Positions 1 to 64,000 of a stretch of DNA of 64,000 nucleotides are shown piece after piece. Each line of letters starts with the position of its first letter. The stretch's first letter is position 1. The translations under genes and the position numbers were made by a program. The notes under the pieces were generated by a model. That model made no database searches. It was given only the letters and a program-made list of their open reading frames with translations, and had not been told where the DNA came from. The stretch is from Caloramator sp. E03 (GTDB lineage: Bacteria; Bacillota; Clostridia; Clostridiales; Caloramatoraceae), in the NCBI RefSeq assembly GCF_006016075.1, contig NZ_CP040093.1:868001-932000 (forward strand). Reading direction: 5' to 3'.

Positions 1-889
1 CACCTATTTTCCCATTAGGAGAAAGATTCAATATACCTTTACTTTCATTTAAATATATTCTATATCCTCTATCAAAATATATACAATAAAAAGATGGAGA
101 TTTAACTGGAGGAACTATTCCGATTTCCCAAGGAATAATTCCTGTAGGAAGCTTTTTAGGAAGTATAATATTAAAATTCAAATACTTTTGTGCTTCATCA
201 TAGCTTTCAACAGTTTTTGATAATACTCCATCAATTATTATATCAGATGATGGTAAAGATGCAATTTCAAATAAAGTATAATTTATTGCTTCATTAACCT
301 TAACATAGCTATAGGTTGTTCTTGATATTACTACATTATCTACAAAGTATTCTTCAATAAAGGGGAGTGTTATTTCATTAATATCTCCTATCCAAAATTT
401 TTGCATATAATTATGATTATCAAGTTCCCATTTAACCCCAATAACCTTCAATAATCTGTTATCTTTAACTTCATATCCAAAAAACTCATAGTTTTTATTT
501 TTTATTATATCTCTTATTTTTTTTTCTGTCTCTATAACGTTAGGGCCCTCTATTGGAAAACATTCTTTAACTTTTATTTTACCATCATAAAGTATGAATT
601 TATTTCCATTATATATTTCAATAGTCTTTTTATCCTCCAAATTTTCTATTCTCAGCTTATCTGGAAAAATATATGATATTTCATAATTAGAAGTTTTAAT
701 GCTATTATTAATACCCAATATCTCTTTCTTTTCCCTATAAATAATTGATTTAATATTTATATTAACTTGTATTGATAAATTATTAAAAACTATGCTATTA
801 GATAGCTCTTTGCTTCTTTCATTCCAATAGTAAAGTGATATAATACCAATAACAATTATAAACAATAATTGTTTAATTTTATATGTCAC
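1..889 (-). CDS. Membrane-anchored LolA/MucB-like protein (3' end outside window)
   Basis: An uninterrupted reading frame of 296 codons runs off the left edge, so the C-terminus is missing. I place the start at a GTG (889) because a GGAG lies 10 bases upstream (900-903); an ATG in the region is followed at once by TGA in its own frame. Residues about 5-20 form one hydrophobic segment, predicting an anchored extracytoplasmic protein. The body alternates short beta-type segments (YEISYIFPDKLRIEN, then YNGNKFILYDGK) as in LolA/MucB-RseB lipoprotein-sorting folds. Near the edge AQKYLNFNIILPKKLPTG resembles the start of DUF4367-type domains that often follow such folds. The family call is by pattern only; no partner gene is visible inside the window. 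Confidence 0.55.
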   Translation of the reverse strand, partial: MTYKIKQLLFIIVIGIISLYYWNERSKELSNSIVFNNLSIQVNINIKSIIYREKKEILGINNSIKTSNYEISYIFPDKLRIENLEDKKTIEIYNGNKFILYDGKIKVKECFPIEGPNVIETEKKIRDIIKNKNYEFFGYEVKDNRLLKVIGVKWELDNHNYMQKFWIGDINEITLPFIEEYFVDNVVISRTTYSYVKVNEAINYTLFEIASLPSSDIIIDGVLSKTVESYDEAQKYLNFNIILPKKLPTGIIPWEIGIVPPVKSPSFYCIYFDRGYRIYLNESKGILNLSPNGKIG

Positions 890-1014
890 ATACAATCAAC
901 TCCATATCCTTTTATATATTTATATTCAAGGAAAATATATATTTACTACACATTAAACAAAATAATCTTATATTAAACCTAATAATATCCTAAAAATATT
1001 TAGTAAATAATTTT

Positions 1015-1034
1015 AGCCAGGCATTAACCTGGCT
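1015..1034 (-). terminator. Hairpin terminator of the 5'-nucleotidase gene
   Basis: AGCCAGG and CCTGGCT are separated by six bases directly after the nucleotidase stop codon. On the minus strand the stem is followed by a broken T tract, so it is a moderate intrinsic terminator. Confidence 0.6.
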
Positions 1035-1041
1035 CAAATTA

Positions 1042-2832
1042 TTATTTTGTATATTTTTTATAGATATATCCTTGTAAACCATTATAGTTTATTCTATACC
1101 AATTCCCAACTTCTCCTTCAACAACAACTACCGTACCATTTTTATAAACTCCAAGTATCTTTGATGATACGCTTGCGGCAGCTCTAATCCTAAGCCCTTT
1201 TAAGGCAACAACTTTAACAGTTTTAACTGGTTTTTCTACAATTTCAGGAGTTATATCTTCTCCTGGAATCAAATATTCAACATATTCAGGTTTTAATACT
1301 TTACCCTCTGATGTTATTTTCTTAATATTATTTACAAGTGCATCTCTTATTGGTAATCCTGTATCTAATACATTAACAGCACCTTTAAAATCATATCCAT
1401 CTCCACCATTTGCCATAAAATCATTTGTTACTACTGAATATAATTTATCATCCTCTACCTTTTTACCATCAAGAAGTCTCATTGATGTAATTCTATTCCC
1501 AGCTTCTGCTTTTGGATTATAATATACTTTAACTCCTGATAATTGTATCCAACCTACGTTTTTATTATCTATACCATTTTCAATAACTTTTTTGAGATCT
1601 GATCCCTTAAGTTGCATTTTCACAAGAGTATTATCAAAAGACATTACTTCATAAAGTTTACCCATTGTAATATCTCCCTTAGGAATTGATGTTCTAAGCC
1701 CTCCACCGTTAGTTACAGCAATCTGAGTACCTGCCTCTTTTCTCATAACATCACATGTCCATTCTCCAAGAAGCGATACACCTAAATTTTTGTCATGAGA
1801 AAGTTCTACTTCTGCTTTTCCAATAACCTCATCAAGCATTGGTTTTAATTTTTCATTCCATTTGTTATATATGCTTTTTACTTCCTCATCCTCTTTAAGA
1901 TTATCTACTCTTTTATATAACTCATCAACTGATGGCTTTATACTTATCAACCTACCATCTTTATCTAGTTGTATTGCAAGCTTTGCAAGTGAACGTCCAT
2001 TATAATAACCTTCAACAATAGGAATGTTATTAACATTTCCACAAACAGAAAGATGTGTATGCCCAGCTATAATTGCATCAATATTTGTTACTTGCTTTGC
2101 AAGCTCTGCTGCTTCACCAGTTATTTCACCTGTCTTGCTATCCTGTGATGCACCAAGATGTGTCAATGCTATTACGTAGTCTGCCATATTGTTGCTTTTT
2201 AAATATTCTGCCCAATATTTTGCTGATGTTATTGGATCTTTAAAATCTAAATCTTTAACATTTTCTGGTTTAGTTTTATATAAAGTTTCTAATGTTGTAA
2301 GTCCAATAAATGCAACTTTTTTCCCTCCAACTTCTGCAATTTTATATGGTTTTGCCCAACTAACTATCTTTCCTGTTTTTTTATCGTATATATTCGATGC
2401 AAGAAAATCAAAATTCCCTGAATTTGACCAGTTCTGAATTTTATCAACTCCCCAATCAAATTCGTGATTCCCTATTGCTGAGGCAAAAAGCCCAATTGAT
2501 TTTAAAAATTCAGAAACTGGCTCTCCATAAGTTAAATTAGACATAGCACTTCCTTGATAATTGTCTCCAGCTGATACTACTATTGTATCTGGATTCTCTG
2601 CCTTAATCCTATTTATTTCTCCTGCAAGTTTTGCAACACCAATATTTTTCCCTTCTTGCTTTAAAGAACCATGAAAATCAGTAAAGGAAATGATATTAAT
2701 CTCCTTTACAACTTCATTATTTTGATTTTCATCTGCCCTTACCTTTAAAGTATTAATAGGTAAAACTGTAGTTGCTAATAGAAAAAAAACAATAAAAATA
2801 CTTGAGATTTTTTTAAATTTGTATTTTTTCAT
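1042..2832 (-). CDS. Secreted 5'-nucleotidase / UDP-sugar hydrolase family protein with C-terminal SH3 domain
   Basis: This 596-residue protein starts with a classical signal peptide (Lys-rich start, hydrophobic core at about 10-28). The calcineurin-like phosphoesterase domain begins at FTDFHGSLKQ (first metal ligands) and continues with GDNYQGS, GNHEFDWG and AGHTHL, the metal-binding motif set of the family. A 5'-nucleotidase C-terminal substrate domain follows (TNGGGLRTSI, NGGDGYDF). The last 65 residues form a bacterial SH3 domain that probably holds the enzyme at the wall. It would dephosphorylate extracellular nucleotides for nucleoside and phosphate salvage. ATG is preceded by a strong GGGGGG-type RBS. 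It appears monocistronic, with its own terminator. Confidence 0.9.
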   Translation of the reverse strand: MKKYKFKKISSIFIVFFLLATTVLPINTLKVRADENQNNEVVKEINIISFTDFHGSLKQEGKNIGVAKLAGEINRIKAENPDTIVVSAGDNYQGSAMSNLTYGEPVSEFLKSIGLFASAIGNHEFDWGVDKIQNWSNSGNFDFLASNIYDKKTGKIVSWAKPYKIAEVGGKKVAFIGLTTLETLYKTKPENVKDLDFKDPITSAKYWAEYLKSNNMADYVIALTHLGASQDSKTGEITGEAAELAKQVTNIDAIIAGHTHLSVCGNVNNIPIVEGYYNGRSLAKLAIQLDKDGRLISIKPSVDELYKRVDNLKEDEEVKSIYNKWNEKLKPMLDEVIGKAEVELSHDKNLGVSLLGEWTCDVMRKEAGTQIAVTNGGGLRTSIPKGDITMGKLYEVMSFDNTLVKMQLKGSDLKKVIENGIDNKNVGWIQLSGVKVYYNPKAEAGNRITSMRLLDGKKVEDDKLYSVVTNDFMANGGDGYDFKGAVNVLDTGLPIRDALVNNIKKITSEGKVLKPEYVEYLIPGEDITPEIVEKPVKTVKVVALKGLRIRAAASVSSKILGVYKNGTVVVVEGEVGNWYRINYNGLQGYIYKKYTK

Positions 2833-2916
2833 AATAACCCCCCTTAGTTTTTATATATTGTATTAATTCTTAAAATATTTTTTATTTCCTTCATAAATCG
2901 TTAGATTTATTTTGAC

Positions 2917-2962
2917 AAAAAATTCAAAATGCTATGAGTTTATTCATAGCATTTTGAATTTT
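2917..2962 (-). terminator. Terminator after the pseudouridine synthase gene
   Basis: A near-perfect inverted repeat of about 18 bp (arms 2917-2937 and 2944-2962) ends in T-rich sequence on the minus strand, just beyond the stop codon at 2971. The A/T symmetry would let it work in both directions. Confidence 0.75.
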
Positions 2963-2970
2963 TATTAGTA

Positions 2971-3936
2971 TTAAATAACTTTAAATATATCCTTTTTTAT
3001 CTTTTTAAACAAAGCTGGATAGTGCATTGTAATTGTTTTATTTTCAAGATATTTAAGGCTATTGGGGCAGTTTACAAATATCAACTTATAAGCTATAAGG
3101 AGTTGATTTGAAAGACCATACTTATTAAAAAAGAAACTATTTAATTTTTTATCTCCATACTTAGGATCACCTAATATAGGATTCCCAAGCCATGATAGAT
3201 GTGCTCTTATTTGATGGCTTCTACCAGTAATCAGGTCTATATCAATATGTGAAAATTGTCCAACGCTTTCTATATTAATAATTTTAGTTTCAATTTTTTT
3301 TGAGTTTTTAATATAATCCCTGCTTATTACAGATTTGTTTGTTTTATTATCTTTTAATATGTATGCACTATAGGTATCATCTTTTATTTTTCCTTTTACA
3401 ATTGCAGTATAGTATTTTTTAACATTTCCATCTCTAATCATTTCATTTATTGCCTTCAAAGTTTCATAGTTTTTTGCAAATATAACAAGTCCAGATGTAT
3501 TTCTATCAAGTCTATTACAAGGCGAAGGTGAAAAAGTAACTTCTTTATTTGGGTTATATTCCCCTTTATCATAAAGATAAGCTAAAACCATATCAGTTAA
3601 AGTTATATCTTCTCCTTCATCAGGATGAACAAGAGTATCTGTTCCCTTTATAACAACCAATAAATTCTCATCTTCATAAGCCGTATCTATGCTATAATCT
3701 ATATTTAAAAATTTTAATTTTTTATTTTCTTTTTTAGCTTCAACTTCAAAATTAAACCTAATAATATCTCCTTCTGATAATAAGTATTTCTCACTTGATT
3801 TATTTCCATTTACAGTTATTTCTTTTTTTCTAATGGCTTTGTAAATTGTTCCAAGTGGCATATCCTTTAAGTATTTTCTTAAAAACCTATCAAGCCTTTG
3901 TCCTGCTTCATTTGCTTTAATAACTATCTCATTCAT
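2971..3936 (-). CDS. RluA-family pseudouridine synthase
   Basis: An S4 RNA-binding domain opens the protein (GQRLDRFLRKYL) and a RluA-type catalytic domain follows, with the signature RLDRNTSGLVIFAK whose Asp is the nucleophile, and GRSHQIRAHLSWLGNPILGD near the C-terminus. It isomerises uridine in rRNA or tRNA; which position cannot be told. I use the ATG at 3936, six bases after AGAGGG; a longer frame to 4038 would add a spurious hydrophobic extension and run back into the preceding terminator. Length is about 321 residues, normal for RluD/YlyB-type enzymes. The gene stands alone between two terminators. Confidence 0.9.
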   Translation of the reverse strand: MNEIVIKANEAGQRLDRFLRKYLKDMPLGTIYKAIRKKEITVNGNKSSEKYLLSEGDIIRFNFEVEAKKENKKLKFLNIDYSIDTAYEDENLLVVIKGTDTLVHPDEGEDITLTDMVLAYLYDKGEYNPNKEVTFSPSPCNRLDRNTSGLVIFAKNYETLKAINEMIRDGNVKKYYTAIVKGKIKDDTYSAYILKDNKTNKSVISRDYIKNSKKIETKIINIESVGQFSHIDIDLITGRSHQIRAHLSWLGNPILGDPKYGDKKLNSFFFNKYGLSNQLLIAYKLIFVNCPNSLKYLENKTITMHYPALFKKIKKDIFKVI

Positions 3937-4008
3937 ACGCATCCCTCTTTTATTTTTATTTTTCTTTATAATGATATATTCAATAAAAAATATAGTCAAT
4001 AAAAACAA

Positions 4009-4030
4009 AGGCCTGCTTAAAAACAGGCCT
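4009..4030 (-). terminator. Terminator of the HesB-like selenoprotein gene
   Basis: On the minus strand AGGCCTG and CAGGCCT enclose an eight-base loop and are followed by a T-rich tract. The stem starts at the stop codon of the HesB-like gene (4029). Confidence 0.8.
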
Positions 4031-4328
4031 ATCTGCACGTATTAGTACTATAAAGTTGTTCAACTGAGAAACCTTTACCAAAGAAGGAATTTCTATAGTC
4101 AATTACAAAACCTTTAGTATACATAGCTATATCTTTGTCTAATAATACTTTTATTCCATTTACCTCATATACTTCATCATCATTTTTCTGCTCATCCAGA
4201 GCTATTCCAAGCCTTGGACCACCTCATCCAATACCTGCGATATATATCCTTACACCATAATTTGAACTTTTTTGTTTAAGTTTATCTTTTAACACTTTAG
4301 CTGCTGAATCTGTTATTCTAATCTCCAT
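4029..4328 (-). CDS. HesB/IscA-like protein with in-frame UGA: probable selenoprotein
   Basis: The frame from ATG 4328 to TAG 4029 gives 99 residues with one in-frame TGA, codon 35 (4226-4224). The context is AGIG-U-GGPRLGIALDE. IscA/HesB Fe-S proteins have a conserved cysteine in exactly this GxGCGGP motif, and a selenocysteine form of the HesB-like family is described in bacteria. Homology is continuous on both sides of the TGA, which argues against a decayed gene. Directly 3' of the UGA the RNA can form an 8-position stem (CCAAGGCU with AGCUCUGG, one A-C mismatch and one G-U) capped by UGGAAU, with G in the second loop position as expected for a bacterial SECIS. A strong promoter precedes it and a terminator follows. 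Neighbouring mrp (4443) is also an Fe-S gene. No selA, selB, selC or selD lies in the window. RBS GGAGG precedes the ATG. Confidence 0.88.
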
Positions 4329-4345
4329 ATCCATACCTCCATTTC

Positions 4346-4392
4346 TATACCCCGTATAGGTATATTATAGTATATCTAAAACGAAGTTTCAA
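4346..4392 (-). promoter_or_regulatory. Sigma-A promoter with CsoR/CstR-like palindrome, upstream of the HesB-like gene
   Basis: On the minus strand TTGAAA (4392-4387), a 17-base spacer and TATAAT (4369-4364) form a near-consensus promoter. Immediately downstream and touching the -10 box lies TATACCCCGTATAGGTATA (4346-4364, plus-strand reading), whose outer halves TATACC/GGTATA are exact inverted repeats. C-rich/G-rich palindromes of this type are bound by CsoR/CstR-family repressors; that assignment is inference. Confidence 0.6.
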
Positions 4393-4442
4393 GTCATAGA
4401 TAGAAGATTAGCAACATTCATCAGCCTAGTATTAGTTTTCCC

Positions 4443-5270
4443 TTATTTATTAATCTTATTTATTATTTCGTCCACAATTCCTTTAAAATCCTCCTTCAGT
4501 TTCCCAAAAAGTTCAACTCTTCCCTCATCAGAGAGCTCCATTAAATCTTTATCAAGTGGTAATTCTCCTAAAAGGTCTATTCCTAATTTTTCAGAAGCCT
4601 TCTTTGCAGCATTTTCTCCAAATATCTCTATTTTTTTATTGCATTCAGGACAAATTATATAGCTCATATTCTCTATAACTCCTAAAACGCTTACATCCAT
4701 TTTTTTAGCCATATCAATTGCCTTTGAAACTATCATTGATACAAGGTTTTGAGGAGTTGAAACCATTAAAATACCAGTAACAGGTATTGATTGCATCACC
4801 GTTAAAGGTACGTCACCTGTTCCAGGAGGCATATCAACTATTAAGTAATCTAAATCACCCCATATTACATCTGTCCAGAACTGTTTAACAGCACCAGCAA
4901 TAAGAGGCCCTCTCCAAAGCACAGCCTGTTCTTCATAATCTGTAAGAAGATTCATAGACATTACATAAACCCCTGTAACACTTTCAGCTGGAAATATCCC
5001 TTCCTCCGTTATTTCCACACCTTTTTTAGTTATTCCAAAGAGCCTTGGAATACTTGGACCTGTTATATCTGCATCAAGTATTCCAACTCTAAAACCTCTA
5101 TCTTTAAGTTCACAGGCAATCAAAGAGGATATCGTTGATTTACCTACACCTCCTTTTCCACTCATTACAGCAATTACATTTTTTACTTGATTTAATGGGT
5201 TGTTTTCAATCATACAATTATCTTGTTTATTACACTTTGAGTTTGATGGGCAACTCTTACAATCTGCCAA
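4443..5270 (-). CDS. mrp: Mrp/NBP35-family Fe-S cluster carrier ATPase
   Basis: The deviant Walker A GKGGVGKST sits near residue 40, followed by the MinD/Mrp signatures GILDADITGPS and DYLIVDMPPGTGD. CPEC at about residue 210 is the CxxC pair that holds a bridging Fe-S cluster in the dimer. The N-terminus carries four more cysteines (CKSCPSNSKCNKQDNC), as in clostridial NBP35-like forms. The product would receive and hand on Fe-S clusters in the cytoplasm, which fits the adjacent HesB-like gene. The start is a TTG (5270), nine bases after GGAG; no ATG in frame is placed better. Length 275 is normal. Confidence 0.92.
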   Translation of the reverse strand: MADCKSCPSNSKCNKQDNCMIENNPLNQVKNVIAVMSGKGGVGKSTISSLIACELKDRGFRVGILDADITGPSIPRLFGITKKGVEITEEGIFPAESVTGVYVMSMNLLTDYEEQAVLWRGPLIAGAVKQFWTDVIWGDLDYLIVDMPPGTGDVPLTVMQSIPVTGILMVSTPQNLVSMIVSKAIDMAKKMDVSVLGVIENMSYIICPECNKKIEIFGENAAKKASEKLGIDLLGELPLDKDLMELSDEGRVELFGKLKEDFKGIVDEIINKINK

Positions 5271-5370
5271 TTATCTCATCTCCTTTGTTTTTAAAAATTC
5301 AATTTTATTATATATAATATTTATTCTATTGGAAACTGTAATAAAATAATAATATTTTGCTTATTTTCAA

Positions 5371-5400
5371 TTGACTTGAATACTTCACAAATGGTATATT
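5371..5400 (+). promoter_or_regulatory. Candidate promoter of the maltose phosphorylase operon
   Basis: TTGACT (5371-5376), an 18-base spacer and TATATT (5395-5400) form a plausible sigma-A promoter. Between it and the gene lie a 9-bp inverted repeat followed by T's (5420-5460, a weak possible attenuator) and the LacI-type operator at 5469. Confidence 0.5.
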
Positions 5401-5468
5401 ATATATAGATTTATAAAATAATTCCAATTTATAAGTTTTTGTTTATTGGAATTTATTTTTTACATCTT

Positions 5469-5484
5469 ATGCAAACGATTGCAT
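5469..5484 (+). promoter_or_regulatory. LacI-family operator upstream of maltose phosphorylase
   Basis: ATGCAAACGATTGCAT is a 16-base palindrome with a central CG, the normal shape of a LacI/CcpA-family site. It lies 26 bases before the start codon. A closely related site lies before the transporter operon (13816), whose last gene encodes a LacI-type regulator, which makes it the likely ligand of both sites. Confidence 0.75.
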
Positions 5485-5509
5485 ATAAATTATAGGATGT
5501 GGTGATATT

Positions 5510-7810
5510 ATGGAAAAATATTTTTTAGTTGATGAATGGAATGTTATTGAAGAAGGATTTAAGCCCGAAAAGAACCGATTATCTGAAAGTATAATGAGCC
5601 TTGGAAACGGTTATATGGGCATTAGGGGAAACTTTACTGAATTTTATTCTGGAGATTCATTAAAAGGAACCTATATTGCTGGGGTTTATTATCCTGATAA
5701 AACCCGTGTAGGATGGTGGAAGATAGGGTATCCAGAATACTATGCTAAAGTTATTAATGCTCCAGATTTTACATCCATTGACGTTTTTATTGATGGCGAA
5801 AGATTAGATCTTGCAAAGGTCAATTTTAAAACATTTAAAAGACAGCTTAATATGAAGGAAGGTTATGTTGATATCAACTTTATTATAGCAGATAAAAAAG
5901 GACATGAAACAGAAATTAAAACAAGGAGATTCATTAGCCTATCTAAAGGAGAGATCGCAGCTATATCCTATACGATTATTCCTTTAAATTATGACGGTGA
6001 AATAGAATTAATACCTTTGATTAATGGTGATATTTCTAATGAAGATTCAAATTACGGTGAAAAATTCTGGGATGAAATTAACAAAAATGTAGACGGATAT
6101 TATGGATATCTTACTGTAAAAACAAAAAAGCTTGATTTTCATGTTACTGTTTCAATGAAATATAATGTAACAATCAATGGGAAAATAGCTAATAATAACA
6201 TATATTCAATTATAAAAGAAAAATATGTTGCAAGCAGCTTTAAAACTTATTGCAAAAAAGGAGAAATAATTAATCTAAATAAATATATAGCTATTACTTC
6301 AAACAGATATTATAACAATGATGAGTTAATTCCAAAGGGCAAAGAAATAGTAGAAGAAGCATTTTTAAAAGGATTTGATAAATTATTTAGTGAACATTCT
6401 AAAGCTTGGGAAAAGCAATGGGAAGAAAGCGATATAGTGATAACTGGAGATGCTGAATCACAGCAAGCAATCAGGTTTAACATATTTCATTTGAATCAGA
6501 CATATAATGGTAAAGACCCAAGGCTTAATATAGGTCCTAAAGGATTTACAGGAGAAAAATACGGAGGAAGTACTTATTGGGATACTGAAGCCTTCTGTTT
6601 CCCATTCTATTTGTGTACACATGATAAAAATGTTGCAAGAAATCTTCTCTTATACAGATATAATCATCTTGAAAAAGCAAAAGAAAATGCTAAAAAATTA
6701 GGACTAAAAGGAGCCCTTTATCCTATGGTTACAATGAACGGAGAAGAATGCCATAATGAATGGGAAATAACCTTTGAAGAAATACACAGAAATGCTGCAA
6801 TATCTTATGCTATATATAATTACGTAAGATATACAAAGGATGAAAGCTATCTTGCTGACTATGGTTTTGAAGTTTTAGTTGAGACTAGCCGCTTTTGGGA
6901 ATCAAGAGTTAATTATAATGCTACAAAGGATAAATATATGATACTTGGAGTTACAGGACCTAATGAATATGAAAATAATGTAAACAACAACTGGTATACA
7001 AATACCATGGCATCATGGAACCTTTCTTATACAATGGAAGTTGCAAAACTTTTAAAAGAAAAGTATCCTGAAAAATATAATAATCTTGTAAATAAACTCC
7101 AACTTAAAGAATGTGAGTTTGAAAAATGGCAAGATATTGTAAATAAAATGTATTATCCCTATGTTGAATCTTTACAGGTTTTTGAACAGCAAGATGGATA
7201 TATGGATAAAGAACAGAAACTCGTTAGTGAACTCTCTCCAGATGATCTTCCATTGAATCAAAAATGGTCATGGGATAGAATATTAAGATCTTGTTTCATA
7301 AAACAAGCCGATGTAATACAAGGACTTTATTTTTTAAATGAAAGATATGATATAGATACTATAAAGAGAAATTTCGATTTTTATGAACCAAAAACAGTAC
7401 ATGAATCTTCTTTATCCGCTTGTATACACTCTGTCATAGCAAGCCAAATAGGATATCATGATAAAGCTTATGAATTATTTTTAAGAAGTTCAAGGCTTGA
7501 TCTTGATAACTATAACAATGATACAAATGATGGTCTTCACATTACAAGTATGGCTGGTACTTGGCTTGCTATAACTCAAGGCTTTGGAGGAATGAAAGTA
7601 ATTAACGATAAGTTATGTTTTAAACCTTATCTTCCTTCAAAATGGAAAGCCTATTCATTTAAAATATTGTTTAGAGATCATCTTTTGAAAATAAATATAA
7701 ACTCTAATAATGTAATAATAACACAAGAAAAGGGGTCAGAATTAATTATTAAAGTTTATGATAAGGAATACACTATTTTAAAAGATAGTACAGTTATTGT
7801 TGAAAAATAG
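5510..7810 (+). CDS. mapA: Maltose phosphorylase (GH65)
   Basis: The 766-residue product has the three-part GH65 layout: N-terminal beta-sandwich, (alpha/alpha)6 barrel and small C-terminal sheet domain. The catalytic acid is Glu486 in GPNEYENNVNNNWYTN, which is the form seen in maltose phosphorylases; kojibiose and trehalose phosphorylases more often read GPDEYH. The phosphate-loop region HESSLSACIHS is present near residue 630. It splits maltose with phosphate into glucose and beta-glucose 1-phosphate in the cytoplasm, saving one ATP. It is followed after 21 bases by alpha-glucan phosphorylase. Kojibiose or another disaccharide remains possible, but the maltodextrin genes around it favour maltose. 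Confidence 0.88.
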   Translation: MEKYFLVDEWNVIEEGFKPEKNRLSESIMSLGNGYMGIRGNFTEFYSGDSLKGTYIAGVYYPDKTRVGWWKIGYPEYYAKVINAPDFTSIDVFIDGERLDLAKVNFKTFKRQLNMKEGYVDINFIIADKKGHETEIKTRRFISLSKGEIAAISYTIIPLNYDGEIELIPLINGDISNEDSNYGEKFWDEINKNVDGYYGYLTVKTKKLDFHVTVSMKYNVTINGKIANNNIYSIIKEKYVASSFKTYCKKGEIINLNKYIAITSNRYYNNDELIPKGKEIVEEAFLKGFDKLFSEHSKAWEKQWEESDIVITGDAESQQAIRFNIFHLNQTYNGKDPRLNIGPKGFTGEKYGGSTYWDTEAFCFPFYLCTHDKNVARNLLLYRYNHLEKAKENAKKLGLKGALYPMVTMNGEECHNEWEITFEEIHRNAAISYAIYNYVRYTKDESYLADYGFEVLVETSRFWESRVNYNATKDKYMILGVTGPNEYENNVNNNWYTNTMASWNLSYTMEVAKLLKEKYPEKYNNLVNKLQLKECEFEKWQDIVNKMYYPYVESLQVFEQQDGYMDKEQKLVSELSPDDLPLNQKWSWDRILRSCFIKQADVIQGLYFLNERYDIDTIKRNFDFYEPKTVHESSLSACIHSVIASQIGYHDKAYELFLRSSRLDLDNYNNDTNDGLHITSMAGTWLAITQGFGGMKVINDKLCFKPYLPSKWKAYSFKILFRDHLLKININSNNVIITQEKGSELIIKVYDKEYTILKDSTVIVEK

Positions 7811-7831
7811 ATATTGATGGAGGGATATATC

Positions 7832-9448
7832 TTGAATTTGAATGCTCTACCTAAAGTTGCATATTTTTCAATGGAATATGGTCTTGATGCATCCATGAAA
7901 ACCTATGCTGGAGGACTTGGTATATTAGCTGGAGATTATATAAAAGCAGCTAAAGACTATAATTTTCCAATAATTCCAATAGGTATTAAATGGAAGCAAG
8001 GCTATACTGATCAGATGATTGATAAAAATGGTAAACCTTATGACTCTTACCATAACTATGAATATAACTTTTTAGAGGATACAAATATAAAAATTACTGT
8101 AAAAATAAGAAAAAGAGATGTAGTTTGCAAAGTATGGAAAGTTGATAAATTTGGCAACGTACCTTTATATCTTCTTGATACTGACTTACCTGAAAACGAA
8201 GATAAATGGATAACAGGACAGCTCTACGGATGGTTCAAGGAAGAAAGAATTGCTCAGGAGATGGTACTTGGAATTGGAGGAATAAAGGCTTTAAGAGCAC
8301 TTGGAATTGATGTTGATGTATATCATTTTAATGAAGGGCATGCTGTATTTGCTGCATTAGAACTTATAAGAGAAAAGATGGATAAAGGTCTATCCTTTGA
8401 AGATGCTCTAAAACAAACAAGGGAAGAAGTAGTTTTCACAACCCACACACCAATAGTTGAAGGAAATGAATCCCATACATTAGATTGCATTATGTACATG
8501 GGAGCAAATAATGGACTTTCATTAGAACAAATGGTTCAATTAGGTGGAGATCCTTTTAATATGACAGTAGCTGCCCTTAGAACCTCAAGAATTTCAAATG
8601 CCGTTTCTAAGCTCCATGAAATAACTGCAAATAAGATGTGGAAAGACATACAGGATAAATCACCAATAATAGGTATTACAAATGCAATACACATACCCAC
8701 ATGGGTCGATGAAGATATTTTAAAGGCTTCTGAAGGAAATGGGGATATATGGGAATGCCATATAAAAAACAAAAAAGCTTTAATAGATTTCATTTATGAA
8801 AGAAATGGGGTAAAACTTGATCCATATATCCTTTTAATTGGTTTTTCAAGGCGTGCAGCACCTTATAAACGAAGCAACTTAATATTTTCTGATCTTAATG
8901 TGATAGAGCCTTTATTAAAAGAAAAGAAAATCCAAATGGTTTATGCAGGTAAAGCTCATCCTCTTGATGATACAGGTAAAAAAATCATCGAAAACATAGT
9001 TTCAATCTCAAAAAAATATCCTGAATCAGTAGTATTTCTTGAAAACTATGACATGTCTATTGGCAAAATGCTTACAAGAGGTTCAGATGTATGGCTTAAT
9101 AACCCAAGAAGGCCAAAAGAAGCAAGTGGAACATCAGGAATGAAGGCAGCAATGAATGGTGTTTTAAATTTGAGCACACTTGATGGATGGTGGCCTGAAG
9201 CATGTCAGCATGGTATAAACGGCTGGCAATTTGGAGACGGTTTTGAAAGTGAAAATGATGAGGAACTTGATAAAAATGACCTTATCAAATTATATAATGT
9301 GCTACTAAACGATGTTATACCAACGTATTATAACAACAAAAGTAAATGGATTGAAATGATGAAGAATAGCATCTTAAGTACTAAAGACTATTTTTCAATG
9401 AAGAGAATGATTGAAGAATATTATCAAAAGATGTATACAAAATATTAG
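7832..9448 (+). CDS. glgP: Alpha-glucan (glycogen/maltodextrin) phosphorylase, short GT35 form
   Basis: The protein begins VAYFSMEYGLDASMKTYAGG, typical of the compact alpha-glucan phosphorylases of thermophiles and archaea, and lacks the long N-terminal regulatory region of the E. coli type (538 against about 800 residues). The pyridoxal-phosphate lysine is Lys438 in SGTSGMKAAMNG. The best start is TTG at 7832, seven bases after GGAGGG; the ATG at 7817 lies inside the RBS. It releases glucose 1-phosphate from the non-reducing end of imported maltodextrin or of glycogen, leaving short ends for the maltose phosphorylase encoded just upstream. Confidence 0.9.
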   Translation: MNLNALPKVAYFSMEYGLDASMKTYAGGLGILAGDYIKAAKDYNFPIIPIGIKWKQGYTDQMIDKNGKPYDSYHNYEYNFLEDTNIKITVKIRKRDVVCKVWKVDKFGNVPLYLLDTDLPENEDKWITGQLYGWFKEERIAQEMVLGIGGIKALRALGIDVDVYHFNEGHAVFAALELIREKMDKGLSFEDALKQTREEVVFTTHTPIVEGNESHTLDCIMYMGANNGLSLEQMVQLGGDPFNMTVAALRTSRISNAVSKLHEITANKMWKDIQDKSPIIGITNAIHIPTWVDEDILKASEGNGDIWECHIKNKKALIDFIYERNGVKLDPYILLIGFSRRAAPYKRSNLIFSDLNVIEPLLKEKKIQMVYAGKAHPLDDTGKKIIENIVSISKKYPESVVFLENYDMSIGKMLTRGSDVWLNNPRRPKEASGTSGMKAAMNGVLNLSTLDGWWPEACQHGINGWQFGDGFESENDEELDKNDLIKLYNVLLNDVIPTYYNNKSKWIEMMKNSILSTKDYFSMKRMIEEYYQKMYTKY

Positions 9449-9455
9449 TATGTAT

Positions 9456-9490
9456 GCCAGAAATAGCATAATTAACTATTTCTGGCTTTT
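9456..9490 (+). terminator. Terminator of the mapA-glgP operon
   Basis: GCCAGAAATAG and CTATTTCTGGC form an 11-bp stem with a nine-base loop, followed by TTTTAT. It lies eight bases after the glgP stop codon. Confidence 0.85.
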
Positions 9491-9550
9491 ATAATATTAT
9501 ATCGTCAGCTACAATAAAAATTTGTAATAGCGGCTGAAGGAAATAAAAAA

Positions 9551-9576
9551 ACAAAACAGACACTTCTTAGTGCCTA
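9551..9576 (-). terminator. Terminator of the malEFG-lacI operon
   Basis: AGGCACT and AGTGTCT (9576-9559 on the minus strand) with a four-base loop are followed by TTTTGTTTTTTT. The stem overlaps the stop codon of the LacI-type gene. Confidence 0.75.
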
Positions 9577-10575
9577 TTTTGTTGATTCTCTTTCTATAAA
9601 TTTTGTTTCAACTATATAATGATTAGTTGAAATAAGCTCATTTTCAAGTTTACCTATAAGAAGCTTTGCTGCACAATATCCAAGCTCCTCTGCATTTATA
9701 TCTACTGATGAAAGAGGCGGATTTTGATATACAGATAAAGGAGTATTATTAAAACCTGCAATAGCAATCTTTTTATCTGTTAATTCACTAATCGCCCTTA
9801 ACGCCCCAAAGGCAAGTAAGTCATCAGTTGTAGCAACTGCAGTTGGAATTTTATATTTTAAAATTTGACTCATTGCATTATATCCGCAAACCTCATTAAA
9901 ATTAGTCTCCTGCACTATCATATTATCATCTACAAAAATCCCATGAACTTCAAGAGCTTTTTTGTATCCTTCAAGTCTATCCTTGGACATATTAAATTCC
10001 TTAGGCCCACCAATAAAAGCTATATCCTTATGGCCTTTTTGTATAAACATATCAACAACATTATACATAGCTTTAAAATTATCATTATCAACCCACAGAA
10101 CATTATTTATATCTTCTGGTCTTCCAACAACTACAAAAGGATATTTGTTTTTCTTTAAAAATTCTATGCATTTGTCATCCTTCTTTGATGTAAGTAAAAT
10201 AAAGCCATCTACAAGCTTACTGTTTGAATAATTTTTTAAAAACTTAAGTTCCTCATCTTCTTGTTTGCTATAACTATACATTATATAATATCCACGCTTT
10301 TGAGCATAAATACTCATCCCTGTCATTACTTGAATGAAAAAAGGATTTTTAAATAGGTCTTCAGATGTGTTTGGTATTATAAGTCCAAGTATCTTTGTGG
10401 ATTTGTTTGCAAGACTTCTTGCTATAATGTTTGGATGATAATTGAGCTCTTTTATTGCCTGCTCAACTCTTAATTTAGTTTCTTTGCTTATTCTTGGGCT
10501 ATCAGCAATTACTCTTGATACAGTAGATGGAGAAACTTTTGCAATTTTTGCTACATCCTTAATTGTAGCAGTCAC
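9574..10575 (-). CDS. LacI-family transcriptional regulator of the maltodextrin genes
   Basis: The N-terminal helix-turn-helix reads ATIKDVAKIAKVSPSTVSRV, followed by the hinge and a periplasmic-binding-protein-like sensor domain of about 270 residues (GLIIPNTSEDLF, IAFIGGPKEFNMSKDRLEGY, AIAGFNNTPLS). Start choice is awkward: GGGAG lies at 10585-10589, so the GTG at 10575 (nine bases away) or the TTG at 10578 fits, whereas TTG 10584 abuts the RBS. It is the last gene of the malE-malF-malG operon. It probably binds the two ATGCAA-type palindromes at 5469 and 13816 and is released by maltose or a maltodextrin; the effector is inferred. Confidence 0.88.
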   Translation of the reverse strand: MTATIKDVAKIAKVSPSTVSRVIADSPRISKETKLRVEQAIKELNYHPNIIARSLANKSTKILGLIIPNTSEDLFKNPFFIQVMTGMSIYAQKRGYYIMYSYSKQEDEELKFLKNYSNSKLVDGFILLTSKKDDKCIEFLKKNKYPFVVVGRPEDINNVLWVDNDNFKAMYNVVDMFIQKGHKDIAFIGGPKEFNMSKDRLEGYKKALEVHGIFVDDNMIVQETNFNEVCGYNAMSQILKYKIPTAVATTDDLLAFGALRAISELTDKKIAIAGFNNTPLSVYQNPPLSSVDINAEELGYCAAKLLIGKLENELISTNHYIVETKFIERESTK

Positions 10576-10624
10576 CAAAACCAACTCCCACCATATTTCA
10601 TTTTTATCCTATTCTTACTGTATT

Positions 10625-11476
10625 TTAACCTTTTACACTTCCAAGTGTCAATCCTCCAACAAGATATTTTGACAAGCATATAAATATTATCATTACAGGA
10701 ATTGCAGTAATAAGTGCTGCTGCAGAATAAATACCCCAATCAGTTGTAAATTGTCCCATCATATTTGTAAGACCAATAGGAAGGGTTAGTTTTTGTGAAG
10801 ATGTTATAATAACCCTTGCTACTATATATTCTGACCATGCACCCATAAAGGAAAATAATGCACTTAAGGCTATAGCTGGTGCTGCAAGAGGTAGCGTTAT
10901 TAAATAAAATGATTTTGTTATATTTGCACCATCAACATAAGCACTTTCTTCAAGGGATTTAGGAATAGTATCAAAATATCCTTTTAAAATCCAAATATTA
11001 AAAGGTATTGTTGTAGAAGTATATACTATCACAAGTCCAATAAAACTATTTGAAAGTCCATAGTGAATTAACATTATATACAAAGGTAGTAATGTCATAG
11101 TTGCTGGGAACATTTGTGTTACAAGAAGCATGCTAAGCCCCATCTTCTTACCAAAAAAATCAAATCTTGAAAAAGCATAACCTGCTGTTACAGACAAAAT
11201 CACACCGAAAATAGCTGTAAGACTTGATATTATAAGGCTATTTACAAGCCACTTTAAAAGGTCATATTTTACAAAAGCATTTATATAATTCTTGAAAGTA
11301 GCATTATCGGGTATAATCTTTAGAGAAGTTGAAAAAAGACTGCTTGAAGATCTCAATGATATAGATAAAATATTTAAGGCTGGATATACAGAGATGGCAC
11401 AGAATATTCCAAGTGTAATATATATAAGTATTATTTTAATAATAGAATCTCCTCTTTCAAATTTCTCGCTTCTCAT
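10625..11476 (-). CDS. malG: Maltodextrin ABC transporter permease, MalG type
   Basis: About 283 residues with six predicted membrane segments. The binding-protein-dependent transport signature containing the EAA loop is visible as EESAYVDGANITKSFYLITLPLAAPA, which contacts the ATPase. The start at ATG 11476 is nine bases after AGGAGG; a longer frame reaching 11500 overlaps malF without an RBS. It forms the membrane channel together with the MalF-type subunit encoded just upstream. No ATP-binding subunit is encoded nearby, so a shared MsmK-like ATPase from elsewhere must energise it. Confidence 0.88.
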   Translation of the reverse strand: MRSEKFERGDSIIKIILIYITLGIFCAISVYPALNILSISLRSSSSLFSTSLKIIPDNATFKNYINAFVKYDLLKWLVNSLIISSLTAIFGVILSVTAGYAFSRFDFFGKKMGLSMLLVTQMFPATMTLLPLYIMLIHYGLSNSFIGLVIVYTSTTIPFNIWILKGYFDTIPKSLEESAYVDGANITKSFYLITLPLAAPAIALSALFSFMGAWSEYIVARVIITSSQKLTLPIGLTNMMGQFTTDWGIYSAAALITAIPVMIIFICLSKYLVGGLTLGSVKG

Positions 11477-11489
11477 AATACATTTCCTC

Positions 11490-12419
11490 CTAATTCTCAA
11501 GCTTTTGAGATTTTATAAATATAGAACTAAAGGATAGAAGTATTAGGAATATTATAACTGAAAGTGCTGCTGAATACCCATATCTAAAGTAGGAGAATGC
11601 CTTTTTATATACTAGAGACACAAGTATCTGTGCTTCCTCTGTTTCAGCTCCATAAGTTATTACATAAATAACACTTATCATATTAAAAGTCCATACAGTA
11701 CCAAGTACTACAGCTGGTGTTATTACAGGTTTTAATAAAGGTAAAGTTATATTCTTAAACTTCTGCCATCCTGATGCCCCGTCTGTATCTGCTGCTTCAT
11801 AATATTCTTGTGGTATGCTCTGAAGCCCTCCAAGACATGTCATCATCATAAATGGGACACCAAGCCATATATTAGTAATTATTGCTGCAATAAAAGACCA
11901 TTTAGAATCCGAGAGCCATGGAATTGCAGCTCCTGAACCAAAAATTTTAGTAAGCAATATGTTTACGGCTCCATATTCAATATTAAACATTCCTCTCCAT
12001 GTAATAGCTCCAATATACTGGGGTATTGCCCAAGGAATAATTAAAAGTACTCTAATAATACTTTTACCTGGTAGCTTTCTATTTAACAATATAGCAAGAA
12101 ATAATCCAAAGATAACATGAAAAAAAACGTTTACAATCGTCCAAACAATTGTCCTAATAAGAGTTCTATAAAATAGGGGATCGCTTAAAATCAATTTATA
12201 ATTTTCTAATCCAATATAAGGGTATTTCCCACTTTTAAGGTTTAGTAAGGTAACATTTCTAAAGGATATCCAAAGCTCATAAAAAAGAGGATAAAGTACA
12301 ATAAAACATAGTACTATTATTGAAGGAAGCAAAAATAAAAACGGTGTCCACCTGCTTTGAGCCATATTTCTACTATGGCCAATTTTTTGTTTTTTAGCTT
12401 TCAAAGTTTGTAATTCCAT
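11490..12419 (-). CDS. malF: Maltodextrin ABC transporter permease, MalF type
   Basis: A 309-residue permease with a short cytoplasmic N-terminus and six predicted membrane helices. The EAA loop reads EYYEAADTDGASGWQKFKNITLPLL (family motif EAAxxDGAxxxxxFxxITLPLL). It lacks the large extra periplasmic loop of E. coli MalF, as is usual in Gram-positives. RBS AAAGGAGG lies six bases upstream of the ATG. It sits between the solute-binding protein gene and the MalG-type gene. Confidence 0.88.
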   Translation of the reverse strand: MELQTLKAKKQKIGHSRNMAQSRWTPFLFLLPSIIVLCFIVLYPLFYELWISFRNVTLLNLKSGKYPYIGLENYKLILSDPLFYRTLIRTIVWTIVNVFFHVIFGLFLAILLNRKLPGKSIIRVLLIIPWAIPQYIGAITWRGMFNIEYGAVNILLTKIFGSGAAIPWLSDSKWSFIAAIITNIWLGVPFMMMTCLGGLQSIPQEYYEAADTDGASGWQKFKNITLPLLKPVITPAVVLGTVWTFNMISVIYVITYGAETEEAQILVSLVYKKAFSYFRYGYSAALSVIIFLILLSFSSIFIKSQKLEN

Positions 12420-12438
12420 TTTTAGCCTCCTTTCTTAA

Positions 12439-12463
12439 AAAGGGGGATATTATATCCCCCTTT
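12439..12463 (-). terminator. Intercistronic hairpin between malE and malF
   Basis: An 11-bp perfect stem (AAAGGGGGATA with TATCCCCCTTT) with a three-base loop follows the malE stop codon, and on the minus strand it continues into a short T run. It looks like a partial terminator or 3' mRNA-stabilising hairpin that would raise binding protein relative to permease. Confidence 0.7.
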
Positions 12464-12466
12464 GTA

Positions 12467-13765
12467 TTAAAACCCTAATGCTTTTATTCCTTCTTCAGCC
12501 TTTTGTTGCATCTTCTTTGGGGCGTCCTCTGGTTTTATCTTTCCTGCAAAGAGTTCTTGTTGAACAGGCTTCATAGCATCCCATACCGCTCTCATTTGAG
12601 TTATAATTGGCATTGGAATACATTTTTCAAGCTGAGCTTTTTGAGCAGCTATCATTGGATCGCTTGTAATCTTAGAATCTTGAAGAGCTTCAATATTAGT
12701 TGGAAGCTGTTTATGAGCATCAACCATCTTAAGCTGAGCATCTTTACTATTTACAAATTCAAGGAATTTTTTAACAGCAGCCTTCTTATCTGGATCAGTA
12801 ACTGATGCCGATATACAATATCCTTTTACTGCTGAATAAGGAGCAGGATATCTACCATTTATAGATGGTATTGGGCATATACCAAGATCCATACCTGCTT
12901 TAACATAAGTACCAAATTCCCATGGACCATTTATTAAGAAAGCAACTTTTCCTTCTTTAAAAAGATTACTTGCTACATCATAATCTGCTTCTTTTGGTAT
13001 TATTTTATCATTTTGCAGTTTTACAAGGAATTTAGCCCATTCAAGCATAGCCGGTGTATCAAGAGTAGCCTTTGGTGATTGAGAATTAACATCATCAAAT
13101 ACTTGTCCTCCAAATGCCCCAAGGAATGGAACTGTAAAGAATGGCTCAACCTTGTTAAATGCAAGCCCATACTGAACCTTCTTTTCACTTTGAAGTTTTT
13201 TAGATATTGAAATTAATTCTTCAAAAGTTTTTGGAGCTTCAGGAACTAACTTTTTATTATAAAGAAGGCAAAGTTCATTACCATTTCTATCTGGAATCAT
13301 ATACTGCTTCCCATAATATTTAGCAGCTGCAAGGGCAACTTGATCAAAATTCTTAAAGAAATCTTCTCCCATAATATCCTCAGTAGGCTGAACAAGATTA
13401 CCTGGAACAAACACACCAAGGTTATCATTAGGACCTAAAACTATGTCTGGACCGGTTGTCCCAAGAGAAGCCGATGTAAAATTCTTTCTTAAATCCTCTG
13501 TTTCAAAATGAGTTCTTTTTATTGTTATATTAGGATTCTGGCTTTGGAATTCTGCTATAAGATTATCAAGTACTTGTCTGGCATTGGCTTCATCCTGTTC
13601 CCAAAAGGCAATTTCAACTTTCTTTTGCTCTTGTACCTGTTGCTGCTCGGACTGTTGTTGTTGAGCATTTTCATTAGAAGCTTGTTTCTTTTCACATGCC
13701 GAAAGCACACTTATCAGCATTAACATTATACAAAGTAATGATAATGCTTTTTTAATGCTTTTCAT
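12467..13765 (-). CDS. malE: Maltose/maltodextrin solute-binding lipoprotein
   Basis: The signal peptide ends in a lipobox, ISVLSAC, so Cys24 would be lipidated and the protein tethered outside the membrane. A Gln-rich linker (about residues 34-48) follows, then a family 1 extracellular solute-binding domain (VEIAFWEQDEANARQVL at the start, GKVAFLINGPWEFGTYVKAG in the middle). It delivers the sugar to the two permeases encoded downstream. It is the first gene of the operon, behind a consensus promoter and LacI-type operator. Maltodextrin specificity is inferred from the phosphorylases and regulator sharing the locus; another oligosaccharide is possible. Confidence 0.87.
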   Translation of the reverse strand: MKSIKKALSLLCIMLMLISVLSACEKKQASNENAQQQQSEQQQVQEQKKVEIAFWEQDEANARQVLDNLIAEFQSQNPNITIKRTHFETEDLRKNFTSASLGTTGPDIVLGPNDNLGVFVPGNLVQPTEDIMGEDFFKNFDQVALAAAKYYGKQYMIPDRNGNELCLLYNKKLVPEAPKTFEELISISKKLQSEKKVQYGLAFNKVEPFFTVPFLGAFGGQVFDDVNSQSPKATLDTPAMLEWAKFLVKLQNDKIIPKEADYDVASNLFKEGKVAFLINGPWEFGTYVKAGMDLGICPIPSINGRYPAPYSAVKGYCISASVTDPDKKAAVKKFLEFVNSKDAQLKMVDAHKQLPTNIEALQDSKITSDPMIAAQKAQLEKCIPMPIITQMRAVWDAMKPVQQELFAGKIKPEDAPKKMQQKAEEGIKALGF

Positions 13766-13815
13766 GAGATACCCCCCTTATATTTTAAAATTTTTATCGA
13801 TTACATTAACATTTG

Positions 13816-13829
13816 TGCAATCGATTGCA
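13816..13829 (-). promoter_or_regulatory. LacI-family operator of the transporter operon
   Basis: TGCAATCGATTGCA is a perfect 14-base palindrome just downstream of the predicted transcription start, where a bound repressor would block initiation or elongation. A degenerate relative, ATGCAAACGATATTACAT, lies at 13925-13942 upstream of the promoter and might be a second site for looping. Confidence 0.8.
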
Positions 13830-13841
13830 TTAATTAATTTT

Positions 13842-13870
13842 ATTATATACTGCTTTTTGGGAATTGTCAA
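13842..13870 (-). promoter_or_regulatory. Consensus sigma-A promoter of malEFG-lacI
   Basis: On the minus strand TTGACA (13870-13865), a 17-base spacer and TATAAT (13847-13842) match the consensus at all 12 positions. The LacI-type operator follows within about 13 bases. Confidence 0.9.
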
Positions 13871-13955
13871 ACTATATTAAATTTTACAAATTGCAATATA
13901 TTTGTATTATTCTACAAAATGTTTATGCAAACGATATTACATTATTACAAAAAAA

Positions 13956-13974
13956 GTAGAAACCCAAAGGTTTC
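13956..13974 (-). terminator. Terminator of the amidase gene
   Basis: GAAACC and GGTTTC with loop TTTG, followed on the minus strand by TACTTTTTTT. The stem begins at the TGA stop codon. Confidence 0.8.
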
Positions 13975-14713
13975 ATACTAATTTTATATATTCTTTACTA
14001 ACCCATTGAGGTATATCTTTATTTACAAGATACCATCCGTTTTTTTCTTCGTATATTTTTACTTTAGTATCCTTTTTAAGTTTACCGTTAATTTTAGCAG
14101 TTATATATGGTTGGTCTCTACAATTTAATATATTGGCTATAACAATCCCCATTTTTTCTGATTCACTCTTATTATCAGTAGAATTATTTTCTATATGATT
14201 TTGTATTAGCTTATTAACTGCATTTTTAAACTTTAACCATTCATTTTCATCAACCAGCATTTTAGGACAATCTTTACCTGTTATGTCATAGTGTCTATAT
14301 AGATCATTAATTGTAAGGTTGTATTTTTTTAAAAGATTACTAACAAGCTCTACAGTATTTTGATAGGTCTTACCCCAATTACCATCACTATTTACACACA
14401 TTTCAATACCAATTGTAAAATAGTTCGGACCGTATCTGCCTTCACTTAATTTTTCACCGGCACTTCTATATTTATCTGCCCCAACATGCCATGCAACTTC
14501 ATCTTCAGGTATACATTGAACTATTTGATGATCATCAACTATAAAATGAGCAGATGCAAGTCTATCTGTTGAATTAAAATAATTTCTATTTGCAACAGCA
14601 TCTGCCCCTTTACCTGTATTAGCAGTCCAATGAACAACTATAGCTTTAAGTTTTTTTAGCTTAATTTTGGGTCTATTTTTATTAGTTAGAAACATCTGTT
14701 TAATTTGAAGCAT
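13973..14713 (-). CDS. N-acetylmuramoyl-L-alanine amidase (Amidase_2) with SH3 domain
   Basis: The Amidase_2 domain spans about residues 22-165. Zinc ligands and catalytic residues appear as VHWTAN (first His), GPNYFTIGIEM (catalytic Glu region) and YRHYDITGKDCPK (second His and the Cys/Asp position). A C-terminal SH3-like module of about 60 residues starts near MGIVIANILNCR. It cleaves the bond between muramic acid and the stem peptide. No signal peptide is visible, so it may act in the mother cell during sporulation or leave by lysis; phage-type amidases look similar, but no phage genes surround it. A strong GGAGGGG RBS supports the ATG. Confidence 0.88.
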   Translation of the reverse strand: MLQIKQMFLTNKNRPKIKLKKLKAIVVHWTANTGKGADAVANRNYFNSTDRLASAHFIVDDHQIVQCIPEDEVAWHVGADKYRSAGEKLSEGRYGPNYFTIGIEMCVNSDGNWGKTYQNTVELVSNLLKKYNLTINDLYRHYDITGKDCPKMLVDENEWLKFKNAVNKLIQNHIENNSTDNKSESEKMGIVIANILNCRDQPYITAKINGKLKKDTKVKIYEEKNGWYLVNKDIPQWVSKEYIKLV

Positions 14714-14799
14714 CCCAACCCCTCCACTATTTTTATAATATAATATATAAATTATAGAAGGGGTTTGTTCTTTATATTTTTTGCCTACTATATAATATT

Positions 14800-15069
14800 T
14801 TAACTGGCTATACTATTTTCATAACTCATCTTCGTCATCAATTTTTCTTTGTCAATAAAATATTCACATGAACAACTATCATAAGAATACACTATACCTA
14901 TTTTCAATATACCCTCTATTATTAAATCAAAAATACAATCATTTAGTTCAATAATAAGGTTATTCATATTATTTCTTCTTTGAAAATATCTTAAAATTTC
15001 ATCATAACCTATCTTATTCTTATCTTTCACATAATCTAAAATTTTTAAAATAATATATGTGCGTTCCAT
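14800..15069 (-). CDS. Small protein of unknown function (89 aa)
   Basis: I do not recognise a family. The first 55 residues look helical with a helix-turn-helix-like pattern (YVKDKNKIGYDEILRYFQRR), followed by a short region with two close cysteines (DSCSCEYF). It could be a winged-helix-like regulator. An AGAGGG RBS lies seven bases before the ATG, which supports expression. It stands alone between the amidase gene and the RAYT element. Confidence 0.55.
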   Translation of the reverse strand: MERTYIILKILDYVKDKNKIGYDEILRYFQRRNNMNNLIIELNDCIFDLIIEGILKIGIVYSYDSCSCEYFIDKEKLMTKMSYENSIAS

Positions 15070-15336
15070 AACTTATTCCCTCTTATGTTAAATTTGTTTA
15101 AATACTCTCAACATTTTCCATTCTACTCCATTCTATGATATATTTCAAAGAAAAAAATACTATTTTTTGCGACATTTTGTGATTTTTTATTATATTGTTG
15201 TTTTTTGTTAATTATAGTTTAGCTATTTTGCATTTCTGGAAATAGCATTTAGGGCTGCATTTTTGCATTTTAGTGGTATTTGGGGACGGTTAGTGTGAAA
15301 ATGTCCATTTACAAAAAAGGAAAAAAGTTCAAGACA

Positions 15337-15503
15337 AGGGACGGTTACTTATTTCATACACAATATCTGCAAAATCAGGGGGACATGTATAAAATATTAT
15401 GTCTATTATTTAATATAATAAGTAACCGTCCCTTCTGTTACCTTTGAAAAAACACAAACTTTTTCATTCCGTCGTTGTGGCTATTTTTAGTCATGACCTG
15501 TTA
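15337..15503 (+). repeat. Left inverted repeat of the RAYT element
   Basis: Matches the reverse complement of 16796-16974 with small indels. The outer 96 bases (15337-15432) form a unit bounded by GGGACGGTTACTTATT and its inverse; the inner part reads through TTTTTCATTC to TCATGACCTGTTA. Confidence 0.8.
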
Positions 15504-15544
15504 CTCATTTAAGGTACATTTACACCAATTCTATGAATAAACAA

Positions 15545-15593
15545 ACCTCCAACTTGGAAAAATAATACTAAAAATATATTCCAAGTTGGAGGT
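15545..15593 (+). promoter_or_regulatory. Hairpin sequestering the RAYT ribosome-binding site
   Basis: ACCTCCAACTTGGA (15545-15558) and TCCAAGTTGGAGGT (15580-15593) are exact complements. The right arm contains the only good RBS (GGAGG) of the transposase and is followed by seven T's and then the ATG. The structure would hide the RBS and could also terminate transcription entering from outside. Confidence 0.75.
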
Positions 15594-15601
15594 GTTTTTT
15601 T

Positions 15602-16510
15602 ATGCCAAGAATGGCAAGGCAAAAAAGCTATGACTCTATTTATCATGTTATGGTAAAAAGCATATCCGAAGTTCTCCTCTATAAAGACGATAAGGATAAA
15701 ATAAAATACCTTGACTACATGAAAAAAGCCCAAGAACAGTTCGAATTTAGAGTTTATTCCTATTGCCTTATGGATAATCATGCTCATTTTATTATAGATG
15801 CAAACGGTGCAGATATCTCAAAAATAATGCACTTTGTAAACTATAAATATGCCATGTATTTTAATAAAAGGTATGAAAGAAGTGGCCATCTCTTTCAAGA
15901 CAGGTTCAAAAGCTTAATCGTAAAGGATGATAGATACCTCTTTGCCTTAACAGCCTACGTTCACTTTAACGCAACAGACCTAAAAGGCTACGATAAAAAT
16001 CCACAGGATTATCGCTTTTCATCTTTAGGCATATTCTTAGGGCAAAAGACAGATGAATTTGAGCTTATAGATGACAAATTTATATTATCCATGTTTAGCC
16101 TAAAAGAAGCTACAGCAAGGGCTATATACAAAGACTTTGTATTTAAAGTAAAAAGTATTGTTGATGCGCAAAGGGAAGAGTTTAAGAAAGAAGGAACAGA
16201 GTATAGGAGCATGAGAACAATCCTTGTAAGGGATCTATCCCCTGATAAAATAATAGAATTAATATCACAAAAATTCAACGTAGATAAGCTAATGCTAAGG
16301 ATAAAGCGGGCAAAGGAGGCAAAGGAAGCGAAGGCAATACTATGCTTTGTGTTAAGAAAGTTTTGTGATTTAAGATGTGCCGATATATGCAGGATACTTG
16401 GGAATATGGGGCAATCTAACGTTTCAAAGCTATGTTCCCTTGGGAGGGAGCTTGTAAAGGAAGAGAAATATAAAAATATAGTGGATGATATATTAAGACA
16501 AGAGGCATAG
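15602..16510 (+). CDS. REP-associated tyrosine transposase (RAYT, Y1/HUH family)
   Basis: The N-terminal 150 residues are a TnpA_REP/Y1 domain: SIYHVMVKS at the start, the metal-binding HUH pair in CLMDNHAHFIID, and RSGHLFQDRFKSLIV with YLFALTAYVHFNA, where the catalytic Tyr helix is expected. A C-terminal region (about 190-300) resembles the DnaA-type helix-turn-helix often fused in Firmicute members (DKIIELISQKFNVD, ADICRILGNMGQSNVSKL). Such enzymes nick and rejoin single-stranded palindromic repeats like the ones flanking this gene. The frame is intact at 302 residues, so the element may be active. Confidence 0.92.
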   Translation: MPRMARQKSYDSIYHVMVKSISEVLLYKDDKDKIKYLDYMKKAQEQFEFRVYSYCLMDNHAHFIIDANGADISKIMHFVNYKYAMYFNKRYERSGHLFQDRFKSLIVKDDRYLFALTAYVHFNATDLKGYDKNPQDYRFSSLGIFLGQKTDEFELIDDKFILSMFSLKEATARAIYKDFVFKVKSIVDAQREEFKKEGTEYRSMRTILVRDLSPDKIIELISQKFNVDKLMLRIKRAKEAKEAKAILCFVLRKFCDLRCADICRILGNMGQSNVSKLCSLGRELVKEEKYKNIVDDILRQEA

Positions 16511-16795
16511 CTGTTTTTATATAGAATACAGGTTAAGTATGTTAAGCTTTTGGTATAAGTTAATAAAATATTCATGCAAATTGTAAGGAAAGTTTAAAGT
16601 TTTTATACAGTAAGTAAAAATAAGAGTAGAATATGGACAAGCTATTTTAGAAAGTATTATATAAAGAATCCATATTAATAAAATAACTATAACACCGTCA
16701 TCCTTCTATTCAATAATAAGTTTCTACAAAAGTTTTTTCTTAATTTATATTAATTAAGTTGTTTATATATATATATATATATTAACTCTAATAAT

Positions 16796-16974
16796 TAACA
16801 GGTCATGACTAAAAGTAGCCACAACGAATGCATGAAAAAGTTTGTGGTTTGTCAAAGATGACAGTAACATGAGTAACATGAGGGACGGTTACTTATTATA
16901 TTAAATAAACATAATATTTTATGGATTGCCCCCTAATTTTGCAGACATTGTGTATGAAATAAGTAACCGTCCCT
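16796..16974 (-). repeat. Right inverted repeat of the RAYT element
   Basis: Inverted copy of 15337-15503, beginning TAACAGGTCATGACTAAAAG and ending in AATAAGTAACCGTCCCT. It carries a few substitutions and a short insertion (GAGTAACATGAG-type repeat near 16870) relative to the left copy. The stretch 16511-16795 between the gene and this repeat has no gene; it is AT-rich and includes a run of alternating TA at about 16764-16780. Confidence 0.8.
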
Positions 16975-16997
16975 GGAAACATTTCAGCAAAAATACT

Positions 16998-17028
16998 AAA
17001 GCCTGTAACTCTTGATGTTACAGGCTTT
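16998..17028 (-). terminator. Hairpin after tRNA-Pro
   Basis: AAAGCCTGTAAC and GTTACAGGCTTT form a perfect 12-bp stem with a seven-base loop, starting a few bases beyond the tRNA 3' end. The T tract on the minus strand is broken, so termination may be partial. Confidence 0.65.
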
Positions 17029-17031
17029 TAT

Positions 17032-17107
17032 TGGTCTGGGTGACTGGACTTGAACCAGCGACCTCTTGAACCCCATTCAAGCGCGCTACCATCTGCGCCA
17101 CACCCAG
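17032..17107 (-). tRNA. tRNA-Pro (GGG anticodon)
   Basis: A 76-base cloverleaf including encoded CCA. The acceptor stem is CTGGGTG/CACCCAG. The anticodon stem CTTGA/TCAAG encloses ATGGGGT, so the anticodon is GGG and reads CCC and CCU proline codons. The T arm is CTGGTTCAAGTCCAG. Confidence 0.95.
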
Positions 17108-17238
17108 TCAATATTACATTATAATTATACTACTTTTTTTAAAAAAAGCAATATTGACTATAAAAATTATGTTAATATTAATTAGTTGTATATGTACTTA
17201 AACTATAAAATATGTATAATATAAAAAGAGGTGATTTT

Positions 17239-18168
17239 ATGCTATGCTTAAATCCTAACGATAAAATTGAATGTCAACCTTTTATTGTAAGAAAAATTTA
17301 CAAAAAAGTAAGTCAAAATAAAAAAGAATACTATCATCTTCAAATAAGCCACGGAATTAAGAATTATGACGCCAAGATTTGGAATTTTAAAGATGAAATA
17401 TCTGTGAATATAACTCCAGGATGCTTTGCAAATGTATGGGGAACAGTTAAAGATTTTAAAGGTAATCTACAAATACATATTGATAAAATATTGAAAATTG
17501 AAAACCCTGATGAAGATCTAATACAACAAATAACCCCAACTTGTAATACAGATCCTTTAAAGCTTGAGATAGAAATAAACAAACTAATATCATCAGTAAA
17601 ACATCCAAAATTAAATTCTTTATTAAATTCAATATTTAACTTACCTGAAATAATAAATAATTTTTATTTGAAAGCAGCTGGTGCTGAAATACACCATGCT
17701 TATATTGGAGGCCTTGCGGAACATACTATTGAAGTTACAAAAATAGTAATATTTCTCTGCAATATATATAATTACATAAATCGTGATTTGGCAGTTACTG
17801 CTTCTCTACTACATGATATAGGAAAAGTTATTGAGTTATCAAATTTTCCTGAGAATAAATATACCGATGCAGGCAGAATGCTTGGTCATATATATTTAGG
17901 TACTGATTTGATAAGTGCTGAAGCTAATAAGATTGCAGATTTTCCTAATGATCTTCTGCTGGACTTAAAACATTGTATATTAGCCCATCATGGTACACTT
18001 GAGATGGGATCCCCCGTAGTTCCAATGACAATTGAAGCTATAGCTTTACATAATGCGGATAAAATGAGTGCTGAAATAAATGGATTTAATCTTGCAATAC
18101 AGAGAGATACCAACACAGGAAACTGGACAGAATTTAATAACATATATAAAAGATATATAAAAAAGTAA
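17239..18168 (+). CDS. YhaM-like 3'-5' exoribonuclease (OB-fold plus HD domain)
   Basis: The first 110 residues resemble an OB-fold nucleic-acid-binding domain. From about residue 150 an HD phosphohydrolase domain follows, with AEIHHAYIGGLAEHT, SLLHDIGKV (the HD pair) and a later LAHHGTLEMGSP. This order and the 309-residue length fit B. subtilis YhaM/CbfA, a 3'-5' exonuclease active on RNA and single-stranded DNA. I use ATG 17239, five bases after the AGAGGTGA RBS, rather than the ATG at 17212. Activity on the same substrates is assumed from family membership. Confidence 0.85.
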   Translation: MLCLNPNDKIECQPFIVRKIYKKVSQNKKEYYHLQISHGIKNYDAKIWNFKDEISVNITPGCFANVWGTVKDFKGNLQIHIDKILKIENPDEDLIQQITPTCNTDPLKLEIEINKLISSVKHPKLNSLLNSIFNLPEIINNFYLKAAGAEIHHAYIGGLAEHTIEVTKIVIFLCNIYNYINRDLAVTASLLHDIGKVIELSNFPENKYTDAGRMLGHIYLGTDLISAEANKIADFPNDLLLDLKHCILAHHGTLEMGSPVVPMTIEAIALHNADKMSAEINGFNLAIQRDTNTGNWTEFNNIYKRYIKK

Positions 18169-18195
18169 AAACCTCTAAAAGGCTTTTACTTTTTT
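18160..18195. terminator. Shared bidirectional terminator between yhaM and the V-ATPase operon
   Basis: AAAAAGTAAAA with CCT and its complement AGG with TTTTACTTTTT form an A/U-flanked hairpin. It overlaps both stop codons of the convergent genes (18168 and 18175). Confidence 0.7.
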
Positions 18196-18810
18196 CTTTA
18201 TTCTTTTCTTTTTTACAACCTTTAACCTGAAAAAATCTTCTCTATCCTTTTCTTCAAGAGCATCTTGTATATATTTTACTATATCAGTATATTTTGGTAT
18301 TTGTATGTTTTCAAGTGCATTAGCTCTTTTCTGAGTCTTTTTTATTTCTACTGCCAGTTTGTATACAGAATTTTCAACCTCAGTAAGCTCTAAAATAAGC
18401 CATTTTATTTCCTGAAACTTTTTAAAAGCAACATCTATTGACACATTCGTTTGATAAAAACTATAAACTGGCTGTACATCCTTCTTTTTATATTTTATCT
18501 TAGGTATTTCTACACCCATAACACTTTTATATAGTATTTCAAATTCACTATCTTCAGGAGTAGAATCTCCAATATCTTCAACATCTGCAATTCCCATAGT
18601 AAGATTAGCCATTCTTAAAGCCTCATAAGCTTCCTCAAATGTTACTTTAACCTTTGACTGTATTTCCTTTGCTCTATCTATAAGGCTCATCATTTCCCTT
18701 ATAAGTACATTTCTCTTTTGATCTAATAACTCATATCCTTTTTTAGAAAACTCTAAAGTTGCCTTTGCACTCATAAGATTAGACTTTGTTGGGGCGATAT
18801 TTATATCCAT
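18175..18810 (-). CDS. ntpD: V-type ATPase subunit D (central shaft)
   Basis: A 211-residue protein with two long helical ends, as expected of the rotor shaft: the N-terminal NIAPTKSNLMSAKATLEFSK and GYELLDQKRNVLI are the family signatures, and the C-terminus is very basic (KVVKKKRIKKKVKAF). It turns inside the A3B3 head and, with subunit F, passes torque to the c-ring. It is the last gene of the ATPase operon, starting five bases after the subunit B stop. Confidence 0.95.
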   Translation of the reverse strand: MDINIAPTKSNLMSAKATLEFSKKGYELLDQKRNVLIREMMSLIDRAKEIQSKVKVTFEEAYEALRMANLTMGIADVEDIGDSTPEDSEFEILYKSVMGVEIPKIKYKKKDVQPVYSFYQTNVSIDVAFKKFQEIKWLILELTEVENSVYKLAVEIKKTQKRANALENIQIPKYTDIVKYIQDALEEKDREDFFRLKVVKKKRIKKKVKAF

Positions 18811-18814
18811 TCAA

Positions 18815-20191
18815 TCACCCCCTGTAATATGCATCTATCGTTTTGGGATCAATTCTATCAAGTTCAGTTTTAGGAAGTATTGAAAGTATGTCCCATGCTA
18901 TTTCAAGAGTTTCCTCAATGCTCCTATTCTCTTCAAAATCCTGTTTCAAAAATCTTTCCTCAAAGGCCCTTCCAAACTCAAGATATTTCTTATCTATATC
19001 AGAAAGTTCATCTTCTCCAATAACTTGAGATAATGCGATAACTTCCTGAACCCTTGAATATGATGAAAAAATCTGACTTGAAACTGATGGATGGTCTTCT
19101 CTTGTATATCCTTCCCCGATTCCATCCTTCATAAGTCTTGAAAGTGATGGAAGTATGTTTATTGGAGGATAAATATTCCTTTGAAAAATTTCTCTGCTTA
19201 ATACTATCTGGCCCTCTGTAATATATCCTGTTAAATCAGGAATTGGGTGGGTTATATCATCATTAGGCATAGTAAGAATTGGTATCTGAGTTATGGAACC
19301 AGAAGATCCTTCCATCATTCCTGCCCTTTCATACAAACTTGCAAGATCCGAATAAAGATATCCTGGATAACCCTTTCTTCCTGGAACTTCTTCCCTTGCT
19401 GAAGATATTTCTCTTAAGGCTTCACAATAACTTGTGATATCTGTCATTATAACAAGTATGTGCATATTATGGTTAAAAGCAAGATATTCAGCAGCAGTTA
19501 AAGCACATCTTGGGGTTATAATTCTTTCAACAATAGGATCATCAGCAAGATTTAAAAACATTACAACCCTTTCTAACACTCCAGATTCCTCAAATGCTTT
19601 TAAAAAATAATGAGCATCGTCATGCTTTACACCCATTGCAGCAAATACTACAGCAAAATCCTGACCTTCTTTCTCGGATATTTTAGCCTGTCTTACAATC
19701 TGTGCTGCAATTTGATTATGTGGTAGTCCATTACCTGAAAATATAGGAAGTTTTTGACCTCTAATCAACGTTGTAAGCCCATCAATAGCTGAAATTCCCG
19801 TCTGTATAAAGTTCCTTGGATATTTTCTTGCAACAGGATTTATAGGACGCCCATTTACATTAATTTTGGTTCCACCAAATATTTCTCCTCCATCGTCAAT
19901 AGGCTCACCAATACCATTAAAAACTCTGCCTAAAATATCTTTAGATAGTGTAATTTCAAGTGGTTTACCTGTAAACCTTACTGAAACATCTTTAACAGAC
20001 ATACCAGATGTTGTTTCAAAAACCTGTACTATCGCCTTATCTTTATAAAGTTGAACAACCTTCCCATGCTTTGTACCACTACTTGTCTTTATTTCAACTA
20101 TTTCATCGTAAGCAGCATTTTCTACACCAGATAAAACAATAAGAGGACCTTCTATTTTATCAAGCTGTATATATTCCTTAATAATGTTCAT
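18815..20191 (-). CDS. ntpB: V-type ATPase subunit B (non-catalytic head subunit)
   Basis: Of about 458 residues, with the family motifs [17 protein letters not shown] in place of a Walker A loop, [16 protein letters not shown], and [21 protein letters not shown]. It alternates with subunit A in the hexameric head and shapes the nucleotide site at the interface. The start is ATG 20191, with GAGGGGTGA upstream; a frame opening at 20206 would overlap subunit A. Confidence 0.96.
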
Positions 20192-20195
20192 AAAA

Positions 20196-21965
20196 TCACC
20201 CCTCATAAGCTTCGATAAGGCTATTAAAGTATTCTGTTATTTCCTTTTCTAATATATCAAAATCATCTTTGTAATCATTTGGGATAGAATATTTCATCTT
20301 TAAAATTTTATTATAAACATCACTATTTTTTATCTTTGATACAGGTATTCCTTTTTTTATTGCTTCAATTGCGTTTTCATAAAAAAACTTTATAACTTTC
20401 AACATTCTATACTGTTTATTAAGTGGAACATAAGTATCATCCTTATGATATGCATTTTGCTGAAGATAGCCTATTTTTATAAGTTTTGCAACTTCAAGTA
20501 TAAGCCTTTGCTCATCAGGCAGAACATCTTCTCCTACAAGTTTTACTATTTCAAGAAGTTTACTTTCCTCTTGAAGAACTCTTAGCATCTGACCCCTAAG
20601 GTTCATCATATCATAAGAAACATTATCCCTATACCATTCATCAAGTGATGCCAGATATCCACTGTAACTTGAAAGCCAATTAATAGCTGGATAATGCCTT
20701 GCATAGGCAAGTTTTTTATCAAGACCTAAAAATGCACCAACAAACCTTTTAGTATTTTGAGTTACTGGCTCAGAGAAATCCCCACCAGCAGGGGATACTG
20801 CACCAATTATTGTAACTGATGCCTCATTTCCTCCAAGCGTTTCTACATAACCTGCTCTTTCATAAAATTCAGCAAGTCTTGAAGGAAGATATGCAGGATA
20901 ACCTTCCTCAGCAGGCATTTCCTCAAGACGACCTGATATTTCACGTAGAGCCTCTGCCCATCTTGATGTAGAATCAGCCATAATTGCAACATTATATCCC
21001 ATATCCCTAAAATATTCAGCAATAGTGATACCTGTATAAATAGATGCTTCTCTTGCAGCAACCGGCATGTTTGAAGTATTAGCAATAAGTATTGTTCTAT
21101 TCATTAAAGGAAGATTGGAATTAGGGTCAATAAGCTTGGGGAAATCCTCTAAAACCTCAGTCATTTCATTTCCTCTTTCCCCACAGCCTATATATACAAT
21201 AATATCTGCATCGCTCCATTTTGCCAGCTGATGCTGAGTCATAGTTTTTCCAGTTCCAAAGCCTCCAGGTATTGCTGCAGTACCTCCCTTTGCAACAGGG
21301 AAAAATGTATCAATAACTCTTTGTCCTGTTATAAGAGGCTTTTGAATAGGCATCCTTTCTTTAACAGGTCTTGGGATTCTAACTGGCCATTCCTGATACA
21401 TCTTTATATCATGTATTTTTTTACCGTCATCTATCTTTAAAAGGACTTCTTCCATATCATAACAGCCTGATTCTATAGCATAAACTATTTTCCCACTAAT
21501 GTCTGGAGGAATCATAAGCTTATGAACAATCAAAGGTGTTTCCTGAACAGTTCCAAAAATACTTCCTTCGTTTATAATGTCTCCTTCTTTTACCTTAATG
21601 GAAACCTCCCATTTCTTAGTTAAATCAATTGACGCAAGTCCAATACCTTCACTTATAAAACCTCCTGATTTCTCATATATAAAACTAAGAGGCCTTTGTA
21701 TGCCATCAAATATGTTGCCAATAATTCCGGGACCTAACTTTACAGAAAGAGGCTTACCTGTAGATTCTATTTTTTCTCCTACTCTAAGTCCTGTAGTTTC
21801 TTCATAAACCTGTACAGTCCCTATATCACCATCAATAGATATAACTTCTCCTATAAGTCTTTTTTCTCCTACTGTAACCATTTCTCTCATTTTAAACATT
21901 TCCATATTATCAGCCTTTATAACAGGTCCATTAATATATGTTATAGTACCTTGAATTTTGTCCAT
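20196..21965 (-). CDS. ntpA: V-type ATPase subunit A (catalytic)
   Basis: The catalytic subunit, 589 residues. The Walker A loop is GGFGTGKT, with GCGERGNEM and [23 protein letters not shown] (shown in part: catalytic Glu in GERGNE, arginine-rich SRWAEAL) after it. The extra 'non-homologous' domain of about 90 residues that marks V/A-type A subunits lies near residues 110-200 ([18 protein letters not shown] onward). It hydrolyses or makes ATP on the cytoplasmic face. Its stop codon lies just before the subunit B RBS, consistent with coupled translation. Confidence 0.97.
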
Positions 21966-21976
21966 ATAACCACCAC

Positions 21977-22579
21977 CTATTGTAATACCTCAAAGAGCTT
22001 TTCACCAATTATTTCCCTTGAATTAATTACTCTGCTTGCCATAGACATATCAATTCTCATATTACCTTCTTTATAGTTGATTATAAAACCACCTGTTATA
22101 TTATCATCTAATAAGAATTCTACTTTCTTATCACCACAGATATTTATTATATCCTGTTTAAACCTTTCAATATCCTTTGATGTTAATATAACTTCAATAT
22201 TTTTTGCATCTTTTAATTCTTCTAAGACTCCTTTAAAGTCTCTTAAAAACATATTCTTATATTCATCAGAATCTGTAAATTTTATGCAATATTCCATAAC
22301 ATTTTTAATTAATTCGTCAAAAATCTCTTTTCTTTTTTCAAGTATTATCTTTTTTTCTTCAACCTTTGCTTTAGATATTATCTGTAGCTTTTGTTTCATT
22401 ATATTTTTTTCACTTTCATCTCTTAGCTGCTTTGCTTCTTTTTCAAATTCTTCTTTCTTTTGAGCAATCAAATTACCATATTCTAAATTAAACTTTTTTA
22501 ATAAATTCTCATTTTCCTTTTCTATTCTGTCATATATTAGCTTAGTAAAGAGATTTAGTTTTTCTTCAATGGTTATCAT
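21977..22579 (-). CDS. ntpE: V-type ATPase subunit E (peripheral stalk)
   Basis: A 200-residue protein whose first 100 residues are a highly charged coiled coil (KKEEFEKEAKQLRDESEKNIMKQK), followed by a globular alpha/beta domain ending GGFIINYKEGNMRIDMSMASRV, which is the most conserved part of the family. It pairs with the small coiled-coil subunit encoded first in the operon to form the stator stalk that holds the head still. Confidence 0.92.
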   Translation of the reverse strand: MITIEEKLNLFTKLIYDRIEKENENLLKKFNLEYGNLIAQKKEEFEKEAKQLRDESEKNIMKQKLQIISKAKVEEKKIILEKRKEIFDELIKNVMEYCIKFTDSDEYKNMFLRDFKGVLEELKDAKNIEVILTSKDIERFKQDIINICGDKKVEFLLDDNITGGFIINYKEGNMRIDMSMASRVINSREIIGEKLFEVLQ

Positions 22580-22588
22580 ATAATCACC

Positions 22589-22897
22589 TCATATCCTAAT
22601 ACCTATAGAATCTCTTACATAACCAGTTATATAATCTTCACTCTTTATACTTCCATGTCTATCAGGTATTTCAACTATCAAAGGGGACTTCATTTTTTGT
22701 TTTATATTGTTTATTTTATCCCTCATTTTTTCTGCTAATTTTTCTGTAATTATTATAATTAATATATTCTTATCCTTTATAAGGTTATCTAAGAGCTTTT
22801 CAGCTTCTTTTTTTTCATTTACGATTGTGCCTTTTATCCCTGCAAGCCTCATTCCAACAAGAGTATCCCTGTTGTCACTAATAAGATATATATTCAT
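22589..22897 (-). CDS. ntpF: V-type ATPase subunit F
   Basis: A 102-residue protein: an N-terminal Rossmann-like half (MNIYLISDNRDTLVGMRLAGI, IIIITEKLAEKMRDKI) and a C-terminal tail reaching toward the shaft (PLIVEIPDRHGSIK). It binds subunit D in the rotor. The letter follows the common bacterial A/V nomenclature; in Enterococcus the same protein is called NtpG. Confidence 0.92.
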   Translation of the reverse strand: MNIYLISDNRDTLVGMRLAGIKGTIVNEKKEAEKLLDNLIKDKNILIIIITEKLAEKMRDKINNIKQKMKSPLIVEIPDRHGSIKSEDYITGYVRDSIGIRI

Positions 22898-22908
22898 AGA
22901 ATCACTTC

Positions 22909-23328
22909 CTATAATCTTCCTAAGATCATTATGGATATTATAAGTCCATATATTGCAATACCTTCTGCAAGACCAACAAAAATAAGTGTCTTACCAAGTA
23001 TCTTTGGATCCTCAGATACAGCACCTAATGCTGATGATCCAACAGCTGCAACTGCAATACCAGCTCCAACTGCTGCAAGGCCTGTTGAAAGTGCAGCTGC
23101 AATAAATCCAAGGCCTGATGAACTACTCATAACTCCTTCAGCATAAGCTACCTTTGGTATTGATGTTACAATAATCCCAGTCAAAACAGGTATAAGTGAG
23201 CAAAGATTAATTTTTAATGCTCTTTTTACTACCTTTTTATTTGCCTTAACACCTTTATGAAAATCTATAATTCCTTTTGTTATAGTTACGATTACAATTA
23301 AAGTTGCGATTAATACAAAATAATACAT
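22909..23328 (-). CDS. ntpK: V-type ATPase subunit K (c-ring proteolipid)
   Basis: 139 residues with three predicted membrane helices: an N-terminal one (about 1-20), then a basic linker and a further hydrophobic stretch, then the c-ring hairpin GLGFIAAALSTGLAAVGAG and TLIFVGLAEGIAIYGLIIS. The ion-carrying carboxylate is the Glu in GLAEGIAIYG. There is only one such hairpin, unlike the duplicated Enterococcus proteolipid. Whether it carries protons or sodium cannot be settled: the first helix has no Gln, which is usual in well-studied sodium rings, but this is weak evidence. Confidence 0.93.
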   Translation of the reverse strand: MYYFVLIATLIVIVTITKGIIDFHKGVKANKKVVKRALKINLCSLIPVLTGIIVTSIPKVAYAEGVMSSSSGLGFIAAALSTGLAAVGAGIAVAAVGSSALGAVSEDPKILGKTLIFVGLAEGIAIYGLIISIMILGRL

Positions 23329-23340
23329 TTTTTCATCCTC

Positions 23341-25371
23341 CTATTCAATGTTTAGTATTAGTTGTTTTTTACTAAGTCTATTTATACGTTTTTTAGCATT
23401 ATCTATAGATGCTGTTAAATAGCAGGGATTATATTCATAGCCTGTACCTGAAAAATACTTGCTGAAAAGCTCATAATATTCAAGCCTTAATCCTTGAATG
23501 AACACTATAAGGCCTTCAAGTCCAATAATTATAACATTACCAAGTATCATAGTAGCTGTACTTTCAATGTTATTAGCCATCATTTTAGAAAGAGTTGCAA
23601 AAGCAATAAAAAGCCCAACATGGTTAATTGCAAATGCACCAACCCTTATAAAGGATAATGTATTGCTAAGTAAACTAAGAAGAGTTTCAAGTATTCCAAA
23701 TCCACCTTCAATGTAATAATCATATACAGATTCACTATATAAAGGTCTAACACCTTTTATCAAATTTGATAGAGGCTCTTTAAGAACCATTATAATAATC
23801 AATGTTATTAAAATAATAGTAATAGCTCCTGAAGGAATAAATGTATCTTTATTTAACACCTTAGCTACAATATAATAAAGCAATAGCCAATAAAAAGAAA
23901 GCCCTGCTACACCATTTCTGCTAAATATTCCATTTTCAATGTCCCGCCTTTTATATGAATTAATAAGATTATATAAATAACCAATCGAAAGAAGTATTAC
24001 TCCAAATACTATTGCTGCTATAAGCATTACATTTATTTCTTCCATAGGTCTTACAACTAATTCCTTTATTATATTTTCATATCCAAATACACTTCCATAT
24101 ATAAAACCAAATATAGTAGAACTTATACCTAATCTTGCAAGGACTCCACCAAGATTAGGCCTCCTTTTAAACCGATTTAAAATTTCTCCTATTAAAAATA
24201 GAACCAAACCTTGTCCAACATCACCAAACATTGCTCCAAATAAAAGCATATAGCTAATACCAACAAAAGCTGTAGGATCAAGTTCATTATATGAAGGTAT
24301 ACCATACATTTTAACAATTGATTCGAAAGGAGTTAACATATAGCCATTTCTAAGGCATGTTGGAGGGTTTAACCCTTCCCTTAAATCTTTAGCTTCTTTA
24401 AAAACTATAATTAGATTTTTATGTTCTGCTTCTAAACTCTTTAATAAATTCTTTTTCCTAAATGATGGTATCCAACCTGTCAAATAAAAAAACTCATCTG
24501 TACATGCTATAAAACTTTTAAGTTCTTCTATTTTAAATTCCATCATTAACCTTGAATAATATCTTTCTACATTTTTTAAATTATCATTTTTTATGTCTAA
24601 AAGTTGTTCTTTTATAGATTTTATTTCATCTTTAATTTGATTTTTCCTATCTTTTAGCTTTTCAAGCCACTTTGAAGGAGTACCAATGAATCTCATGTTG
24701 ATTTTAAATTCATCAAAACTTAAAGACATTAAAACTCTATCAACTTCTATCTCAAAGGGTGATGGTATAAAGGCCATTAAAACAGCAATATCTGCATCAC
24801 TATATACTTTAAAAATAATAGCTGATATATTTTCATAATTCTTTTTTAATTTATCAACATTGTACTTTGGAATAACACCAATTTTCATCTTTATATATTT
24901 CATATCAAGTATTTCATCAAGATTAATATTTATATTCTTTATATACTTTAAATACCGTTCAAGTCGCTCTATATCATCGTTTTCTTCATTAAGCTTAATA
25001 ACCTTTTCATGTTTTTCCTTTACAAGCTCATATAATTTATTTATTTCATCAATATCATTTTTAAATTCATATTTTTCCTTTAAATATTTATAGCTAATTC
25101 TTTTTTTCATTCCAAATATATCGAAAAGGCCATCAACTTTACGTTGAATCTCTTGAATATTTTTCTGGCTGTTATATTGTTTTATATAGTTAAAGTCAAC
25201 AAGAGCATCAACATTGTCTTGAGCCCTTAATATTGGAAAGTTGTTTTGATTAATTTCATTTATTGCATTTATCATGTGTACAGAAGATGAAAGCACTATC
25301 TTTCTCGCTATATTATCAACTTCATTCATTTGACCTATTATATTTATCATTTCCATTTTTTCTACAGCCAT
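23341..25371 (-). CDS. ntpI: V-type ATPase subunit I (a-subunit/stator membrane channel)
   Basis: The 676-residue subunit has a cytoplasmic half (1 to about 320, coiled coils and two lobes that bind the peripheral stalks) and a membrane half with about seven helices (FGAMFGDVGQGLVLFLIGE, GVAGLSFYWLLLYYIVAK, SNTLSFIRVGAFAINHVGLF). The conserved Arg of the ion half-channels lies in LSFIRVGAFA. Start: ATG 25371 after GGGGTGG; a longer frame to 25404 would overlap the preceding gene and lacks an RBS. The preceding gene encodes a second copy of only its soluble half. Confidence 0.93.
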   Translation of the reverse strand: MAVEKMEMINIIGQMNEVDNIARKIVLSSSVHMINAINEINQNNFPILRAQDNVDALVDFNYIKQYNSQKNIQEIQRKVDGLFDIFGMKKRISYKYLKEKYEFKNDIDEINKLYELVKEKHEKVIKLNEENDDIERLERYLKYIKNININLDEILDMKYIKMKIGVIPKYNVDKLKKNYENISAIIFKVYSDADIAVLMAFIPSPFEIEVDRVLMSLSFDEFKINMRFIGTPSKWLEKLKDRKNQIKDEIKSIKEQLLDIKNDNLKNVERYYSRLMMEFKIEELKSFIACTDEFFYLTGWIPSFRKKNLLKSLEAEHKNLIIVFKEAKDLREGLNPPTCLRNGYMLTPFESIVKMYGIPSYNELDPTAFVGISYMLLFGAMFGDVGQGLVLFLIGEILNRFKRRPNLGGVLARLGISSTIFGFIYGSVFGYENIIKELVVRPMEEINVMLIAAIVFGVILLSIGYLYNLINSYKRRDIENGIFSRNGVAGLSFYWLLLYYIVAKVLNKDTFIPSGAITIILITLIIIMVLKEPLSNLIKGVRPLYSESVYDYYIEGGFGILETLLSLLSNTLSFIRVGAFAINHVGLFIAFATLSKMMANNIESTATMILGNVIIIGLEGLIVFIQGLRLEYYELFSKYFSGTGYEYNPCYLTASIDNAKKRINRLSKKQLILNIE

Positions 25372-25400
25372 TTTACCACCCCAAAAATTTGAACTTAAAT

Positions 25401-26360
25401 TCAATTATTACAATAATTAACTATGAGCCTTTCATTAAAAGGTTCCAGCAAACTTTCAACTGCCTTTTTCTTTCCCTTAGAAATACTTGCAGCAATTATA
25501 AAAAAATTGTTTATCATTATTACATTTGATTTAATTTTCTCCATTTGCATCTCTATATTTAAATGCAATTTGTACTTAATTATATCTTTATATAGCTTCT
25601 CTTTAATCACCAATAATTCATCATTCAAAGACATTATGTTGTTATTTAATATTTCTATTCTATTTTTTAAAGCTTCTAAGTATTCTTTAAAGCACTTAGC
25701 AGAGCCCATTTCAAATTTATATTCCTCAAAGTTTAGCGAATTTAATACTCTATTTACTTCTAATTCCATAACCTCTGGAATTAAAATAAATAAAAAAGCT
25801 TCATCCTTATTTTCATAGACCTTAAATATTATTGCTGCAATATTTTCATAATTTTTCTTCATCTTATCCATACTATACTTTATTAGTTTACCTGCTTTAA
25901 ACCTTATATAATTCATATTTATTAAGGAGTCAATATTTTCACTAACATCTTTACTAACAGTCAAATACTCTTTAAGCTTTTTTAAATCCTCTAATTCATT
26001 TTTAAGCTTTAAAAGAGCATTATTTTTATCTAATATTTCTCTATAAATTTCATTTATTTTTTCTATATCTTTATTAAAATCATACTCTTCTACTTTTTGA
26101 TTCTTTGGGAGAACTAATTTCATGTCTAATATTTTTATAATCGCATCAAGTTTTCGCTTAGTATCTTCAATAAGATTATTGTTATTGGTATAAATTTTGA
26201 TTATATCTTTGGCTTCTTTTAAAATATCTACTCTTTTTTCTATTTCCTTTCTCGCATCAATAAACTGTACATATTCACTTTTAACTAAATTTCTAAGCAC
26301 TCTGTCACTATCATCCTGATATCCAATTATGTTAACAGTTTGCCTTTTATTAAATATCAC
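25401..26360 (-). CDS. Stand-alone paralogue of the subunit I cytoplasmic domain
   Basis: This 319-residue protein aligns with the first about 320 residues of the full subunit I encoded just downstream (for example DKMKKNYENIAAIIFKVY against DKLKKNYENISAIIFKVY, and EVNRVLNSLNFEEYKFEMG against EVDRVLMSLSFDEFKINMR) but stops before any membrane helix. The order of parts is N-terminal lobe, long coiled coil, distal lobe. The stop is clean and the RBS normal, so it is not simply a broken gene. It is cotranscribed between subunits C and I. It might bind stalks as an extra stator part, or cap the head when the enzyme is disassembled; function is inferred only. Confidence 0.8.
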   Translation of the reverse strand: MIFNKRQTVNIIGYQDDSDRVLRNLVKSEYVQFIDARKEIEKRVDILKEAKDIIKIYTNNNNLIEDTKRKLDAIIKILDMKLVLPKNQKVEEYDFNKDIEKINEIYREILDKNNALLKLKNELEDLKKLKEYLTVSKDVSENIDSLINMNYIRFKAGKLIKYSMDKMKKNYENIAAIIFKVYENKDEAFLFILIPEVMELEVNRVLNSLNFEEYKFEMGSAKCFKEYLEALKNRIEILNNNIMSLNDELLVIKEKLYKDIIKYKLHLNIEMQMEKIKSNVIMINNFFIIAASISKGKKKAVESLLEPFNERLIVNYCNN

Positions 26361-26373
26361 CTTATCACCTCAA

Positions 26374-27420
26374 TTATATTGCCTTAATCAAATATTTCTT
26401 TGTTTCATCAAAGTCCATGGCATATCTAACATTTTCAATCATAGAAATAATATCTCTTATCTCAAACTCTATTAACTGCATATAGGCAAGTACTACTGAT
26501 AAATCCTGCTTAAATCTTCTTTTGGCAAATTTAGTTCTAAAATACATATATCTGTTTATTCTTCTTTCCATAAAGATTTCCTGACTTTCATCTTCTTTAA
26601 ACATGAATGAATAAGGTGTTTTCTTAACTTTGCTTATAAAGTCCTCTATATTTTTTGAATAGCAAAATTCCTTAATCTTTAAATAGTTAAATCTATATCC
26701 CCTGTTTATTGTATAATTAAATAATTCCTCTGGTAATAAATTATAGTATTTTTTCCCTCTATATATCCATTGAAGATTGAGCATATCAATATATGATCCA
26801 TAGAGCTCAAAAAAAGCCTTTTGATCCTGTTTATCAAGTTTTTTTACGCTTCCTTCCAAAACACTAAAAAATGCCCTGTCTAGTGCCATTTCAAATCTAA
26901 AAAGGCTTTCGTCTTCATTACCATCAATGAGATTTTTAAGAAATGGCTCATATACAGTTCCTTCTAAAGCATGAATTATTTCTACAACACTTTTGGCTTT
27001 AACAATAGATTCAACATCCATATTTCTATATTTACCGGCAAAAACCATATTTTCTCTGAGATTTGAATAGGACTTATCTATTTGTACTAACCTTGCAGCC
27101 TTTTTTAAATCATATATTTCATATTTCATATAAAAACACTTGAAAAAATTTCTATAATTCCCATTAAAGTAATGAATTAGCTTATCCATGTGGTTTATAA
27201 GTCCCTGCTTTAAATGTCTTTCAAGCTCATCTCTATGAATATAAGCTAAATCTATTCCTTTAAAAAATTCCCCATAAGCAGTATTGTCTCTTAAATAAGC
27301 AGCTATTTCACTTGTTGACTTTAAATTTATTATTTTTTTATAATCCTCAGTTTTAAGAAGTTTTCCTGACATACTTTGTATTTTTGTATTTACTGCAGAA
27401 AATCTAACAACATTATTCAT
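26374..27420 (-). CDS. ntpC: V-type ATPase subunit C (rotor socket, d-type)
   Basis: A 348-residue, mainly helical protein of the V/A-type C/d family, with repeated three-helix units (VVRFSAVNTKIQSMSG at the N-terminus, DLKKAARLVQIDKSYSNL, YRFNYLKIKEFCYSKN). It joins the central shaft to the c-ring. It lies between the small coiled-coil stalk gene and the extra subunit I-like gene, a usual position in clostridial operons apart from that insertion. Confidence 0.9.
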   Translation of the reverse strand: MNNVVRFSAVNTKIQSMSGKLLKTEDYKKIINLKSTSEIAAYLRDNTAYGEFFKGIDLAYIHRDELERHLKQGLINHMDKLIHYFNGNYRNFFKCFYMKYEIYDLKKAARLVQIDKSYSNLRENMVFAGKYRNMDVESIVKAKSVVEIIHALEGTVYEPFLKNLIDGNEDESLFRFEMALDRAFFSVLEGSVKKLDKQDQKAFFELYGSYIDMLNLQWIYRGKKYYNLLPEELFNYTINRGYRFNYLKIKEFCYSKNIEDFISKVKKTPYSFMFKEDESQEIFMERRINRYMYFRTKFAKRRFKQDLSVVLAYMQLIEFEIRDIISMIENVRYAMDFDETKKYLIKAI

Positions 27421-27446
27421 AAAATCACCTGTCTTTGGCTACTTTA

Positions 27447-27776
27447 TTATGCTGACTGCATAAATATATGATTAAATATTTCCTTTACCAATTCACATTT
27501 TTGCTTTTCAAATTTTCTTTGCATTTCTTCACAAATTTTATAAGACTGTGCCTTTATTGCTTCTGCATCAACTAAAGCTTTTTCTTCTTCTTCTTTCTCC
27601 TTATTTTTGATTTTCTTAAGCTCACTCTCTACAATCTGAACCCTTAAATGCTCAATTTCTTCCTTTACTTTCTTTTTTCTCTCTTCAAGCTCTTTATCAA
27701 AATTTCTTTTAAGTTCTGCTGCATTTTTATCGATATGAATTATATTCTTTATAACTTCTTCCATTGATACATCCAT
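27447..27776 (-). CDS. V-type ATPase small coiled-coil stalk subunit (G/H type)
   Basis: About 109 residues, nearly all one charged coiled coil (DKELEERKKKVKEEIEHL, KNKEKEEEEKALVDAEAI), first gene of the ATPase operon. The family pairs with subunit E to form a peripheral stalk. I choose ATG 27776, eight bases after GGAGGTGA; a frame from 27800 would start upstream of that RBS. Names differ between systems (NtpF, AhaH, AtpG). Confidence 0.82.
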   Translation of the reverse strand: MDVSMEEVIKNIIHIDKNAAELKRNFDKELEERKKKVKEEIEHLRVQIVESELKKIKNKEKEEEEKALVDAEAIKAQSYKICEEMQRKFEKQKCELVKEIFNHIFMQSA

Positions 27777-28079
27777 AACAACTTCACCTCCAAAAATCAT
27801 ATTACATATTTTATTACTCTAAAATTATTATTACAAATAAAAGAATCCAAAAATTTCTTTATAAATTATTAAAAACAATTATATTACCTTATTTCATTTA
27901 AAAAAAATATATATACATTCAAAAATCTCTAATTATCGTTCAAATTGTAATATTTACATAAAATTGAACTTTAATTAACATAAATTTAAACTTTTTTATA
28001 AGAAATTGTAATAAATTTTATATATAAATAATATAGAGATATTCTACAAAATATAAGGATATAGGAAAGGTGAAAAAGT
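27777..28079. other. Gene-free divergent promoter region
   Basis: About 300 very AT-rich bases between the V-ATPase operon (minus) and a 37-codon gene (plus). The ATPase promoter must lie here, and a TTGAAC at 27943-27938 on the minus strand is a possible -35, but no convincing -10 pairs with it. No RNA gene or repeat was recognised. Confidence 0.5.
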
Positions 28080-28193
28080 ATGAAAAATAAAAATGTTCAT
28101 AAAATAACAAAGGAAGTCATAGAACAGTGCCTTGAAGAAGCTATTGAAAAAATAGAATTTAAGAAAAAAATAAGCCCTGTTAACAATAAATAA
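28080..28193 (+). CDS. 37-residue peptide of unknown function
   Basis: ATG is preceded by AGGAAAGG with good spacing. The 37 codons end at TAA inside a terminator. The peptide is amphipathic and charged (EVIEQCLEEAIEKIEFKKK), probably one helix with a single Cys. No family is recognised. RBS, isolated position behind an AT-rich leader and an immediate terminator suggest a real small gene. Confidence 0.5.
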   Translation: MKNKNVHKITKEVIEQCLEEAIEKIEFKKKISPVNNK

Positions 28194-28205
28194 CAGGACT
28201 TATTT
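28175..28205. terminator. Shared terminator of the 37-codon gene and the Dabb gene
   Basis: CCTGTTA and TAACAGG enclose a nine-base loop and are followed by ACTTATTTTTG on the plus strand. The other strand also has A/T flanks, so it can serve the convergent Dabb gene (stop at 28213). Confidence 0.75.
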
Positions 28206-28212
28206 TTGTATA

Positions 28213-28515
28213 TTAAGCTGTATAATCAACTACTATCCTATCTTCCCTTACCTTAGCAATAAATTCAGCCACCTTAACATGTTCAGGATGATTTTGATAT
28301 TTTTCTAAATCTTCAATGTTTTCAAATTCAGAATAAAGCACAAGGTCAAAGGCTGCATTAGAAGTGTTGATATTAATCCCAACCTCTATATGTTTTATTT
28401 CCTTTATAACATCTTTTAACCTTTCAAGATTTTCCTTTATAATCTTTGCATTTTTTTCTTTATTGTTTCCTTCTGCTTCATCTTTAAGCTTCCAAGCAAC
28501 TACATGCTTAACCAT
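28213..28515 (-). CDS. Dabb-domain (stress-responsive A/B barrel) protein
   Basis: A 100-residue protein that starts MVKHVVAWKLKDEAEGN and continues with IKHIEVGININTSNAAFDLVLYSEF and YQNHPEHVKVAEFI, the hallmark pattern of the dimeric alpha/beta-barrel Dabb family. Members are small dimers, some of which are enzymes on hydrophobic substrates, but most are of unknown role. ATG 28515 follows TGGAGGTG; an upstream extension to 28554 lacks an RBS. Confidence 0.85.
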   Translation of the reverse strand: MVKHVVAWKLKDEAEGNNKEKNAKIIKENLERLKDVIKEIKHIEVGININTSNAAFDLVLYSEFENIEDLEKYQNHPEHVKVAEFIAKVREDRIVVDYTA

Positions 28516-28569
28516 AAAAACACCTCCATTTTTAATTCTAACCTCTAATAACAATCATTGCAATATACA

Positions 28570-28866
28570 TTATTTTGATTCTTTTTTTTGGTTTTGATAA
28601 ATTTTATCTATACTTCCAAACAAGTCATGTAAAAAATTGGAGCCTCTGCTAACTATAAGCCCTGTAAGAATATAGCCAAAATATTCTACACTAAAATTTA
28701 TAGCAAATAACTTAAAAAAGTCTACTTTAGCTAAAATACAAATAAAAATACCTATTATTATTGTTCCTATCCTATCTGTATTTAGCCCTTTTTCCTTTTT
28801 AATAAGTTTTATCGTCTCCCATATAGACTCTGTAAAAAGTGCTACTATTAATAATTTATCCACCAA
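28570..28866 (-). CDS. Small membrane protein of unknown function
   Basis: About 98 residues with three hydrophobic stretches (LLIVALFTESIWETI, IGTIIIGIFICILAKV, FGYILTGLIVSR) and a basic C-terminus (QNQKKESK), a holin-like outline, but I cannot name the family. The GAAGGA RBS (near 28873) best serves the TTG at 28866 or the GTG at 28863; the ATG at 28872 touches it. Confidence 0.6.
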   Translation of the reverse strand: MVDKLLIVALFTESIWETIKLIKKEKGLNTDRIGTIIIGIFICILAKVDFFKLFAINFSVEYFGYILTGLIVSRGSNFLHDLFGSIDKIYQNQKKESK

Positions 28867-29027
28867 AATCATTCCTTCATTCTTATTTATAGTAAAATAT
28901 ATTCTTTGATTTTAAATTTTATTTTAATAATCATTTTTTTCTGCATTTATTAATAACTAATTGACTAAATATTATTAGTTTGTTAATTTATACTTAACAA
29001 AACTCATTAATTTTGTAGGAGGATAAT

Positions 29028-29447
29028 ATGAGAATTGCAGTAATAGATGGTCAAGGTGGTGGAATGGGAAAAACTATAATAGAAAAGCTAAGAAAATCAA
29101 TCGGTGAAGGCATTGAAATACTTGCATTAGGTACAAATGCATTTGCAACTGCTAATATGGTCAAAGCAGGTGCAAACGAAGGTGCAAGTGGTGAAAGTGC
29201 AATATGCTATTGCTGTAAAACTATAAAACTTGATTGTATAATAGGTCCTATCGGAATAATATGCCCAAACAGTATGTTAGGTGAAATAACGCCAACCATG
29301 GCAGAATGTATATTTAGTACAGAATGCAGAAAATATCTTATCCCTGTAAATAAACATGGACTTTACATACCTGGAGTTAAAGATATGCAAATTAACGATT
29401 TCATAGAAGAAATAGTAAAAGAAATAAACTCAAGCAAAAACACCTAA
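29028..29447 (+). CDS. DUF3842 family protein
   Basis: A 139-residue protein starting MRIAVIDGQGGGMGKTIIEKL, a Rossmann-type Gly-rich turn, with LALGTNAFATANMVKAGA, GENAI-type region (GESAICYCC) and GPIGIICPNSMLGEITP. This pattern is characteristic of the clostridial DUF3842 family, whose function is unknown; the glycine loop suggests nucleotide or cofactor binding. RBS AGGAGG lies six bases upstream. Its terminator is the palindrome that was duplicated when the neighbouring IS element inserted. Confidence 0.88.
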   Translation: MRIAVIDGQGGGMGKTIIEKLRKSIGEGIEILALGTNAFATANMVKAGANEGASGESAICYCCKTIKLDCIIGPIGIICPNSMLGEITPTMAECIFSTECRKYLIPVNKHGLYIPGVKDMQINDFIEEIVKEINSSKNT

Positions 29448-29478
29448 AATATAAGCTTTATTCTTATATTTTAGGTGT
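29440..29478 (+). repeat. 39-bp direct repeat / terminator hairpin, left copy
   Basis: ACACCTAAAATATAAG and its exact complement enclose CTTTATT, giving a 16-bp perfect hairpin. The identical 39 bases recur at 31038-31076 in the same orientation, one on each side of the IS element. The copy starts within the last codons of the DUF3842 gene and acts as its terminator. Confidence 0.9.
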
Positions 29479-30924
29479 CAGATTGTAGACAAAAACAGCT
29501 CTCCATAAAGGAAGAGCTGTTTTCAAATGTAAGATATATAATTTTCTAAGCAAAAAAGCTTTATTAGGTCCGGTTTTCCCAGACCTCCATAGCCAGTTTG
29601 CCATCTTTTTTAAATTCATACAAGCAGCAACAAGCATCGCCTGCGCTGTTACTTTTTTTAATCCTCTTAGGGTCGTAAAGCGCATGCCATGCTTTTCCTT
29701 CATATCTGCAAAAACTCTTTCTATCGTTTCTTTCCTTTTTTCATATATTTCTTTATTAAGAGTTGTATATCTTAGATGCTCGGCTTCTTCAACATAATCA
29801 GCCCATATATGTCGGTTTATTACCTTTGTATAGTCTTTACTGTTTGTACATTTATTTCGATATGGGCAATCCTTACATGTTTTAGAATCTGATGCATATT
29901 CTCTATATCCTTCTCTATTAGTTGTCCTATAGTTTAATATTTGATTGTTAGGACATATATAACAGTCATAATATTCATCATAGACATATTCATATTTTTT
30001 AAAGAATCCTTCCTTAGTCATTGGGCGTGTATATGGCATTACAGGTCTAATTCCTTGATCTATTATTGTTTTGCATATATAGGGTGTTTTATACCCTGCG
30101 TCTACTACAATATATTCAGGCTTTCCAACATTCTTTTTTACTTGCTCTAATATTGTATCAAACATGGTGTTATCATGGACATTAGCAGCTGTAGCAGTTA
30201 TTCCAAGTATAAAACCATTCCTATCACATGCAGCATGAAATGAATATGCAAAACATTTCTCTTTTTCATTCTTTCTTAATACTCCGCTATCTGGATCAGT
30301 CTTGCTAATTTTTGTTTCTTTAACTTCTAGTTTTTTTTTACTCATATCTAATGGCTTTTTACCATGTAACTCTCTATCTTCGTTTATCTCTTTGTCCAAA
30401 AGCTCTTGATATACACGGGCTTCTTTTTCGAGTTTTACCTTATCATATTTTTTCTTATTAGCATTTGCCTTTACGTGGGTTGCATCAATAAATACAGCGT
30501 CTGACTTGATTAATCCCGCATTCACTGCTTCCTCTAATATTCTAACAAATATTTTTTCAAAAATATCTGTATTCTTAAATCTTCTTACATAGTTTTTGCC
30601 AAACGTAGTGAAATGAGGAATTGGGTCATAAAGTCCATATCCTATAAACCAACGGTATGCAATATTTGTTTGAATTTCTGATATCGTCTGGCGCATTGAT
30701 TTAATCCCGAATACATATTGAATAAATACAATTTTAAATAATACAACTGGATCGATGCTTGGCCTACCAATATCCTTAGAATATTTATCTGATACAAGAT
30801 CATATATGAAATCAAAATTAATAGCAGCCTCAAGTTTTCTTACCAGATGATTTTCTGGTACTAATTGATCAATTGAGCATATTTCTATTTGTGTACGTTT
30901 TTCATTTTTTTCTTTAGTTAGCAT
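29464..30924 (-). CDS. IS1182-family transposase (DDE)
   Basis: About 486 residues. An N-terminal DNA-binding region (PENHLVRKLEAAINFDFIYD, then DIGRPSIDPVVLFKIVFIQY) precedes a DDE domain with the first Asp in VFIDATHVKANA, the second in IVVDAGYKTP and the Glu in ERVFADMKEKHGMRF. A Cys cluster (CKDCPYRNKC) lies between. I prefer ATG 30924, six bases after GGTGGTG, over the ATG at 30969. The last codons (TPKI, stop) lie outside the element in the left 39-bp repeat, so the host target supplies the stop codon. Confidence 0.92.
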   Translation of the reverse strand: MLTKEKNEKRTQIEICSIDQLVPENHLVRKLEAAINFDFIYDLVSDKYSKDIGRPSIDPVVLFKIVFIQYVFGIKSMRQTISEIQTNIAYRWFIGYGLYDPIPHFTTFGKNYVRRFKNTDIFEKIFVRILEEAVNAGLIKSDAVFIDATHVKANANKKKYDKVKLEKEARVYQELLDKEINEDRELHGKKPLDMSKKKLEVKETKISKTDPDSGVLRKNEKEKCFAYSFHAACDRNGFILGITATAANVHDNTMFDTILEQVKKNVGKPEYIVVDAGYKTPYICKTIIDQGIRPVMPYTRPMTKEGFFKKYEYVYDEYYDCYICPNNQILNYRTTNREGYREYASDSKTCKDCPYRNKCTNSKDYTKVINRHIWADYVEEAEHLRYTTLNKEIYEKRKETIERVFADMKEKHGMRFTTLRGLKKVTAQAMLVAACMNLKKMANWLWRSGKTGPNKAFLLRKLYILHLKTALPLWRAVFVYNLTPKI

Positions 30925-31037
30925 TTTAAACACCACCATATTTAATACTTTACTATATATATTCGACATAAATTAAGAGAATCCTTTTTGCTTTTGAGGA
31001 TTCTCTTAAAAAAATTTTATACTTTGTCTTCAGTCTG
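29479..31037. mobile_element. IS1182-family insertion sequence, 1559 bp
   Basis: The ends are imperfect inverted repeats: CAGATTGTAGACAAA on the left and CAGACTGAAGACAAA (reverse complement) on the right, 13 of 15 identical. It carries one intact transposase gene on the minus strand. Both sides are flanked by an identical 39-bp hairpin, read as duplication of a terminator target. The two flanking genes (DUF3842 and HD-GYP) are convergent and each keeps one hairpin copy. Confidence 0.88.
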
Positions 31038-31076
31038 ACACCTAAAATATAAGCTTTATTCTTATATTTTAGGTGT
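31038..31076 (+). repeat. 39-bp direct repeat / terminator hairpin, right copy
   Basis: Identical in sequence and orientation to 29440-29478. It lies 12 bases beyond the stop of the HD-GYP gene (31089) and, being palindromic, serves as its terminator on the minus strand. Confidence 0.9.
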
Positions 31077-31088
31077 TTTATTTACAAA

Positions 31089-32150
31089 CTATATAATTAC
31101 TGATTCAATTGAAATATCAATAACATCAACAAGATTTATTTCAAAGGGACTTATTTTATTGTGGCTTTTATCATAAATTATCCTTACTATAGGCCTATCC
31201 GGGAAACCTTTATTATGTCCTACAACAAAACCCTCAAGTCCATTAGTAAGTTTAACGCATGCTCCTAGAGGATATAAAGAAAAGTTGTTACGAAAAATAT
31301 TAACAAGATCCATGTCAAAAAAAGTTCCACCATTAGCAAGTATAAATTCATAAGCTTCATTAGCTAAAAAGCCTTTTCTATACACTCTATCACTAACTAT
31401 AGCATCATACACATCACTAATACATGCAATCCTTGCATATTTTGATATTTTATCACCCTTAAGCCTATATGGATAACCATTTCCATCAATTCTTTCATGA
31501 TGCTCAAGAACTATACTTTTTCCTCTTGCATTTATATAATCTAAATTTTTTATCATTTCATATCCAAGTTCTGGATGAGTCTTCATAATATCATATTCTT
31601 TGTCGGTAAGTTTTCCATTTTTATTTAATATCTCTATAGGTATCCTCGTTTTACCTATATCGTGAAGTAATGCTCCTGCTCCAAGATCCATAAGCATAGG
31701 CTTTGAATAAGACATTTGAACTCCATAAAACAATGAAAGTACACAAGTATTTAAAGAATGGACGTATGTATAATTATCAAAAGTTTTTAATTCAAGAAGA
31801 TATATAGAACTTATATCTTTATTTTCAAGAAGATATTCAACTATATTAGTAATAGCATTTATAGTGTTTTTTACGTCAACACAACCTGTATTTTGTATCT
31901 TTGAAAAAACACCCGATATAGATTTTACAGCCTCCATTTTAACTTCTAAAAACTGAGGATCCTCAGGCTTTATATCATCAAGCATCCCATCTTCTATATA
32001 AACATATACTATACCTAAGTCTATCAGTTTATTTATATATTTCCTATTAAGAGCAACTCCCTCTTTTAAAAGTAAACATCCATCTACTCCAAATACACTT
32101 TGAGCGAGGACATCTCCTTCCTTTGCTCTTTGTAAACTAATTAACCTCAT
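31089..32150 (-). CDS. HD-GYP domain protein (probable c-di-GMP phosphodiesterase)
   Basis: The N-terminal 90 residues match the type that precedes many HD-GYP domains (RAKEGDVLAQSVFGVDGCLLLKEG). The HD-GYP domain then shows LLHDIGKTRIP (HD pair), THPELGYEMI, and EHHERIDGNGYPYRLKG (the GYP motif in full). A C-terminal segment of about 80 residues (KLTNGLEGFVVGHNKGFPDRP) follows. No receiver or transmembrane part is present, so it is a soluble enzyme. All GYP residues are kept, so activity on c-di-GMP or a related cyclic dinucleotide is likely but inferred. Confidence 0.9.
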   Translation of the reverse strand: MRLISLQRAKEGDVLAQSVFGVDGCLLLKEGVALNRKYINKLIDLGIVYVYIEDGMLDDIKPEDPQFLEVKMEAVKSISGVFSKIQNTGCVDVKNTINAITNIVEYLLENKDISSIYLLELKTFDNYTYVHSLNTCVLSLFYGVQMSYSKPMLMDLGAGALLHDIGKTRIPIEILNKNGKLTDKEYDIMKTHPELGYEMIKNLDYINARGKSIVLEHHERIDGNGYPYRLKGDKISKYARIACISDVYDAIVSDRVYRKGFLANEAYEFILANGGTFFDMDLVNIFRNNFSLYPLGACVKLTNGLEGFVVGHNKGFPDRPIVRIIYDKSHNKISPFEINLVDVIDISIESVII

Positions 32151-32280
32151 TTTTGCACCCCTCTAATAAAGTTTAACAATTATACCCTTATTTTACGTTT
32201 TTTTTACTCATTTTTCAAGTATAACTAAAAATTTTGCAATAATCGACTTTTTAGTAAATAATATTTTGATAAAAAAGTAA

Positions 32281-32299
32281 GGCACCCTTAACGGGTGCC
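32281..32299 (-). terminator. Terminator downstream of tRNA-Gly
   Basis: GGCACCC and GGGTGCC with a five-base loop, followed on the minus strand by TTACTTTTTT. It lies about 55 bases beyond the tRNA 3' end. Confidence 0.85.
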
Positions 32300-32354
32300 A
32301 ACAGTTTTTCTTATAGATATTATATTTTTATTAATCATAAAGCAAAAAATAAAA

Positions 32355-32428
32355 TGGAGCAGGTGACGGGAATCGAACCCGCGTAGCTGGCTTGGGAAGC
32401 CAGAACTCTACCATTGAGTTACACCTGC
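32355..32428 (-). tRNA. tRNA-Gly (CCC anticodon)
   Basis: A 74-base cloverleaf with encoded CCA. Acceptor stem GCAGGTG/CACCTGC. The anticodon stem CTGGC/GCCAG encloses TTCCCAA, so the anticodon is CCC and reads GGG. T arm GCGGGTTCGATTCCCGT. This is the isoacceptor that low-GC genomes use least. Confidence 0.95.
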
Positions 32429-32502
32429 ATTACATAAAATATTATAATACAAATTTTAAAAAAATCAATAGCAACAATAATAATATTAGTTTAGTTTTAT
32501 TT

Positions 32503-35196
32503 TTATTTCTTCCATAAATATTTTTCATTTGCCTGTATTTCAAGATTGTAAGTTTTATTCAACAAGTTACCTTTTGTATCTGATAATGCTTGAGAAGGAA
32601 TGTATACATAGAACTTTTCATTCTTTTTAATTTGAATGTTAGGTACTATAACAAGCATGTTGTTAACAATTCCTTTAACATACTTTACAGCTTTGCCTTT
32701 AGAATCCTTTAAGGTTATAGAATCAAAGTTTTTACCAGATTTTATATTATCGCTAAAAGTAACAACAATATATTTAAAATCTGAAGTAATATTTATTGCC
32801 TTTTGAACAACTTTATCCTTATCACTTTTTACCTTAAAGCTTAATTTATAATCATCTGCCATTACCTTTCCATTTTGATCCTTAACAGATGTATATGGAA
32901 TAGATACAGTATACTCACCTTCAGGAGTAAGTTTTTGCATAGGATTTATTGTAATAGTATCTTTTTCAATATTTACAACCGAAATTACTATTTTTCCTTC
33001 TTTATCAATCAAATTTATATTGTTAAAATCACTTCCTGCTGCAATATCTCTATTAAACGTTATTGTTATAGGTTTTGAAGGATCATACTCTTTCTCTTTG
33101 TTTTTTGGATAAGTACTTTTAACAGTTACAGCATTATTTTTAGGTTCGGTAGTAAATTTTATTGGAGGTATTCCTAAAAAGGCATTTCTTCTACTATCAA
33201 CCAATGACCAATAAGGTACTTCTATGGAATAACTGCTATTATACTTTAACTCCAATTCTGGTTTAATATTAACCCTATTATTATCAATAGTAACAATTGA
33301 TTTAACAATATTTCCCTTGCTATCTTTAATAGCTATATTATCAAAAAATTCACCTTTTAAAACAGAATCGTTAAATTCAAATGTGAAGGTACTATCTATA
33401 GGAACATTCTTATCATTTTCTTTAACATTACATGATAAAAGATTTAATAAGATTTTATCAAAACCAGTTGTAAAGCTAAATGTATATTCATTGCATGAAT
33501 TCCCTGCTAAATCGTTAACAGCACCACGTGGTATCTTTACAGTATAAGTCATATAGTATGTCATTGAAACATTATTAATAGGTTTAATATTAAGAAGATC
33601 ATCTTTTATATCAATTGAAATAGGTATATCATTCCCCTTTTCATCTTTTAATGTAATATAATTAAAATTCTCTCCTTTTTGTATGTTTTCCTTAAATAAA
33701 ATACCAATTATAGAGTTTGTAGAAACATTGCTTTGCCCATTTGATGGATTAGTTGCTTTAACATCAGGTGGAAATTTTTCAAGGCTTGTTTTAAATTTAA
33801 ATATATAATCATATTTTAAAGGATCTCCTGATAGATTTTTCACAGCTCCTTTTGGAATTTGAAAATAATATTCTGTATTATATTCAAGATTATTTTTAGG
33901 TTTTAAGCCAATAGCATCCCATCCAATCAAAGGTATAAATGGTATATTGTTGCCTTTTTCATCTTTTAAAGTAATATTTTTAAATGTATCCCCAATTTGA
34001 ATTGCTTCATTGAAATAAACTGATATTTTATCATCAGGCATGAAATCATTTGAGGCATATTTAGGATTAGTCTCAATGATTTTTGGCATTCCTACCTCAG
34101 GTTCAGTTGTAAATGAAAAAGTATATGTTTTATTAAATACATTGCCTCTTATATCTTTAATTGAGCCTGATACTACTTCAACAGTATATTTTGTATTATA
34201 TGCAAGATGAAGATCTTTTGAAGGTTTTGCATATATCATGGAACCACTTATATAAGCATCAACATAAGTTTCTTTATTTCCTGATTTTAGCCTTATTATT
34301 GTCTTTTTATTTGTCAAATCTACAGGGAGAATATTTTTGTTAAAACCTATTGTTATATTTGAATCTACTGGCACATACATCATATCATTAGATGGAATTG
34401 TGTACTTAACTACGGGAGGTTCTTTTTCTGATTCTGTTTTAAATTTGTATGTTACGTAATATGCAGCCTTATTTCCAGCTATATCTGCAACAGCTTCTGA
34501 TGGAATAGTAAAATGATAATATGTATCAAAATTAAGGCGTTTACGAGGTTTTATAGTAATAGTATCATCTTTGATAAAAGTATCTATTGGAATCTCTTCA
34601 CTGGAATTATTAACAAGATTTATATCTTTAAAATATAATGATTCCTTAATCATTTCATCATATTTTATTGTTATTAATGTATCTACATCAACATCATCAG
34701 AGCTATTTTCAGGATACACCTCGTTAATAAATGGAGCTATCCTATCTACATCAGTAGTGAACCAAAAAGAATAAGCTTCATTAATATAATTATTATATAA
34801 TCCTTTCACAGCCCCTTCAGGTATTGTAATAGTATAACTGACATCATAATTTAAAGTACTATTGTGATATATAAATAGAGTATCATTGTTTATTGCTTTA
34901 CTAATAGATACAGTATTTCCAACTTTATCTTTAAGCGTTATTTTATTAAAATTTTCCCCTTGCTTAATATATTCACTAAATTTAACAGCTATTATAACCT
35001 TTGGAGAGACATTGCTTTCTTTATTCTTTGGAGTTGTTGATACAACGGTTACTTTTTTATTATTTGTTGATGCTAACAATACGCTATTATTAGCAGGAAA
35101 TGAAAGTGCTATACACTTTAAATTAGTTATTTCAAACAATATGGATATTAAAATAACGAAGACCAAAATTTTAGTTCTAAAAATGTTCTTATACAT
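32503..35196 (-). CDS. Large secreted protein of eight tandem SbsA-type Ig-like (Big_5) repeats
   Basis: A signal peptide (RTKILVFVILISILFEI) leads into eight modules of about 105 residues, each opening with a proline turn and 'xPxNxxxxV' (TTPKNKESNVS, VYPENSSDDVD, TIPSNDMMYVP, TNPSNGQSNVS, TYPKNKEKEYD) and containing a 'IxVxFxExI..G.NF..ITLKD..G' core. This is the SbsA Ig-like pattern of S-layer and other surface proteins. No catalytic domain, SLH repeats or sorting signal is seen, so it is probably adhesive, structural or a wall-associated scaffold. ATG 35196 follows TTGGAGGG; a longer frame to 35229 is not supported. The module-to-module differences argue for an old repeat array. Confidence 0.85.
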   Translation of the reverse strand: MYKNIFRTKILVFVILISILFEITNLKCIALSFPANNSVLLASTNNKKVTVVSTTPKNKESNVSPKVIIAVKFSEYIKQGENFNKITLKDKVGNTVSISKAINNDTLFIYHNSTLNYDVSYTITIPEGAVKGLYNNYINEAYSFWFTTDVDRIAPFINEVYPENSSDDVDVDTLITIKYDEMIKESLYFKDINLVNNSSEEIPIDTFIKDDTITIKPRKRLNFDTYYHFTIPSEAVADIAGNKAAYYVTYKFKTESEKEPPVVKYTIPSNDMMYVPVDSNITIGFNKNILPVDLTNKKTIIRLKSGNKETYVDAYISGSMIYAKPSKDLHLAYNTKYTVEVVSGSIKDIRGNVFNKTYTFSFTTEPEVGMPKIIETNPKYASNDFMPDDKISVYFNEAIQIGDTFKNITLKDEKGNNIPFIPLIGWDAIGLKPKNNLEYNTEYYFQIPKGAVKNLSGDPLKYDYIFKFKTSLEKFPPDVKATNPSNGQSNVSTNSIIGILFKENIQKGENFNYITLKDEKGNDIPISIDIKDDLLNIKPINNVSMTYYMTYTVKIPRGAVNDLAGNSCNEYTFSFTTGFDKILLNLLSCNVKENDKNVPIDSTFTFEFNDSVLKGEFFDNIAIKDSKGNIVKSIVTIDNNRVNIKPELELKYNSSYSIEVPYWSLVDSRRNAFLGIPPIKFTTEPKNNAVTVKSTYPKNKEKEYDPSKPITITFNRDIAAGSDFNNINLIDKEGKIVISVVNIEKDTITINPMQKLTPEGEYTVSIPYTSVKDQNGKVMADDYKLSFKVKSDKDKVVQKAINITSDFKYIVVTFSDNIKSGKNFDSITLKDSKGKAVKYVKGIVNNMLVIVPNIQIKKNEKFYVYIPSQALSDTKGNLLNKTYNLEIQANEKYLWKK

Positions 35197-35430
35197 TTTA
35201 CCCTCCAAACCTATTTTATAAGTAATCAATGCAAAATCATTTTAAAATCTTTAGATATCTCTTTTTTATTTTCGATATCAAATTACATATACTTAATAGC
35301 ATCAATATTAAAACATAGTTTATTTTAATTTAAAAATAAAAGCATGTACATTAATTAGACAAAAATGCACATACTCTTGTTCCATAAAAAATACTTAAAT
35401 AATATCCCAATCTATCTCAAATATTTATAA

Positions 35431-36324
35431 TCAATTATTTTTACATTGCTCTTCCTTCTCAAGTTCATATATAAATAAAGTAACAGCTAAAATATCGGCT
35501 GCCCCTCCTGGGCTTATATTTTCCCTTACAAATACATCCTCCATATACTTAATATAATCTCTTCCATCCTTTGTCATCATTCCACCAAGCCTTATAGCCT
35601 CTTTAGCTAGATTTTTCATTCTTTCAAGGCCACTAATCCCGCACCTATTTATAACTGTAGTATCCTCTATAGCAGTCATTATATTTATAAGGCTGTGGCT
35701 TAGTGCATCCTTTATATGAAGATTTTGTTTTAATGCATCTTCAAGAGCTGGAAGTCCATACTCTAAAACCGTTGGAATTCCTCTTTCTACTTCCCCTCTT
35801 ATTCCAAGTATTCCATATTTTAAAAATATACTCTCTCCACTAGTAAGCTTTTTCGATTTATCAATATTAAAAAGCTCATTTTTTACTATATCTTTGCTTA
35901 TATAGGAACATTCCCTTGATATATTGAATCTATTTATTTTAATTGCTTTTTTTACACATACCCCAGCTGAAGCACATATTATTCCAATTAAAAATAGAAG
36001 CCCCTTTTGAGTGTTAACCCCGCCTGTTGCTTTGAACATATTATTTTCGGCATTAGCTCCTATTTTTCTAAGCCTTTTTAAAATATCACTATCATAATCA
36101 ATGCCTATTTGAACAAACAAGGGAAGATAGTATGCTATAGAAGATGTACTCTTTAAAAAAGTAAAAAAATCCATATCATCATGGGCTCCCTTTGATACAG
36201 GAGATACAAGCCCAGGGGATGGGCTTATGCTAACTTCATAAAGCATGCTGCAAAGGGCAATCTCTCCAATCCTTATAGCTTTTTCAGACACTTTTAAAAA
36301 ATTTTCGCTACAATCTATATACAT
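35431..36324 (-). CDS. citG: Triphosphoribosyl-dephospho-CoA synthase (CitG)
   Basis: 297 residues of the CitG/MdcB family: SPSPGLVSPVSKGAHDDMDFFTF near residue 40, GGVNTQKGLLFLIGI (Thr-Gln-Lys-Gly motif) and NISPGGAADILAVTLF at the end. It makes 2'-(5''-triphosphoribosyl)-3'-dephospho-CoA from ATP and dephospho-CoA, the precursor of the lyase acyl-carrier cofactor. It is the last gene of the operon, four bases after citX. The usual alternative, an MdcB-like partner of malonate decarboxylase, does not fit the neighbours. Confidence 0.92.
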   Translation of the reverse strand: MYIDCSENFLKVSEKAIRIGEIALCSMLYEVSISPSPGLVSPVSKGAHDDMDFFTFLKSTSSIAYYLPLFVQIGIDYDSDILKRLRKIGANAENNMFKATGGVNTQKGLLFLIGIICASAGVCVKKAIKINRFNISRECSYISKDIVKNELFNIDKSKKLTSGESIFLKYGILGIRGEVERGIPTVLEYGLPALEDALKQNLHIKDALSHSLINIMTAIEDTTVINRCGISGLERMKNLAKEAIRLGGMMTKDGRDYIKYMEDVFVRENISPGGAADILAVTLFIYELEKEEQCKNN

Positions 36325-36328
36325 ATCT

Positions 36329-36835
36329 TCACCCTTTATACTCTAAAATAAGATTATTTACAACTTCTAATATTTCATTTAAGCTATGCTTTCTATTTGC
36401 AATACAAATTCTTGCTTCATCACCACAAAGAATGCATCTTCTTCTTTTAAATCCAAGTTGTTCTCTATCTATAGGAATCCCATTCAAATCATAAACATCT
36501 ATATCAAACAATCTTCCTAAGGAATGACTTTCCTCTATTTCAATTGAAATTTTTTTTGCTTCTCTTAAAGGAATGTCTAAAACATTTATTAGAGCCTTTC
36601 CATCATATCCCTCTAATATCTTTTCAAATTTTATATATCCCTTAAACCTTTCTTTTAAAATATCATATAGGACATAAAATGCTTTATTAGCTTCAAAAGT
36701 ATTCTTATTATTTGAAGGATAATTTATCTTCCCACAAAGAACTGTTAATTTGTATTCATTTAAGGTTTTACATAAGAATTCATATCTTTTTTCTCTATCA
36801 TCTAATATTAACTGGCTAATTTTTTTATCTACCAT
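36329..36835 (-). CDS. citX: Lyase holo-acyl-carrier synthase (CitX)
   Basis: About 168 residues, with the family features ILDDREKRYEFLCKTL at the start, LDIPLREAKKISIEIEESHSLGRLFDIDV in the middle and KRRRCILCGDEARICIANRKHS with the paired cysteines near the end. It transfers the phosphoribosyl-dephospho-CoA group to a serine of CitD. ATG 36835 follows AGAGGAT, overlapping the citC end by 11 bases, a sign of translational coupling. Confidence 0.9.
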   Translation of the reverse strand: MVDKKISQLILDDREKRYEFLCKTLNEYKLTVLCGKINYPSNNKNTFEANKAFYVLYDILKERFKGYIKFEKILEGYDGKALINVLDIPLREAKKISIEIEESHSLGRLFDIDVYDLNGIPIDREQLGFKRRRCILCGDEARICIANRKHSLNEILEVVNNLILEYKG

Positions 36836-37844
36836 TTTTAATCCTCTCAATTATGGGTTTTGCATCATCAGATATAAGGTAATTATAAGTAACATCAGGA
36901 ACTAAATCCCTAATGCTTTCAATTTTTTCTTCCTTAATTAAACCTCTAACCATTGAAGCACTTATCGCCCTTTCATCTTTTGAAAGCCTTTTAACAAGCT
37001 CAAGTGTTATATTAAAATTAGGTAAAACTTCCATTAATGCTTCATTATATTTTGATGTAACTTTGCAATAGGGTTCAGTCCCTACATATCTTTTTACTAT
37101 ATTAAACTGAGGTGCTATATACTTTCCAAATATACCTGCATCAAGTTTTGTATATGCACTAAGTCTTTCATCAAAATGCTTTATAAAATAAGTCGGAAAA
37201 GTTGCAGAGGATATTATATAGTTTCCTCCCGGTATCACTACTACATTTTTCAAATCAGAAACTCCTTCTTTAACAAGGTTGTATCTTATATTAAAGGGAA
37301 ACACCGATTTTTCTTCTTCAACAATAAAAACAACAACCTTTTCATTTTCATTTGATGCCTTTTCTATTAAAAACCTATGCCCTAAAGTAAAGGGATTACA
37401 GTTCATAACTATAGCTGCCTTTTTCTCATTCCCTAGTCCACTATTTAAAAACATATCCACAGTATATTTTTTTACATCAAAGGTTCCTCCTTCAAGAAGT
37501 GCAACCTCATCTACTGAATGTACTATCCTATATCCCATAGTTTTAAATATTTGTGCATTTAAAGGTTTTGTGAATATAAAACTTCCATATATTCCTCTGT
37601 CAAACATTTCATTAGTAATGTGAGTTATCAATTTTAAAGATATACCTTCACCTTTTAACTTCTCCTTTACAGCAAAACACTTTATAACTTTTCCTGAAAA
37701 AGAACAAGTTCCAACTATTTCACCCTTTAATCGCGCTATGGCAGTATATTCTGCATCGTCATATTCAAGTCCTTCTTCCCTTAAAAGTATCTTTACTTTT
37801 TCAATATCATCATTATCTGCTTTTTCTATAGAAATATCATACAT
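36825..37844 (-). CDS. citC: Citrate/citramalate lyase ligase (CitC, acetate:SH-lyase ligase)
   Basis: 339 residues: an N-terminal GNAT-like domain (ARLKGEIVGTCSFSGKVIKC) followed by a nucleotidylyltransferase fold with IVMNCNPFTLGHRFLIEKA, where GHR is the (H/T)xGH-type loop that contacts ATP. It uses ATP and acetate to acetylate the thiol of the lyase cofactor and so switches the lyase on. In this operon the lyase is probably citramalate lyase. Confidence 0.9.
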   Translation of the reverse strand: MYDISIEKADNDDIEKVKILLREEGLEYDDAEYTAIARLKGEIVGTCSFSGKVIKCFAVKEKLKGEGISLKLITHITNEMFDRGIYGSFIFTKPLNAQIFKTMGYRIVHSVDEVALLEGGTFDVKKYTVDMFLNSGLGNEKKAAIVMNCNPFTLGHRFLIEKASNENEKVVVFIVEEEKSVFPFNIRYNLVKEGVSDLKNVVVIPGGNYIISSATFPTYFIKHFDERLSAYTKLDAGIFGKYIAPQFNIVKRYVGTEPYCKVTSKYNEALMEVLPNFNITLELVKRLSKDERAISASMVRGLIKEEKIESIRDLVPDVTYNYLISDDAKPIIERIKNGR

Positions 37845-37856
37845 ATTAACACCTGC

Positions 37857-39394
37857 TTATTCAACCTGCCTTATAATATCTATAACAGTTCCATCCCTAT
37901 ATTCAACAACACCTACTATTTTACCTTTATTTTCATACTTTTCTGGAATACCTGTAATTTTCACTGCTAAATCGTAAAGTTCCTCTATAGTCATCAATGG
38001 TAAATCAGAATTCTTTAATCTTTCAATAAGATCTTTCCTTTTTGGATTTATAGCAATACCTCTTTCTGTTACAAGGGCATCAATAGTCTCTCCTGGGGTT
38101 GTAACTGTAGTTACTTTATCAACAACTATTGGAAGCCTTCCTTTAATAAGCTGAGTTGTTACAATAGATAGTTTAGCCCCTGCAGCAGTATCGCTGTGCC
38201 CTCCTGAGCCTCCCATTATAAATCCATTTGATCCTGTTGTAACATTAACATTAAAATCCTTATCTATCTCCGTTGCTCCAAGAATCATAACATCAAGCAT
38301 ATTTACAACAGCACCTTTATTGTGGGGATTTCCATACATAGATGCGGACATACCCTGATGATTTTTGTTGTTCTTATATGACTCTACAGCCTTTAAATCA
38401 AAACACTGAACATCAAATAAGCATTTAAATAAACCTTCCTCAAGCATCTCAACAATATATCCAGTAATTCCCCTGCTGCAAAGCTTCCCTTTATATTTTT
38501 TTTCTTCATAATATCCTTTACATAAGCTGCAACTGCAAGGGTCGTTCCACCAGCTCCTGTCTGAAAGGAAAATCCATCCTTTAAAAGCCCACTATACTCT
38601 ATAAGCTTTGATGTCATCTTTGCAATTTTTAAACCTAAAGGGTCCTTAGTAATCTTTGTAGTACCAGATACTATTCCATTAGGATCACCTATTTCACAAA
38701 CCTTAACAACAAAATCAACATATTCCTGACTAATTTCAATTGGACATAAAGGATAAGGCACTATATTATCAGTTATTGCAACAACCCTGTCTGCATACAT
38801 AGCATCGGGTATTGCATATCCTAATGATCCACAGGCTGACTTTCCATCTACACCATTTATATTACCGTAAAAATCACAGGATGGCGCTGCAATAAACGCA
38901 ATATCTATATGAAGATCGCCTGATTCTATTGCCCTTGCTCTTCCTCCATGGGTATGCATTACAACAGGGTATTTTAAATATCCTAATGATACTGCCTCTG
39001 CCACAGGACCAGACATATAATTTGTATATATACCAGTTACAACTCCTTTTTTAATAAGATCAACTAAAGGTTCATGTATAGGAAATATAGAACTTGCTGC
39101 AACCTTAATATCCTTTATTCCAAGCCTTTCAACTTCCTTCATTACCATATTTAGAACATAATCCCCATTTCTTAAATGATGGTGAAAGGATAAAGTCATC
39201 CCGTCCCTTATACCACACAGCTTTAAAACTTGTTCTATTGAATCTACTACTTTATTCTCACCCTTGCCTTTGCACTTTATAACATTTCCTTTCTTTACTG
39301 CTTCATTTATATTTGCAAAGGCACCTTTAAAAGGCTTTACCTTTCCATATCCCTCTATATATTCAGGTATATCCCTGTTTACTGCATTTATCAT
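37857..39394 (-). pseudogene. citF: Citrate/citramalate lyase alpha subunit, frameshifted
   Basis: The N-terminal two thirds (39394 down to about 38475) and the C-terminal third (38447-37857) are in different frames. The N part runs normally through GAGGTTLAVAAYVKDIMKKK and SFAAGE and then loses similarity; the C part resumes with MLEEGLFKCLFDVQCFDL, the next conserved stretch. The break lies at a run of four G's (38473-38470 on the minus strand): five G's would restore a continuous GGITGYIVEML. The subunit exchanges acetyl for citramalyl or citryl on the carrier thioester. All other genes of the operon are intact, so a sequencing error or slippage is as likely as real inactivation. The start at ATG 39394 follows AAGGGGTGA. 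Confidence 0.85.
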
Positions 39395-39398
39395 AATA

Positions 39399-40274
39399 TC
39401 ACCCCTTATATAGACCTGAAAGCTTTGCCTTATCAAGTATGTTTTGAGCTCTTGCAATTATCGGAGCATCTACCATTTTCCCATCTAATGAGAATACACC
39501 TTTGCCTTCTTTTTTTGCCTCATCCTTAGCCTTCATTATCCTTATTGCATAGTTTATTTCATCTAAGCTTGGGGCAAAAACTTCATGAATAGTGTCTATC
39601 TGCCTTGGGTTTATTGCAGCTTTTCCCGTCATACCTATTGATTTTGCCCTATTTATATCCTTTATAAAACTCTCTTCATCATTTAAATCTGTAAAAGGGG
39701 TATCTATAGCATCAACTCTGAAGGCTCTACATGCCGATGCAACCTTACATCTTGCATAAAAAATTTCATCACCTTCTTTAGTCCTTTTAATTCCAAGGTC
39801 TGCCGTTAAATCCTCAGCTCCAATAAGAACTCCCTCTACTCTTTCTGATGATTTTATTATGTTATATACATTTTCAAGCCCATAGGCTGTCTCTATCAAA
39901 GGGAAGAGCTTTATGCTTTGCCTTTTCATTCCTTCAAATTCCTCTATCCTATTTAATATATCATCGCATGCCTTAATATCTTCTTCCGTTGATTTTGGAA
40001 TTAAAAGCCCATGAGGCCTTACCTTTGAAATCTCTTTAATATCATCATATCCAAAATCCGTTGAAAGTGGATTTATCCTAACAACAACTTCAGTATCATA
40101 AAAATCTAAAAATTTTAAAGCATTCCTAACAAGAATTCTTGCAGAATCCTTTTCACTAATGCTTACAGCATCCTCTAAGTCTAATATTATGCTGTCTGCT
40201 CCAAGTACTCCTGCATTTTGTATCATCCCAGGGTTGTTTCCAGGAATAAACAGCATACTCCTTCTAAGTTTCAT
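39399..40274 (-). CDS. citE: Citrate/citramalate lyase beta subunit (citryl/citramalyl-CoA lyase)
   Basis: 291 residues of the HpcH/HpaI-CitE family: LRRSMLFIPGNNPGMIQNAG at the N-terminus, DSIILDLEDAVS (metal-binding Glu/Asp), VVRINPLSTDFG, and LIGAEDLTADLG. It cleaves the acyl thioester on the carrier protein: citramalyl gives pyruvate plus acetyl carrier, citryl gives oxaloacetate. ATG 40274 is five bases after AGGAGGG. Its end abuts the citF start. Confidence 0.93.
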   Translation of the reverse strand: MKLRRSMLFIPGNNPGMIQNAGVLGADSIILDLEDAVSISEKDSARILVRNALKFLDFYDTEVVVRINPLSTDFGYDDIKEISKVRPHGLLIPKSTEEDIKACDDILNRIEEFEGMKRQSIKLFPLIETAYGLENVYNIIKSSERVEGVLIGAEDLTADLGIKRTKEGDEIFYARCKVASACRAFRVDAIDTPFTDLNDEESFIKDINRAKSIGMTGKAAINPRQIDTIHEVFAPSLDEINYAIRIMKAKDEAKKEGKGVFSLDGKMVDAPIIARAQNILDKAKLSGLYKG

Positions 40275-40284
40275 GCTATCCCTC

Positions 40285-40548
40285 CTAAAGTGCCCTTCTA
40301 ATTGCAGTTTCAATTCTTGATTTTATTGTATAGTCCAGGGCACCTCTATCCTTGGCTGTAATTATAACGCTCTTTACACCAAGTTCCTTTAAGGTATCCA
40401 TTATAACCTTTTCTATTTGTTTTCCAAACTGTTTTTTAACTATACTTTCAAGATTTATTTCAATTGTTCTCTTATCATTGGGCTGAACCATTACATATAT
40501 ATCATTTGATTCAAAAGTTCCTGCCTTTGCACTTTTTTTTATCTCCAT
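40285..40548 (-). CDS. citD: Citrate/citramalate lyase acyl carrier protein (gamma subunit)
   Basis: 87 residues. The motif KAGTFESNDIYVMVQP carries the serine (Ser14) that receives the phosphoribosyl-dephospho-CoA group. It swings the acyl group between the alpha and beta subunits. Length is typical (about 95). The gene lies eight bases after the hydratase beta subunit. Confidence 0.92.
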   Translation of the reverse strand: MEIKKSAKAGTFESNDIYVMVQPNDKRTIEINLESIVKKQFGKQIEKVIMDTLKELGVKSVIITAKDRGALDYTIKSRIETAIRRAL

Positions 40549-40556
40549 AATATCAC

Positions 40557-41117
40557 CTACTTGTTAATTGAACTTAAATATTCCCTTTGGCCTATTTCAT
40601 AATAATTATTTCCCTCACTGTCTATAACAACAATTAAGGGCAAATCCTCAACATAAAGCCTTCTTACAGCTTCTGCTCCTAAATCCTCATAGGCTATAAG
40701 TTCTGATGATTTAACACACTTTGCAGTAAGAGCTGCTGCACCGCCTATTGCAGCAAAATAAACGCCATTATATTTTTTAATAGCATTTATTACCTCATCG
40801 TTTCTTGACCCCTTTCCTATCATGCCCTTAAGTCCAATCTCCAAAAGCTTTGGCGCATAAGGATCCATCCTGTAGCTTGTAGTTGGCCCTGCTGAACCTA
40901 TTGGCATCCCCTCTCTTGCCGGTGTTGGTCCTACATAATAAATTACCTGTCCCTTTATATCAAAGGGCAGATCCTTACCATCATTTAAAAGTTCAATAAA
41001 CCTTTTATGGGCTGCATCCCTTGCAGTATATATATATCCTGTTAAAAGTACGCTATCCCCTGCCTTCAATTCCTTTACTGCATCATCAGTAAGGGGAGTT
41101 GTAATCCTCTTTTTCAT
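40557..41117 (-). CDS. Mesaconase (class I fumarase-type) beta subunit
   Basis: A 186-residue C-terminal-type subunit of class I Fe-S hydratases, with SAGPTTSYRMDPYAPKLLE, GMIGKGSRND and YFAAIGGAAALTAKCVK. Alone it would be called fumarate hydratase beta. Its place between methylaspartate ammonia-lyase and the lyase genes argues that the complex hydrates mesaconate to (S)-citramalate, as in C. tetanomorphum-type glutamate fermentation. It may act on fumarate too. Confidence 0.88.
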   Translation of the reverse strand: MKKRITTPLTDDAVKELKAGDSVLLTGYIYTARDAAHKRFIELLNDGKDLPFDIKGQVIYYVGPTPAREGMPIGSAGPTTSYRMDPYAPKLLEIGLKGMIGKGSRNDEVINAIKKYNGVYFAAIGGAAALTAKCVKSSELIAYEDLGAEAVRRLYVEDLPLIVVIDSEGNNYYEIGQREYLSSINK

Positions 41118-41128
41118 AATAACCCTCC

Positions 41129-41971
41129 TTATAAAACAGCCTCTGCATGCCTTGTGGCATGGCAGTTTATATTAACTGCAACAGGAAGCCCTGCAATGTG
41201 TGTTGCATAAGTTTCAACATTAACTGAAAGAGCAGTAGTCCTTCCTCCAAACCCTTGAGGCCCAATACCAAGGGAATTTATTTTCTCTAAAAGTTCTTCT
41301 TCAAGCTTTGCATAGTATGGATTAGAGTTTCTAACATCGACAGGTCTTAAAAGAGCTTTTTTAGCAAGAAATGCTGCTTTCTCAAAGGTTCCCCCTATTC
41401 CAATTCCAACTACTATTGGAGGGCAGGGATTAGGTCCTGCCTCCTTTACAACCTTTAAAACAAAATCTTTAACACCTTCTATACCATCAGCAGGTTTTAG
41501 CATTTTAAGCTGACTCATATTTTCGCTTCCAAAGCCCTTTGGAGCAACTATTATCTTTAGTTTATCCCCAGGTACTATACTGTAATGGATTATCGCTGGA
41601 GTATTATCCTTCGTATTTATCCTCTCTATAGGATCCCCTACCACAGATTTTCTTAAATATCCTTCACTATATCCCTGTCTTACTCCTTCATTTACAGCAT
41701 CCTCAATGCTTCCTCCTGTTATATGTACATCTTGACCTATTTCAAGAAAAACAATAGCCATACCCGTATCCTGACACATAGGCATATTTTCATTTTTTGC
41801 AATATCAGCGTTTTCAAGTATTATATCAAGTATATTCTGTGCAACTGGAAATATTTCTTTATCCTTTGAGTCTTTAAGCCTTTCTCTGATATCATCATTT
41901 AAATAGTAATTTGAATCAATACATAGCCTTTTTACAGTTTCAACTATCTTTGAAACATGAATTTCTCTCAT
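41129..41971 (-). CDS. Mesaconase (class I fumarase-type) alpha subunit, 4Fe-4S
   Basis: 280 residues of the class I fumarase/L(+)-tartrate dehydratase alpha family. MCQDTGMAIVFLEIG and NPCPPIVVGIGIGG contain two of the three cysteines that bind the labile 4Fe-4S cluster, and the third is probably in INCHATRHAEAVL at the C-terminus. ATG 41971 follows GGAGGG; a frame from 41983 is less well placed. It works with the beta subunit encoded 11 bases downstream. Oxygen sensitivity fits a strict anaerobe. Confidence 0.9.
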   Translation of the reverse strand: MREIHVSKIVETVKRLCIDSNYYLNDDIRERLKDSKDKEIFPVAQNILDIILENADIAKNENMPMCQDTGMAIVFLEIGQDVHITGGSIEDAVNEGVRQGYSEGYLRKSVVGDPIERINTKDNTPAIIHYSIVPGDKLKIIVAPKGFGSENMSQLKMLKPADGIEGVKDFVLKVVKEAGPNPCPPIVVGIGIGGTFEKAAFLAKKALLRPVDVRNSNPYYAKLEEELLEKINSLGIGPQGFGGRTTALSVNVETYATHIAGLPVAVNINCHATRHAEAVL

Positions 41972-42016
41972 AATACCCTCCAATAAATTAGAATATAGGC
42001 ATGCAGCCTTGCATGC

Positions 42017-43285
42017 CTAAGATTTATTTAATGCATTGTTTATCCTCTCCCTATTTTTTGCAAGAGTCAAAACCCTTTGCATTTCATTATAAACTATCAT
42101 AAATCCTTCATCAACACCCATTCCTGGTTTTGCAAGACACTGGTCAGCGCCACAGGCTATTGCTATATTCGTGCAAACCTGAGCTGAGCGGTCCGTTTCA
42201 TTACAGGTTCCCCCACAGTAAGCACCAATGCCGTGTTTTTTACAATACAATATAGCTTCAACTATATTATTTACTCCTCCAAGATCAGGAGTTTTAATCT
42301 GTATCATATCCGCTGCCTGCTCATCTGTAAAGTATTTTATATCCTCCCAAGTGTTGCACCATTCATCTGCAACAATTTCAACACCAATACCCTTTTCTTT
42401 TAGTGCCTTTCTAAGCTTTTTAAGCTCCATCATCTGTCCTTCCCTGTTTTCCACATCCATAGGCCCTTCTATCCTAAGCTTTAATGGATAGGCTGCCCTT
42501 TCAAGTTCTGAAATGTAGTCTACCATCTTTTCAATATCATTGTTAAAAGCTATTCCAATAGTTCCGTATACATCAATATGCAAAATAGGGTTATAGTCCT
42601 CTGATGTTCTAAGGTGCATTATTCTATCCCTCAGCCACACAACATACTCCCTTAAAAGCTCTCCTCTCTCTCCAAGCTTTTCCTTCACATTGTTTATAAG
42701 GCCGTGTGGCAAAACATCAGCTCCCTTTATAATCATCTTGTCAACATTATTATACCTGTCGTCTCCTGATTGAGTAAATATTGGAACTTCCTTGAACTCA
42801 ATCCCTGTATTGTATTCATACCTTATAACCTCAGCCATTGTAAGCTTTTTAGACTTTGCAACACCATCTAGTATTGCCTGGGTAATACCATATCTTATTG
42901 CTGTATGAAGTCTTTTACCATCAACAAGCATTGTATCTATTTCTTCTGCTAAATCTTTAAAGCTTTTAAGCTCTCTTCCTATAAGCATTGGAGCTATATG
43001 TTTTTCTATTATTGGAATAAAATCCTTTGCAAGAAATAGCGGATCCCTTCCTCCTGCTCCAGAATACTGAACTGCTGCACAATCTCCATAAGCAATTTGA
43101 CCATCCTCAAGGATTAACATTACAGATATCGACTCTCCAGCAACCCTTATTTTTTTAAATCCTTCAGTCACAGGCTCTCCAATATAGGTAAATCCATCAT
43201 GAACTGCTCCTTTTTTTATAGCTCTTTGATCATCGAAGAAAAAACCCGTTCTTCCTGCACTGCATAAAACATCTACTACTTTCAT
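42017..43285 (-). CDS. Methylaspartate ammonia-lyase
   Basis: 422 residues, strongly similar to the C. tetanomorphum enzyme from end to end by recall: VDVLCSAGRTGFFFDDQRAI at the start, QYSGAGGRDPLFLAKDFIP, and the enolase-superfamily barrel with metal ligands in HIDVYGTIG, RIEGPMD and VADEWCNT, and the Lys base in MIQIKTPDLGG. It converts (2S,3S)-3-methylaspartate to mesaconate and ammonia with magnesium. It lies between glutamate mutase and the mesaconase genes. Confidence 0.96.
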   Translation of the reverse strand: MKVVDVLCSAGRTGFFFDDQRAIKKGAVHDGFTYIGEPVTEGFKKIRVAGESISVMLILEDGQIAYGDCAAVQYSGAGGRDPLFLAKDFIPIIEKHIAPMLIGRELKSFKDLAEEIDTMLVDGKRLHTAIRYGITQAILDGVAKSKKLTMAEVIRYEYNTGIEFKEVPIFTQSGDDRYNNVDKMIIKGADVLPHGLINNVKEKLGERGELLREYVVWLRDRIMHLRTSEDYNPILHIDVYGTIGIAFNNDIEKMVDYISELERAAYPLKLRIEGPMDVENREGQMMELKKLRKALKEKGIGVEIVADEWCNTWEDIKYFTDEQAADMIQIKTPDLGGVNNIVEAILYCKKHGIGAYCGGTCNETDRSAQVCTNIAIACGADQCLAKPGMGVDEGFMIVYNEMQRVLTLAKNRERINNALNKS

Positions 43286-43297
43286 TTTAAATCCTCC

Positions 43298-44749
43298 TTA
43301 TTTTTCAGGTCTTCCAATAAGAACTCCCCTACCTACTGCAAAAATATCATCAACTACCATCTGAAAGCTTACATCTCTTCCTTCATATTTTGCCCTATCC
43401 TCAAGAAGCTTTCTATTATAGTCTTTTATTTCTTTGTTCAATGGAACATTCCCAAACTCTAAATATCTTACTGCACCATTATTATCTCTTGCTGGAAGCA
43501 TCTTGCCTGCATTATATTTGCTTGGAGCAAAGGGAATGTCTAAAACTCCAGCTTCAAATGCCTTTACTGTTCCAACTGCAATGTCTCCCCTACCAAGTTT
43601 TAAAACTTCATCTATTATGCATTTAGTTTCTGATTTAATAAGCTCTATCTCATCCTTTAACTCCTTTGATAGTGGAAGGCGCTGGCCTCTTAAAAGGTTT
43701 AACGTCTGCTTTGTAGCCTTAATTCCTGCTGCATTTGCCTCCTTTGTAGGTATACCAACCGCTTCGTGGGGTGTTTTAACTATAACCTTTGTAGCACCAG
43801 CAAGAGCTGCTGCTGCTGAACCAGTGCATATTACTCCAAAGGCTTTAGATTCATCTTGAGGAAATCCTCCCATCCACTGATGGAAAACCGTTGTAAGCTC
43901 TACATCATATCCATATTCTTTAAAATATTCTTCTGCCTGCTCAACTAAAGCCCTTATTGCTGCAACATCCTGAATTAAATTTCCACACTGCCCATATCCC
44001 AATGTCAAATTTTTAACGCCCTGCTCTGCTGCAAGAAGGCCCTCTATTATTGCAACTGCATTTGACATGCTTGGTGGAACCAATGTTCCTGTTAAAGGTC
44101 CAAAGGGTTCCCTATTTAAAGAAATTCCCATCTCTTCATAAATTCCAACAAGTCTATCACAGTACTGCCAATCAATTAAAGATTTTTCTATACTTACACT
44201 CTTTGCATAAGGAATATTATAGGATATACCTCCACCTTCATTAGATGTCCATCCAGATGCATGTATTATTTCTGATAAGAGCCTTGCATCAGGCGTTCCA
44301 TGTCTTGCTTGAAGTGGAAGATTTACTGCCTCATATACTCTTCTGCATTCTTTAAGTCCATAGTTTACAGCGGGAAAACCATTCAGCATTGAACGTCCTG
44401 CCTTTTTACTCTCTTCTATTCCAACCTCACACTCATTATATCTGTTCTGCCTTGTATAGCTGTCTATTGTTGATGGTAGAAGGTCCGCTTCCCCTTCATC
44501 CTGTAGATACTTTAAAAGGTTTATATGATCTTCAACAATAGCAACTCCAGCCCTTGGCTGTGCAAGAGTTATTCCTTCTTCTTTAGCTTTTTTAAGTTTT
44601 GAGCAAAAATTCTTATGTTCAGGAACCTTCCTAAGATATTCAGCAGCCTCCTTTAAGTTAACATCTTTACCTGTTGGCCACTGATTTAAAACTTCACTTC
44701 TAACTTTAAAGAATTCTTCTTCACTCCATTTTTTATTTCTAAGCTCCAT
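43298..44749 (-). CDS. glmE: Glutamate mutase epsilon subunit
   Basis: 483 residues forming the TIM-barrel, substrate-binding subunit of adenosylcobalamin-dependent glutamate mutase: [20 protein letters not shown], the substrate-arginine region [32 protein letters not shown] and [17 protein letters not shown]. It pairs with the cobalamin-binding GlmS and turns L-glutamate into (2S,3S)-3-methylaspartate by radical rearrangement. The order glmS-glmL-glmE-lyase is the same as in C. tetanomorphum and C. tetani. Confidence 0.96.
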
Positions 44750-44763
44750 AATTTATCCTCCCA

Positions 44764-46152
44764 CTACATTTTAACCATATACTTTTTCATTATTCTCACA
44801 GCTTTGTCAGGATATTTTTCTGAAAGAAGTCCCATAGCTGATAAAATATATGTCCTATCAATTAATATTTCAGGATTTAAAGGCTTTAAGAAATTTGGAG
44901 ATTCCATACTAAAAATTCCTGCACTTAATATCTTTTTAGGATTGCTGCTGTGAACTAAAACTCCTCCGGTTCCAATTAAATATCTAATATTCAAAAGGTC
45001 TTTTCCTACTTGAGAGTATATAATTCCCATTGGTGTATAAACGCTCTCTATAACTCCAACATGCCTTTCCATAGCCATTTCAGTTGCAACCATTCCAAGA
45101 GCCTCATCAAATTCAATTTCATTTATAGTTTTTGGAACTACATTTACATTTCTCTGCAAAAATTTACATCTTTCTTCAACATCAAATTGAGTGCCCGGTA
45201 CAAATTTTTTAATCCTTCTTGTTCCTGCTGCCTCAAATAGTGACACAGCACTTACTCTCATGCCAAGATCCCCCTCAACAGTTCGCTTAGCATAGGGCTC
45301 CTGAAGACCTCTTAATGTAACTCCTGGTTTTGAAGGCTCACCCTTTGCAATTGAATGAACATCGGTAGTTGCTCCACCTATATCTATTACAATAAGCTCT
45401 CCTATTCCTTCTTCTTTATCGGTACCATCAGCTAATATCCTCGCTGCCTTTAATACAGCAGCAGGAGTTGGCATTAATATTCCATTAATAAAGATTTCAG
45501 CCTTTTTCATTCCTTTGGCTTCAATTATTTTCTCCATGAATATTTCCCTTATTACTTCTCTTGCAGGCTCAACATTAATCGCATTAAGGCGGGGCATTAC
45601 GTTTTCAGTTGCTTTATAATATATTCCTTCTGCTTTAAATATATCTTCAATCTCATCCCTTGCGTTTTTGTTTCCTGCAACAACAACTGGAACGTTTTTT
45701 ATGTGTTTTGCTATAAGATTTGCATTGTGTATTATACAATCCTTATTTCCGCCATCAGTTCCTCCAGCAAGAAGAATAATATCAGGCTTTTTTGATATTA
45801 TTTCTTCAATTTCCCCCTTTGAAAGCTCATAGCTGTAAACTCCAAGTATTCTTGCTCCTGCTCCAAGAGCTGCCCTTTTTGCTGCCTCAGCAGTAAGTTC
45901 TGGAACAAGCCCTATTGCAATCATCTTAAGCCCCCCAGCAGCACTGCTGCATGCAAGCTTTTCTATAAAGTTAATATCTTTATCCTTTATATTTTCCATA
46001 AGCTTATTAAAAGCATTATTAAAACCTATCATTATATCATCTTCAACAGTTGTTAAATCTTTAGATGTTCCTATTATTTCTTCATTTTCTATATCAACAG
46101 CAGTGAGCTTTGTATAGGTGCTACCAAAATCTATTAAAAGTATTGCATCCAT
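44764..46152 (-). CDS. glmL: Glutamate mutase-associated protein MutL/GlmL (ASKHA ATPase)
   Basis: 462 residues: ILLIDFGSTYTKLTAVD is the actin/Hsp70-type phosphate-1 motif, LLAGGTDGGN and ELIVIDIGGATTDVHSI are the second phosphate and adenosine motifs. The family sits beside GlmS/GlmE and is thought to reactivate the mutase after loss of its coenzyme. The name MutL here has no link to mismatch repair. Confidence 0.93.
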   Translation of the reverse strand: MDAILLIDFGSTYTKLTAVDIENEEIIGTSKDLTTVEDDIMIGFNNAFNKLMENIKDKDINFIEKLACSSAAGGLKMIAIGLVPELTAEAAKRAALGAGARILGVYSYELSKGEIEEIISKKPDIILLAGGTDGGNKDCIIHNANLIAKHIKNVPVVVAGNKNARDEIEDIFKAEGIYYKATENVMPRLNAINVEPAREVIREIFMEKIIEAKGMKKAEIFINGILMPTPAAVLKAARILADGTDKEEGIGELIVIDIGGATTDVHSIAKGEPSKPGVTLRGLQEPYAKRTVEGDLGMRVSAVSLFEAAGTRRIKKFVPGTQFDVEERCKFLQRNVNVVPKTINEIEFDEALGMVATEMAMERHVGVIESVYTPMGIIYSQVGKDLLNIRYLIGTGGVLVHSSNPKKILSAGIFSMESPNFLKPLNPEILIDRTYILSAMGLLSEKYPDKAVRIMKKYMVKM

Positions 46153-46164
46153 ATTATCAACCTC

Positions 46165-46578
46165 TCAACTTTCAATACCAAGATCATGTTTCAAATCTTC
46201 AATTGCAGACTGTGGAGATGTTCCTGGTGGATAAACTCTATTAAATCCCATATCCTTAAACCTTTGCTCTACAGATTTCCAGTCCTGTTTACCAACAACA
46301 AGGTTGCCTCCAACATAAAGTATTATATCCTTAAGCCCTGCTTCATCACATTTTTCCCTAAGTCCCCTACAGTCAATCTCTCCATGACCATAGAGTGATG
46401 ATACAAGTATAGCACTGGCATTTGTTTCAATTGCAGCATTTATAAAATCTTCCTGTGGGCTTAAAACGCCTATGTTAATAACATTAAATCCCGCCTGAGA
46501 AAAAGCATGCTCTAAAATTTTATTTCCAACTGCGTGACAATCAGCACCTATAACTCCAAGTACAATGGTCTTATTCAT
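46165..46578 (-). CDS. glmS: Glutamate mutase sigma subunit (cobalamin-binding)
   Basis: 137 residues with the B12 motif D13-x-H15-x-x-G18 in [13 protein letters not shown], where His15 replaces the lower base of cobalamin, and the matching SxL ([14 protein letters not shown]) and GG ([10 protein letters not shown]) motifs of the Rossmann-like fold. It forms the coenzyme half of the mutase. RBS AAGGAGG precedes the ATG. Confidence 0.96.
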
Positions 46579-46590
46579 ACATAAACCTCC

Positions 46591-47565
46591 TTAACCATTA
46601 TATTTGCTTTTTATTTCTATCATTTTAGCAATAACAGCCTTAACCGAATCATGATCAAGATTATAATCGAACCTTATAACTTCCTTTTTCCCCTTTGAAA
46701 GCCTTAAAACTTCGCTCTTTCTTCCTGGAGATACTATTAATACATCACTATTATCGATTACATTTTGAATATCCTCTTGTTTTCTGCTTATAGTGGCCTC
46801 AATTAGAATGTTTTCAAGGCCTGCAGATTTTAAAGCATTTTCAACTTTAAAGTGGAACTCTCTTGACAAACATACAAGTCCAAATTTAGTTTCTTTTGGA
46901 TATCTCGCAATTTTAACAATAGTTTCAAGAGAAGGGTTTATTGCAATCCCAAATACATCTTTATTAAAATTTGATATAAGGTTCCTTACTTCATTTACAT
47001 GATTAAAAGTTGTAATAACAAGTTGTGACTGCTCCATTACCTTTTTTGTTTTGTCTGCCATGTTGCTTAGCTCTGATATAGTAAGTGGAATTACATTAAA
47101 ATTAATTGCCTCAGAAAGCTGCATTGAAAAGTCCTTTGCCTGTTCTATGTTACATTCTATAAAAACAGCATTTATCTTTTTAATAAATTCTTCCTTTTCT
47201 TTTATCCTTTCCTGAACAAGTGCAAAAAACTCCTTTGTACTAAACCCCATTTCAATAGCTTCTTCAATTGCAAGATCAATAAATTTTAATATCTTATCCT
47301 TTATATCATGTTGTTTCCAAGTCTTTGCCTCCTCTGCAACAAAGGTACCGCGCCCCTGATAAGAAACTAATACTCCTTCCTGTTCTAAAAGGTTATAGGC
47401 AGCACTAACTGTATTCCTACTTGTATTAATAAGTTTTGCAAGTTCCCTTTCAGTAGGCATTTTTTCTCCTATCTTTAAGTTACCATTTTTAATCTCTTCC
47501 ATTATTTGCGATTTAATTTGTATGTATATCGGTATTCCGCTTTTCTTGTCTATGTATATATTCAT
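46591..47565 (-). CDS. GntR-family regulator of the glutamate-fermentation operon
   Basis: The N-terminal winged helix is GntR-type: IPIYIQIKSQIMEEIKNGNL, KMPTERELAKLINTSRNTVSAAYNLLEQEGVL and YQGRGTFVAEE. The remaining about 230 residues are not an aminotransferase fold; a long helix is followed by alternating segments (VIPLTISELS, LVITTFNHVNEV, VLIVSPG) that look like a ligand-binding domain of the type found in clostridial mutR-like regulators. ATG 47565 follows GAGGTGG. It is the first gene of the operon and lies beside four TCCAATT motifs, so autoregulation is likely. Confidence 0.87.
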   Translation of the reverse strand: MNIYIDKKSGIPIYIQIKSQIMEEIKNGNLKIGEKMPTERELAKLINTSRNTVSAAYNLLEQEGVLVSYQGRGTFVAEEAKTWKQHDIKDKILKFIDLAIEEAIEMGFSTKEFFALVQERIKEKEEFIKKINAVFIECNIEQAKDFSMQLSEAINFNVIPLTISELSNMADKTKKVMEQSQLVITTFNHVNEVRNLISNFNKDVFGIAINPSLETIVKIARYPKETKFGLVCLSREFHFKVENALKSAGLENILIEATISRKQEDIQNVIDNSDVLIVSPGRKSEVLRLSKGKKEVIRFDYNLDHDSVKAVIAKMIEIKSKYNG

Positions 47566-47580
47566 AACCCACCTCAATAG

Positions 47581-47608
47581 TCCAATTTGGGATTGGCTTA
47601 ATCCAATT
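47581..47608. promoter_or_regulatory. Candidate GntR operator (two TCCAATT motifs)
   Basis: TCCAATT at 47581-47587 and 47602-47608, with an intervening GGATTGG, gives overlapping direct and inverted repeats directly before the regulator's start codon. Two more TCCAATT copies lie at 47820-47826 and 47846-47852, before the radical SAM terminator region. Recognition by the GntR protein is inference. Confidence 0.4.
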
Positions 47609-47750
47609 TTATTTTACATTATTATTAAATTTTAAACTAATCACATAGATATTAAATATCATTAAAATGTTCTATTGTTTTCAATATATCCTATCTATAT
47701 AGATAAAATACGGTTTTTCCTTAATATATCTATCGTTTAAGCATAAAAAA

Positions 47751-47767
47751 AAGAGCTTTTGGCTCTT
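47751..47767 (-). terminator. Terminator of the radical SAM gene
   Basis: On the minus strand AAGAGC and GCTCTT with a five-base loop are followed by eight T's. It lies about 105 bases beyond the stop at 47872. The rest of 47566-47871 is AT-rich upstream DNA of the glutamate operon and contains no gene. Confidence 0.75.
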
Positions 47768-47871
47768 ATGATTTTTTTATACAAAAGTACTTGTATACAT
47801 ACATGAAAGGATTATATTGTCCAATTGTATACACTAATCCATTAATCCAATTTCAATTACAAAAATTCACG

Positions 47872-48498
47872 TTAAATGTTTTCTCTATCTTTATACATAA
47901 TAACCTTTTCCTTTGTGTTTGTCTTAAACTTTAATAATGCATTCTGTTCATTAGTATTTACACACTCGAATATATATCCTATGTTTTTATAGCTTTCTCT
48001 AATTTTTTTTATAAATTCAAATGTTAAAATATCTGCCTTAACACTTATATCCTTCGTCAGAAAAACTGATTTTAATGTTACATTTAATCCATTTTTAAGG
48101 GCCTTTTCAATAGCACCTTTAATTGTTGAAATATCAGTAAATGCAGAATGAAAATAATCATATTCTATTATAATCCCATAAAGGCCTATTTCTTTTAATT
48201 CATTTAAAGAATATAAATAGGTTTCAATATCCCCCCAAAATCCATTAGTAATTATATATTTTTTTGCATCTATATTTTTTATTTTCTTTAAATATTTATA
48301 AATCATTCCTATATAAAGAAAAGGTTCTCCTCCTTCAATTATTATGTAATCTCTATATCCATCTTCATATAGTTTTACTATTTTGTTTCTAAAGTTATTT
48401 ACCTCCATTATTCCTTTTCTGTAAGGACCACACTTATATCTGCAATTTCCACACATAAAATTACAATTATATGTAACTATAATTCTTATGCCACTCAT
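47872..48498 (-). CDS. Radical SAM protein, small
   Basis: A 208-residue protein with the cluster motif CNFMCGNC (Cx3Cx2C) at about residue 14 and IIEGGEPFLYIGMIYKYLK, the GGE motif that binds S-adenosylmethionine. One more cysteine follows closely (YKCGPY). There is no C-terminal SPASM-type cysteine cluster and the barrel is short. It could be an activase-like or small-molecule enzyme; the substrate is unknown. ATG 48498 follows AAGAGGTG. Confidence 0.8.
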   Translation of the reverse strand: MSGIRIIVTYNCNFMCGNCRYKCGPYRKGIMEVNNFRNKIVKLYEDGYRDYIIIEGGEPFLYIGMIYKYLKKIKNIDAKKYIITNGFWGDIETYLYSLNELKEIGLYGIIIEYDYFHSAFTDISTIKGAIEKALKNGLNVTLKSVFLTKDISVKADILTFEFIKKIRESYKNIGYIFECVNTNEQNALLKFKTNTKEKVIMYKDRENI

Positions 48499-48605
48499 GC
48501 CAACACCTCTTCCATATTTTAACATATTTTATATATACTCTCAACACAAATCTAAGGAATATAAAATTTAGAAATAGACAAAATATAGATTAAGGAGGTA
48601 TTGAT

Positions 48606-48782
48606 ATGATCGAAAATTTAAGATGCAGTGTAGCAAATTGTGTATATAACAGCAATAACCTTTGTACTGCCAACCACGTTGATATATATCCAATAGGCAA
48701 CGGTATTGCAAACAGTAGTGAAGGAACGGGCTGTAAAACTTTCAAGCCCAAATCTGAGTATCCTTTTCTTGTATATAAATAA
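48606..48782 (+). CDS. DUF1540 domain protein
   Basis: 58 residues starting at ATG 48606, eight bases after AAGGAGG. Cysteines in LRCSVANCVYNSNNLC and TGCKTFKP fit the DUF1540 pattern (Cx4Cx7C ... C), a probable small metal-binding domain common in spore-formers. Too short for usual cutoffs but supported by RBS, motif and terminator. Confidence 0.8.
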   Translation: MIENLRCSVANCVYNSNNLCTANHVDIYPIGNGIANSSEGTGCKTFKPKSEYPFLVYK

Positions 48783-48803
48783 TAAATATCTTATATAAAA
48801 ACG

Positions 48804-48835
48804 AAAATAGCTGATGAAAAATCATCAGCTATTTT
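48804..48835. terminator. Shared bidirectional terminator
   Basis: AAAATAGCTGATGA and TCATCAGCTATTTT form a perfect 14-bp stem with loop AAAA between two convergent genes (DUF1540 gene and the riboswitch-controlled gene). Confidence 0.85.
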
Positions 48836-48841
48836 GATAAT

Positions 48842-49615
48842 CTATTTTCTTTTCGCTGCCCATGCTATTGCTGCCTGATGTCTTGGATCTTTTTTCCCAT
48901 CTTTATGTCTTGTACTATTTAAGAAATGTACATCAAAATGTCCGTCCATTCCATTCCCTTTAACAACATCAAGGTTTTCTCCTCTGCTATATCCTCCTGA
49001 ACGCCTACTTACAGTTTGATATGCAGGTGCTGAATCAACTCCAGCATGTGGCATTGCACTCATAGACGCAATCAGTTTTCTTCCTCTTACGCTTATTATA
49101 ACAGGTCTCACATCCCAACTAAAGCCCTTCCAGATACTTTTTATTATCTGTGTATCCTTTGATGTAAGAGCCTCACAATCTGCATGGTTTGTACCCATAG
49201 TTCTTTTTATTTTAAAAGTTTTCCCGGTTTTAATATCCGTAACCTGTGCAATATCCCCTATCCTAAAGACATACCTTGCAGATTTCCACCAATCAAGAAC
49301 TTCACCTTTAGTAACAGGCTTTGAAGAATTAGATGATACTTTTGTTTTAGTAGTCGTTGTTGTTTTATTCTGCGAAGTTTTCACTTGTGAAGTATTTGTT
49401 TTCTCTTGTTTAGTTTTCTCAGCATCTGTTTTGTTTTCTGCTACAGCTTTTGATACTGATGCACGCCTTTCTATTTCAATAGGCTCACTTTTAGCAGTAC
49501 TAATTGCAGCTACATTTCCTTCTATAGAAGTTTTTTTATCAAAGCTGTATGCAGAAAGCGTACTAATTATTAGCCCAAACAGTATGCCAAGAAAAATTGG
49601 TAAATTTCTTTTCAT
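48842..49615 (-). CDS. Secreted wall-associated protein under c-di-AMP riboswitch control
   Basis: 257 residues: a signal peptide or anchor (LPIFLGILFGLIISTLSAYSF), a low-complexity Lys/Thr/Ser linker (about 65-98) and a C-terminal domain of about 155 residues starting KGEVLDWWKSARYVF, with KRTMGTNHADCEALT, MSAMPHAGVDSAPA and GMDGHFDVHFLNSTRHKDG. This domain recurs at the end of Firmicute proteins with SH3, LysM or peptidoglycan-binding parts; its His/Asp/Cys-rich motifs suggest a metal-dependent hydrolase, but no activity is established that I know of. The riboswitch class commonly controls wall-remodelling genes, which fits. Confidence 0.75.
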   Translation of the reverse strand: MKRNLPIFLGILFGLIISTLSAYSFDKKTSIEGNVAAISTAKSEPIEIERRASVSKAVAENKTDAEKTKQEKTNTSQVKTSQNKTTTTTKTKVSSNSSKPVTKGEVLDWWKSARYVFRIGDIAQVTDIKTGKTFKIKRTMGTNHADCEALTSKDTQIIKSIWKGFSWDVRPVIISVRGRKLIASMSAMPHAGVDSAPAYQTVSRRSGGYSRGENLDVVKGNGMDGHFDVHFLNSTRHKDGKKDPRHQAAIAWAAKRK

Positions 49616-49629
49616 AATAACACCTCTCT

Positions 49630-49728
49630 TAAGCCTACGAGGTTAGTTGACGGGTTCGGGAAGAGAGAGTCCCTACCTTTCGGATTCACCCCAAAATTGA
49701 TCCCCCGCTGCATAAAGCATTCGGCTAT
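49630..49728 (-). ncRNA. c-di-AMP riboswitch (ydaO/yuaA leader)
   Basis: The leader of the preceding wall-protein gene contains the class signatures on the minus strand: AGCCGAATGC at the 5' side, GCGGGGGATCAATTTTGGGG, GGTGAATCC and AGGTAGGG, then CCGAACCCGTCAACTAACC and TCGTAGGCT closing the outer stem. These match the ydaO-type c-di-AMP aptamer. No terminator lies between it and the ATG, and the aptamer pyrimidine tract (reverse complement of 49661-49669) is complementary to the RBS AAGAGAGG (49630-49623), so control may be translational. A TATAAT at 49756-49751 supplies a promoter. Confidence 0.92.
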
Positions 49729-49820
49729 TGTTTAATAACTTGTCTACTATATTATACATAAAGCAATTATAAATTGGAACAGGTTTTTTTTGTTATATTA
49801 TATCATATTATGTAGTATTT

Positions 49821-50387
49821 TTATCTTTGAATCATACCATTCATAGCAAAATCTACAAATGAATGTATAACAGTATCAATGTCATTATCACTATGTAAAA
49901 GACTATATACTATTATTGATGCCATCATTCCAAAAAAATTGTATGGAATAAGCTCAGTCCTTTCTTTATCTATATGCCCTTCTTCAGCTGCTTCCTTTAT
50001 GTATTCACCTATTATTTTAAAATACTTTGATAATGCTTCCCTAAGTTGGTTTTGTCTTTCTTCATCTCCCCACATTTGACTGAACATAGTTTTAAAAAAT
50101 TCAAAGTAATCCGTTACAAGTACAAGTTGAATTTTACATATAGCCTCAAGTTTTTCACGTGGATTTGAAATATACTGTGTTCTATTTTTTATTTCATCTA
50201 CAATTAATTTTATCTCTTCATCAATTATAAACTTAAAAATATCTTCTTTGCTTTTAAAATGATAATATAAAGTTCCTTTTGCTACTCCGGCAATTTCAGC
50301 TATCTCATCCATAGTAGATTTATGAAATCCTTTACGTGAAAAAGCTTTTATAGCAGCATCAAATATTAGTTTTTTAGTTTTATTCAT
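49821..50387 (-). CDS. TetR-family transcriptional regulator
   Basis: 188 residues. The N-terminal HTH reads KLIFDAAIKAFSRKGF, then STMDEIAEIAGVAKGTLYYHFKSKEDIF, a classic TetR recognition helix. The C-terminal helical domain (from about 60) should bind a small hydrophobic ligand; it ends VIHSFVDFAMNGM, a form close to the fatty-acid or multidrug regulators of clostridia. ATG 50387 follows GGGGTGG. No obvious target gene is divergent; the nearest, across 300 bases, is the small-protein cluster. Confidence 0.9.
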   Translation of the reverse strand: MNKTKKLIFDAAIKAFSRKGFHKSTMDEIAEIAGVAKGTLYYHFKSKEDIFKFIIDEEIKLIVDEIKNRTQYISNPREKLEAICKIQLVLVTDYFEFFKTMFSQMWGDEERQNQLREALSKYFKIIGEYIKEAAEEGHIDKERTELIPYNFFGMMASIIVYSLLHSDNDIDTVIHSFVDFAMNGMIQR

Positions 50388-50617
50388 CTGTACCACCCCT
50401 GCATTAATATAATTTGATTATTACACAAAAATTAAATTTATACAATCCAATATAATTTAATTTTAATCACTCTAAAAAGCAAGTTAATCTATCAAATTGT
50501 CGACAAACCCTTATTGTGTTAGGAACTTTGCAAAAGCAAACTTTTTCAACAGCCTAATCTATATCTTTATAGAAAATATATATTCGTGAGAAATCCAATT
50601 TTTTTTATTTCCTTGTC
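50388..50617. other. Intergenic region before the small-protein cluster
   Basis: No gene is seen between the TetR start and the promoter at 50618. Around 50520-50555 the words AACTTTGCAAAAGCAAACTT and TTTTTCAACAGCC give a short hairpin (TTGC/GCAA) whose right part resembles the outer end of some insertion sequences. With no partner end or transposase nearby, it may be an IS scar or chance. Confidence 0.3.
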
Positions 50618-50644
50618 ACCTTTTTATACCAAATTCATACACTA
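50618..50644 (+). promoter_or_regulatory. Sigma-K-like promoter of the small-protein cluster
   Basis: AC (50618-50619), a 16-base spacer and CATACACTA (50636-50644) match the mother-cell sigma-K pattern (AC, 16 bases, CATAnnnTA). The -10 also fits sigma-E, but no sigma-E -35 (ATATT type) is placed correctly. No good sigma-A promoter was found before the first gene. Confidence 0.45.
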
Positions 50645-50701
50645 TTATTAGAAAAGATAACATTATTCGACAGAAAAATATCTGAAAAGGGGGCTGTGGT
50701 C

Positions 50702-51019
50702 TTGGATAACTTAGGTAGTTTTTTTAAAGAAAACAATTTAAATACAAATACTATTATTATTGTTTTAATAGTTTTAATCATCATATTTGGTTATGGAAAT
50801 ACAAGTGTATGTGGTTTCAATTTTGGATGTTTTAATCCTGCAAATATTTCACCTACAGGAGTTAGCCCTGAAAGCATAGATAAAAGCTGCTGCTGTAATA
50901 AAGGATATTATACACCAGGATACTACAAAGGTGGAAACTCGTTTATATGGATACTAATAATAGCTTTTTTCCTCTTATGTTTATGCAAAAAAGATAAAAG
51001 AGATCACTGCTGTGACTAA
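50702..51019 (+). CDS. Small Cys-rich membrane protein, cluster gene 1
   Basis: About 105 residues with two hydrophobic helices: TIIIVLIVLIIIFGY near the N-terminus and FIWILIIAFFLLCLC near the C-terminus. Between them is a Cys/Gly/Pro segment (VCGFNFGCFNP, CCCNKGYYTPGYY) and the tail is KKDKRDHCCD. The TTG at 50702 is eight bases after AAGGGGG, better than the GTG at 50696. No known family is recognised; the tail and second helix match cluster gene 2. The first gene behind the sigma-K-like promoter. Confidence 0.65.
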   Translation: MDNLGSFFKENNLNTNTIIIVLIVLIIIFGYGNTSVCGFNFGCFNPANISPTGVSPESIDKSCCCNKGYYTPGYYKGGNSFIWILIIAFFLLCLCKKDKRDHCCD

Positions 51020-51046
51020 TTTAATCTAATCAATAAGGAGGGATAA

Positions 51047-51244
51047 ATGATGTCTCAATCAGGTTGTGGTTACAGATGTTGCCCACCTAATCCTTGCAAT
51101 CCATGCAGTCCTATGTTTAATCCTTGTTCAGTAGGATGTAATACTTTTGGAATAGGTAGCAATTGGTGGATATGGATTTTAGTAATTCTCTTCTTCCTTT
51201 GCTTGTATAATAAACCAGATCATCGTGACTATTGTGATGATTAA
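51047..51244 (+). CDS. Small Cys/Pro-rich membrane protein, cluster gene 2
   Basis: 65 residues: nine cysteines, most in the first 31 residues (CGYRCCPPNPCNPCSPM), one hydrophobic helix NWWIWILVILFFLCLY, and a polar tail KPDHRDYCDD. The tail and helix resemble those of gene 1 (KKDKRDHCCD), so the pair are paralogues. AAGGAGGG precedes two adjacent ATGs (51047, 51050). The cysteines suggest disulfide cross-linking or metal binding; unproven. Confidence 0.65.
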   Translation: MMSQSGCGYRCCPPNPCNPCSPMFNPCSVGCNTFGIGSNWWIWILVILFFLCLYNKPDHRDYCDD

Positions 51245-51307
51245 TTTAAACTTAAATAAATTATTCGGGGGATTTTCCCCCTACATAAAAAAGATGAGGT
51301 GAGATGT

Positions 51308-51568
51308 ATGATGGAAAGTGAAATACATCAATTTTTAAAGCTAATATCAAACATTAATATAAATCCTTACGCTAACAATTTAAAATTAAAGCAGGACGAT
51401 GAAAGAATAAAAATATTAAATACACTTAAGGATTTTTTACCCGATGATAAAAAGTTTATTATTGATGATATTATAAATACATTTAGTTCCATAGGTGAAA
51501 CTAATAGCTTAAAATCTGCTTCAGACAATACAGAAACTTTTAATCAAAGTGAAAATTCCCAATCGTAA
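51308..51568 (+). CDS. Small soluble protein with FLPxDKxxIIDDIIN domain, cluster gene 3
   Basis: About 86 residues, no hydrophobic helix. The core ERIKILNTLKDFLPDDKKF and IIDDIINTFSSIG is shared with the last gene of the cluster (VEVLNSLKPFLPEDKCKM, IDDIINFLRLKG). The rest is Asn/Ser/Glu-rich. It is probably a small helical module; partner and function unknown. ATG 51308 follows GAGGTGAG. Confidence 0.6.
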   Translation: MMESEIHQFLKLISNININPYANNLKLKQDDERIKILNTLKDFLPDDKKFIIDDIINTFSSIGETNSLKSASDNTETFNQSENSQS

Positions 51569-51623
51569 AATCAAAAATCTACATTCAGATATAAAATAAG
51601 TGGTTATAAAGCGAGGTGGCAAT

Positions 51624-51929
51624 ATGGATTTTGGTAATATTTTAGGAAGGAACTTTGGTAAAGGCAATAACTGGCTGTTAATACTTCTTCTCCTTTTAAT
51701 AGTAATACCATCCCTTAGTGGCTCTGGTGCAAATCCTTCTGGAGGAAACCTTGTATATTTTAGTCCTAATGTTGCAGGAGCAGGTACTGATGGCTGTAAT
51801 CAATTTGGATTCTTTAACAAGTACTCCTCCCAAAGTGGCTTAGGTGGAAATGTTCTCTTCATTATACTGATACTTGCTCTTTTGCTTCTTCTTGGTCAAC
51901 GCAGTAGCAATGAAGAAGATAGTGTTTGA
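51624..51929 (+). CDS. Small Gly-rich membrane protein, cluster gene 4
   Basis: 101 residues with a first helix (WLLILLLLLIVIPSL), a Gly/Ser/Asn-rich middle (GSGANPSGGNLVYFSP), the motif FGFFNKYSSQSG, and a second helix (VLFIILILALLLLLG). Gene 8 has the same FGFFN-YSS word and final helix. ATG 51624 follows GAGGTGG. No enzyme-like feature is visible. Confidence 0.65.
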   Translation: MDFGNILGRNFGKGNNWLLILLLLLIVIPSLSGSGANPSGGNLVYFSPNVAGAGTDGCNQFGFFNKYSSQSGLGGNVLFIILILALLLLLGQRSSNEEDSV

Positions 51930-51963
51930 TAGAGCTAACGTCGACTGAAAGTGAGGAGATAAA

Positions 51964-52200
51964 ATGTCAAGAAGATATAATAAATGCTGCTGTAAGTATA
52001 AAAAAACCTTAGATTTATGTCCCTATGATAATGGATATTTTAACATGTATTATCTATGTATCTTAATTCTTATCATATTGCAGTTTGGAAGAAAAAATTG
52101 TAGCAAGGATAAACAGTTAATTGATAACAGCATTTTATTTATTATAACCTTATTCTTACTTGTAAACTGTAGCTGTAGAGATGCTTATTGTAAATGTTAA
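51964..52200 (+). CDS. Small membrane protein with YjcZ-like C-terminal helix, cluster gene 5
   Basis: 78 residues: a Cys-rich basic N-terminus (RRYNKCCCKYKK), a first helix (LCILILIILQFG), then LIDNSILFIITLFLLVNCSC. The last part resembles the tiny sporulation-associated YjcZ family (FxLIVVLFILLxIVGC). Genes 6 and 7 are close paralogues. RBS GTGAGGAG precedes the ATG. The 280 bases after it (52201-52481) hold no gene; a TATAAT at 52334 with TTGATA 15 bases before may be a weak promoter. Confidence 0.65.
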   Translation: MSRRYNKCCCKYKKTLDLCPYDNGYFNMYYLCILILIILQFGRKNCSKDKQLIDNSILFIITLFLLVNCSCRDAYCKC

Positions 52201-52481
52201 TAGCTTGTAGTTTCCTGTAATTTGTTTATCATTAAAATTAAAATCTTATGTAATAGCATACTGCTCCAAATGTCTTTTCACTTATAATCTTCATTCTATA
52301 GTACAGAAGTTTTTGATAAAGAAGAATATATACTATAATTGATTAATCAACAATGGAATTCTCTTTATAATTACTCCCTTCCTTATGTTGTATATGAGAT
52401 GAATCCTAATTAAACACAAAAGTAAAAAATTTAGGTTAAAAATAAAAATCAGTTTCATTAAGAAGAAAAGGAGGTTTTAAA

Positions 52482-52730
52482 ATGTCAAAGAAACATTCAA
52501 AATGCTGCTATCCTGTTTATCAGCCATATTCTGGAGGTATGAACTGCAAATGTAACTTCGGTAATCCATGGACATTAATAATTCTTATTTTAATAGTATT
52601 AAAATTTTCATCTGGAAAAGATCATGGATGGGGCGGAGGGATGATTGATAATAGTATACTCTTTATAATTGCTTTATTCCTTCTTGTATACTGTGGATGT
52701 GGTAAAGGTTTAATGAAGTACGACTGCTAA
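52482..52730 (+). CDS. Small membrane protein with YjcZ-like helix, cluster gene 6
   Basis: 82 residues. MSKKHSKCCYPVYQPYSGG, then a helix NPWTLIILILIVLKFS, then a Gly-rich hinge and IDNSILFIIALFLLVYCGC. Gene 7 repeats both helices nearly exactly. A strong AAAAGGAGG RBS lies upstream. The pair of short helices and the Cys-Gly-Cys tail suggest an oligomerising membrane peptide. Confidence 0.68.
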   Translation: MSKKHSKCCYPVYQPYSGGMNCKCNFGNPWTLIILILIVLKFSSGKDHGWGGGMIDNSILFIIALFLLVYCGCGKGLMKYDC

Positions 52731-52821
52731 TGTAAGGGGATAATCTTCCCCTTACCAAAAAATCTACATTATATTTTTAATATAAAAATATAACAATTAA
52801 GAAGTAAAGGGGGATTTTAAA

Positions 52822-53097
52822 ATGTCAAAGAAACATTATTCTTGTTGTGAACCAGTTTATTCTTATCCAGTTGCAGGCGGTGGAATGGGTTGTGGATGCA
52901 ACTATAGCAATCCATGGACTTTAATTATCCTTATACTTGTTGTACTTCAGTTCTCAAAGAAAAAATTCCATGACTGCGACGACGATGATGACGATGGCTT
53001 ATTTGGAGGATTAATCGATAATGGCATACTCTTTATAATAGCTCTCTTCCTTCTTGTATACTGTGGGTGTGGCAAAGGCTTAATGGGAGGATGCTAA
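52822..53097 (+). CDS. Small membrane protein with YjcZ-like helix, cluster gene 7
   Basis: 91 residues, a tandem duplicate of gene 6 (MSKKHYSCCEPVYSYP, NPWTLIILILVVLQFS, IDNGILFIIALFLLVYCGC). An Asp run (CDDDDDDGL region) replaces the Gly hinge. RBS AAGGGGG. It ends just before a strong terminator. Confidence 0.68.
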   Translation: MSKKHYSCCEPVYSYPVAGGGMGCGCNYSNPWTLIILILVVLQFSKKKFHDCDDDDDDGLFGGLIDNGILFIIALFLLVYCGCGKGLMGGC

Positions 53098-53098
53098 T

Positions 53099-53138
53099 AA
53101 AAAAATTAAAGGAGGATTGTTCCTCCTTTAATTTTTTT
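53099..53138. terminator. Terminator inside the small-protein cluster
   Basis: ATTAAAGGAGGA and TCCTCCTTTAAT with loop TTGT, flanked by A's and followed by seven T's on the plus strand. It separates genes 1-7 from genes 8-9. Its stem also contains an RBS-like GGAGGA, but no start follows. Confidence 0.9.
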
Positions 53139-53218
53139 GTAACAGTTTTTTTTAGTTTGAATACATTATTATTAGAACCTATTGCATATTATTTTAAACA
53201 ATTTCAAAGAGGGATAAT

Positions 53219-53599
53219 ATGGATTTTAATGACTTATTTAAAAATTTAAATATAGAAGAGGATTATGTTGATATAATCCTATTAATACTTATAATAGCTA
53301 CAATCAACAGCTTAAGTAACAACACACATACCTATCCATTCTATACTCCTTGCTATTTTTATGAGTGCTGTAAAAAAAGAAAAAAGCACCATAAGCATAG
53401 TATCGAAAATACTAAAGCCGAAGTTTTAGATAACAATAGCAATACTGGTAATTTTGAAAATACTTTCGGTTTTTTTAATACCTATTCTTCAAGCTCTCAA
53501 AATAATCTATTATTTGTAATTTTAATTGTAGCTCTATTGTTCCTTATTGAAAAGCTAAACATCAATAACGATCAAAATATAGAAAGCAGTGAAGTATAA
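53219..53599 (+). CDS. Small membrane protein, cluster gene 8 (paralogue of gene 4)
   Basis: 126 residues: N-terminal MDFNDLFKNLNI like gene 4's MDFGNILGRNF, a first helix (VDIILLILIIATINSL), a Cys/basic stretch (CYFYECCKKRKKHHKH), then FGFFNTYSSSSQNN and a last helix (LLFVILIVALLFLIE). RBS GAGGGATAAT. It follows the internal terminator by about 80 bases, so it likely has its own promoter. Confidence 0.65.
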   Translation: MDFNDLFKNLNIEEDYVDIILLILIIATINSLSNNTHTYPFYTPCYFYECCKKRKKHHKHSIENTKAEVLDNNSNTGNFENTFGFFNTYSSSSQNNLLFVILIVALLFLIEKLNINNDQNIESSEV

Positions 53600-53627
53600 A
53601 TGTTGTAATCTTGAAAGGAGTGAAAAA

Positions 53628-54107
53628 ATGGGTCATCATCATAAAGATAAAAAAGATAAATCTAATCAATACGATCAATATAATCAATATCCAAATGCAA
53701 ACCAATCTCCTAATATTCCCACGAACTTTGATATATCATCATTACTTGGAATGTTAAATAATATAGACATAAACCAACTTTCTTCTATGCTTTCACAGCT
53801 TACAGGAAAAAATAGCAATGATATAAAGGATTCTATGGAAAGCCTCTCTAAAGGTAATAACCAAGCAATTGCTGATATGCTCAAAAATGTAGATGTTAAT
53901 CAAATTTCATCTATGTTATCAAGCATGGGTATCAATCCTCAGGATTTCTCATTTCCTTCTAATAAAAAAGGAGACATTAGAGTAGAGGTACTAAATTCCC
54001 TAAAACCTTTTCTACCTGAAGATAAATGTAAGATGATAGATGATATAATAAACTTTTTAAGGCTAAAAGGAGTTCTTGACAAAGCAGTACCAAAAAAGAA
54101 ACGATAA
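53628..54107 (+). CDS. Soluble His-rich protein with FLPxDKxxxIDDIIN domain, cluster gene 9
   Basis: 159 residues. The N-terminus is GHHHKDKKDK followed by an Asn/Gln/Tyr-rich stretch; the middle repeats a unit (LLGMLNNIDINQLSSMLSQL, then MLKNVDVNQISSMLSSMGI); the C-terminus is VLNSLKPFLPEDKCKMIDDI with a basic tail (KKKR). The last domain matches gene 3. It looks like a two-repeat helical adaptor; the His cluster could bind metal. ATG 53628 follows AAAGGAG. Confidence 0.65.
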   Translation: MGHHHKDKKDKSNQYDQYNQYPNANQSPNIPTNFDISSLLGMLNNIDINQLSSMLSQLTGKNSNDIKDSMESLSKGNNQAIADMLKNVDVNQISSMLSSMGINPQDFSFPSNKKGDIRVEVLNSLKPFLPEDKCKMIDDIINFLRLKGVLDKAVPKKKR

Positions 54108-54131
54108 AAAGTTTCATTGAAACTATTAAAA

Positions 54132-54183
54132 AAAAGCCTATATTATGCTTATCAAAACCTAATTTAGCATAATATAGGCTTTT
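54132..54183. terminator. Shared terminator of the cluster and the CPBP protease gene
   Basis: AAAAGCCTATATTATGCT and AGCATAATATAGGCTTTT form an 18-bp perfect stem with a 16-base loop between convergent genes. Confidence 0.9.
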
Positions 54184-54210
54184 CTTTAGGTTAAAATTTA
54201 CATAAACTAT

Positions 54211-54945
54211 TTATGTCATCACAGTTGGAATATTAAATATCTTAATTAACAATATTAGAAGAACTGAGATGAAGTTAAAAATAAAATGATTTACAACTGC
54301 AGCTCTATATCCATATTTTTCATAAAGATAGCAGTTATAAATACCTATCCCAAAAAATGATACAAATCCAGCTAAGTTATAGTGAATAAGAGCAAATAAA
54401 AAGCTCGTTAATGCTGCTGAAAGTTGTTTCCCAATTTTTTTTGAAAGCCCTCTATATAAAATATGCCTGAAAGTAAATTCCTCAACAATAGGTGCAAAAA
54501 CAACAGTCATGGCAAACAAAAATATTACTTTAATCCATCCTGCATTTAAAAATATTTCATATATATCCTGAGCCTTTACTTTAATACCAACATATTCCAA
54601 TAAAGATGCATAAAAAACATTTATAATATAAATTATAAATCTAAAAAAAAGACAATATAATATTATTTCTGTTTTCTTTTCTTTTATGGGTCTTAAATAA
54701 TAAAGTACTTCAAAATTATCTTTCATCTTAATGGCAAAATAAAAACATAAAACTACCAAAATAAATGGAAAGACGTTTTGCGTTAAAAGAGTTGCTATAA
54801 TATATGTAATAAAAAAAATGGTTAAGAATGCTCTATTTAAATAGTTTTTTAGATATTTTCTTAATGCAAGCCACGGAGGAATTGCAATGAAAAATACTAC
54901 CGAAACATCCTTAAATATCTCAAAGTAATTCATATTCCCTTCCAT
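54211..54945 (-). CDS. CPBP-family intramembrane metalloprotease
   Basis: 244 residues with about seven hydrophobic helices. The abortive-infection/CAAX-like motifs are APIVEEFTFRHILYRGL (EExxxR), SFLFALIHYNLAGFVSFFGIGI (FxxxH) and NHFIFNF (HxxxN-type). In bacteria such proteases are tied to immunity to self-made peptides or to protein maturation. Its position beside the small membrane proteins is suggestive, but the genes are convergent. RBS AAAGGAG precedes ATG 54945. Confidence 0.88.
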   Translation of the reverse strand: MEGNMNYFEIFKDVSVVFFIAIPPWLALRKYLKNYLNRAFLTIFFITYIIATLLTQNVFPFILVVLCFYFAIKMKDNFEVLYYLRPIKEKKTEIILYCLFFRFIIYIINVFYASLLEYVGIKVKAQDIYEIFLNAGWIKVIFLFAMTVVFAPIVEEFTFRHILYRGLSKKIGKQLSAALTSFLFALIHYNLAGFVSFFGIGIYNCYLYEKYGYRAAVVNHFIFNFISVLLILLIKIFNIPTVMT

Positions 54946-55039
54946 AAAAAGCTCCTTTAGATTAATAAAAATAGTCTTAGCTTGTACATTAATAGTACAA
55001 ACTAATATATTTAATTTTAATATATTTTTTAAACTTTTA

Positions 55040-55633
55040 TTAAGGAATATGTTGTTTAATAGTTTCTATTAAATTTATTATTTCATCCCTGTTTTCTTTT
55101 GTCTCTGATGAAAATGGTATTAACAAATCCTCATTTCCAAGCATAAGAGATTTTTTTATCATATTTATGTTTTTTGTAAGCTGATTTCTTGAGAGCTTAT
55201 CACTTTTTGTTGCTATTACTGCAAAATTATGATTACTTGATTTTATCCATTGAAGCATAAGCTTATCATCCTCTGTTGGCTCATGTCGGCTATCGACAAG
55301 TAAAAGAATAAGCTTTAATTCATCTCTATTAAAAAGATAGTCTTCTATTATCTTTGCCCACTTTTTCTTCTCTTCTTTTGACACCTTTGCATAACCATAC
55401 CCAGGCAAATCAACAAAATATATCTCATCATTTATGTTATAAAAATTTATTGTCCTTGTCTTACCAGGTACAGAACTAATTCTTGCAAGAGATTTTCTAT
55501 TAAGAAGAGCATTTATCAAGGAAGATTTTCCAACATTAGACCTTCCCACAAAAGCAACCTCAGGATACCCAGTAGATGGGTATTGGGATGCTGCCACTGC
55601 AGTGGCAGCAAATTCTGCCTTTCTAATTATCAT
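55040..55633 (-). CDS. engB: Ribosome biogenesis GTPase EngB/YsxC
   Basis: 197 residues with G1 [16 protein letters not shown]3 [11 protein letters not shown]4 ATKSDK and G5 SSETK. It is a 50S-assembly GTPase and is encoded next to lonA in many Firmicutes. I use ATG 55633 with GGTGAGG upstream; the GTG at 55642 lies further inside lonA. It overlaps the lonA end by about 11 bases. Confidence 0.95.
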
Positions 55634-57956
55634 TTTCCTCACCCTTTAAAGCAACCTTTAATACTTCTTCAATTCTTTCTGCAAATATAAACTTTATCTT
55701 TTTCTTAATATTATCTGGTATCTTTTCTAAATCCTTTTTGTTTTCAGCAGGTAAAATTATATTTTTAATTCCTGCTCTATATGCTGCTAAAGATTTTTCC
55801 TTAACTCCTCCTATTGCAAGAACCCTTCCTGTTAGCGTAATCTCTCCTGTCATTGCTATATCACTTCTCACAGGCTTTTTAGAAAGAGCCGATATCATTG
55901 CAGTAACCATAGTAACACCTGCTGACGGTCCATCTTTGGGAACTGCTCCCTCTGGAACATGTATATGAATATCAGTATTCTTATAGAACTCCTCATCTAT
56001 TCCAAATTTAGATGCATTTGCTCTAATATAGCTATATCCTGCTCTTGCCGATTCCTTCATTACATCTCCAAGCTGACCTGTAAGCTCAAGTTTTCCACTT
56101 CCTGTCATTGTTACCACTTCAACAGGAAGTGTATCTCCTCCATAAGAAGTCCAAGCAAGACCCATAACAACTCCTATTTGATCTTTGTTTGCCTTTTCTT
56201 CATATTTATACCGAGGAGCTCCTAAATATTTTTCCAAGTTGCTTTGATTTACTTTAACTGTTTTACCTGGATTTTCTACTATCTCCATAGCAGCTTTTCT
56301 ACAAATGGTTCCTATCTTTCTTTCAAGGTTTCTAACTCCTGATTCCCTTGTATATAGGTTTATTACATCCTTTACCGCCTTATCATTTATATGTATATTT
56401 TCTTCCTTAAGCCCATTCTCTCTAATCTGCCTTGGTATTAAGTATTTAGTACATATATTGAATTTTTCTTCATCTGTATACCCTGAAATTTCTATAACTT
56501 CCATTCTATCAAGAAGAGGTCTTGGTATAGTATCTATAGTATTTGCTGTAGTTATGAAAAGAACTTTTGATAAATCAAAGGGAAGCTCTAAATAATGGTC
56601 TCTAAAGCTATGGTTTTGTTCTGCATCAAGAACCTCTAAAAGAGCATCAGCAGGATCTCCTCTGAAATCAGAACTCATTTTATCAATCTCATCAAGAAGA
56701 AATACTGGATTTTTTGTTCCTGCTAATTTAATATTATATATAACCCTTCCAGGAATTGCTCCAACATAAGTTCTTCTATGTCCCCTAATTTCAGCTTCAT
56801 CCCTGACTCCTCCAAGCGACATTCTAACAAACTTTCTATTCATAGCATTTGCAATTGAACGTGCTATAGAGGTTTTCCCAACACCAGGAGGACCTACAAG
56901 GCAAAGTATTGGACCTTTCATATTTTTATTTAATTTTCTTACAGCAAAGTATTCAAGTATTCTTTCTTTAACATCCTTAAGTCCATAATGCTCTTTTTCA
57001 AGCACTTCTTTAACCTTTTTAATATCTTCAATATCTTTTGTTTCTTTAGCCCATGGAAGTTCAACAATCCAGTCAAGATATGTTTTTATAACTCCACCCT
57101 CTGGAGAGCCAGGCATTAATTTTTCATATCTTGAAAGTTCATATAATGCCTTTTCCTTTGCTTCTTTTGGAAGTTTAGCTTTATTTATCTTACTTTTATA
57201 TTCTTCAACTTCGTTTTCAATACTATCTTTATCGCCAAGTTCTTCTTGTATCACTTTAAGCTGTTCTCTAAGATAGTATTCCTTTTGCATCTTATCAATC
57301 TTGCGCTTTACTTTTAATCCTATTTTTCTTTCAATTTTTAATATATCTATTTCTCTTGTTATTATTTCAAGAAGCTTTCTAAGCCTCTTTGTAGGCTCTA
57401 TAGCCTCTAAAAGTTCCTGTTTATTTTCATGTTTGATTATTAAATAAGAGGTTATTATATCACAAAGCTTACCTGGTTCTTCAATATCGTATATTGTTGG
57501 CATTATTTCATTTGGTATTGAGTTACTTTGATTTACATACTCCTCAAAATGAGCTATAGCCTGTCTCATTAATGCTTCAATTTCAACTGTTTTTTCTTCT
57601 TTAGGTTCCATATATATAGAAAGCTTACACTTAAAGAAAGGCTCCTCTTGTATAATTTCTTCAATCTCTGCTCTATGCAAACCCTCAACAAGTACTCTTA
57701 TTGTATCTCCTGGTAGTTTTAATATTTGTTTAATCTTAGAAACGCAACCTATCTTATATATATCATCTATATTGGGATTTTCAACCTTGGAATCTTTTTG
57801 TGCAACAAGAAAAATCAATTGATCTTTAACCATAGCTTCCTCAAGGGCAAGTATAGATTTTGTCCTTCCAACATCAAAGTGAAGCACCATATAAGGGAAA
57901 ATAGTAATACCTCTTAAAGTTAATAAAGGCAGAATATTATCTTTATTTTCTTCCAC
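55623..57956 (-). CDS. lon: ATP-dependent protease LonA
   Basis: 777 residues in the full LonA order: N-terminal substrate domain ([20 protein letters not shown]), coiled coil, AAA+ module with [15 protein letters not shown] and FLLDEIDKM, and a Ser-Lys protease domain ([16 protein letters not shown] holding the catalytic Ser, then [13 protein letters not shown] with the Lys). It degrades damaged and regulatory proteins. The order tig-clpP-clpX-lonB-lonA-engB is the standard low-GC Gram-positive cluster. Confidence 0.97.
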
Positions 57957-58052
57957 AATTTCATCTCCTTTCTAAAGAGATAATTTAAAGCCAGCTTATA
58001 ATATTATATATTATAAAAGAAAAATTTCCAATAAATAAATTAAAATGAATAT

Positions 58053-58078
58053 GCATCTGGTATTAAACTTCCAGATGC
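58053..58078 (-). terminator. Hairpin at the end of lonB
   Basis: GCATCTGG and CCAGATGC with a ten-base loop overlap the last codons and the stop of lonB; the following minus-strand sequence is only moderately T-rich, so some read-through into lonA is possible. Confidence 0.6.
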
Positions 58079-59772
58079 TTTCTTAATTCTAATCCCTGTG
58101 CTGAAAGTACACCTATATTGGAATCCGTATTTACATTTGTAATTATAGTCTTTTTATTGTCTTTTATCAAAGCTAAATTTATAACTTCTTCTATTCTTGT
58201 TACTGGTATAACATCTATATCCATATCTTTGAAGCTTTCTTGATAGTTATCCTTTGGAATAACGACCTTCTTTGCTCCAGCTTTTCTTGCTGCTTCAATC
58301 TTTGAAATAACTCCTCCTATAGGCTTAACAAAACCTCTTATTGATATTTCTCCTGTCATTGCAATTGCATTATCAACAGGAATATTTTTAATTGCACTAT
58401 AAATTGCTGTTGTTATTGCAATTCCAGCAGAAGGCCCATCTATAGGTATACCACCGGGAAAATTTATATGTATATCATATTTTCTTGGATCAACATCAAG
58501 ATACTTTCTTATAACAGTCAAAACATTATCAACTGAACCTCTTGATGTACTCTTTCTCCTAAATTTTCTTTCCAGTGTTCCAGTTTCCTCTTCATCGACA
58601 ATTCCAGTAACAATAACTCTGCCATTTGAATTATCAAGTGGTATTACAGTAGCTTCAATTTCAAGCAATATTCCCATATTTGGTCCATATACTGCAAGAC
58701 CATTTACATATCCTACTTGAGGCTCTTTTTCTATTCTTTTATCAGGTCTTGGATTGTAATGGCCACTCTCTATAACCCATTCAACATCCTCAAGAGTAAT
58801 ATTGTTTCGGTTTTCATTTATTGCAATCCCTCCAGCCAGCTGAACTATATTAATAGCATCCCTACCGTTAGTAGCAAACTTACTAACCCTATTTGCAGCA
58901 ACATCATCAATCACAAATCCCCCTTTTCTTGCACCATTTTGAGCTATTATCTTTATTTCATCACTGGTAAGTTCTCTAAAAAATATTTCAACACAACGTG
59001 AACGAATGGCTGGGGGAATTTCCTCAGGATTTTTCGTTGTTGCTCCAACGAGCCTAAAATCAGCCGGAAGCCCATTTTCAAATATATCTTTTATATGAGT
59101 TGGAATATTAGGATCTTCTGAACTAAAATAAACGCTATCAAGAAAAACCTTTCTATCCTCAAGAACTTTTAATAACTTATTCATTTGGATTGGATGAAGC
59201 TCACCAATTTCATCAAGGAAGAGTATCCCTCCATGAGCTTTAGTAACTGCTCCTGGCTTTGGTTGAGGTATCCCTGCAATTCCAAGTGGACCTGCACCTT
59301 GATATATTGGATCATGAACTGAACCTATAAGTGGATCTGCAATTCCTCTATCATCAAACCTTATAGTTGTTGCATCAACTTCAATAAATTTTGCATCACT
59401 TTTAAAAGGTGATATAGGGTTTTTTTTGGCTTCCTCAAGAACAAGCCTTGCTGCAGCAGTTTTACCAACTCCTGGAGGACCATAAACTATTACATGCTGT
59501 GGGTTTGGTCCACATAAAGCAGCCTTCAAAGCTTTAATGCCTCTTTCCTGTCCTATTATTTCATCAAATGAAGTTGGCCTTGTTTTTTCTGAAAGAGGAA
59601 CTGTAAGTGCCATCTGCCTCATTTTTTCAAGTTTTTCAAGCTCTTTTTTGCTTTCCTTTTCAATATATATTTTAGAGCTCTGCTGACCTTTTAAAAGATT
59701 ATAAAAATAAATGCCTATTATGGCTGTAAAGATTAAATTCAAAATTACTAATACTTGACTACCATACATCAT
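58063..59772 (-). CDS. lonB: ATP-dependent protease LonB, membrane-anchored
   Basis: 569 residues. An N-terminal helix (VLVILNLIFTAIIGIYFY) anchors it. The AAA+ module shows [17 protein letters not shown] and GGILFLDEIGELHP, and the Lon protease domain shows PGGIPIDGPSAGIAI (Ser) and PIGGVISKIEAARKAGAKK (Lys). There is no long LonA N-domain. In B. subtilis LonB is a sporulation (forespore) protease. ATG 59772 or 59769 follows AGGAGGGG. The gene lies 57 bases from the ISL3 element that separates it from clpX. Confidence 0.94.
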   Translation of the reverse strand: MMYGSQVLVILNLIFTAIIGIYFYNLLKGQQSSKIYIEKESKKELEKLEKMRQMALTVPLSEKTRPTSFDEIIGQERGIKALKAALCGPNPQHVIVYGPPGVGKTAAARLVLEEAKKNPISPFKSDAKFIEVDATTIRFDDRGIADPLIGSVHDPIYQGAGPLGIAGIPQPKPGAVTKAHGGILFLDEIGELHPIQMNKLLKVLEDRKVFLDSVYFSSEDPNIPTHIKDIFENGLPADFRLVGATTKNPEEIPPAIRSRCVEIFFRELTSDEIKIIAQNGARKGGFVIDDVAANRVSKFATNGRDAINIVQLAGGIAINENRNNITLEDVEWVIESGHYNPRPDKRIEKEPQVGYVNGLAVYGPNMGILLEIEATVIPLDNSNGRVIVTGIVDEEETGTLERKFRRKSTSRGSVDNVLTVIRKYLDVDPRKYDIHINFPGGIPIDGPSAGIAITTAIYSAIKNIPVDNAIAMTGEISIRGFVKPIGGVISKIEAARKAGAKKVVIPKDNYQESFKDMDIDVIPVTRIEEVINLALIKDNKKTIITNVNTDSNIGVLSAQGLELRKHLEV

Positions 59773-59834
59773 AACCCCTCCTCTTTTCAATCTTAGTATG
59801 CTCATTGATAAGCTTTATATACAAAAAAGGTTCT

Positions 59835-59863
59835 ATAATAAATGTTGGGGTGGTAAACCTCAA
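59835..59863 (-). promoter_or_regulatory. Outward-facing promoter-like sequence in the IS end
   Basis: On the minus strand TTGAGG (59863-59858), 17 bases and TATTAT (59840-59835) point out of the IS toward lonB, with the expected start at the IS border about 57 bases before the lonB start. The match is 4/6 and 5/6. Confidence 0.4.
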
Positions 59864-59884
59864 CATTTTTATTTAAATAGAAAA

Positions 59885-59968
59885 AAGCACTTTATTCAGA
59901 TGCCAACTTTGCTAAAATAAAATTAACCAAAACAAAATTTTAGAAAGGAGGCATCCAATAAAGTGCTT
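59885..59968 (+). promoter_or_regulatory. Hairpin covering the transposase RBS and start codon
   Basis: AAGCACTTTATTCAGATGCC (59885-59904) can pair with GGCATCCAATAAAGTGCTT (59950-59968), which contains the 3' end of the GGAGG RBS and the GTG start. This would block translation of transcripts that enter from outside the element, as known for other IS families. Confidence 0.65.
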
Positions 59969-61138
59969 AAGTATAATTTTATCAACAATTTACTAAACTT
60001 AAAAGATGTTTTTGTAAAAAACGTTGTTAATAAAGATGATTTTATTGAGATATTTGTTGAAACTAAAAAGAAACCACATGTTTGTCCAGTTTGTGGCTAT
60101 ACTACATCTAAAGTTCATGATTACAGAAAACAAAGAATTAAAGATGTACCCATTCAGTTTAAAAAAACTTTTATCATTCTTAGAAAAAGGAGATTAGTAT
60201 GCTCAGAATGCGGTAAGCGCTTTTATGAAAAGCTAGATTTTCTTCCACGCTATCATAGAATGACAAACCGCTTATCTTTCTTCATAATTAACGAACTATC
60301 TAATGTTAATAGCATGAAGCATGTTTCCTTAAAAGCCAATGTTTCCACCCATACTGTAAAACGCATTTTTGATACTGTTAGTTATACTGCGTATTCTTTG
60401 CCTGAAGTTATATCTATTGATGAATTTAAAGGTAATTCTGGTGGCTCAAAATATCACTGTATATTAGTTGATCCTGTTAATCATAAAGTAATTGATATTA
60501 TTAAAGATAGACGATTTCATATCCTTTCGGATTACTTTAGAAATTTTAAAAACAGGGATAAGGTAAAATATGTAGTTATTGATATGTGGAGTCAATATGC
60601 TGACATTGCTAAAACATACTTTAAAAATGCAACTATCATCATAGATAAGTTCCACTTTATGCGCTACAACACCTGGGCTATAGAAAACGTTAGAAAGCGC
60701 ATTCAAAAGAATATGGATAAGAAACTAAGGCGATATTACAAAAAAAGTCGAAAACTCATTCTTGCTAGAAAAGATTCCTTAGATGAAGACTCTAAGAGAC
60801 AACTTGAAATTATGCTTTTATACAATGATGAATTAAGACATGCCCATTACCTTAAGGAATCCTTTTACAAAATTTCAGATGCAAGGTCTGCTTCTGAAGC
60901 AAAAATATTACTAAAGGAATGGATTGAGATAGCAAGAAAAAGCGGTATAAAAGAATATATTTCATGTGCAGAAACTTTAAGCAGGTGGTTTAAGGAAATA
61001 GTTAATTCCTTTGATGTTCCTTATACGAATGGATGTGTTGAAGGTTTTAACAACAAGATTAAAGTTATTAAAAGAAATGCGTTTGGGTTCAGAAATTTTA
61101 ACAGGTTTAGAAATAGAATTCTGCATTGTTGCAAGTAA
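59963..61138 (+). CDS. ISL3-family transposase
   Basis: 391 residues. The N-terminal zinc-binding part has CPVCGYTTSKVHDY and CSECGKRFYEKL, the DDE domain has SIDEFKGNSGGSKYHCILVD (first Asp), KYVVIDMWSQYADIA (second Asp) and GCVEGFNNKIKVIKRNAFGF (Glu), all as in ISL3. GTG at 59963 is 11 bases after AGGAGG. The frame is intact to the family's normal end. Confidence 0.95.
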   Translation: MLKYNFINNLLNLKDVFVKNVVNKDDFIEIFVETKKKPHVCPVCGYTTSKVHDYRKQRIKDVPIQFKKTFIILRKRRLVCSECGKRFYEKLDFLPRYHRMTNRLSFFIINELSNVNSMKHVSLKANVSTHTVKRIFDTVSYTAYSLPEVISIDEFKGNSGGSKYHCILVDPVNHKVIDIIKDRRFHILSDYFRNFKNRDKVKYVVIDMWSQYADIAKTYFKNATIIIDKFHFMRYNTWAIENVRKRIQKNMDKKLRRYYKKSRKLILARKDSLDEDSKRQLEIMLLYNDELRHAHYLKESFYKISDARSASEAKILLKEWIEIARKSGIKEYISCAETLSRWFKEIVNSFDVPYTNGCVEGFNNKIKVIKRNAFGFRNFNRFRNRILHCCK

Positions 61139-61320
61139 TTGATTACTGTACTCTATTTTTCAAAAACCAACATTAGTTTGGTCTTTTTGTTATGCCCATT
61201 TTTAGAGAATTTTTGATTCACTTTCTTTAATTCGTTAAAACTTCTTGAAAATTAGCAAGGGCAGGCATTTGAATAAAATGCCCACCCCAACTATTGACAT
61301 AGAACCACAAAAAAAGAAAA

Positions 61321-61342
61321 AACCCTATGAAATCATAGGGTT
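61321..61342 (-). terminator. Terminator of tig-clpP-clpX
   Basis: AACCCTATG and CATAGGGTT with a four-base loop, followed on the minus strand by TTTTTTC. It overlaps the clpX stop codon and lies just outside the IS. Confidence 0.85.
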
Positions 61343-62639
61343 ATGAAACGCTTTCACTTTTTAATTTTTTCTTCATATTCGAAGGTTTTTTTGTACCTTT
61401 TTTATTCCCTTCACCTAATATTATATCAGGTGGTTGTTTGCTTACAACTGTATCTTTAGTTATAAGGCACTTTGCAATATCTGTTCTTGAAGGTATCTCA
61501 TACATAACATCAAGCATTAGTTCTTCCATGATAGCTCTAAGGCCCCTTGCCCCTGTTTTCCTTTTTAATGCTTCATCAGCAATTGCCTCTAGAGCCTCCT
61601 TCTCAAATTCAAGCTCTACTCCATCCATTTCAAATAGCTTTTTATACTGCTTTACAATAGCATTTTTAGGCTCCGTAAGTATATTAATTAAAGCCTCTTT
61701 ATCAAGCTGATTTAAAGTTACTACAATCGGCACTCTACCAACAAATTCTGGTATCATACCAAACTTTAAAAGATCTTCTGGAAGTATATGTCTTAAAATT
61801 TCCCCAATGTCTTTATCCTGTTTACTCTTAACATCTGCGCCAAATCCCATAGAACTTTGATACATTCTTTTTTCTATAATCTTTTCTATGCCATCAAAAG
61901 CTCCACCACAGATAAAAAGTATATTTGTAGTATCAATTTGTAAAAACTCCTGATGAGGATGCTTACGTCCTCCCTGAGGTGGAACATTAGCAACAGTACC
62001 TTCAAGTATTTTTAATAATGCCTGCTGTACACCTTCTCCTGAAACATCCCTTGTAATTGATGGATTTTCAGATTTTCTTGCAATCTTATCAATCTCATCT
62101 ATATATACAATGCCTTTTTCTGCTCTTTCAATATCATAGTCAGCATTTTGAATAAGTTTTAAAAGAATGTTTTCAACGTCTTCACCAACATACCCTGCTT
62201 CTGTTAAAGTTGTTGCATCTGCTATTGCAAATGGTACATTTAAAAGGCGTGCAAGAGTTTGAGCAAGAAGAGTTTTTCCCGAACCAGTAGGTCCAAGCAA
62301 TAGTATATTACTTTTTTGAAGTTCAACATCATCGTTTTTCTGCTTTGGGCTGTTTATTCTCTTATAGTGATTATAAACAGCAACAGCAAGAGATTTTTTT
62401 GCTTGATGTTGACCTATAACATACTGATCAAGAAAATCTTTTATTTCTTTAGGCTTTGGAAGATCAGTTAAGTCTACTTCTTGATCAATTTCAAGCTCTT
62501 CTTCTATAATCTCAGAACATAATTCTATGCACTCATCACAAATATATACTCCTGGACCAGCTATAAGACGTCTTACCTGATCCTGATTTTTACCGCAGAA
62601 GGAACATTTCAACTGCTTTTTGTCATCTACTTTTGGCAT
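61341..62639 (-). CDS. clpX: ClpX, ATP-binding subunit of ClpXP
   Basis: 432 residues with the N-terminal C4 zinc domain ([15 protein letters not shown] and [10 protein letters not shown]), Walker [16 protein letters not shown], Walker [13 protein letters not shown] and pore/sensor motifs ([22 protein letters not shown]). It unfolds substrates and feeds them to ClpP, encoded 19 bases upstream. ATG 62639 follows GAGGGGTG. Confidence 0.97.
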
Positions 62640-62657
62640 CTTTACACCCCTCAATTA

Positions 62658-63248
62658 CTACTTACTCTTCTTGTTTACAATTATCTCATCTATTAAGCCA
62701 TAAGCCTTTGCTTCTTCCGCAGTCATAAAATTATCCCTTTCTGTATCTCTTTCAATTCTTTCAATAGGCTGACCTGTTCTCTCGCTTAATATCTGATTTA
62801 ATCTCTTTTTTATTCTAATTAAGTGCTCTGCATGAATAGCAACATCCGTTGCCTGACCCCTTGCACCACCTAAAGGCTGGTGTATCATTATCTCACTATT
62901 AGGCAATGCAAACCTTTTTCCTTTTGTACCTGCTGCAAGGAGGAAAGCACCCATAGATGCAGCCATACCTATACATATAGTAGAAACATCACATTTTATA
63001 TACTGCATTGTATCATATATAGCCATCCCTGCAGTTATAGAACCTCCAGGACTATTTATATATAAAGATATATCCTTATCAGGATCTTCAGCTTCAAGGA
63101 ACAAAAGCTGAGCTACAACAAGACTTGCAGTAACATCATTTACTTCGTCCCCAAGGAAAACTATCCTGTCCTTTAAAAGTCTTGAATAAATGTCATAAGA
63201 ACGTTCTCCTCTATTAGTCTGCTCAATAACTATCGGCACTAAACTCAT
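62658..63248 (-). CDS. clpP: ClpP protease subunit
   Basis: 196 residues with the full catalytic triad: Ser98 in GMAASMGAF, His123 in IMIHQPLGG and Asp172 in TERDNFM. The N-terminal [21 protein letters not shown] is the normal processing and ring-contact region. ATG 63248 follows TGGGAGGG; an extended frame to 63278 adds an unsupported leader. Confidence 0.97.
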
Positions 63249-63294
63249 AAAATTCCCTCCCAACATACCTAAAATCATTAAAATACATTATTTA

Positions 63295-64000
63295 TTAAAT
63301 AGCTTTACTTGACTCCACAACGAAGTCAATAACTTTATTATTTACAATTTCATCTTCAATTATATTTTTTTCTGTCATTAATATAGCTTCTTTCATTTTT
63401 TCAAGGTCCTTGCTTCCATAATATTTTGCTATTTCTTCTGCTCTCTTTTCAATTTCATCTTCACTTGCCTTTATATTTTCTGCCTTTGCAATAGCTTCGA
63501 GGACAAGTTTATTTTTAACTCTTTGTTTTGCAGGCTCTTTAAACTGTTCCCTTAAACCTTCAACTGTTGTTCCAATTAATTCAGCATACTTTTTAATATC
63601 AAGTCCTTGATATTTTAATCTATAGCTAAAATCATTTATCATAAAGTCTATTTCTTTTTCTATCATTACATCAGGAATATCAACCTCTGCTGCTTCAACA
63701 ACCTTATTTATAACCTTATCTTCGTATTCCTTCTTAGCCTTTAAAGCATTTTCTTCTTCAAGCTTCTTCCTAATATCCTGTTTTAACTCATCTAATGTGT
63801 CAAACTCTGAAACATCCTTAGCAAATTCATCATCAAGCTCTGGTAATTCTTTATATTTTACTTCTTTTACAGTAACCTTAAAAAGCGCTGGTTTGCCTTT
63901 AAGGCTTTCTTCGTGATAATCCTCAGGGAATGTAACATTTACATCAACAGTATTTCCTGCAGCTACACCAACTAACTGATCTTCAAATCCAGGTATAAAT
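63295..64000 (-). CDS. tig: Trigger factor (5' end outside window)
   Basis: An open frame of 235 codons enters from the right edge. It carries the end of the FKBP-like domain (FIPGFEDQLVGVAAGNTVDV, VTFPEDYHEESLKG) and the start of the helical chaperone domain (LDDEFAKDVSEFDTLDELKQ, EIEKRAEEIAKYYGSKD). It is the ribosome-bound chaperone that heads the clp-lon cluster. An internal ATG at 63666 is not the start. Confidence 0.95.
   Translation of the reverse strand, partial: FIPGFEDQLVGVAAGNTVDVNVTFPEDYHEESLKGKPALFKVTVKEVKYKELPELDDEFAKDVSEFDTLDELKQDIRKKLEEENALKAKKEYEDKVINKVVEAAEVDIPDVMIEKEIDFMINDFSYRLKYQGLDIKKYAELIGTTVEGLREQFKEPAKQRVKNKLVLEAIAKAENIKASEDEIEKRAEEIAKYYGSKDLEKMKEAILMTEKNIIEDEIVNNKVIDFVVESSKAI

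What the first reader, a model, noticed from the sequence alone, without database searches (positions are those of the whole stretch)
4029..4328. HesB/IscA-like selenoprotein with UGA at the cluster-binding cysteine
The sequence shows one in-frame TGA (codon 35) exactly where HesB/IscA proteins carry the conserved Cys of GxGCGGP, with homology continuous on both sides and a hairpin right after the UGA with a G in the apical loop. A HesB-like selenoprotein family is known, so this is a member rather than a new class, but an automatic caller would split or drop it. The loop begins only about 14-15 bases after the UGA, slightly closer than typical. The adjacent Mrp-type carrier suggests a Fe-S or persulfide handling pair.
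Basis: partly seen in the sequence, partly recalled or inferred. Interest (0 to 1): 0.85.

Follow-up and report, generated by a model that had tools for sequence, protein, structure and literature searches.

The report
Selenoprotein of the HesB/IscA family
An apparently broken small gene is a complete selenium-containing HesB/IscA-type protein of a known family; its recoding hairpin can now be placed exactly, and a repressor site at its promoter hints that the cell makes it when reactive sulfur builds up.

Summary
Window 4328-4029 (minus) is one 99-codon gene with a TGA at codon 35, exactly where HesB/IscA proteins carry their first conserved Cys. It passes the cut-off of TIGR01911 (HesB-like selenoprotein). 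Its genome has selA, selB, selD (itself with an in-frame TGA) and tRNA-Sec. Fifteen of 17 genomes of its family carry the orthologue, always with TGA; in 89 distinct homologues the codon is TGA in 59 and TGT/TGC in 30.

The covarying element is GCUC-UGGAU-GAGC at 4202-4190, its loop 25 nt after the UGA, inside the published 16-37 nt range. All four pairs form in 56 of 59 TGA genes but in 1 of 30 Cys genes.

New here: the gene has its own promoter, with a palindrome (ATACC-N7-GGTAT) near the -10 box in 14 of 15 orthologues, fitting the published TAC-N9-GTA operator of CsoR/CstR repressors. Five similar sites in the genome precede trxA-trxB, a CoA-disulfide reductase/rhodanese with TusA-DsrE2, and Fe-S/zinc-ribbon genes. 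I predict a persulfide-responsive (CstR-type) regulon. The Mrp neighbour is conserved mainly within the genus.

The parts
4029..4328 (-). hesB-like selenoprotein gene, 99 codons plus TAG; start ATG at 4328
   Evidence: RBS GGAGG at 4340-4336 read directly
4224..4226 (-). in-frame TGA, codon 35, selenocysteine (motif UxGP)
   Evidence: TGA in 59 and TGT/TGC in 30 homologues at this column
4190..4202 (-). bacterial SECIS element GCUC-UGGAU-GAGC, apical loop 4198-4194, loop 25 nt after the UGA
   Evidence: covariation; absent from Cys homologues; 16-37 nt rule from PMC13188914
4364..4392 (-). sigma-70-type promoter-like site TTGAAA-17-TATAAT, 11 of 12 consensus bases
   Evidence: a consensus match; best of the region; position fits the operator and RBS
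4347..4363 (-). palindrome ATACCTATACGGGGTAT, predicted CsoR/CstR-family operator (TAC-N9-GTA)
   Evidence: operator rule from PMC3902906
4009..4030 (-). intrinsic terminator overlapping the TAG stop
4443..5270 (-). neighbouring Mrp/NBP35-type Fe-S carrier ATPase; linkage conserved mainly within the genus
2971..3950 (-). downstream RluA-type pseudouridine synthase; near the gene in all 15 orthologous loci but not always in the same orientation, so not an operon partner

Best explanation
Shown by sequence: the gene encodes a 99-residue HesB/IscA-type (A-type carrier fold) protein in which a UGA at codon 35 takes the place of the first conserved Cys codon, and the cell has the whole machinery to read it as Sec. 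Mechanism (established for bacterial selenoproteins, applied here): when the UGA is in the ribosome, SelB with Sec-tRNA-Sec binds the small hairpin GCUC-UGGAU-GAGC whose loop lies 25 nt downstream, Sec is inserted, and the remaining 64 codons are read to the TAG. Inferred (about 0.5): the gene is its own transcription unit, repressed by a CsoR-family regulator of the CstR kind that sits on the palindrome after the -10 box and leaves when persulfides rise. Inferred further (about 0.35): the product uses Sec35 and its C-terminal Cys98 to hold or move sulfur or an Fe-S cluster, working with thioredoxin, glutaredoxin and ferredoxin-type partners to protect or repair Fe-S or thiol chemistry under reactive sulfur. 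The confidence given is for the selenoprotein and its recoding element.
For: Selenoprotein: family models; selA, selB, selC, selD with TGA; TGA kept in 15 of 17 family genomes; 59 Sec vs 30 Cys at one column; loop G in 58 of 59 vs 0 of 30; four stem pairs in 56 of 59 vs 1 of 30; Leu codon CTG in 53 of 59 although CTG is 2.2% of Leu codons in the window; 6 of 7 pairs with two-sided changes, 0 of 500 shuffles reach the covariation score; purifying selection after the TGA; IscA/SufA/ErpA relatives in the PDB; model pLDDT 88. Regulation: 57 (palindrome in 14 of 15 orthologues and in L003, L011, L012); 74 (it stays near the -10 box even in L067, where it lies 76 nt from the ATG); 59, 62, 64, 71-73 (the 6 G-tract sites of the genome are all intergenic and upstream of genes, the 15 others all inside ORFs); 68 (PMC9405070: CstR controls the CoA persulfide reductase); 60, 67, 73 (His-less two-Cys CsoR-family protein); 75, 76 (the polyferredoxin that bears this operator here lies directly downstream of hesB-U in L003 and L019, followed by a glutaredoxin).
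Against: No protein-level or expression evidence. The window's SECIS stem is only 4 bp (-5.8 kcal/mol alone), weaker than the published -7.5 limit, and a longer hairpin competes in the free RNA. Binding of the regulator was not shown; for the non-hesB genes the regulon rests on one genome, and the regulator gene has no such site upstream. Copper-sensor CsoR sites in the literature also fit TAC-N9-GTA. Nothing here shows what Sec35 does.
Confidence: 0.95

Rival explanations
1. Functional rival: ordinary A-type Fe-S carrier in partnership with Mrp; the Sec simply replaces a cluster ligand and the protein passes clusters between IscU and Mrp or apo-enzymes, with no special link to reactive sulfur.
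For: IscA fold and family; Mrp adjacent upstream on the same strand in 3 genomes and downstream in L011.
Against: Own promoter, operator and terminator; Mrp adjacent in only 3 of 15 orthologous loci; the genome has IscU with a separate Cys-type HesB paralogue about 2 kb away at 555 kb, which would be the housekeeping partner.
Confidence: 0.35
2. Regulatory rival: the operator belongs to the copper regulator CsoR, so the selenoprotein is a copper-stress protein that keeps Fe-S assembly going.
For: The genome has a true CsoR (with His and two Cys) beside copA; CsoR sites also follow TAC-N9-GTA (PMC3902906).
Against: The csoR-copA promoter carries a different, longer C/G-rich site (CCCCCTCCCCAATAGGGGTAGG), and none of the six palindromes lies before a copper gene; the set holds sulfur-transfer and thioredoxin genes.
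Confidence: 0.15
3. The TGA is a true stop and the gene is a pseudogene or makes a 36-residue peptide.
For: A standard caller ends the ORF at 4224.
Against: TGA and downstream frame kept in 15 genomes with dN far below dS; SECIS covariation; complete Sec machinery.
Confidence: 0.02

Closest known systems
HesB-like selenoprotein family (TIGR01911 HesB_rel_seleno; Zhang et al. 2006, PMC1794560; review PMC13188914, motif UxGP)
   Same: Family model, Sec position, UxGP motif, full Sec machinery in the host
   Different: Nothing essential; this lineage has a short C-terminus with one or two Cys in place of the longer GGCxxCxxC-like tail seen in Romboutsia and several other Clostridia
HesB-like selenoprotein of Methanococcus maripaludis (MMJJ_08070; PMC11097638)
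   Same: Same family name; there the selenoprotein was identified by mutagenesis and 75Se labelling; function unclear
   Different: Archaeal; disruption there gave no nitrogen-fixation defect (unpublished observation cited in that paper)
A-type carriers IscA/SufA/ErpA (PDB 1r94, 1s98, 2d2a, 2apn)
   Same: Fold and position of the first conserved Cys
   Different: Sec for that Cys; the C-terminal Cys pair is reduced to Cys98
CstR persulfide regulon of Enterococcus/Staphylococcus (PMC9405070, PMC5480029)
   Same: CsoR-family two-Cys regulator without the copper His; CoA persulfide reductase/rhodanese in the set
   Different: Sites scattered over the genome and not beside the regulator; includes a selenoprotein and thioredoxin; binding not tested

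Membership tests
HesB-like selenoprotein (TIGR01911) | Score above the curated cut-off | tested here: met
   71.6 vs 66.35 bits; the NCBIfam model NF038090 IscA_HesB_Se scores 75.9 vs cut-off 85, so that one is not reached
HesB-like selenoprotein (TIGR01911) | In-frame TGA at the first conserved Cys, followed by xGP | tested here: met
   GIG-U-GGP; column shared by 89 homologues
HesB-like selenoprotein (TIGR01911) | Bacterial SECIS with G in the first two loop bases, 16-37 nt from the UGA | tested here: met
   UGGAU loop, 25 nt; free energy of the bare 4-bp hairpin is weak
HesB-like selenoprotein (TIGR01911) | Host has selA, selB, selC, selD | tested here: met
HesB-like selenoprotein (TIGR01911) | Sec present in the protein | not testable with these tools
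   needs 75Se labelling or mass spectrometry
Canonical A-type Fe-S carrier (IscA/SufA/ErpA) | Three-Cys ligand set (first Cys plus C-terminal CxC) | tested here: not met
   First Cys is Sec, C-terminus has Cys98 only; equivalog cut-offs of IscA, SufA and ErpA not reached
CsoR/CstR-family operator | TAC-N9-GTA inverted repeat with G-tract at the promoter | tested here: met
   rule from PMC3902906
CstR regulon | A CstR-type regulator binds the site and responds to persulfide | not testable with these tools
   candidate regulator L158:2223-2486(-) found, binding not shown

The most novel reading that the evidence does not exclude
The HesB-like selenoprotein, whose role has stayed unclear since its discovery, belongs to a persulfide-sensing CstR-type regulon together with the thioredoxin system, a CoA-disulfide (persulfide) reductase/rhodanese with TusA-DsrE2, a polyferredoxin and (in relatives) a glutaredoxin, so that its selenol most likely works on sulfane sulfur or on Fe-S centres damaged by it.
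Probability: 0.5. Interest if true: 0.65.

Novelty: new member of a known kind. Interest (0 to 1): 0.45.

Why it matters
As a selenoprotein it is one more member of a family known since 2006. What is useful is the exact SECIS of the clostridial members, supported by covariation, and a concrete lead on function: a conserved repressor site ties the gene to reactive sulfur. My paper search found no relevant text linking HesB to CstR. If true, a selenoprotein of unknown function becomes testable by a simple induction experiment.

Tried and rejected
Rfam: no hit over 3900-4500. Plasmid collection: only relatives under 60% identity, Fe-S assembly proteins of the ordinary kind where annotated. Mrp as a conserved partner: not outside the genus, apart from L011. 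RluA-type pseudouridine synthase: near the gene in all 15 loci but with changing orientation, so no operon. CsoR/copper reading of the operator: different site at csoR-copA. Searches failed on coordinates and were repeated.

Full report
What is there. On the minus strand, 4328-4029 reads as 99 codons with a single TGA at codon 35. The start at ATG 4328 has GGAGG 7 nt upstream. Pfam Fe-S_biosyn matches residues 1-98 without a break at the TGA, and NCBIfam TIGR01911, HesB_rel_seleno, is reached with 71.6 bits against 66.35. A terminator lies on the TAG stop.

The genome reads UGA as Sec. The window lies in a 2.98 Mb single-contig genome. It holds selA, selB, a tRNA-Sec of 69.9 bits, confirmed by ARAGORN with anticodon tca, and selD, all within 269.5-274.0 kb on one strand. 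selD itself has an in-frame TGA in TEASG-U-AAKIG. All 17 genomes of the family have selA.

The TGA is old and kept. A search of 60 related genomes found orthologues with one TGA throughout the family. I read 15 of them, from 15 of the 17 genomes in the family, all with TGA at the same codon. Selection on amino acids continues after the TGA: for the window against L066, dN/dS is 0.18/1.05 before and 0.20/1.02 after. Across 89 distinct homologues the codon is TGA in 59 and TGT or TGC in 30. That Sec/Cys alternation is the standard evidence for selenocysteine.

The minimum-energy fold starts right after the UGA, with its loop 14-15 nt away, but in 25 aligned sequences it shows no more covariation than shuffles. 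Further 3' is GCUC-UGGAU-GAGC (4202-4190). There, 6 of 7 aligned pairs change on both sides, and none of 500 shuffles reaches the covariation score. In the 59 TGA genes the four pairs next to the loop are complete in 56 and the loop has G at its second base in 58; in the 30 Cys genes the figures are 1 and 0. The Leu codon that holds this G is CTG in 53 of 59, although CTG makes up 2.2% of Leu codons in the window. The sequences are related, so these counts are not independent events, but the compensatory pairs (GC/AU/UA types in one stem) are hard to explain otherwise. The loop starts 25 nt after the UGA, inside the published 16-37 nt range (PMC13188914). In the window the stem is short, 4 pairs and -5.8 kcal/mol by itself, a weak point of this particular copy.

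The protein. A model from 19 aligned sequences has mean pLDDT 88.4 and the beta-sheet/helix order expected for the family; the solved relatives found by sequence include IscA and SufA entries. Invariant positions are M1, R27, U/C35, G37, G41, D45 and D51. The C-terminal Cys pair of canonical A-type carriers is reduced to Cys98 here. So the gene is a member of the HesB-like selenoprotein family but not of canonical IscA, SufA or ErpA.

Surroundings. Mrp (4443-5270) precedes the gene on the same strand, but only in the three genomes of the genus; a Mrp-type gene follows the gene in L011, and in L012 one lies further downstream. The genome also has IscU with a Cys-type HesB paralogue about 2 kb from it, and no SufB/D. 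That paralogue is the likelier housekeeping carrier (inference).

A repressor site. Upstream there is a promoter-like site TTGAAA-17-TATAAT, directly followed by ATACCTATACGGGGTAT (4363-4347). The palindrome ATACC-N7-GGTAT (last base A in some) is found in 14 of 15 orthologues and in the distant L003, L011 and L012. In L067, where it lies 76 nt from the start codon, it is still next to a -10-like box, so it follows the promoter and not the ribosome site. It matches the TAC-N9-GTA inverted repeat with G-tract that CsoR-family repressors need (PMC3902906). In this window the G-tract form occurs once, against 0.02 expected.

The regulon. The loose pattern WTACC-N7-GGTAW occurs 21 times in the genome, against 15 for the reversed control. 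The 15 sites without a G-tract arm are all inside ORFs; the six with one are all intergenic and upstream of a gene. They precede hesB-U; trxA-trxB; a CoA-disulfide reductase with rhodanese domain followed by a TusA-DsrE2 protein; a NapH-like polyferredoxin; a small 4Fe-4S ferredoxin; and an FmdB-type zinc ribbon. If the two properties were unrelated, so perfect a split would have a probability of 1 in 54,264 (my arithmetic; the split was noticed after looking). In Enterococcus the persulfide sensor CstR controls the CoA persulfide reductase (PMC9405070). This genome has a CsoR-family protein with Cys residues but Tyr in place of the copper His (L158:2223-2486), and a true CsoR beside copA whose promoter has a different site. 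Independently, the same NapH-like polyferredoxin (57% and 44% identity) lies just downstream of hesB-U in L003 and L019, followed by a glutaredoxin.

Conclusion. Selenoprotein and SECIS: near certain, by sequence. CstR-type control: likely but unproven (about 0.5). A job in sulfane-sulfur or Fe-S repair chemistry: my best guess, inferred from company kept (about 0.35). In the literature the family is known since 2006 (PMC1794560), a Methanococcus member was identified with 75Se labelling but its function is unclear (PMC11097638), and no relevant held paper joins HesB with CstR. The protein is a new member of a known kind.

Noticed in passing
L030 / L099 (G000:C1:273115-274032, minus): selD of the same genome is itself a selenoprotein gene (TEASG-U-AAKIG), in a selD-selA-selB-selC cluster.
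   Followed up: yes
L009, L013, L014, L036, L053, L056, L103: Tandem HesB pairs in Clostridia: a TGA copy beside a Cys copy. The Cys copy of L014 keeps a 4-bp stem but has lost the loop G (a SECIS remnant); the TGA copy of L036 has lost the loop G and may be decaying.
   Followed up: partly
L003:5502-6267, L019:5284-6157, L006:5263-5556, L007:5302-5556: NapH-like polyferredoxin and/or glutaredoxin genes directly downstream of HesB selenoprotein genes in distant Clostridia.
   Followed up: partly
L100:4077-6203, L101: A second HesB selenoprotein paralogue in family genomes lies beside an ArsR-type regulator and an SBF-family transporter, which may suggest an arsenic setting.
   Followed up: no
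L104:3159-3794: Two further divergent HesB-like genes with in-frame TGA (one reads NV-U-QGP; in the other the TGA is shifted by a codon in the alignment).
   Followed up: no
L069, L100, L101, L102 (group B loci): HesB-like TGA genes with an FG-U-GGP or FG-U-AGP motif and a very short C-terminus ending in CC or CCC, a separate subgroup.
   Followed up: no
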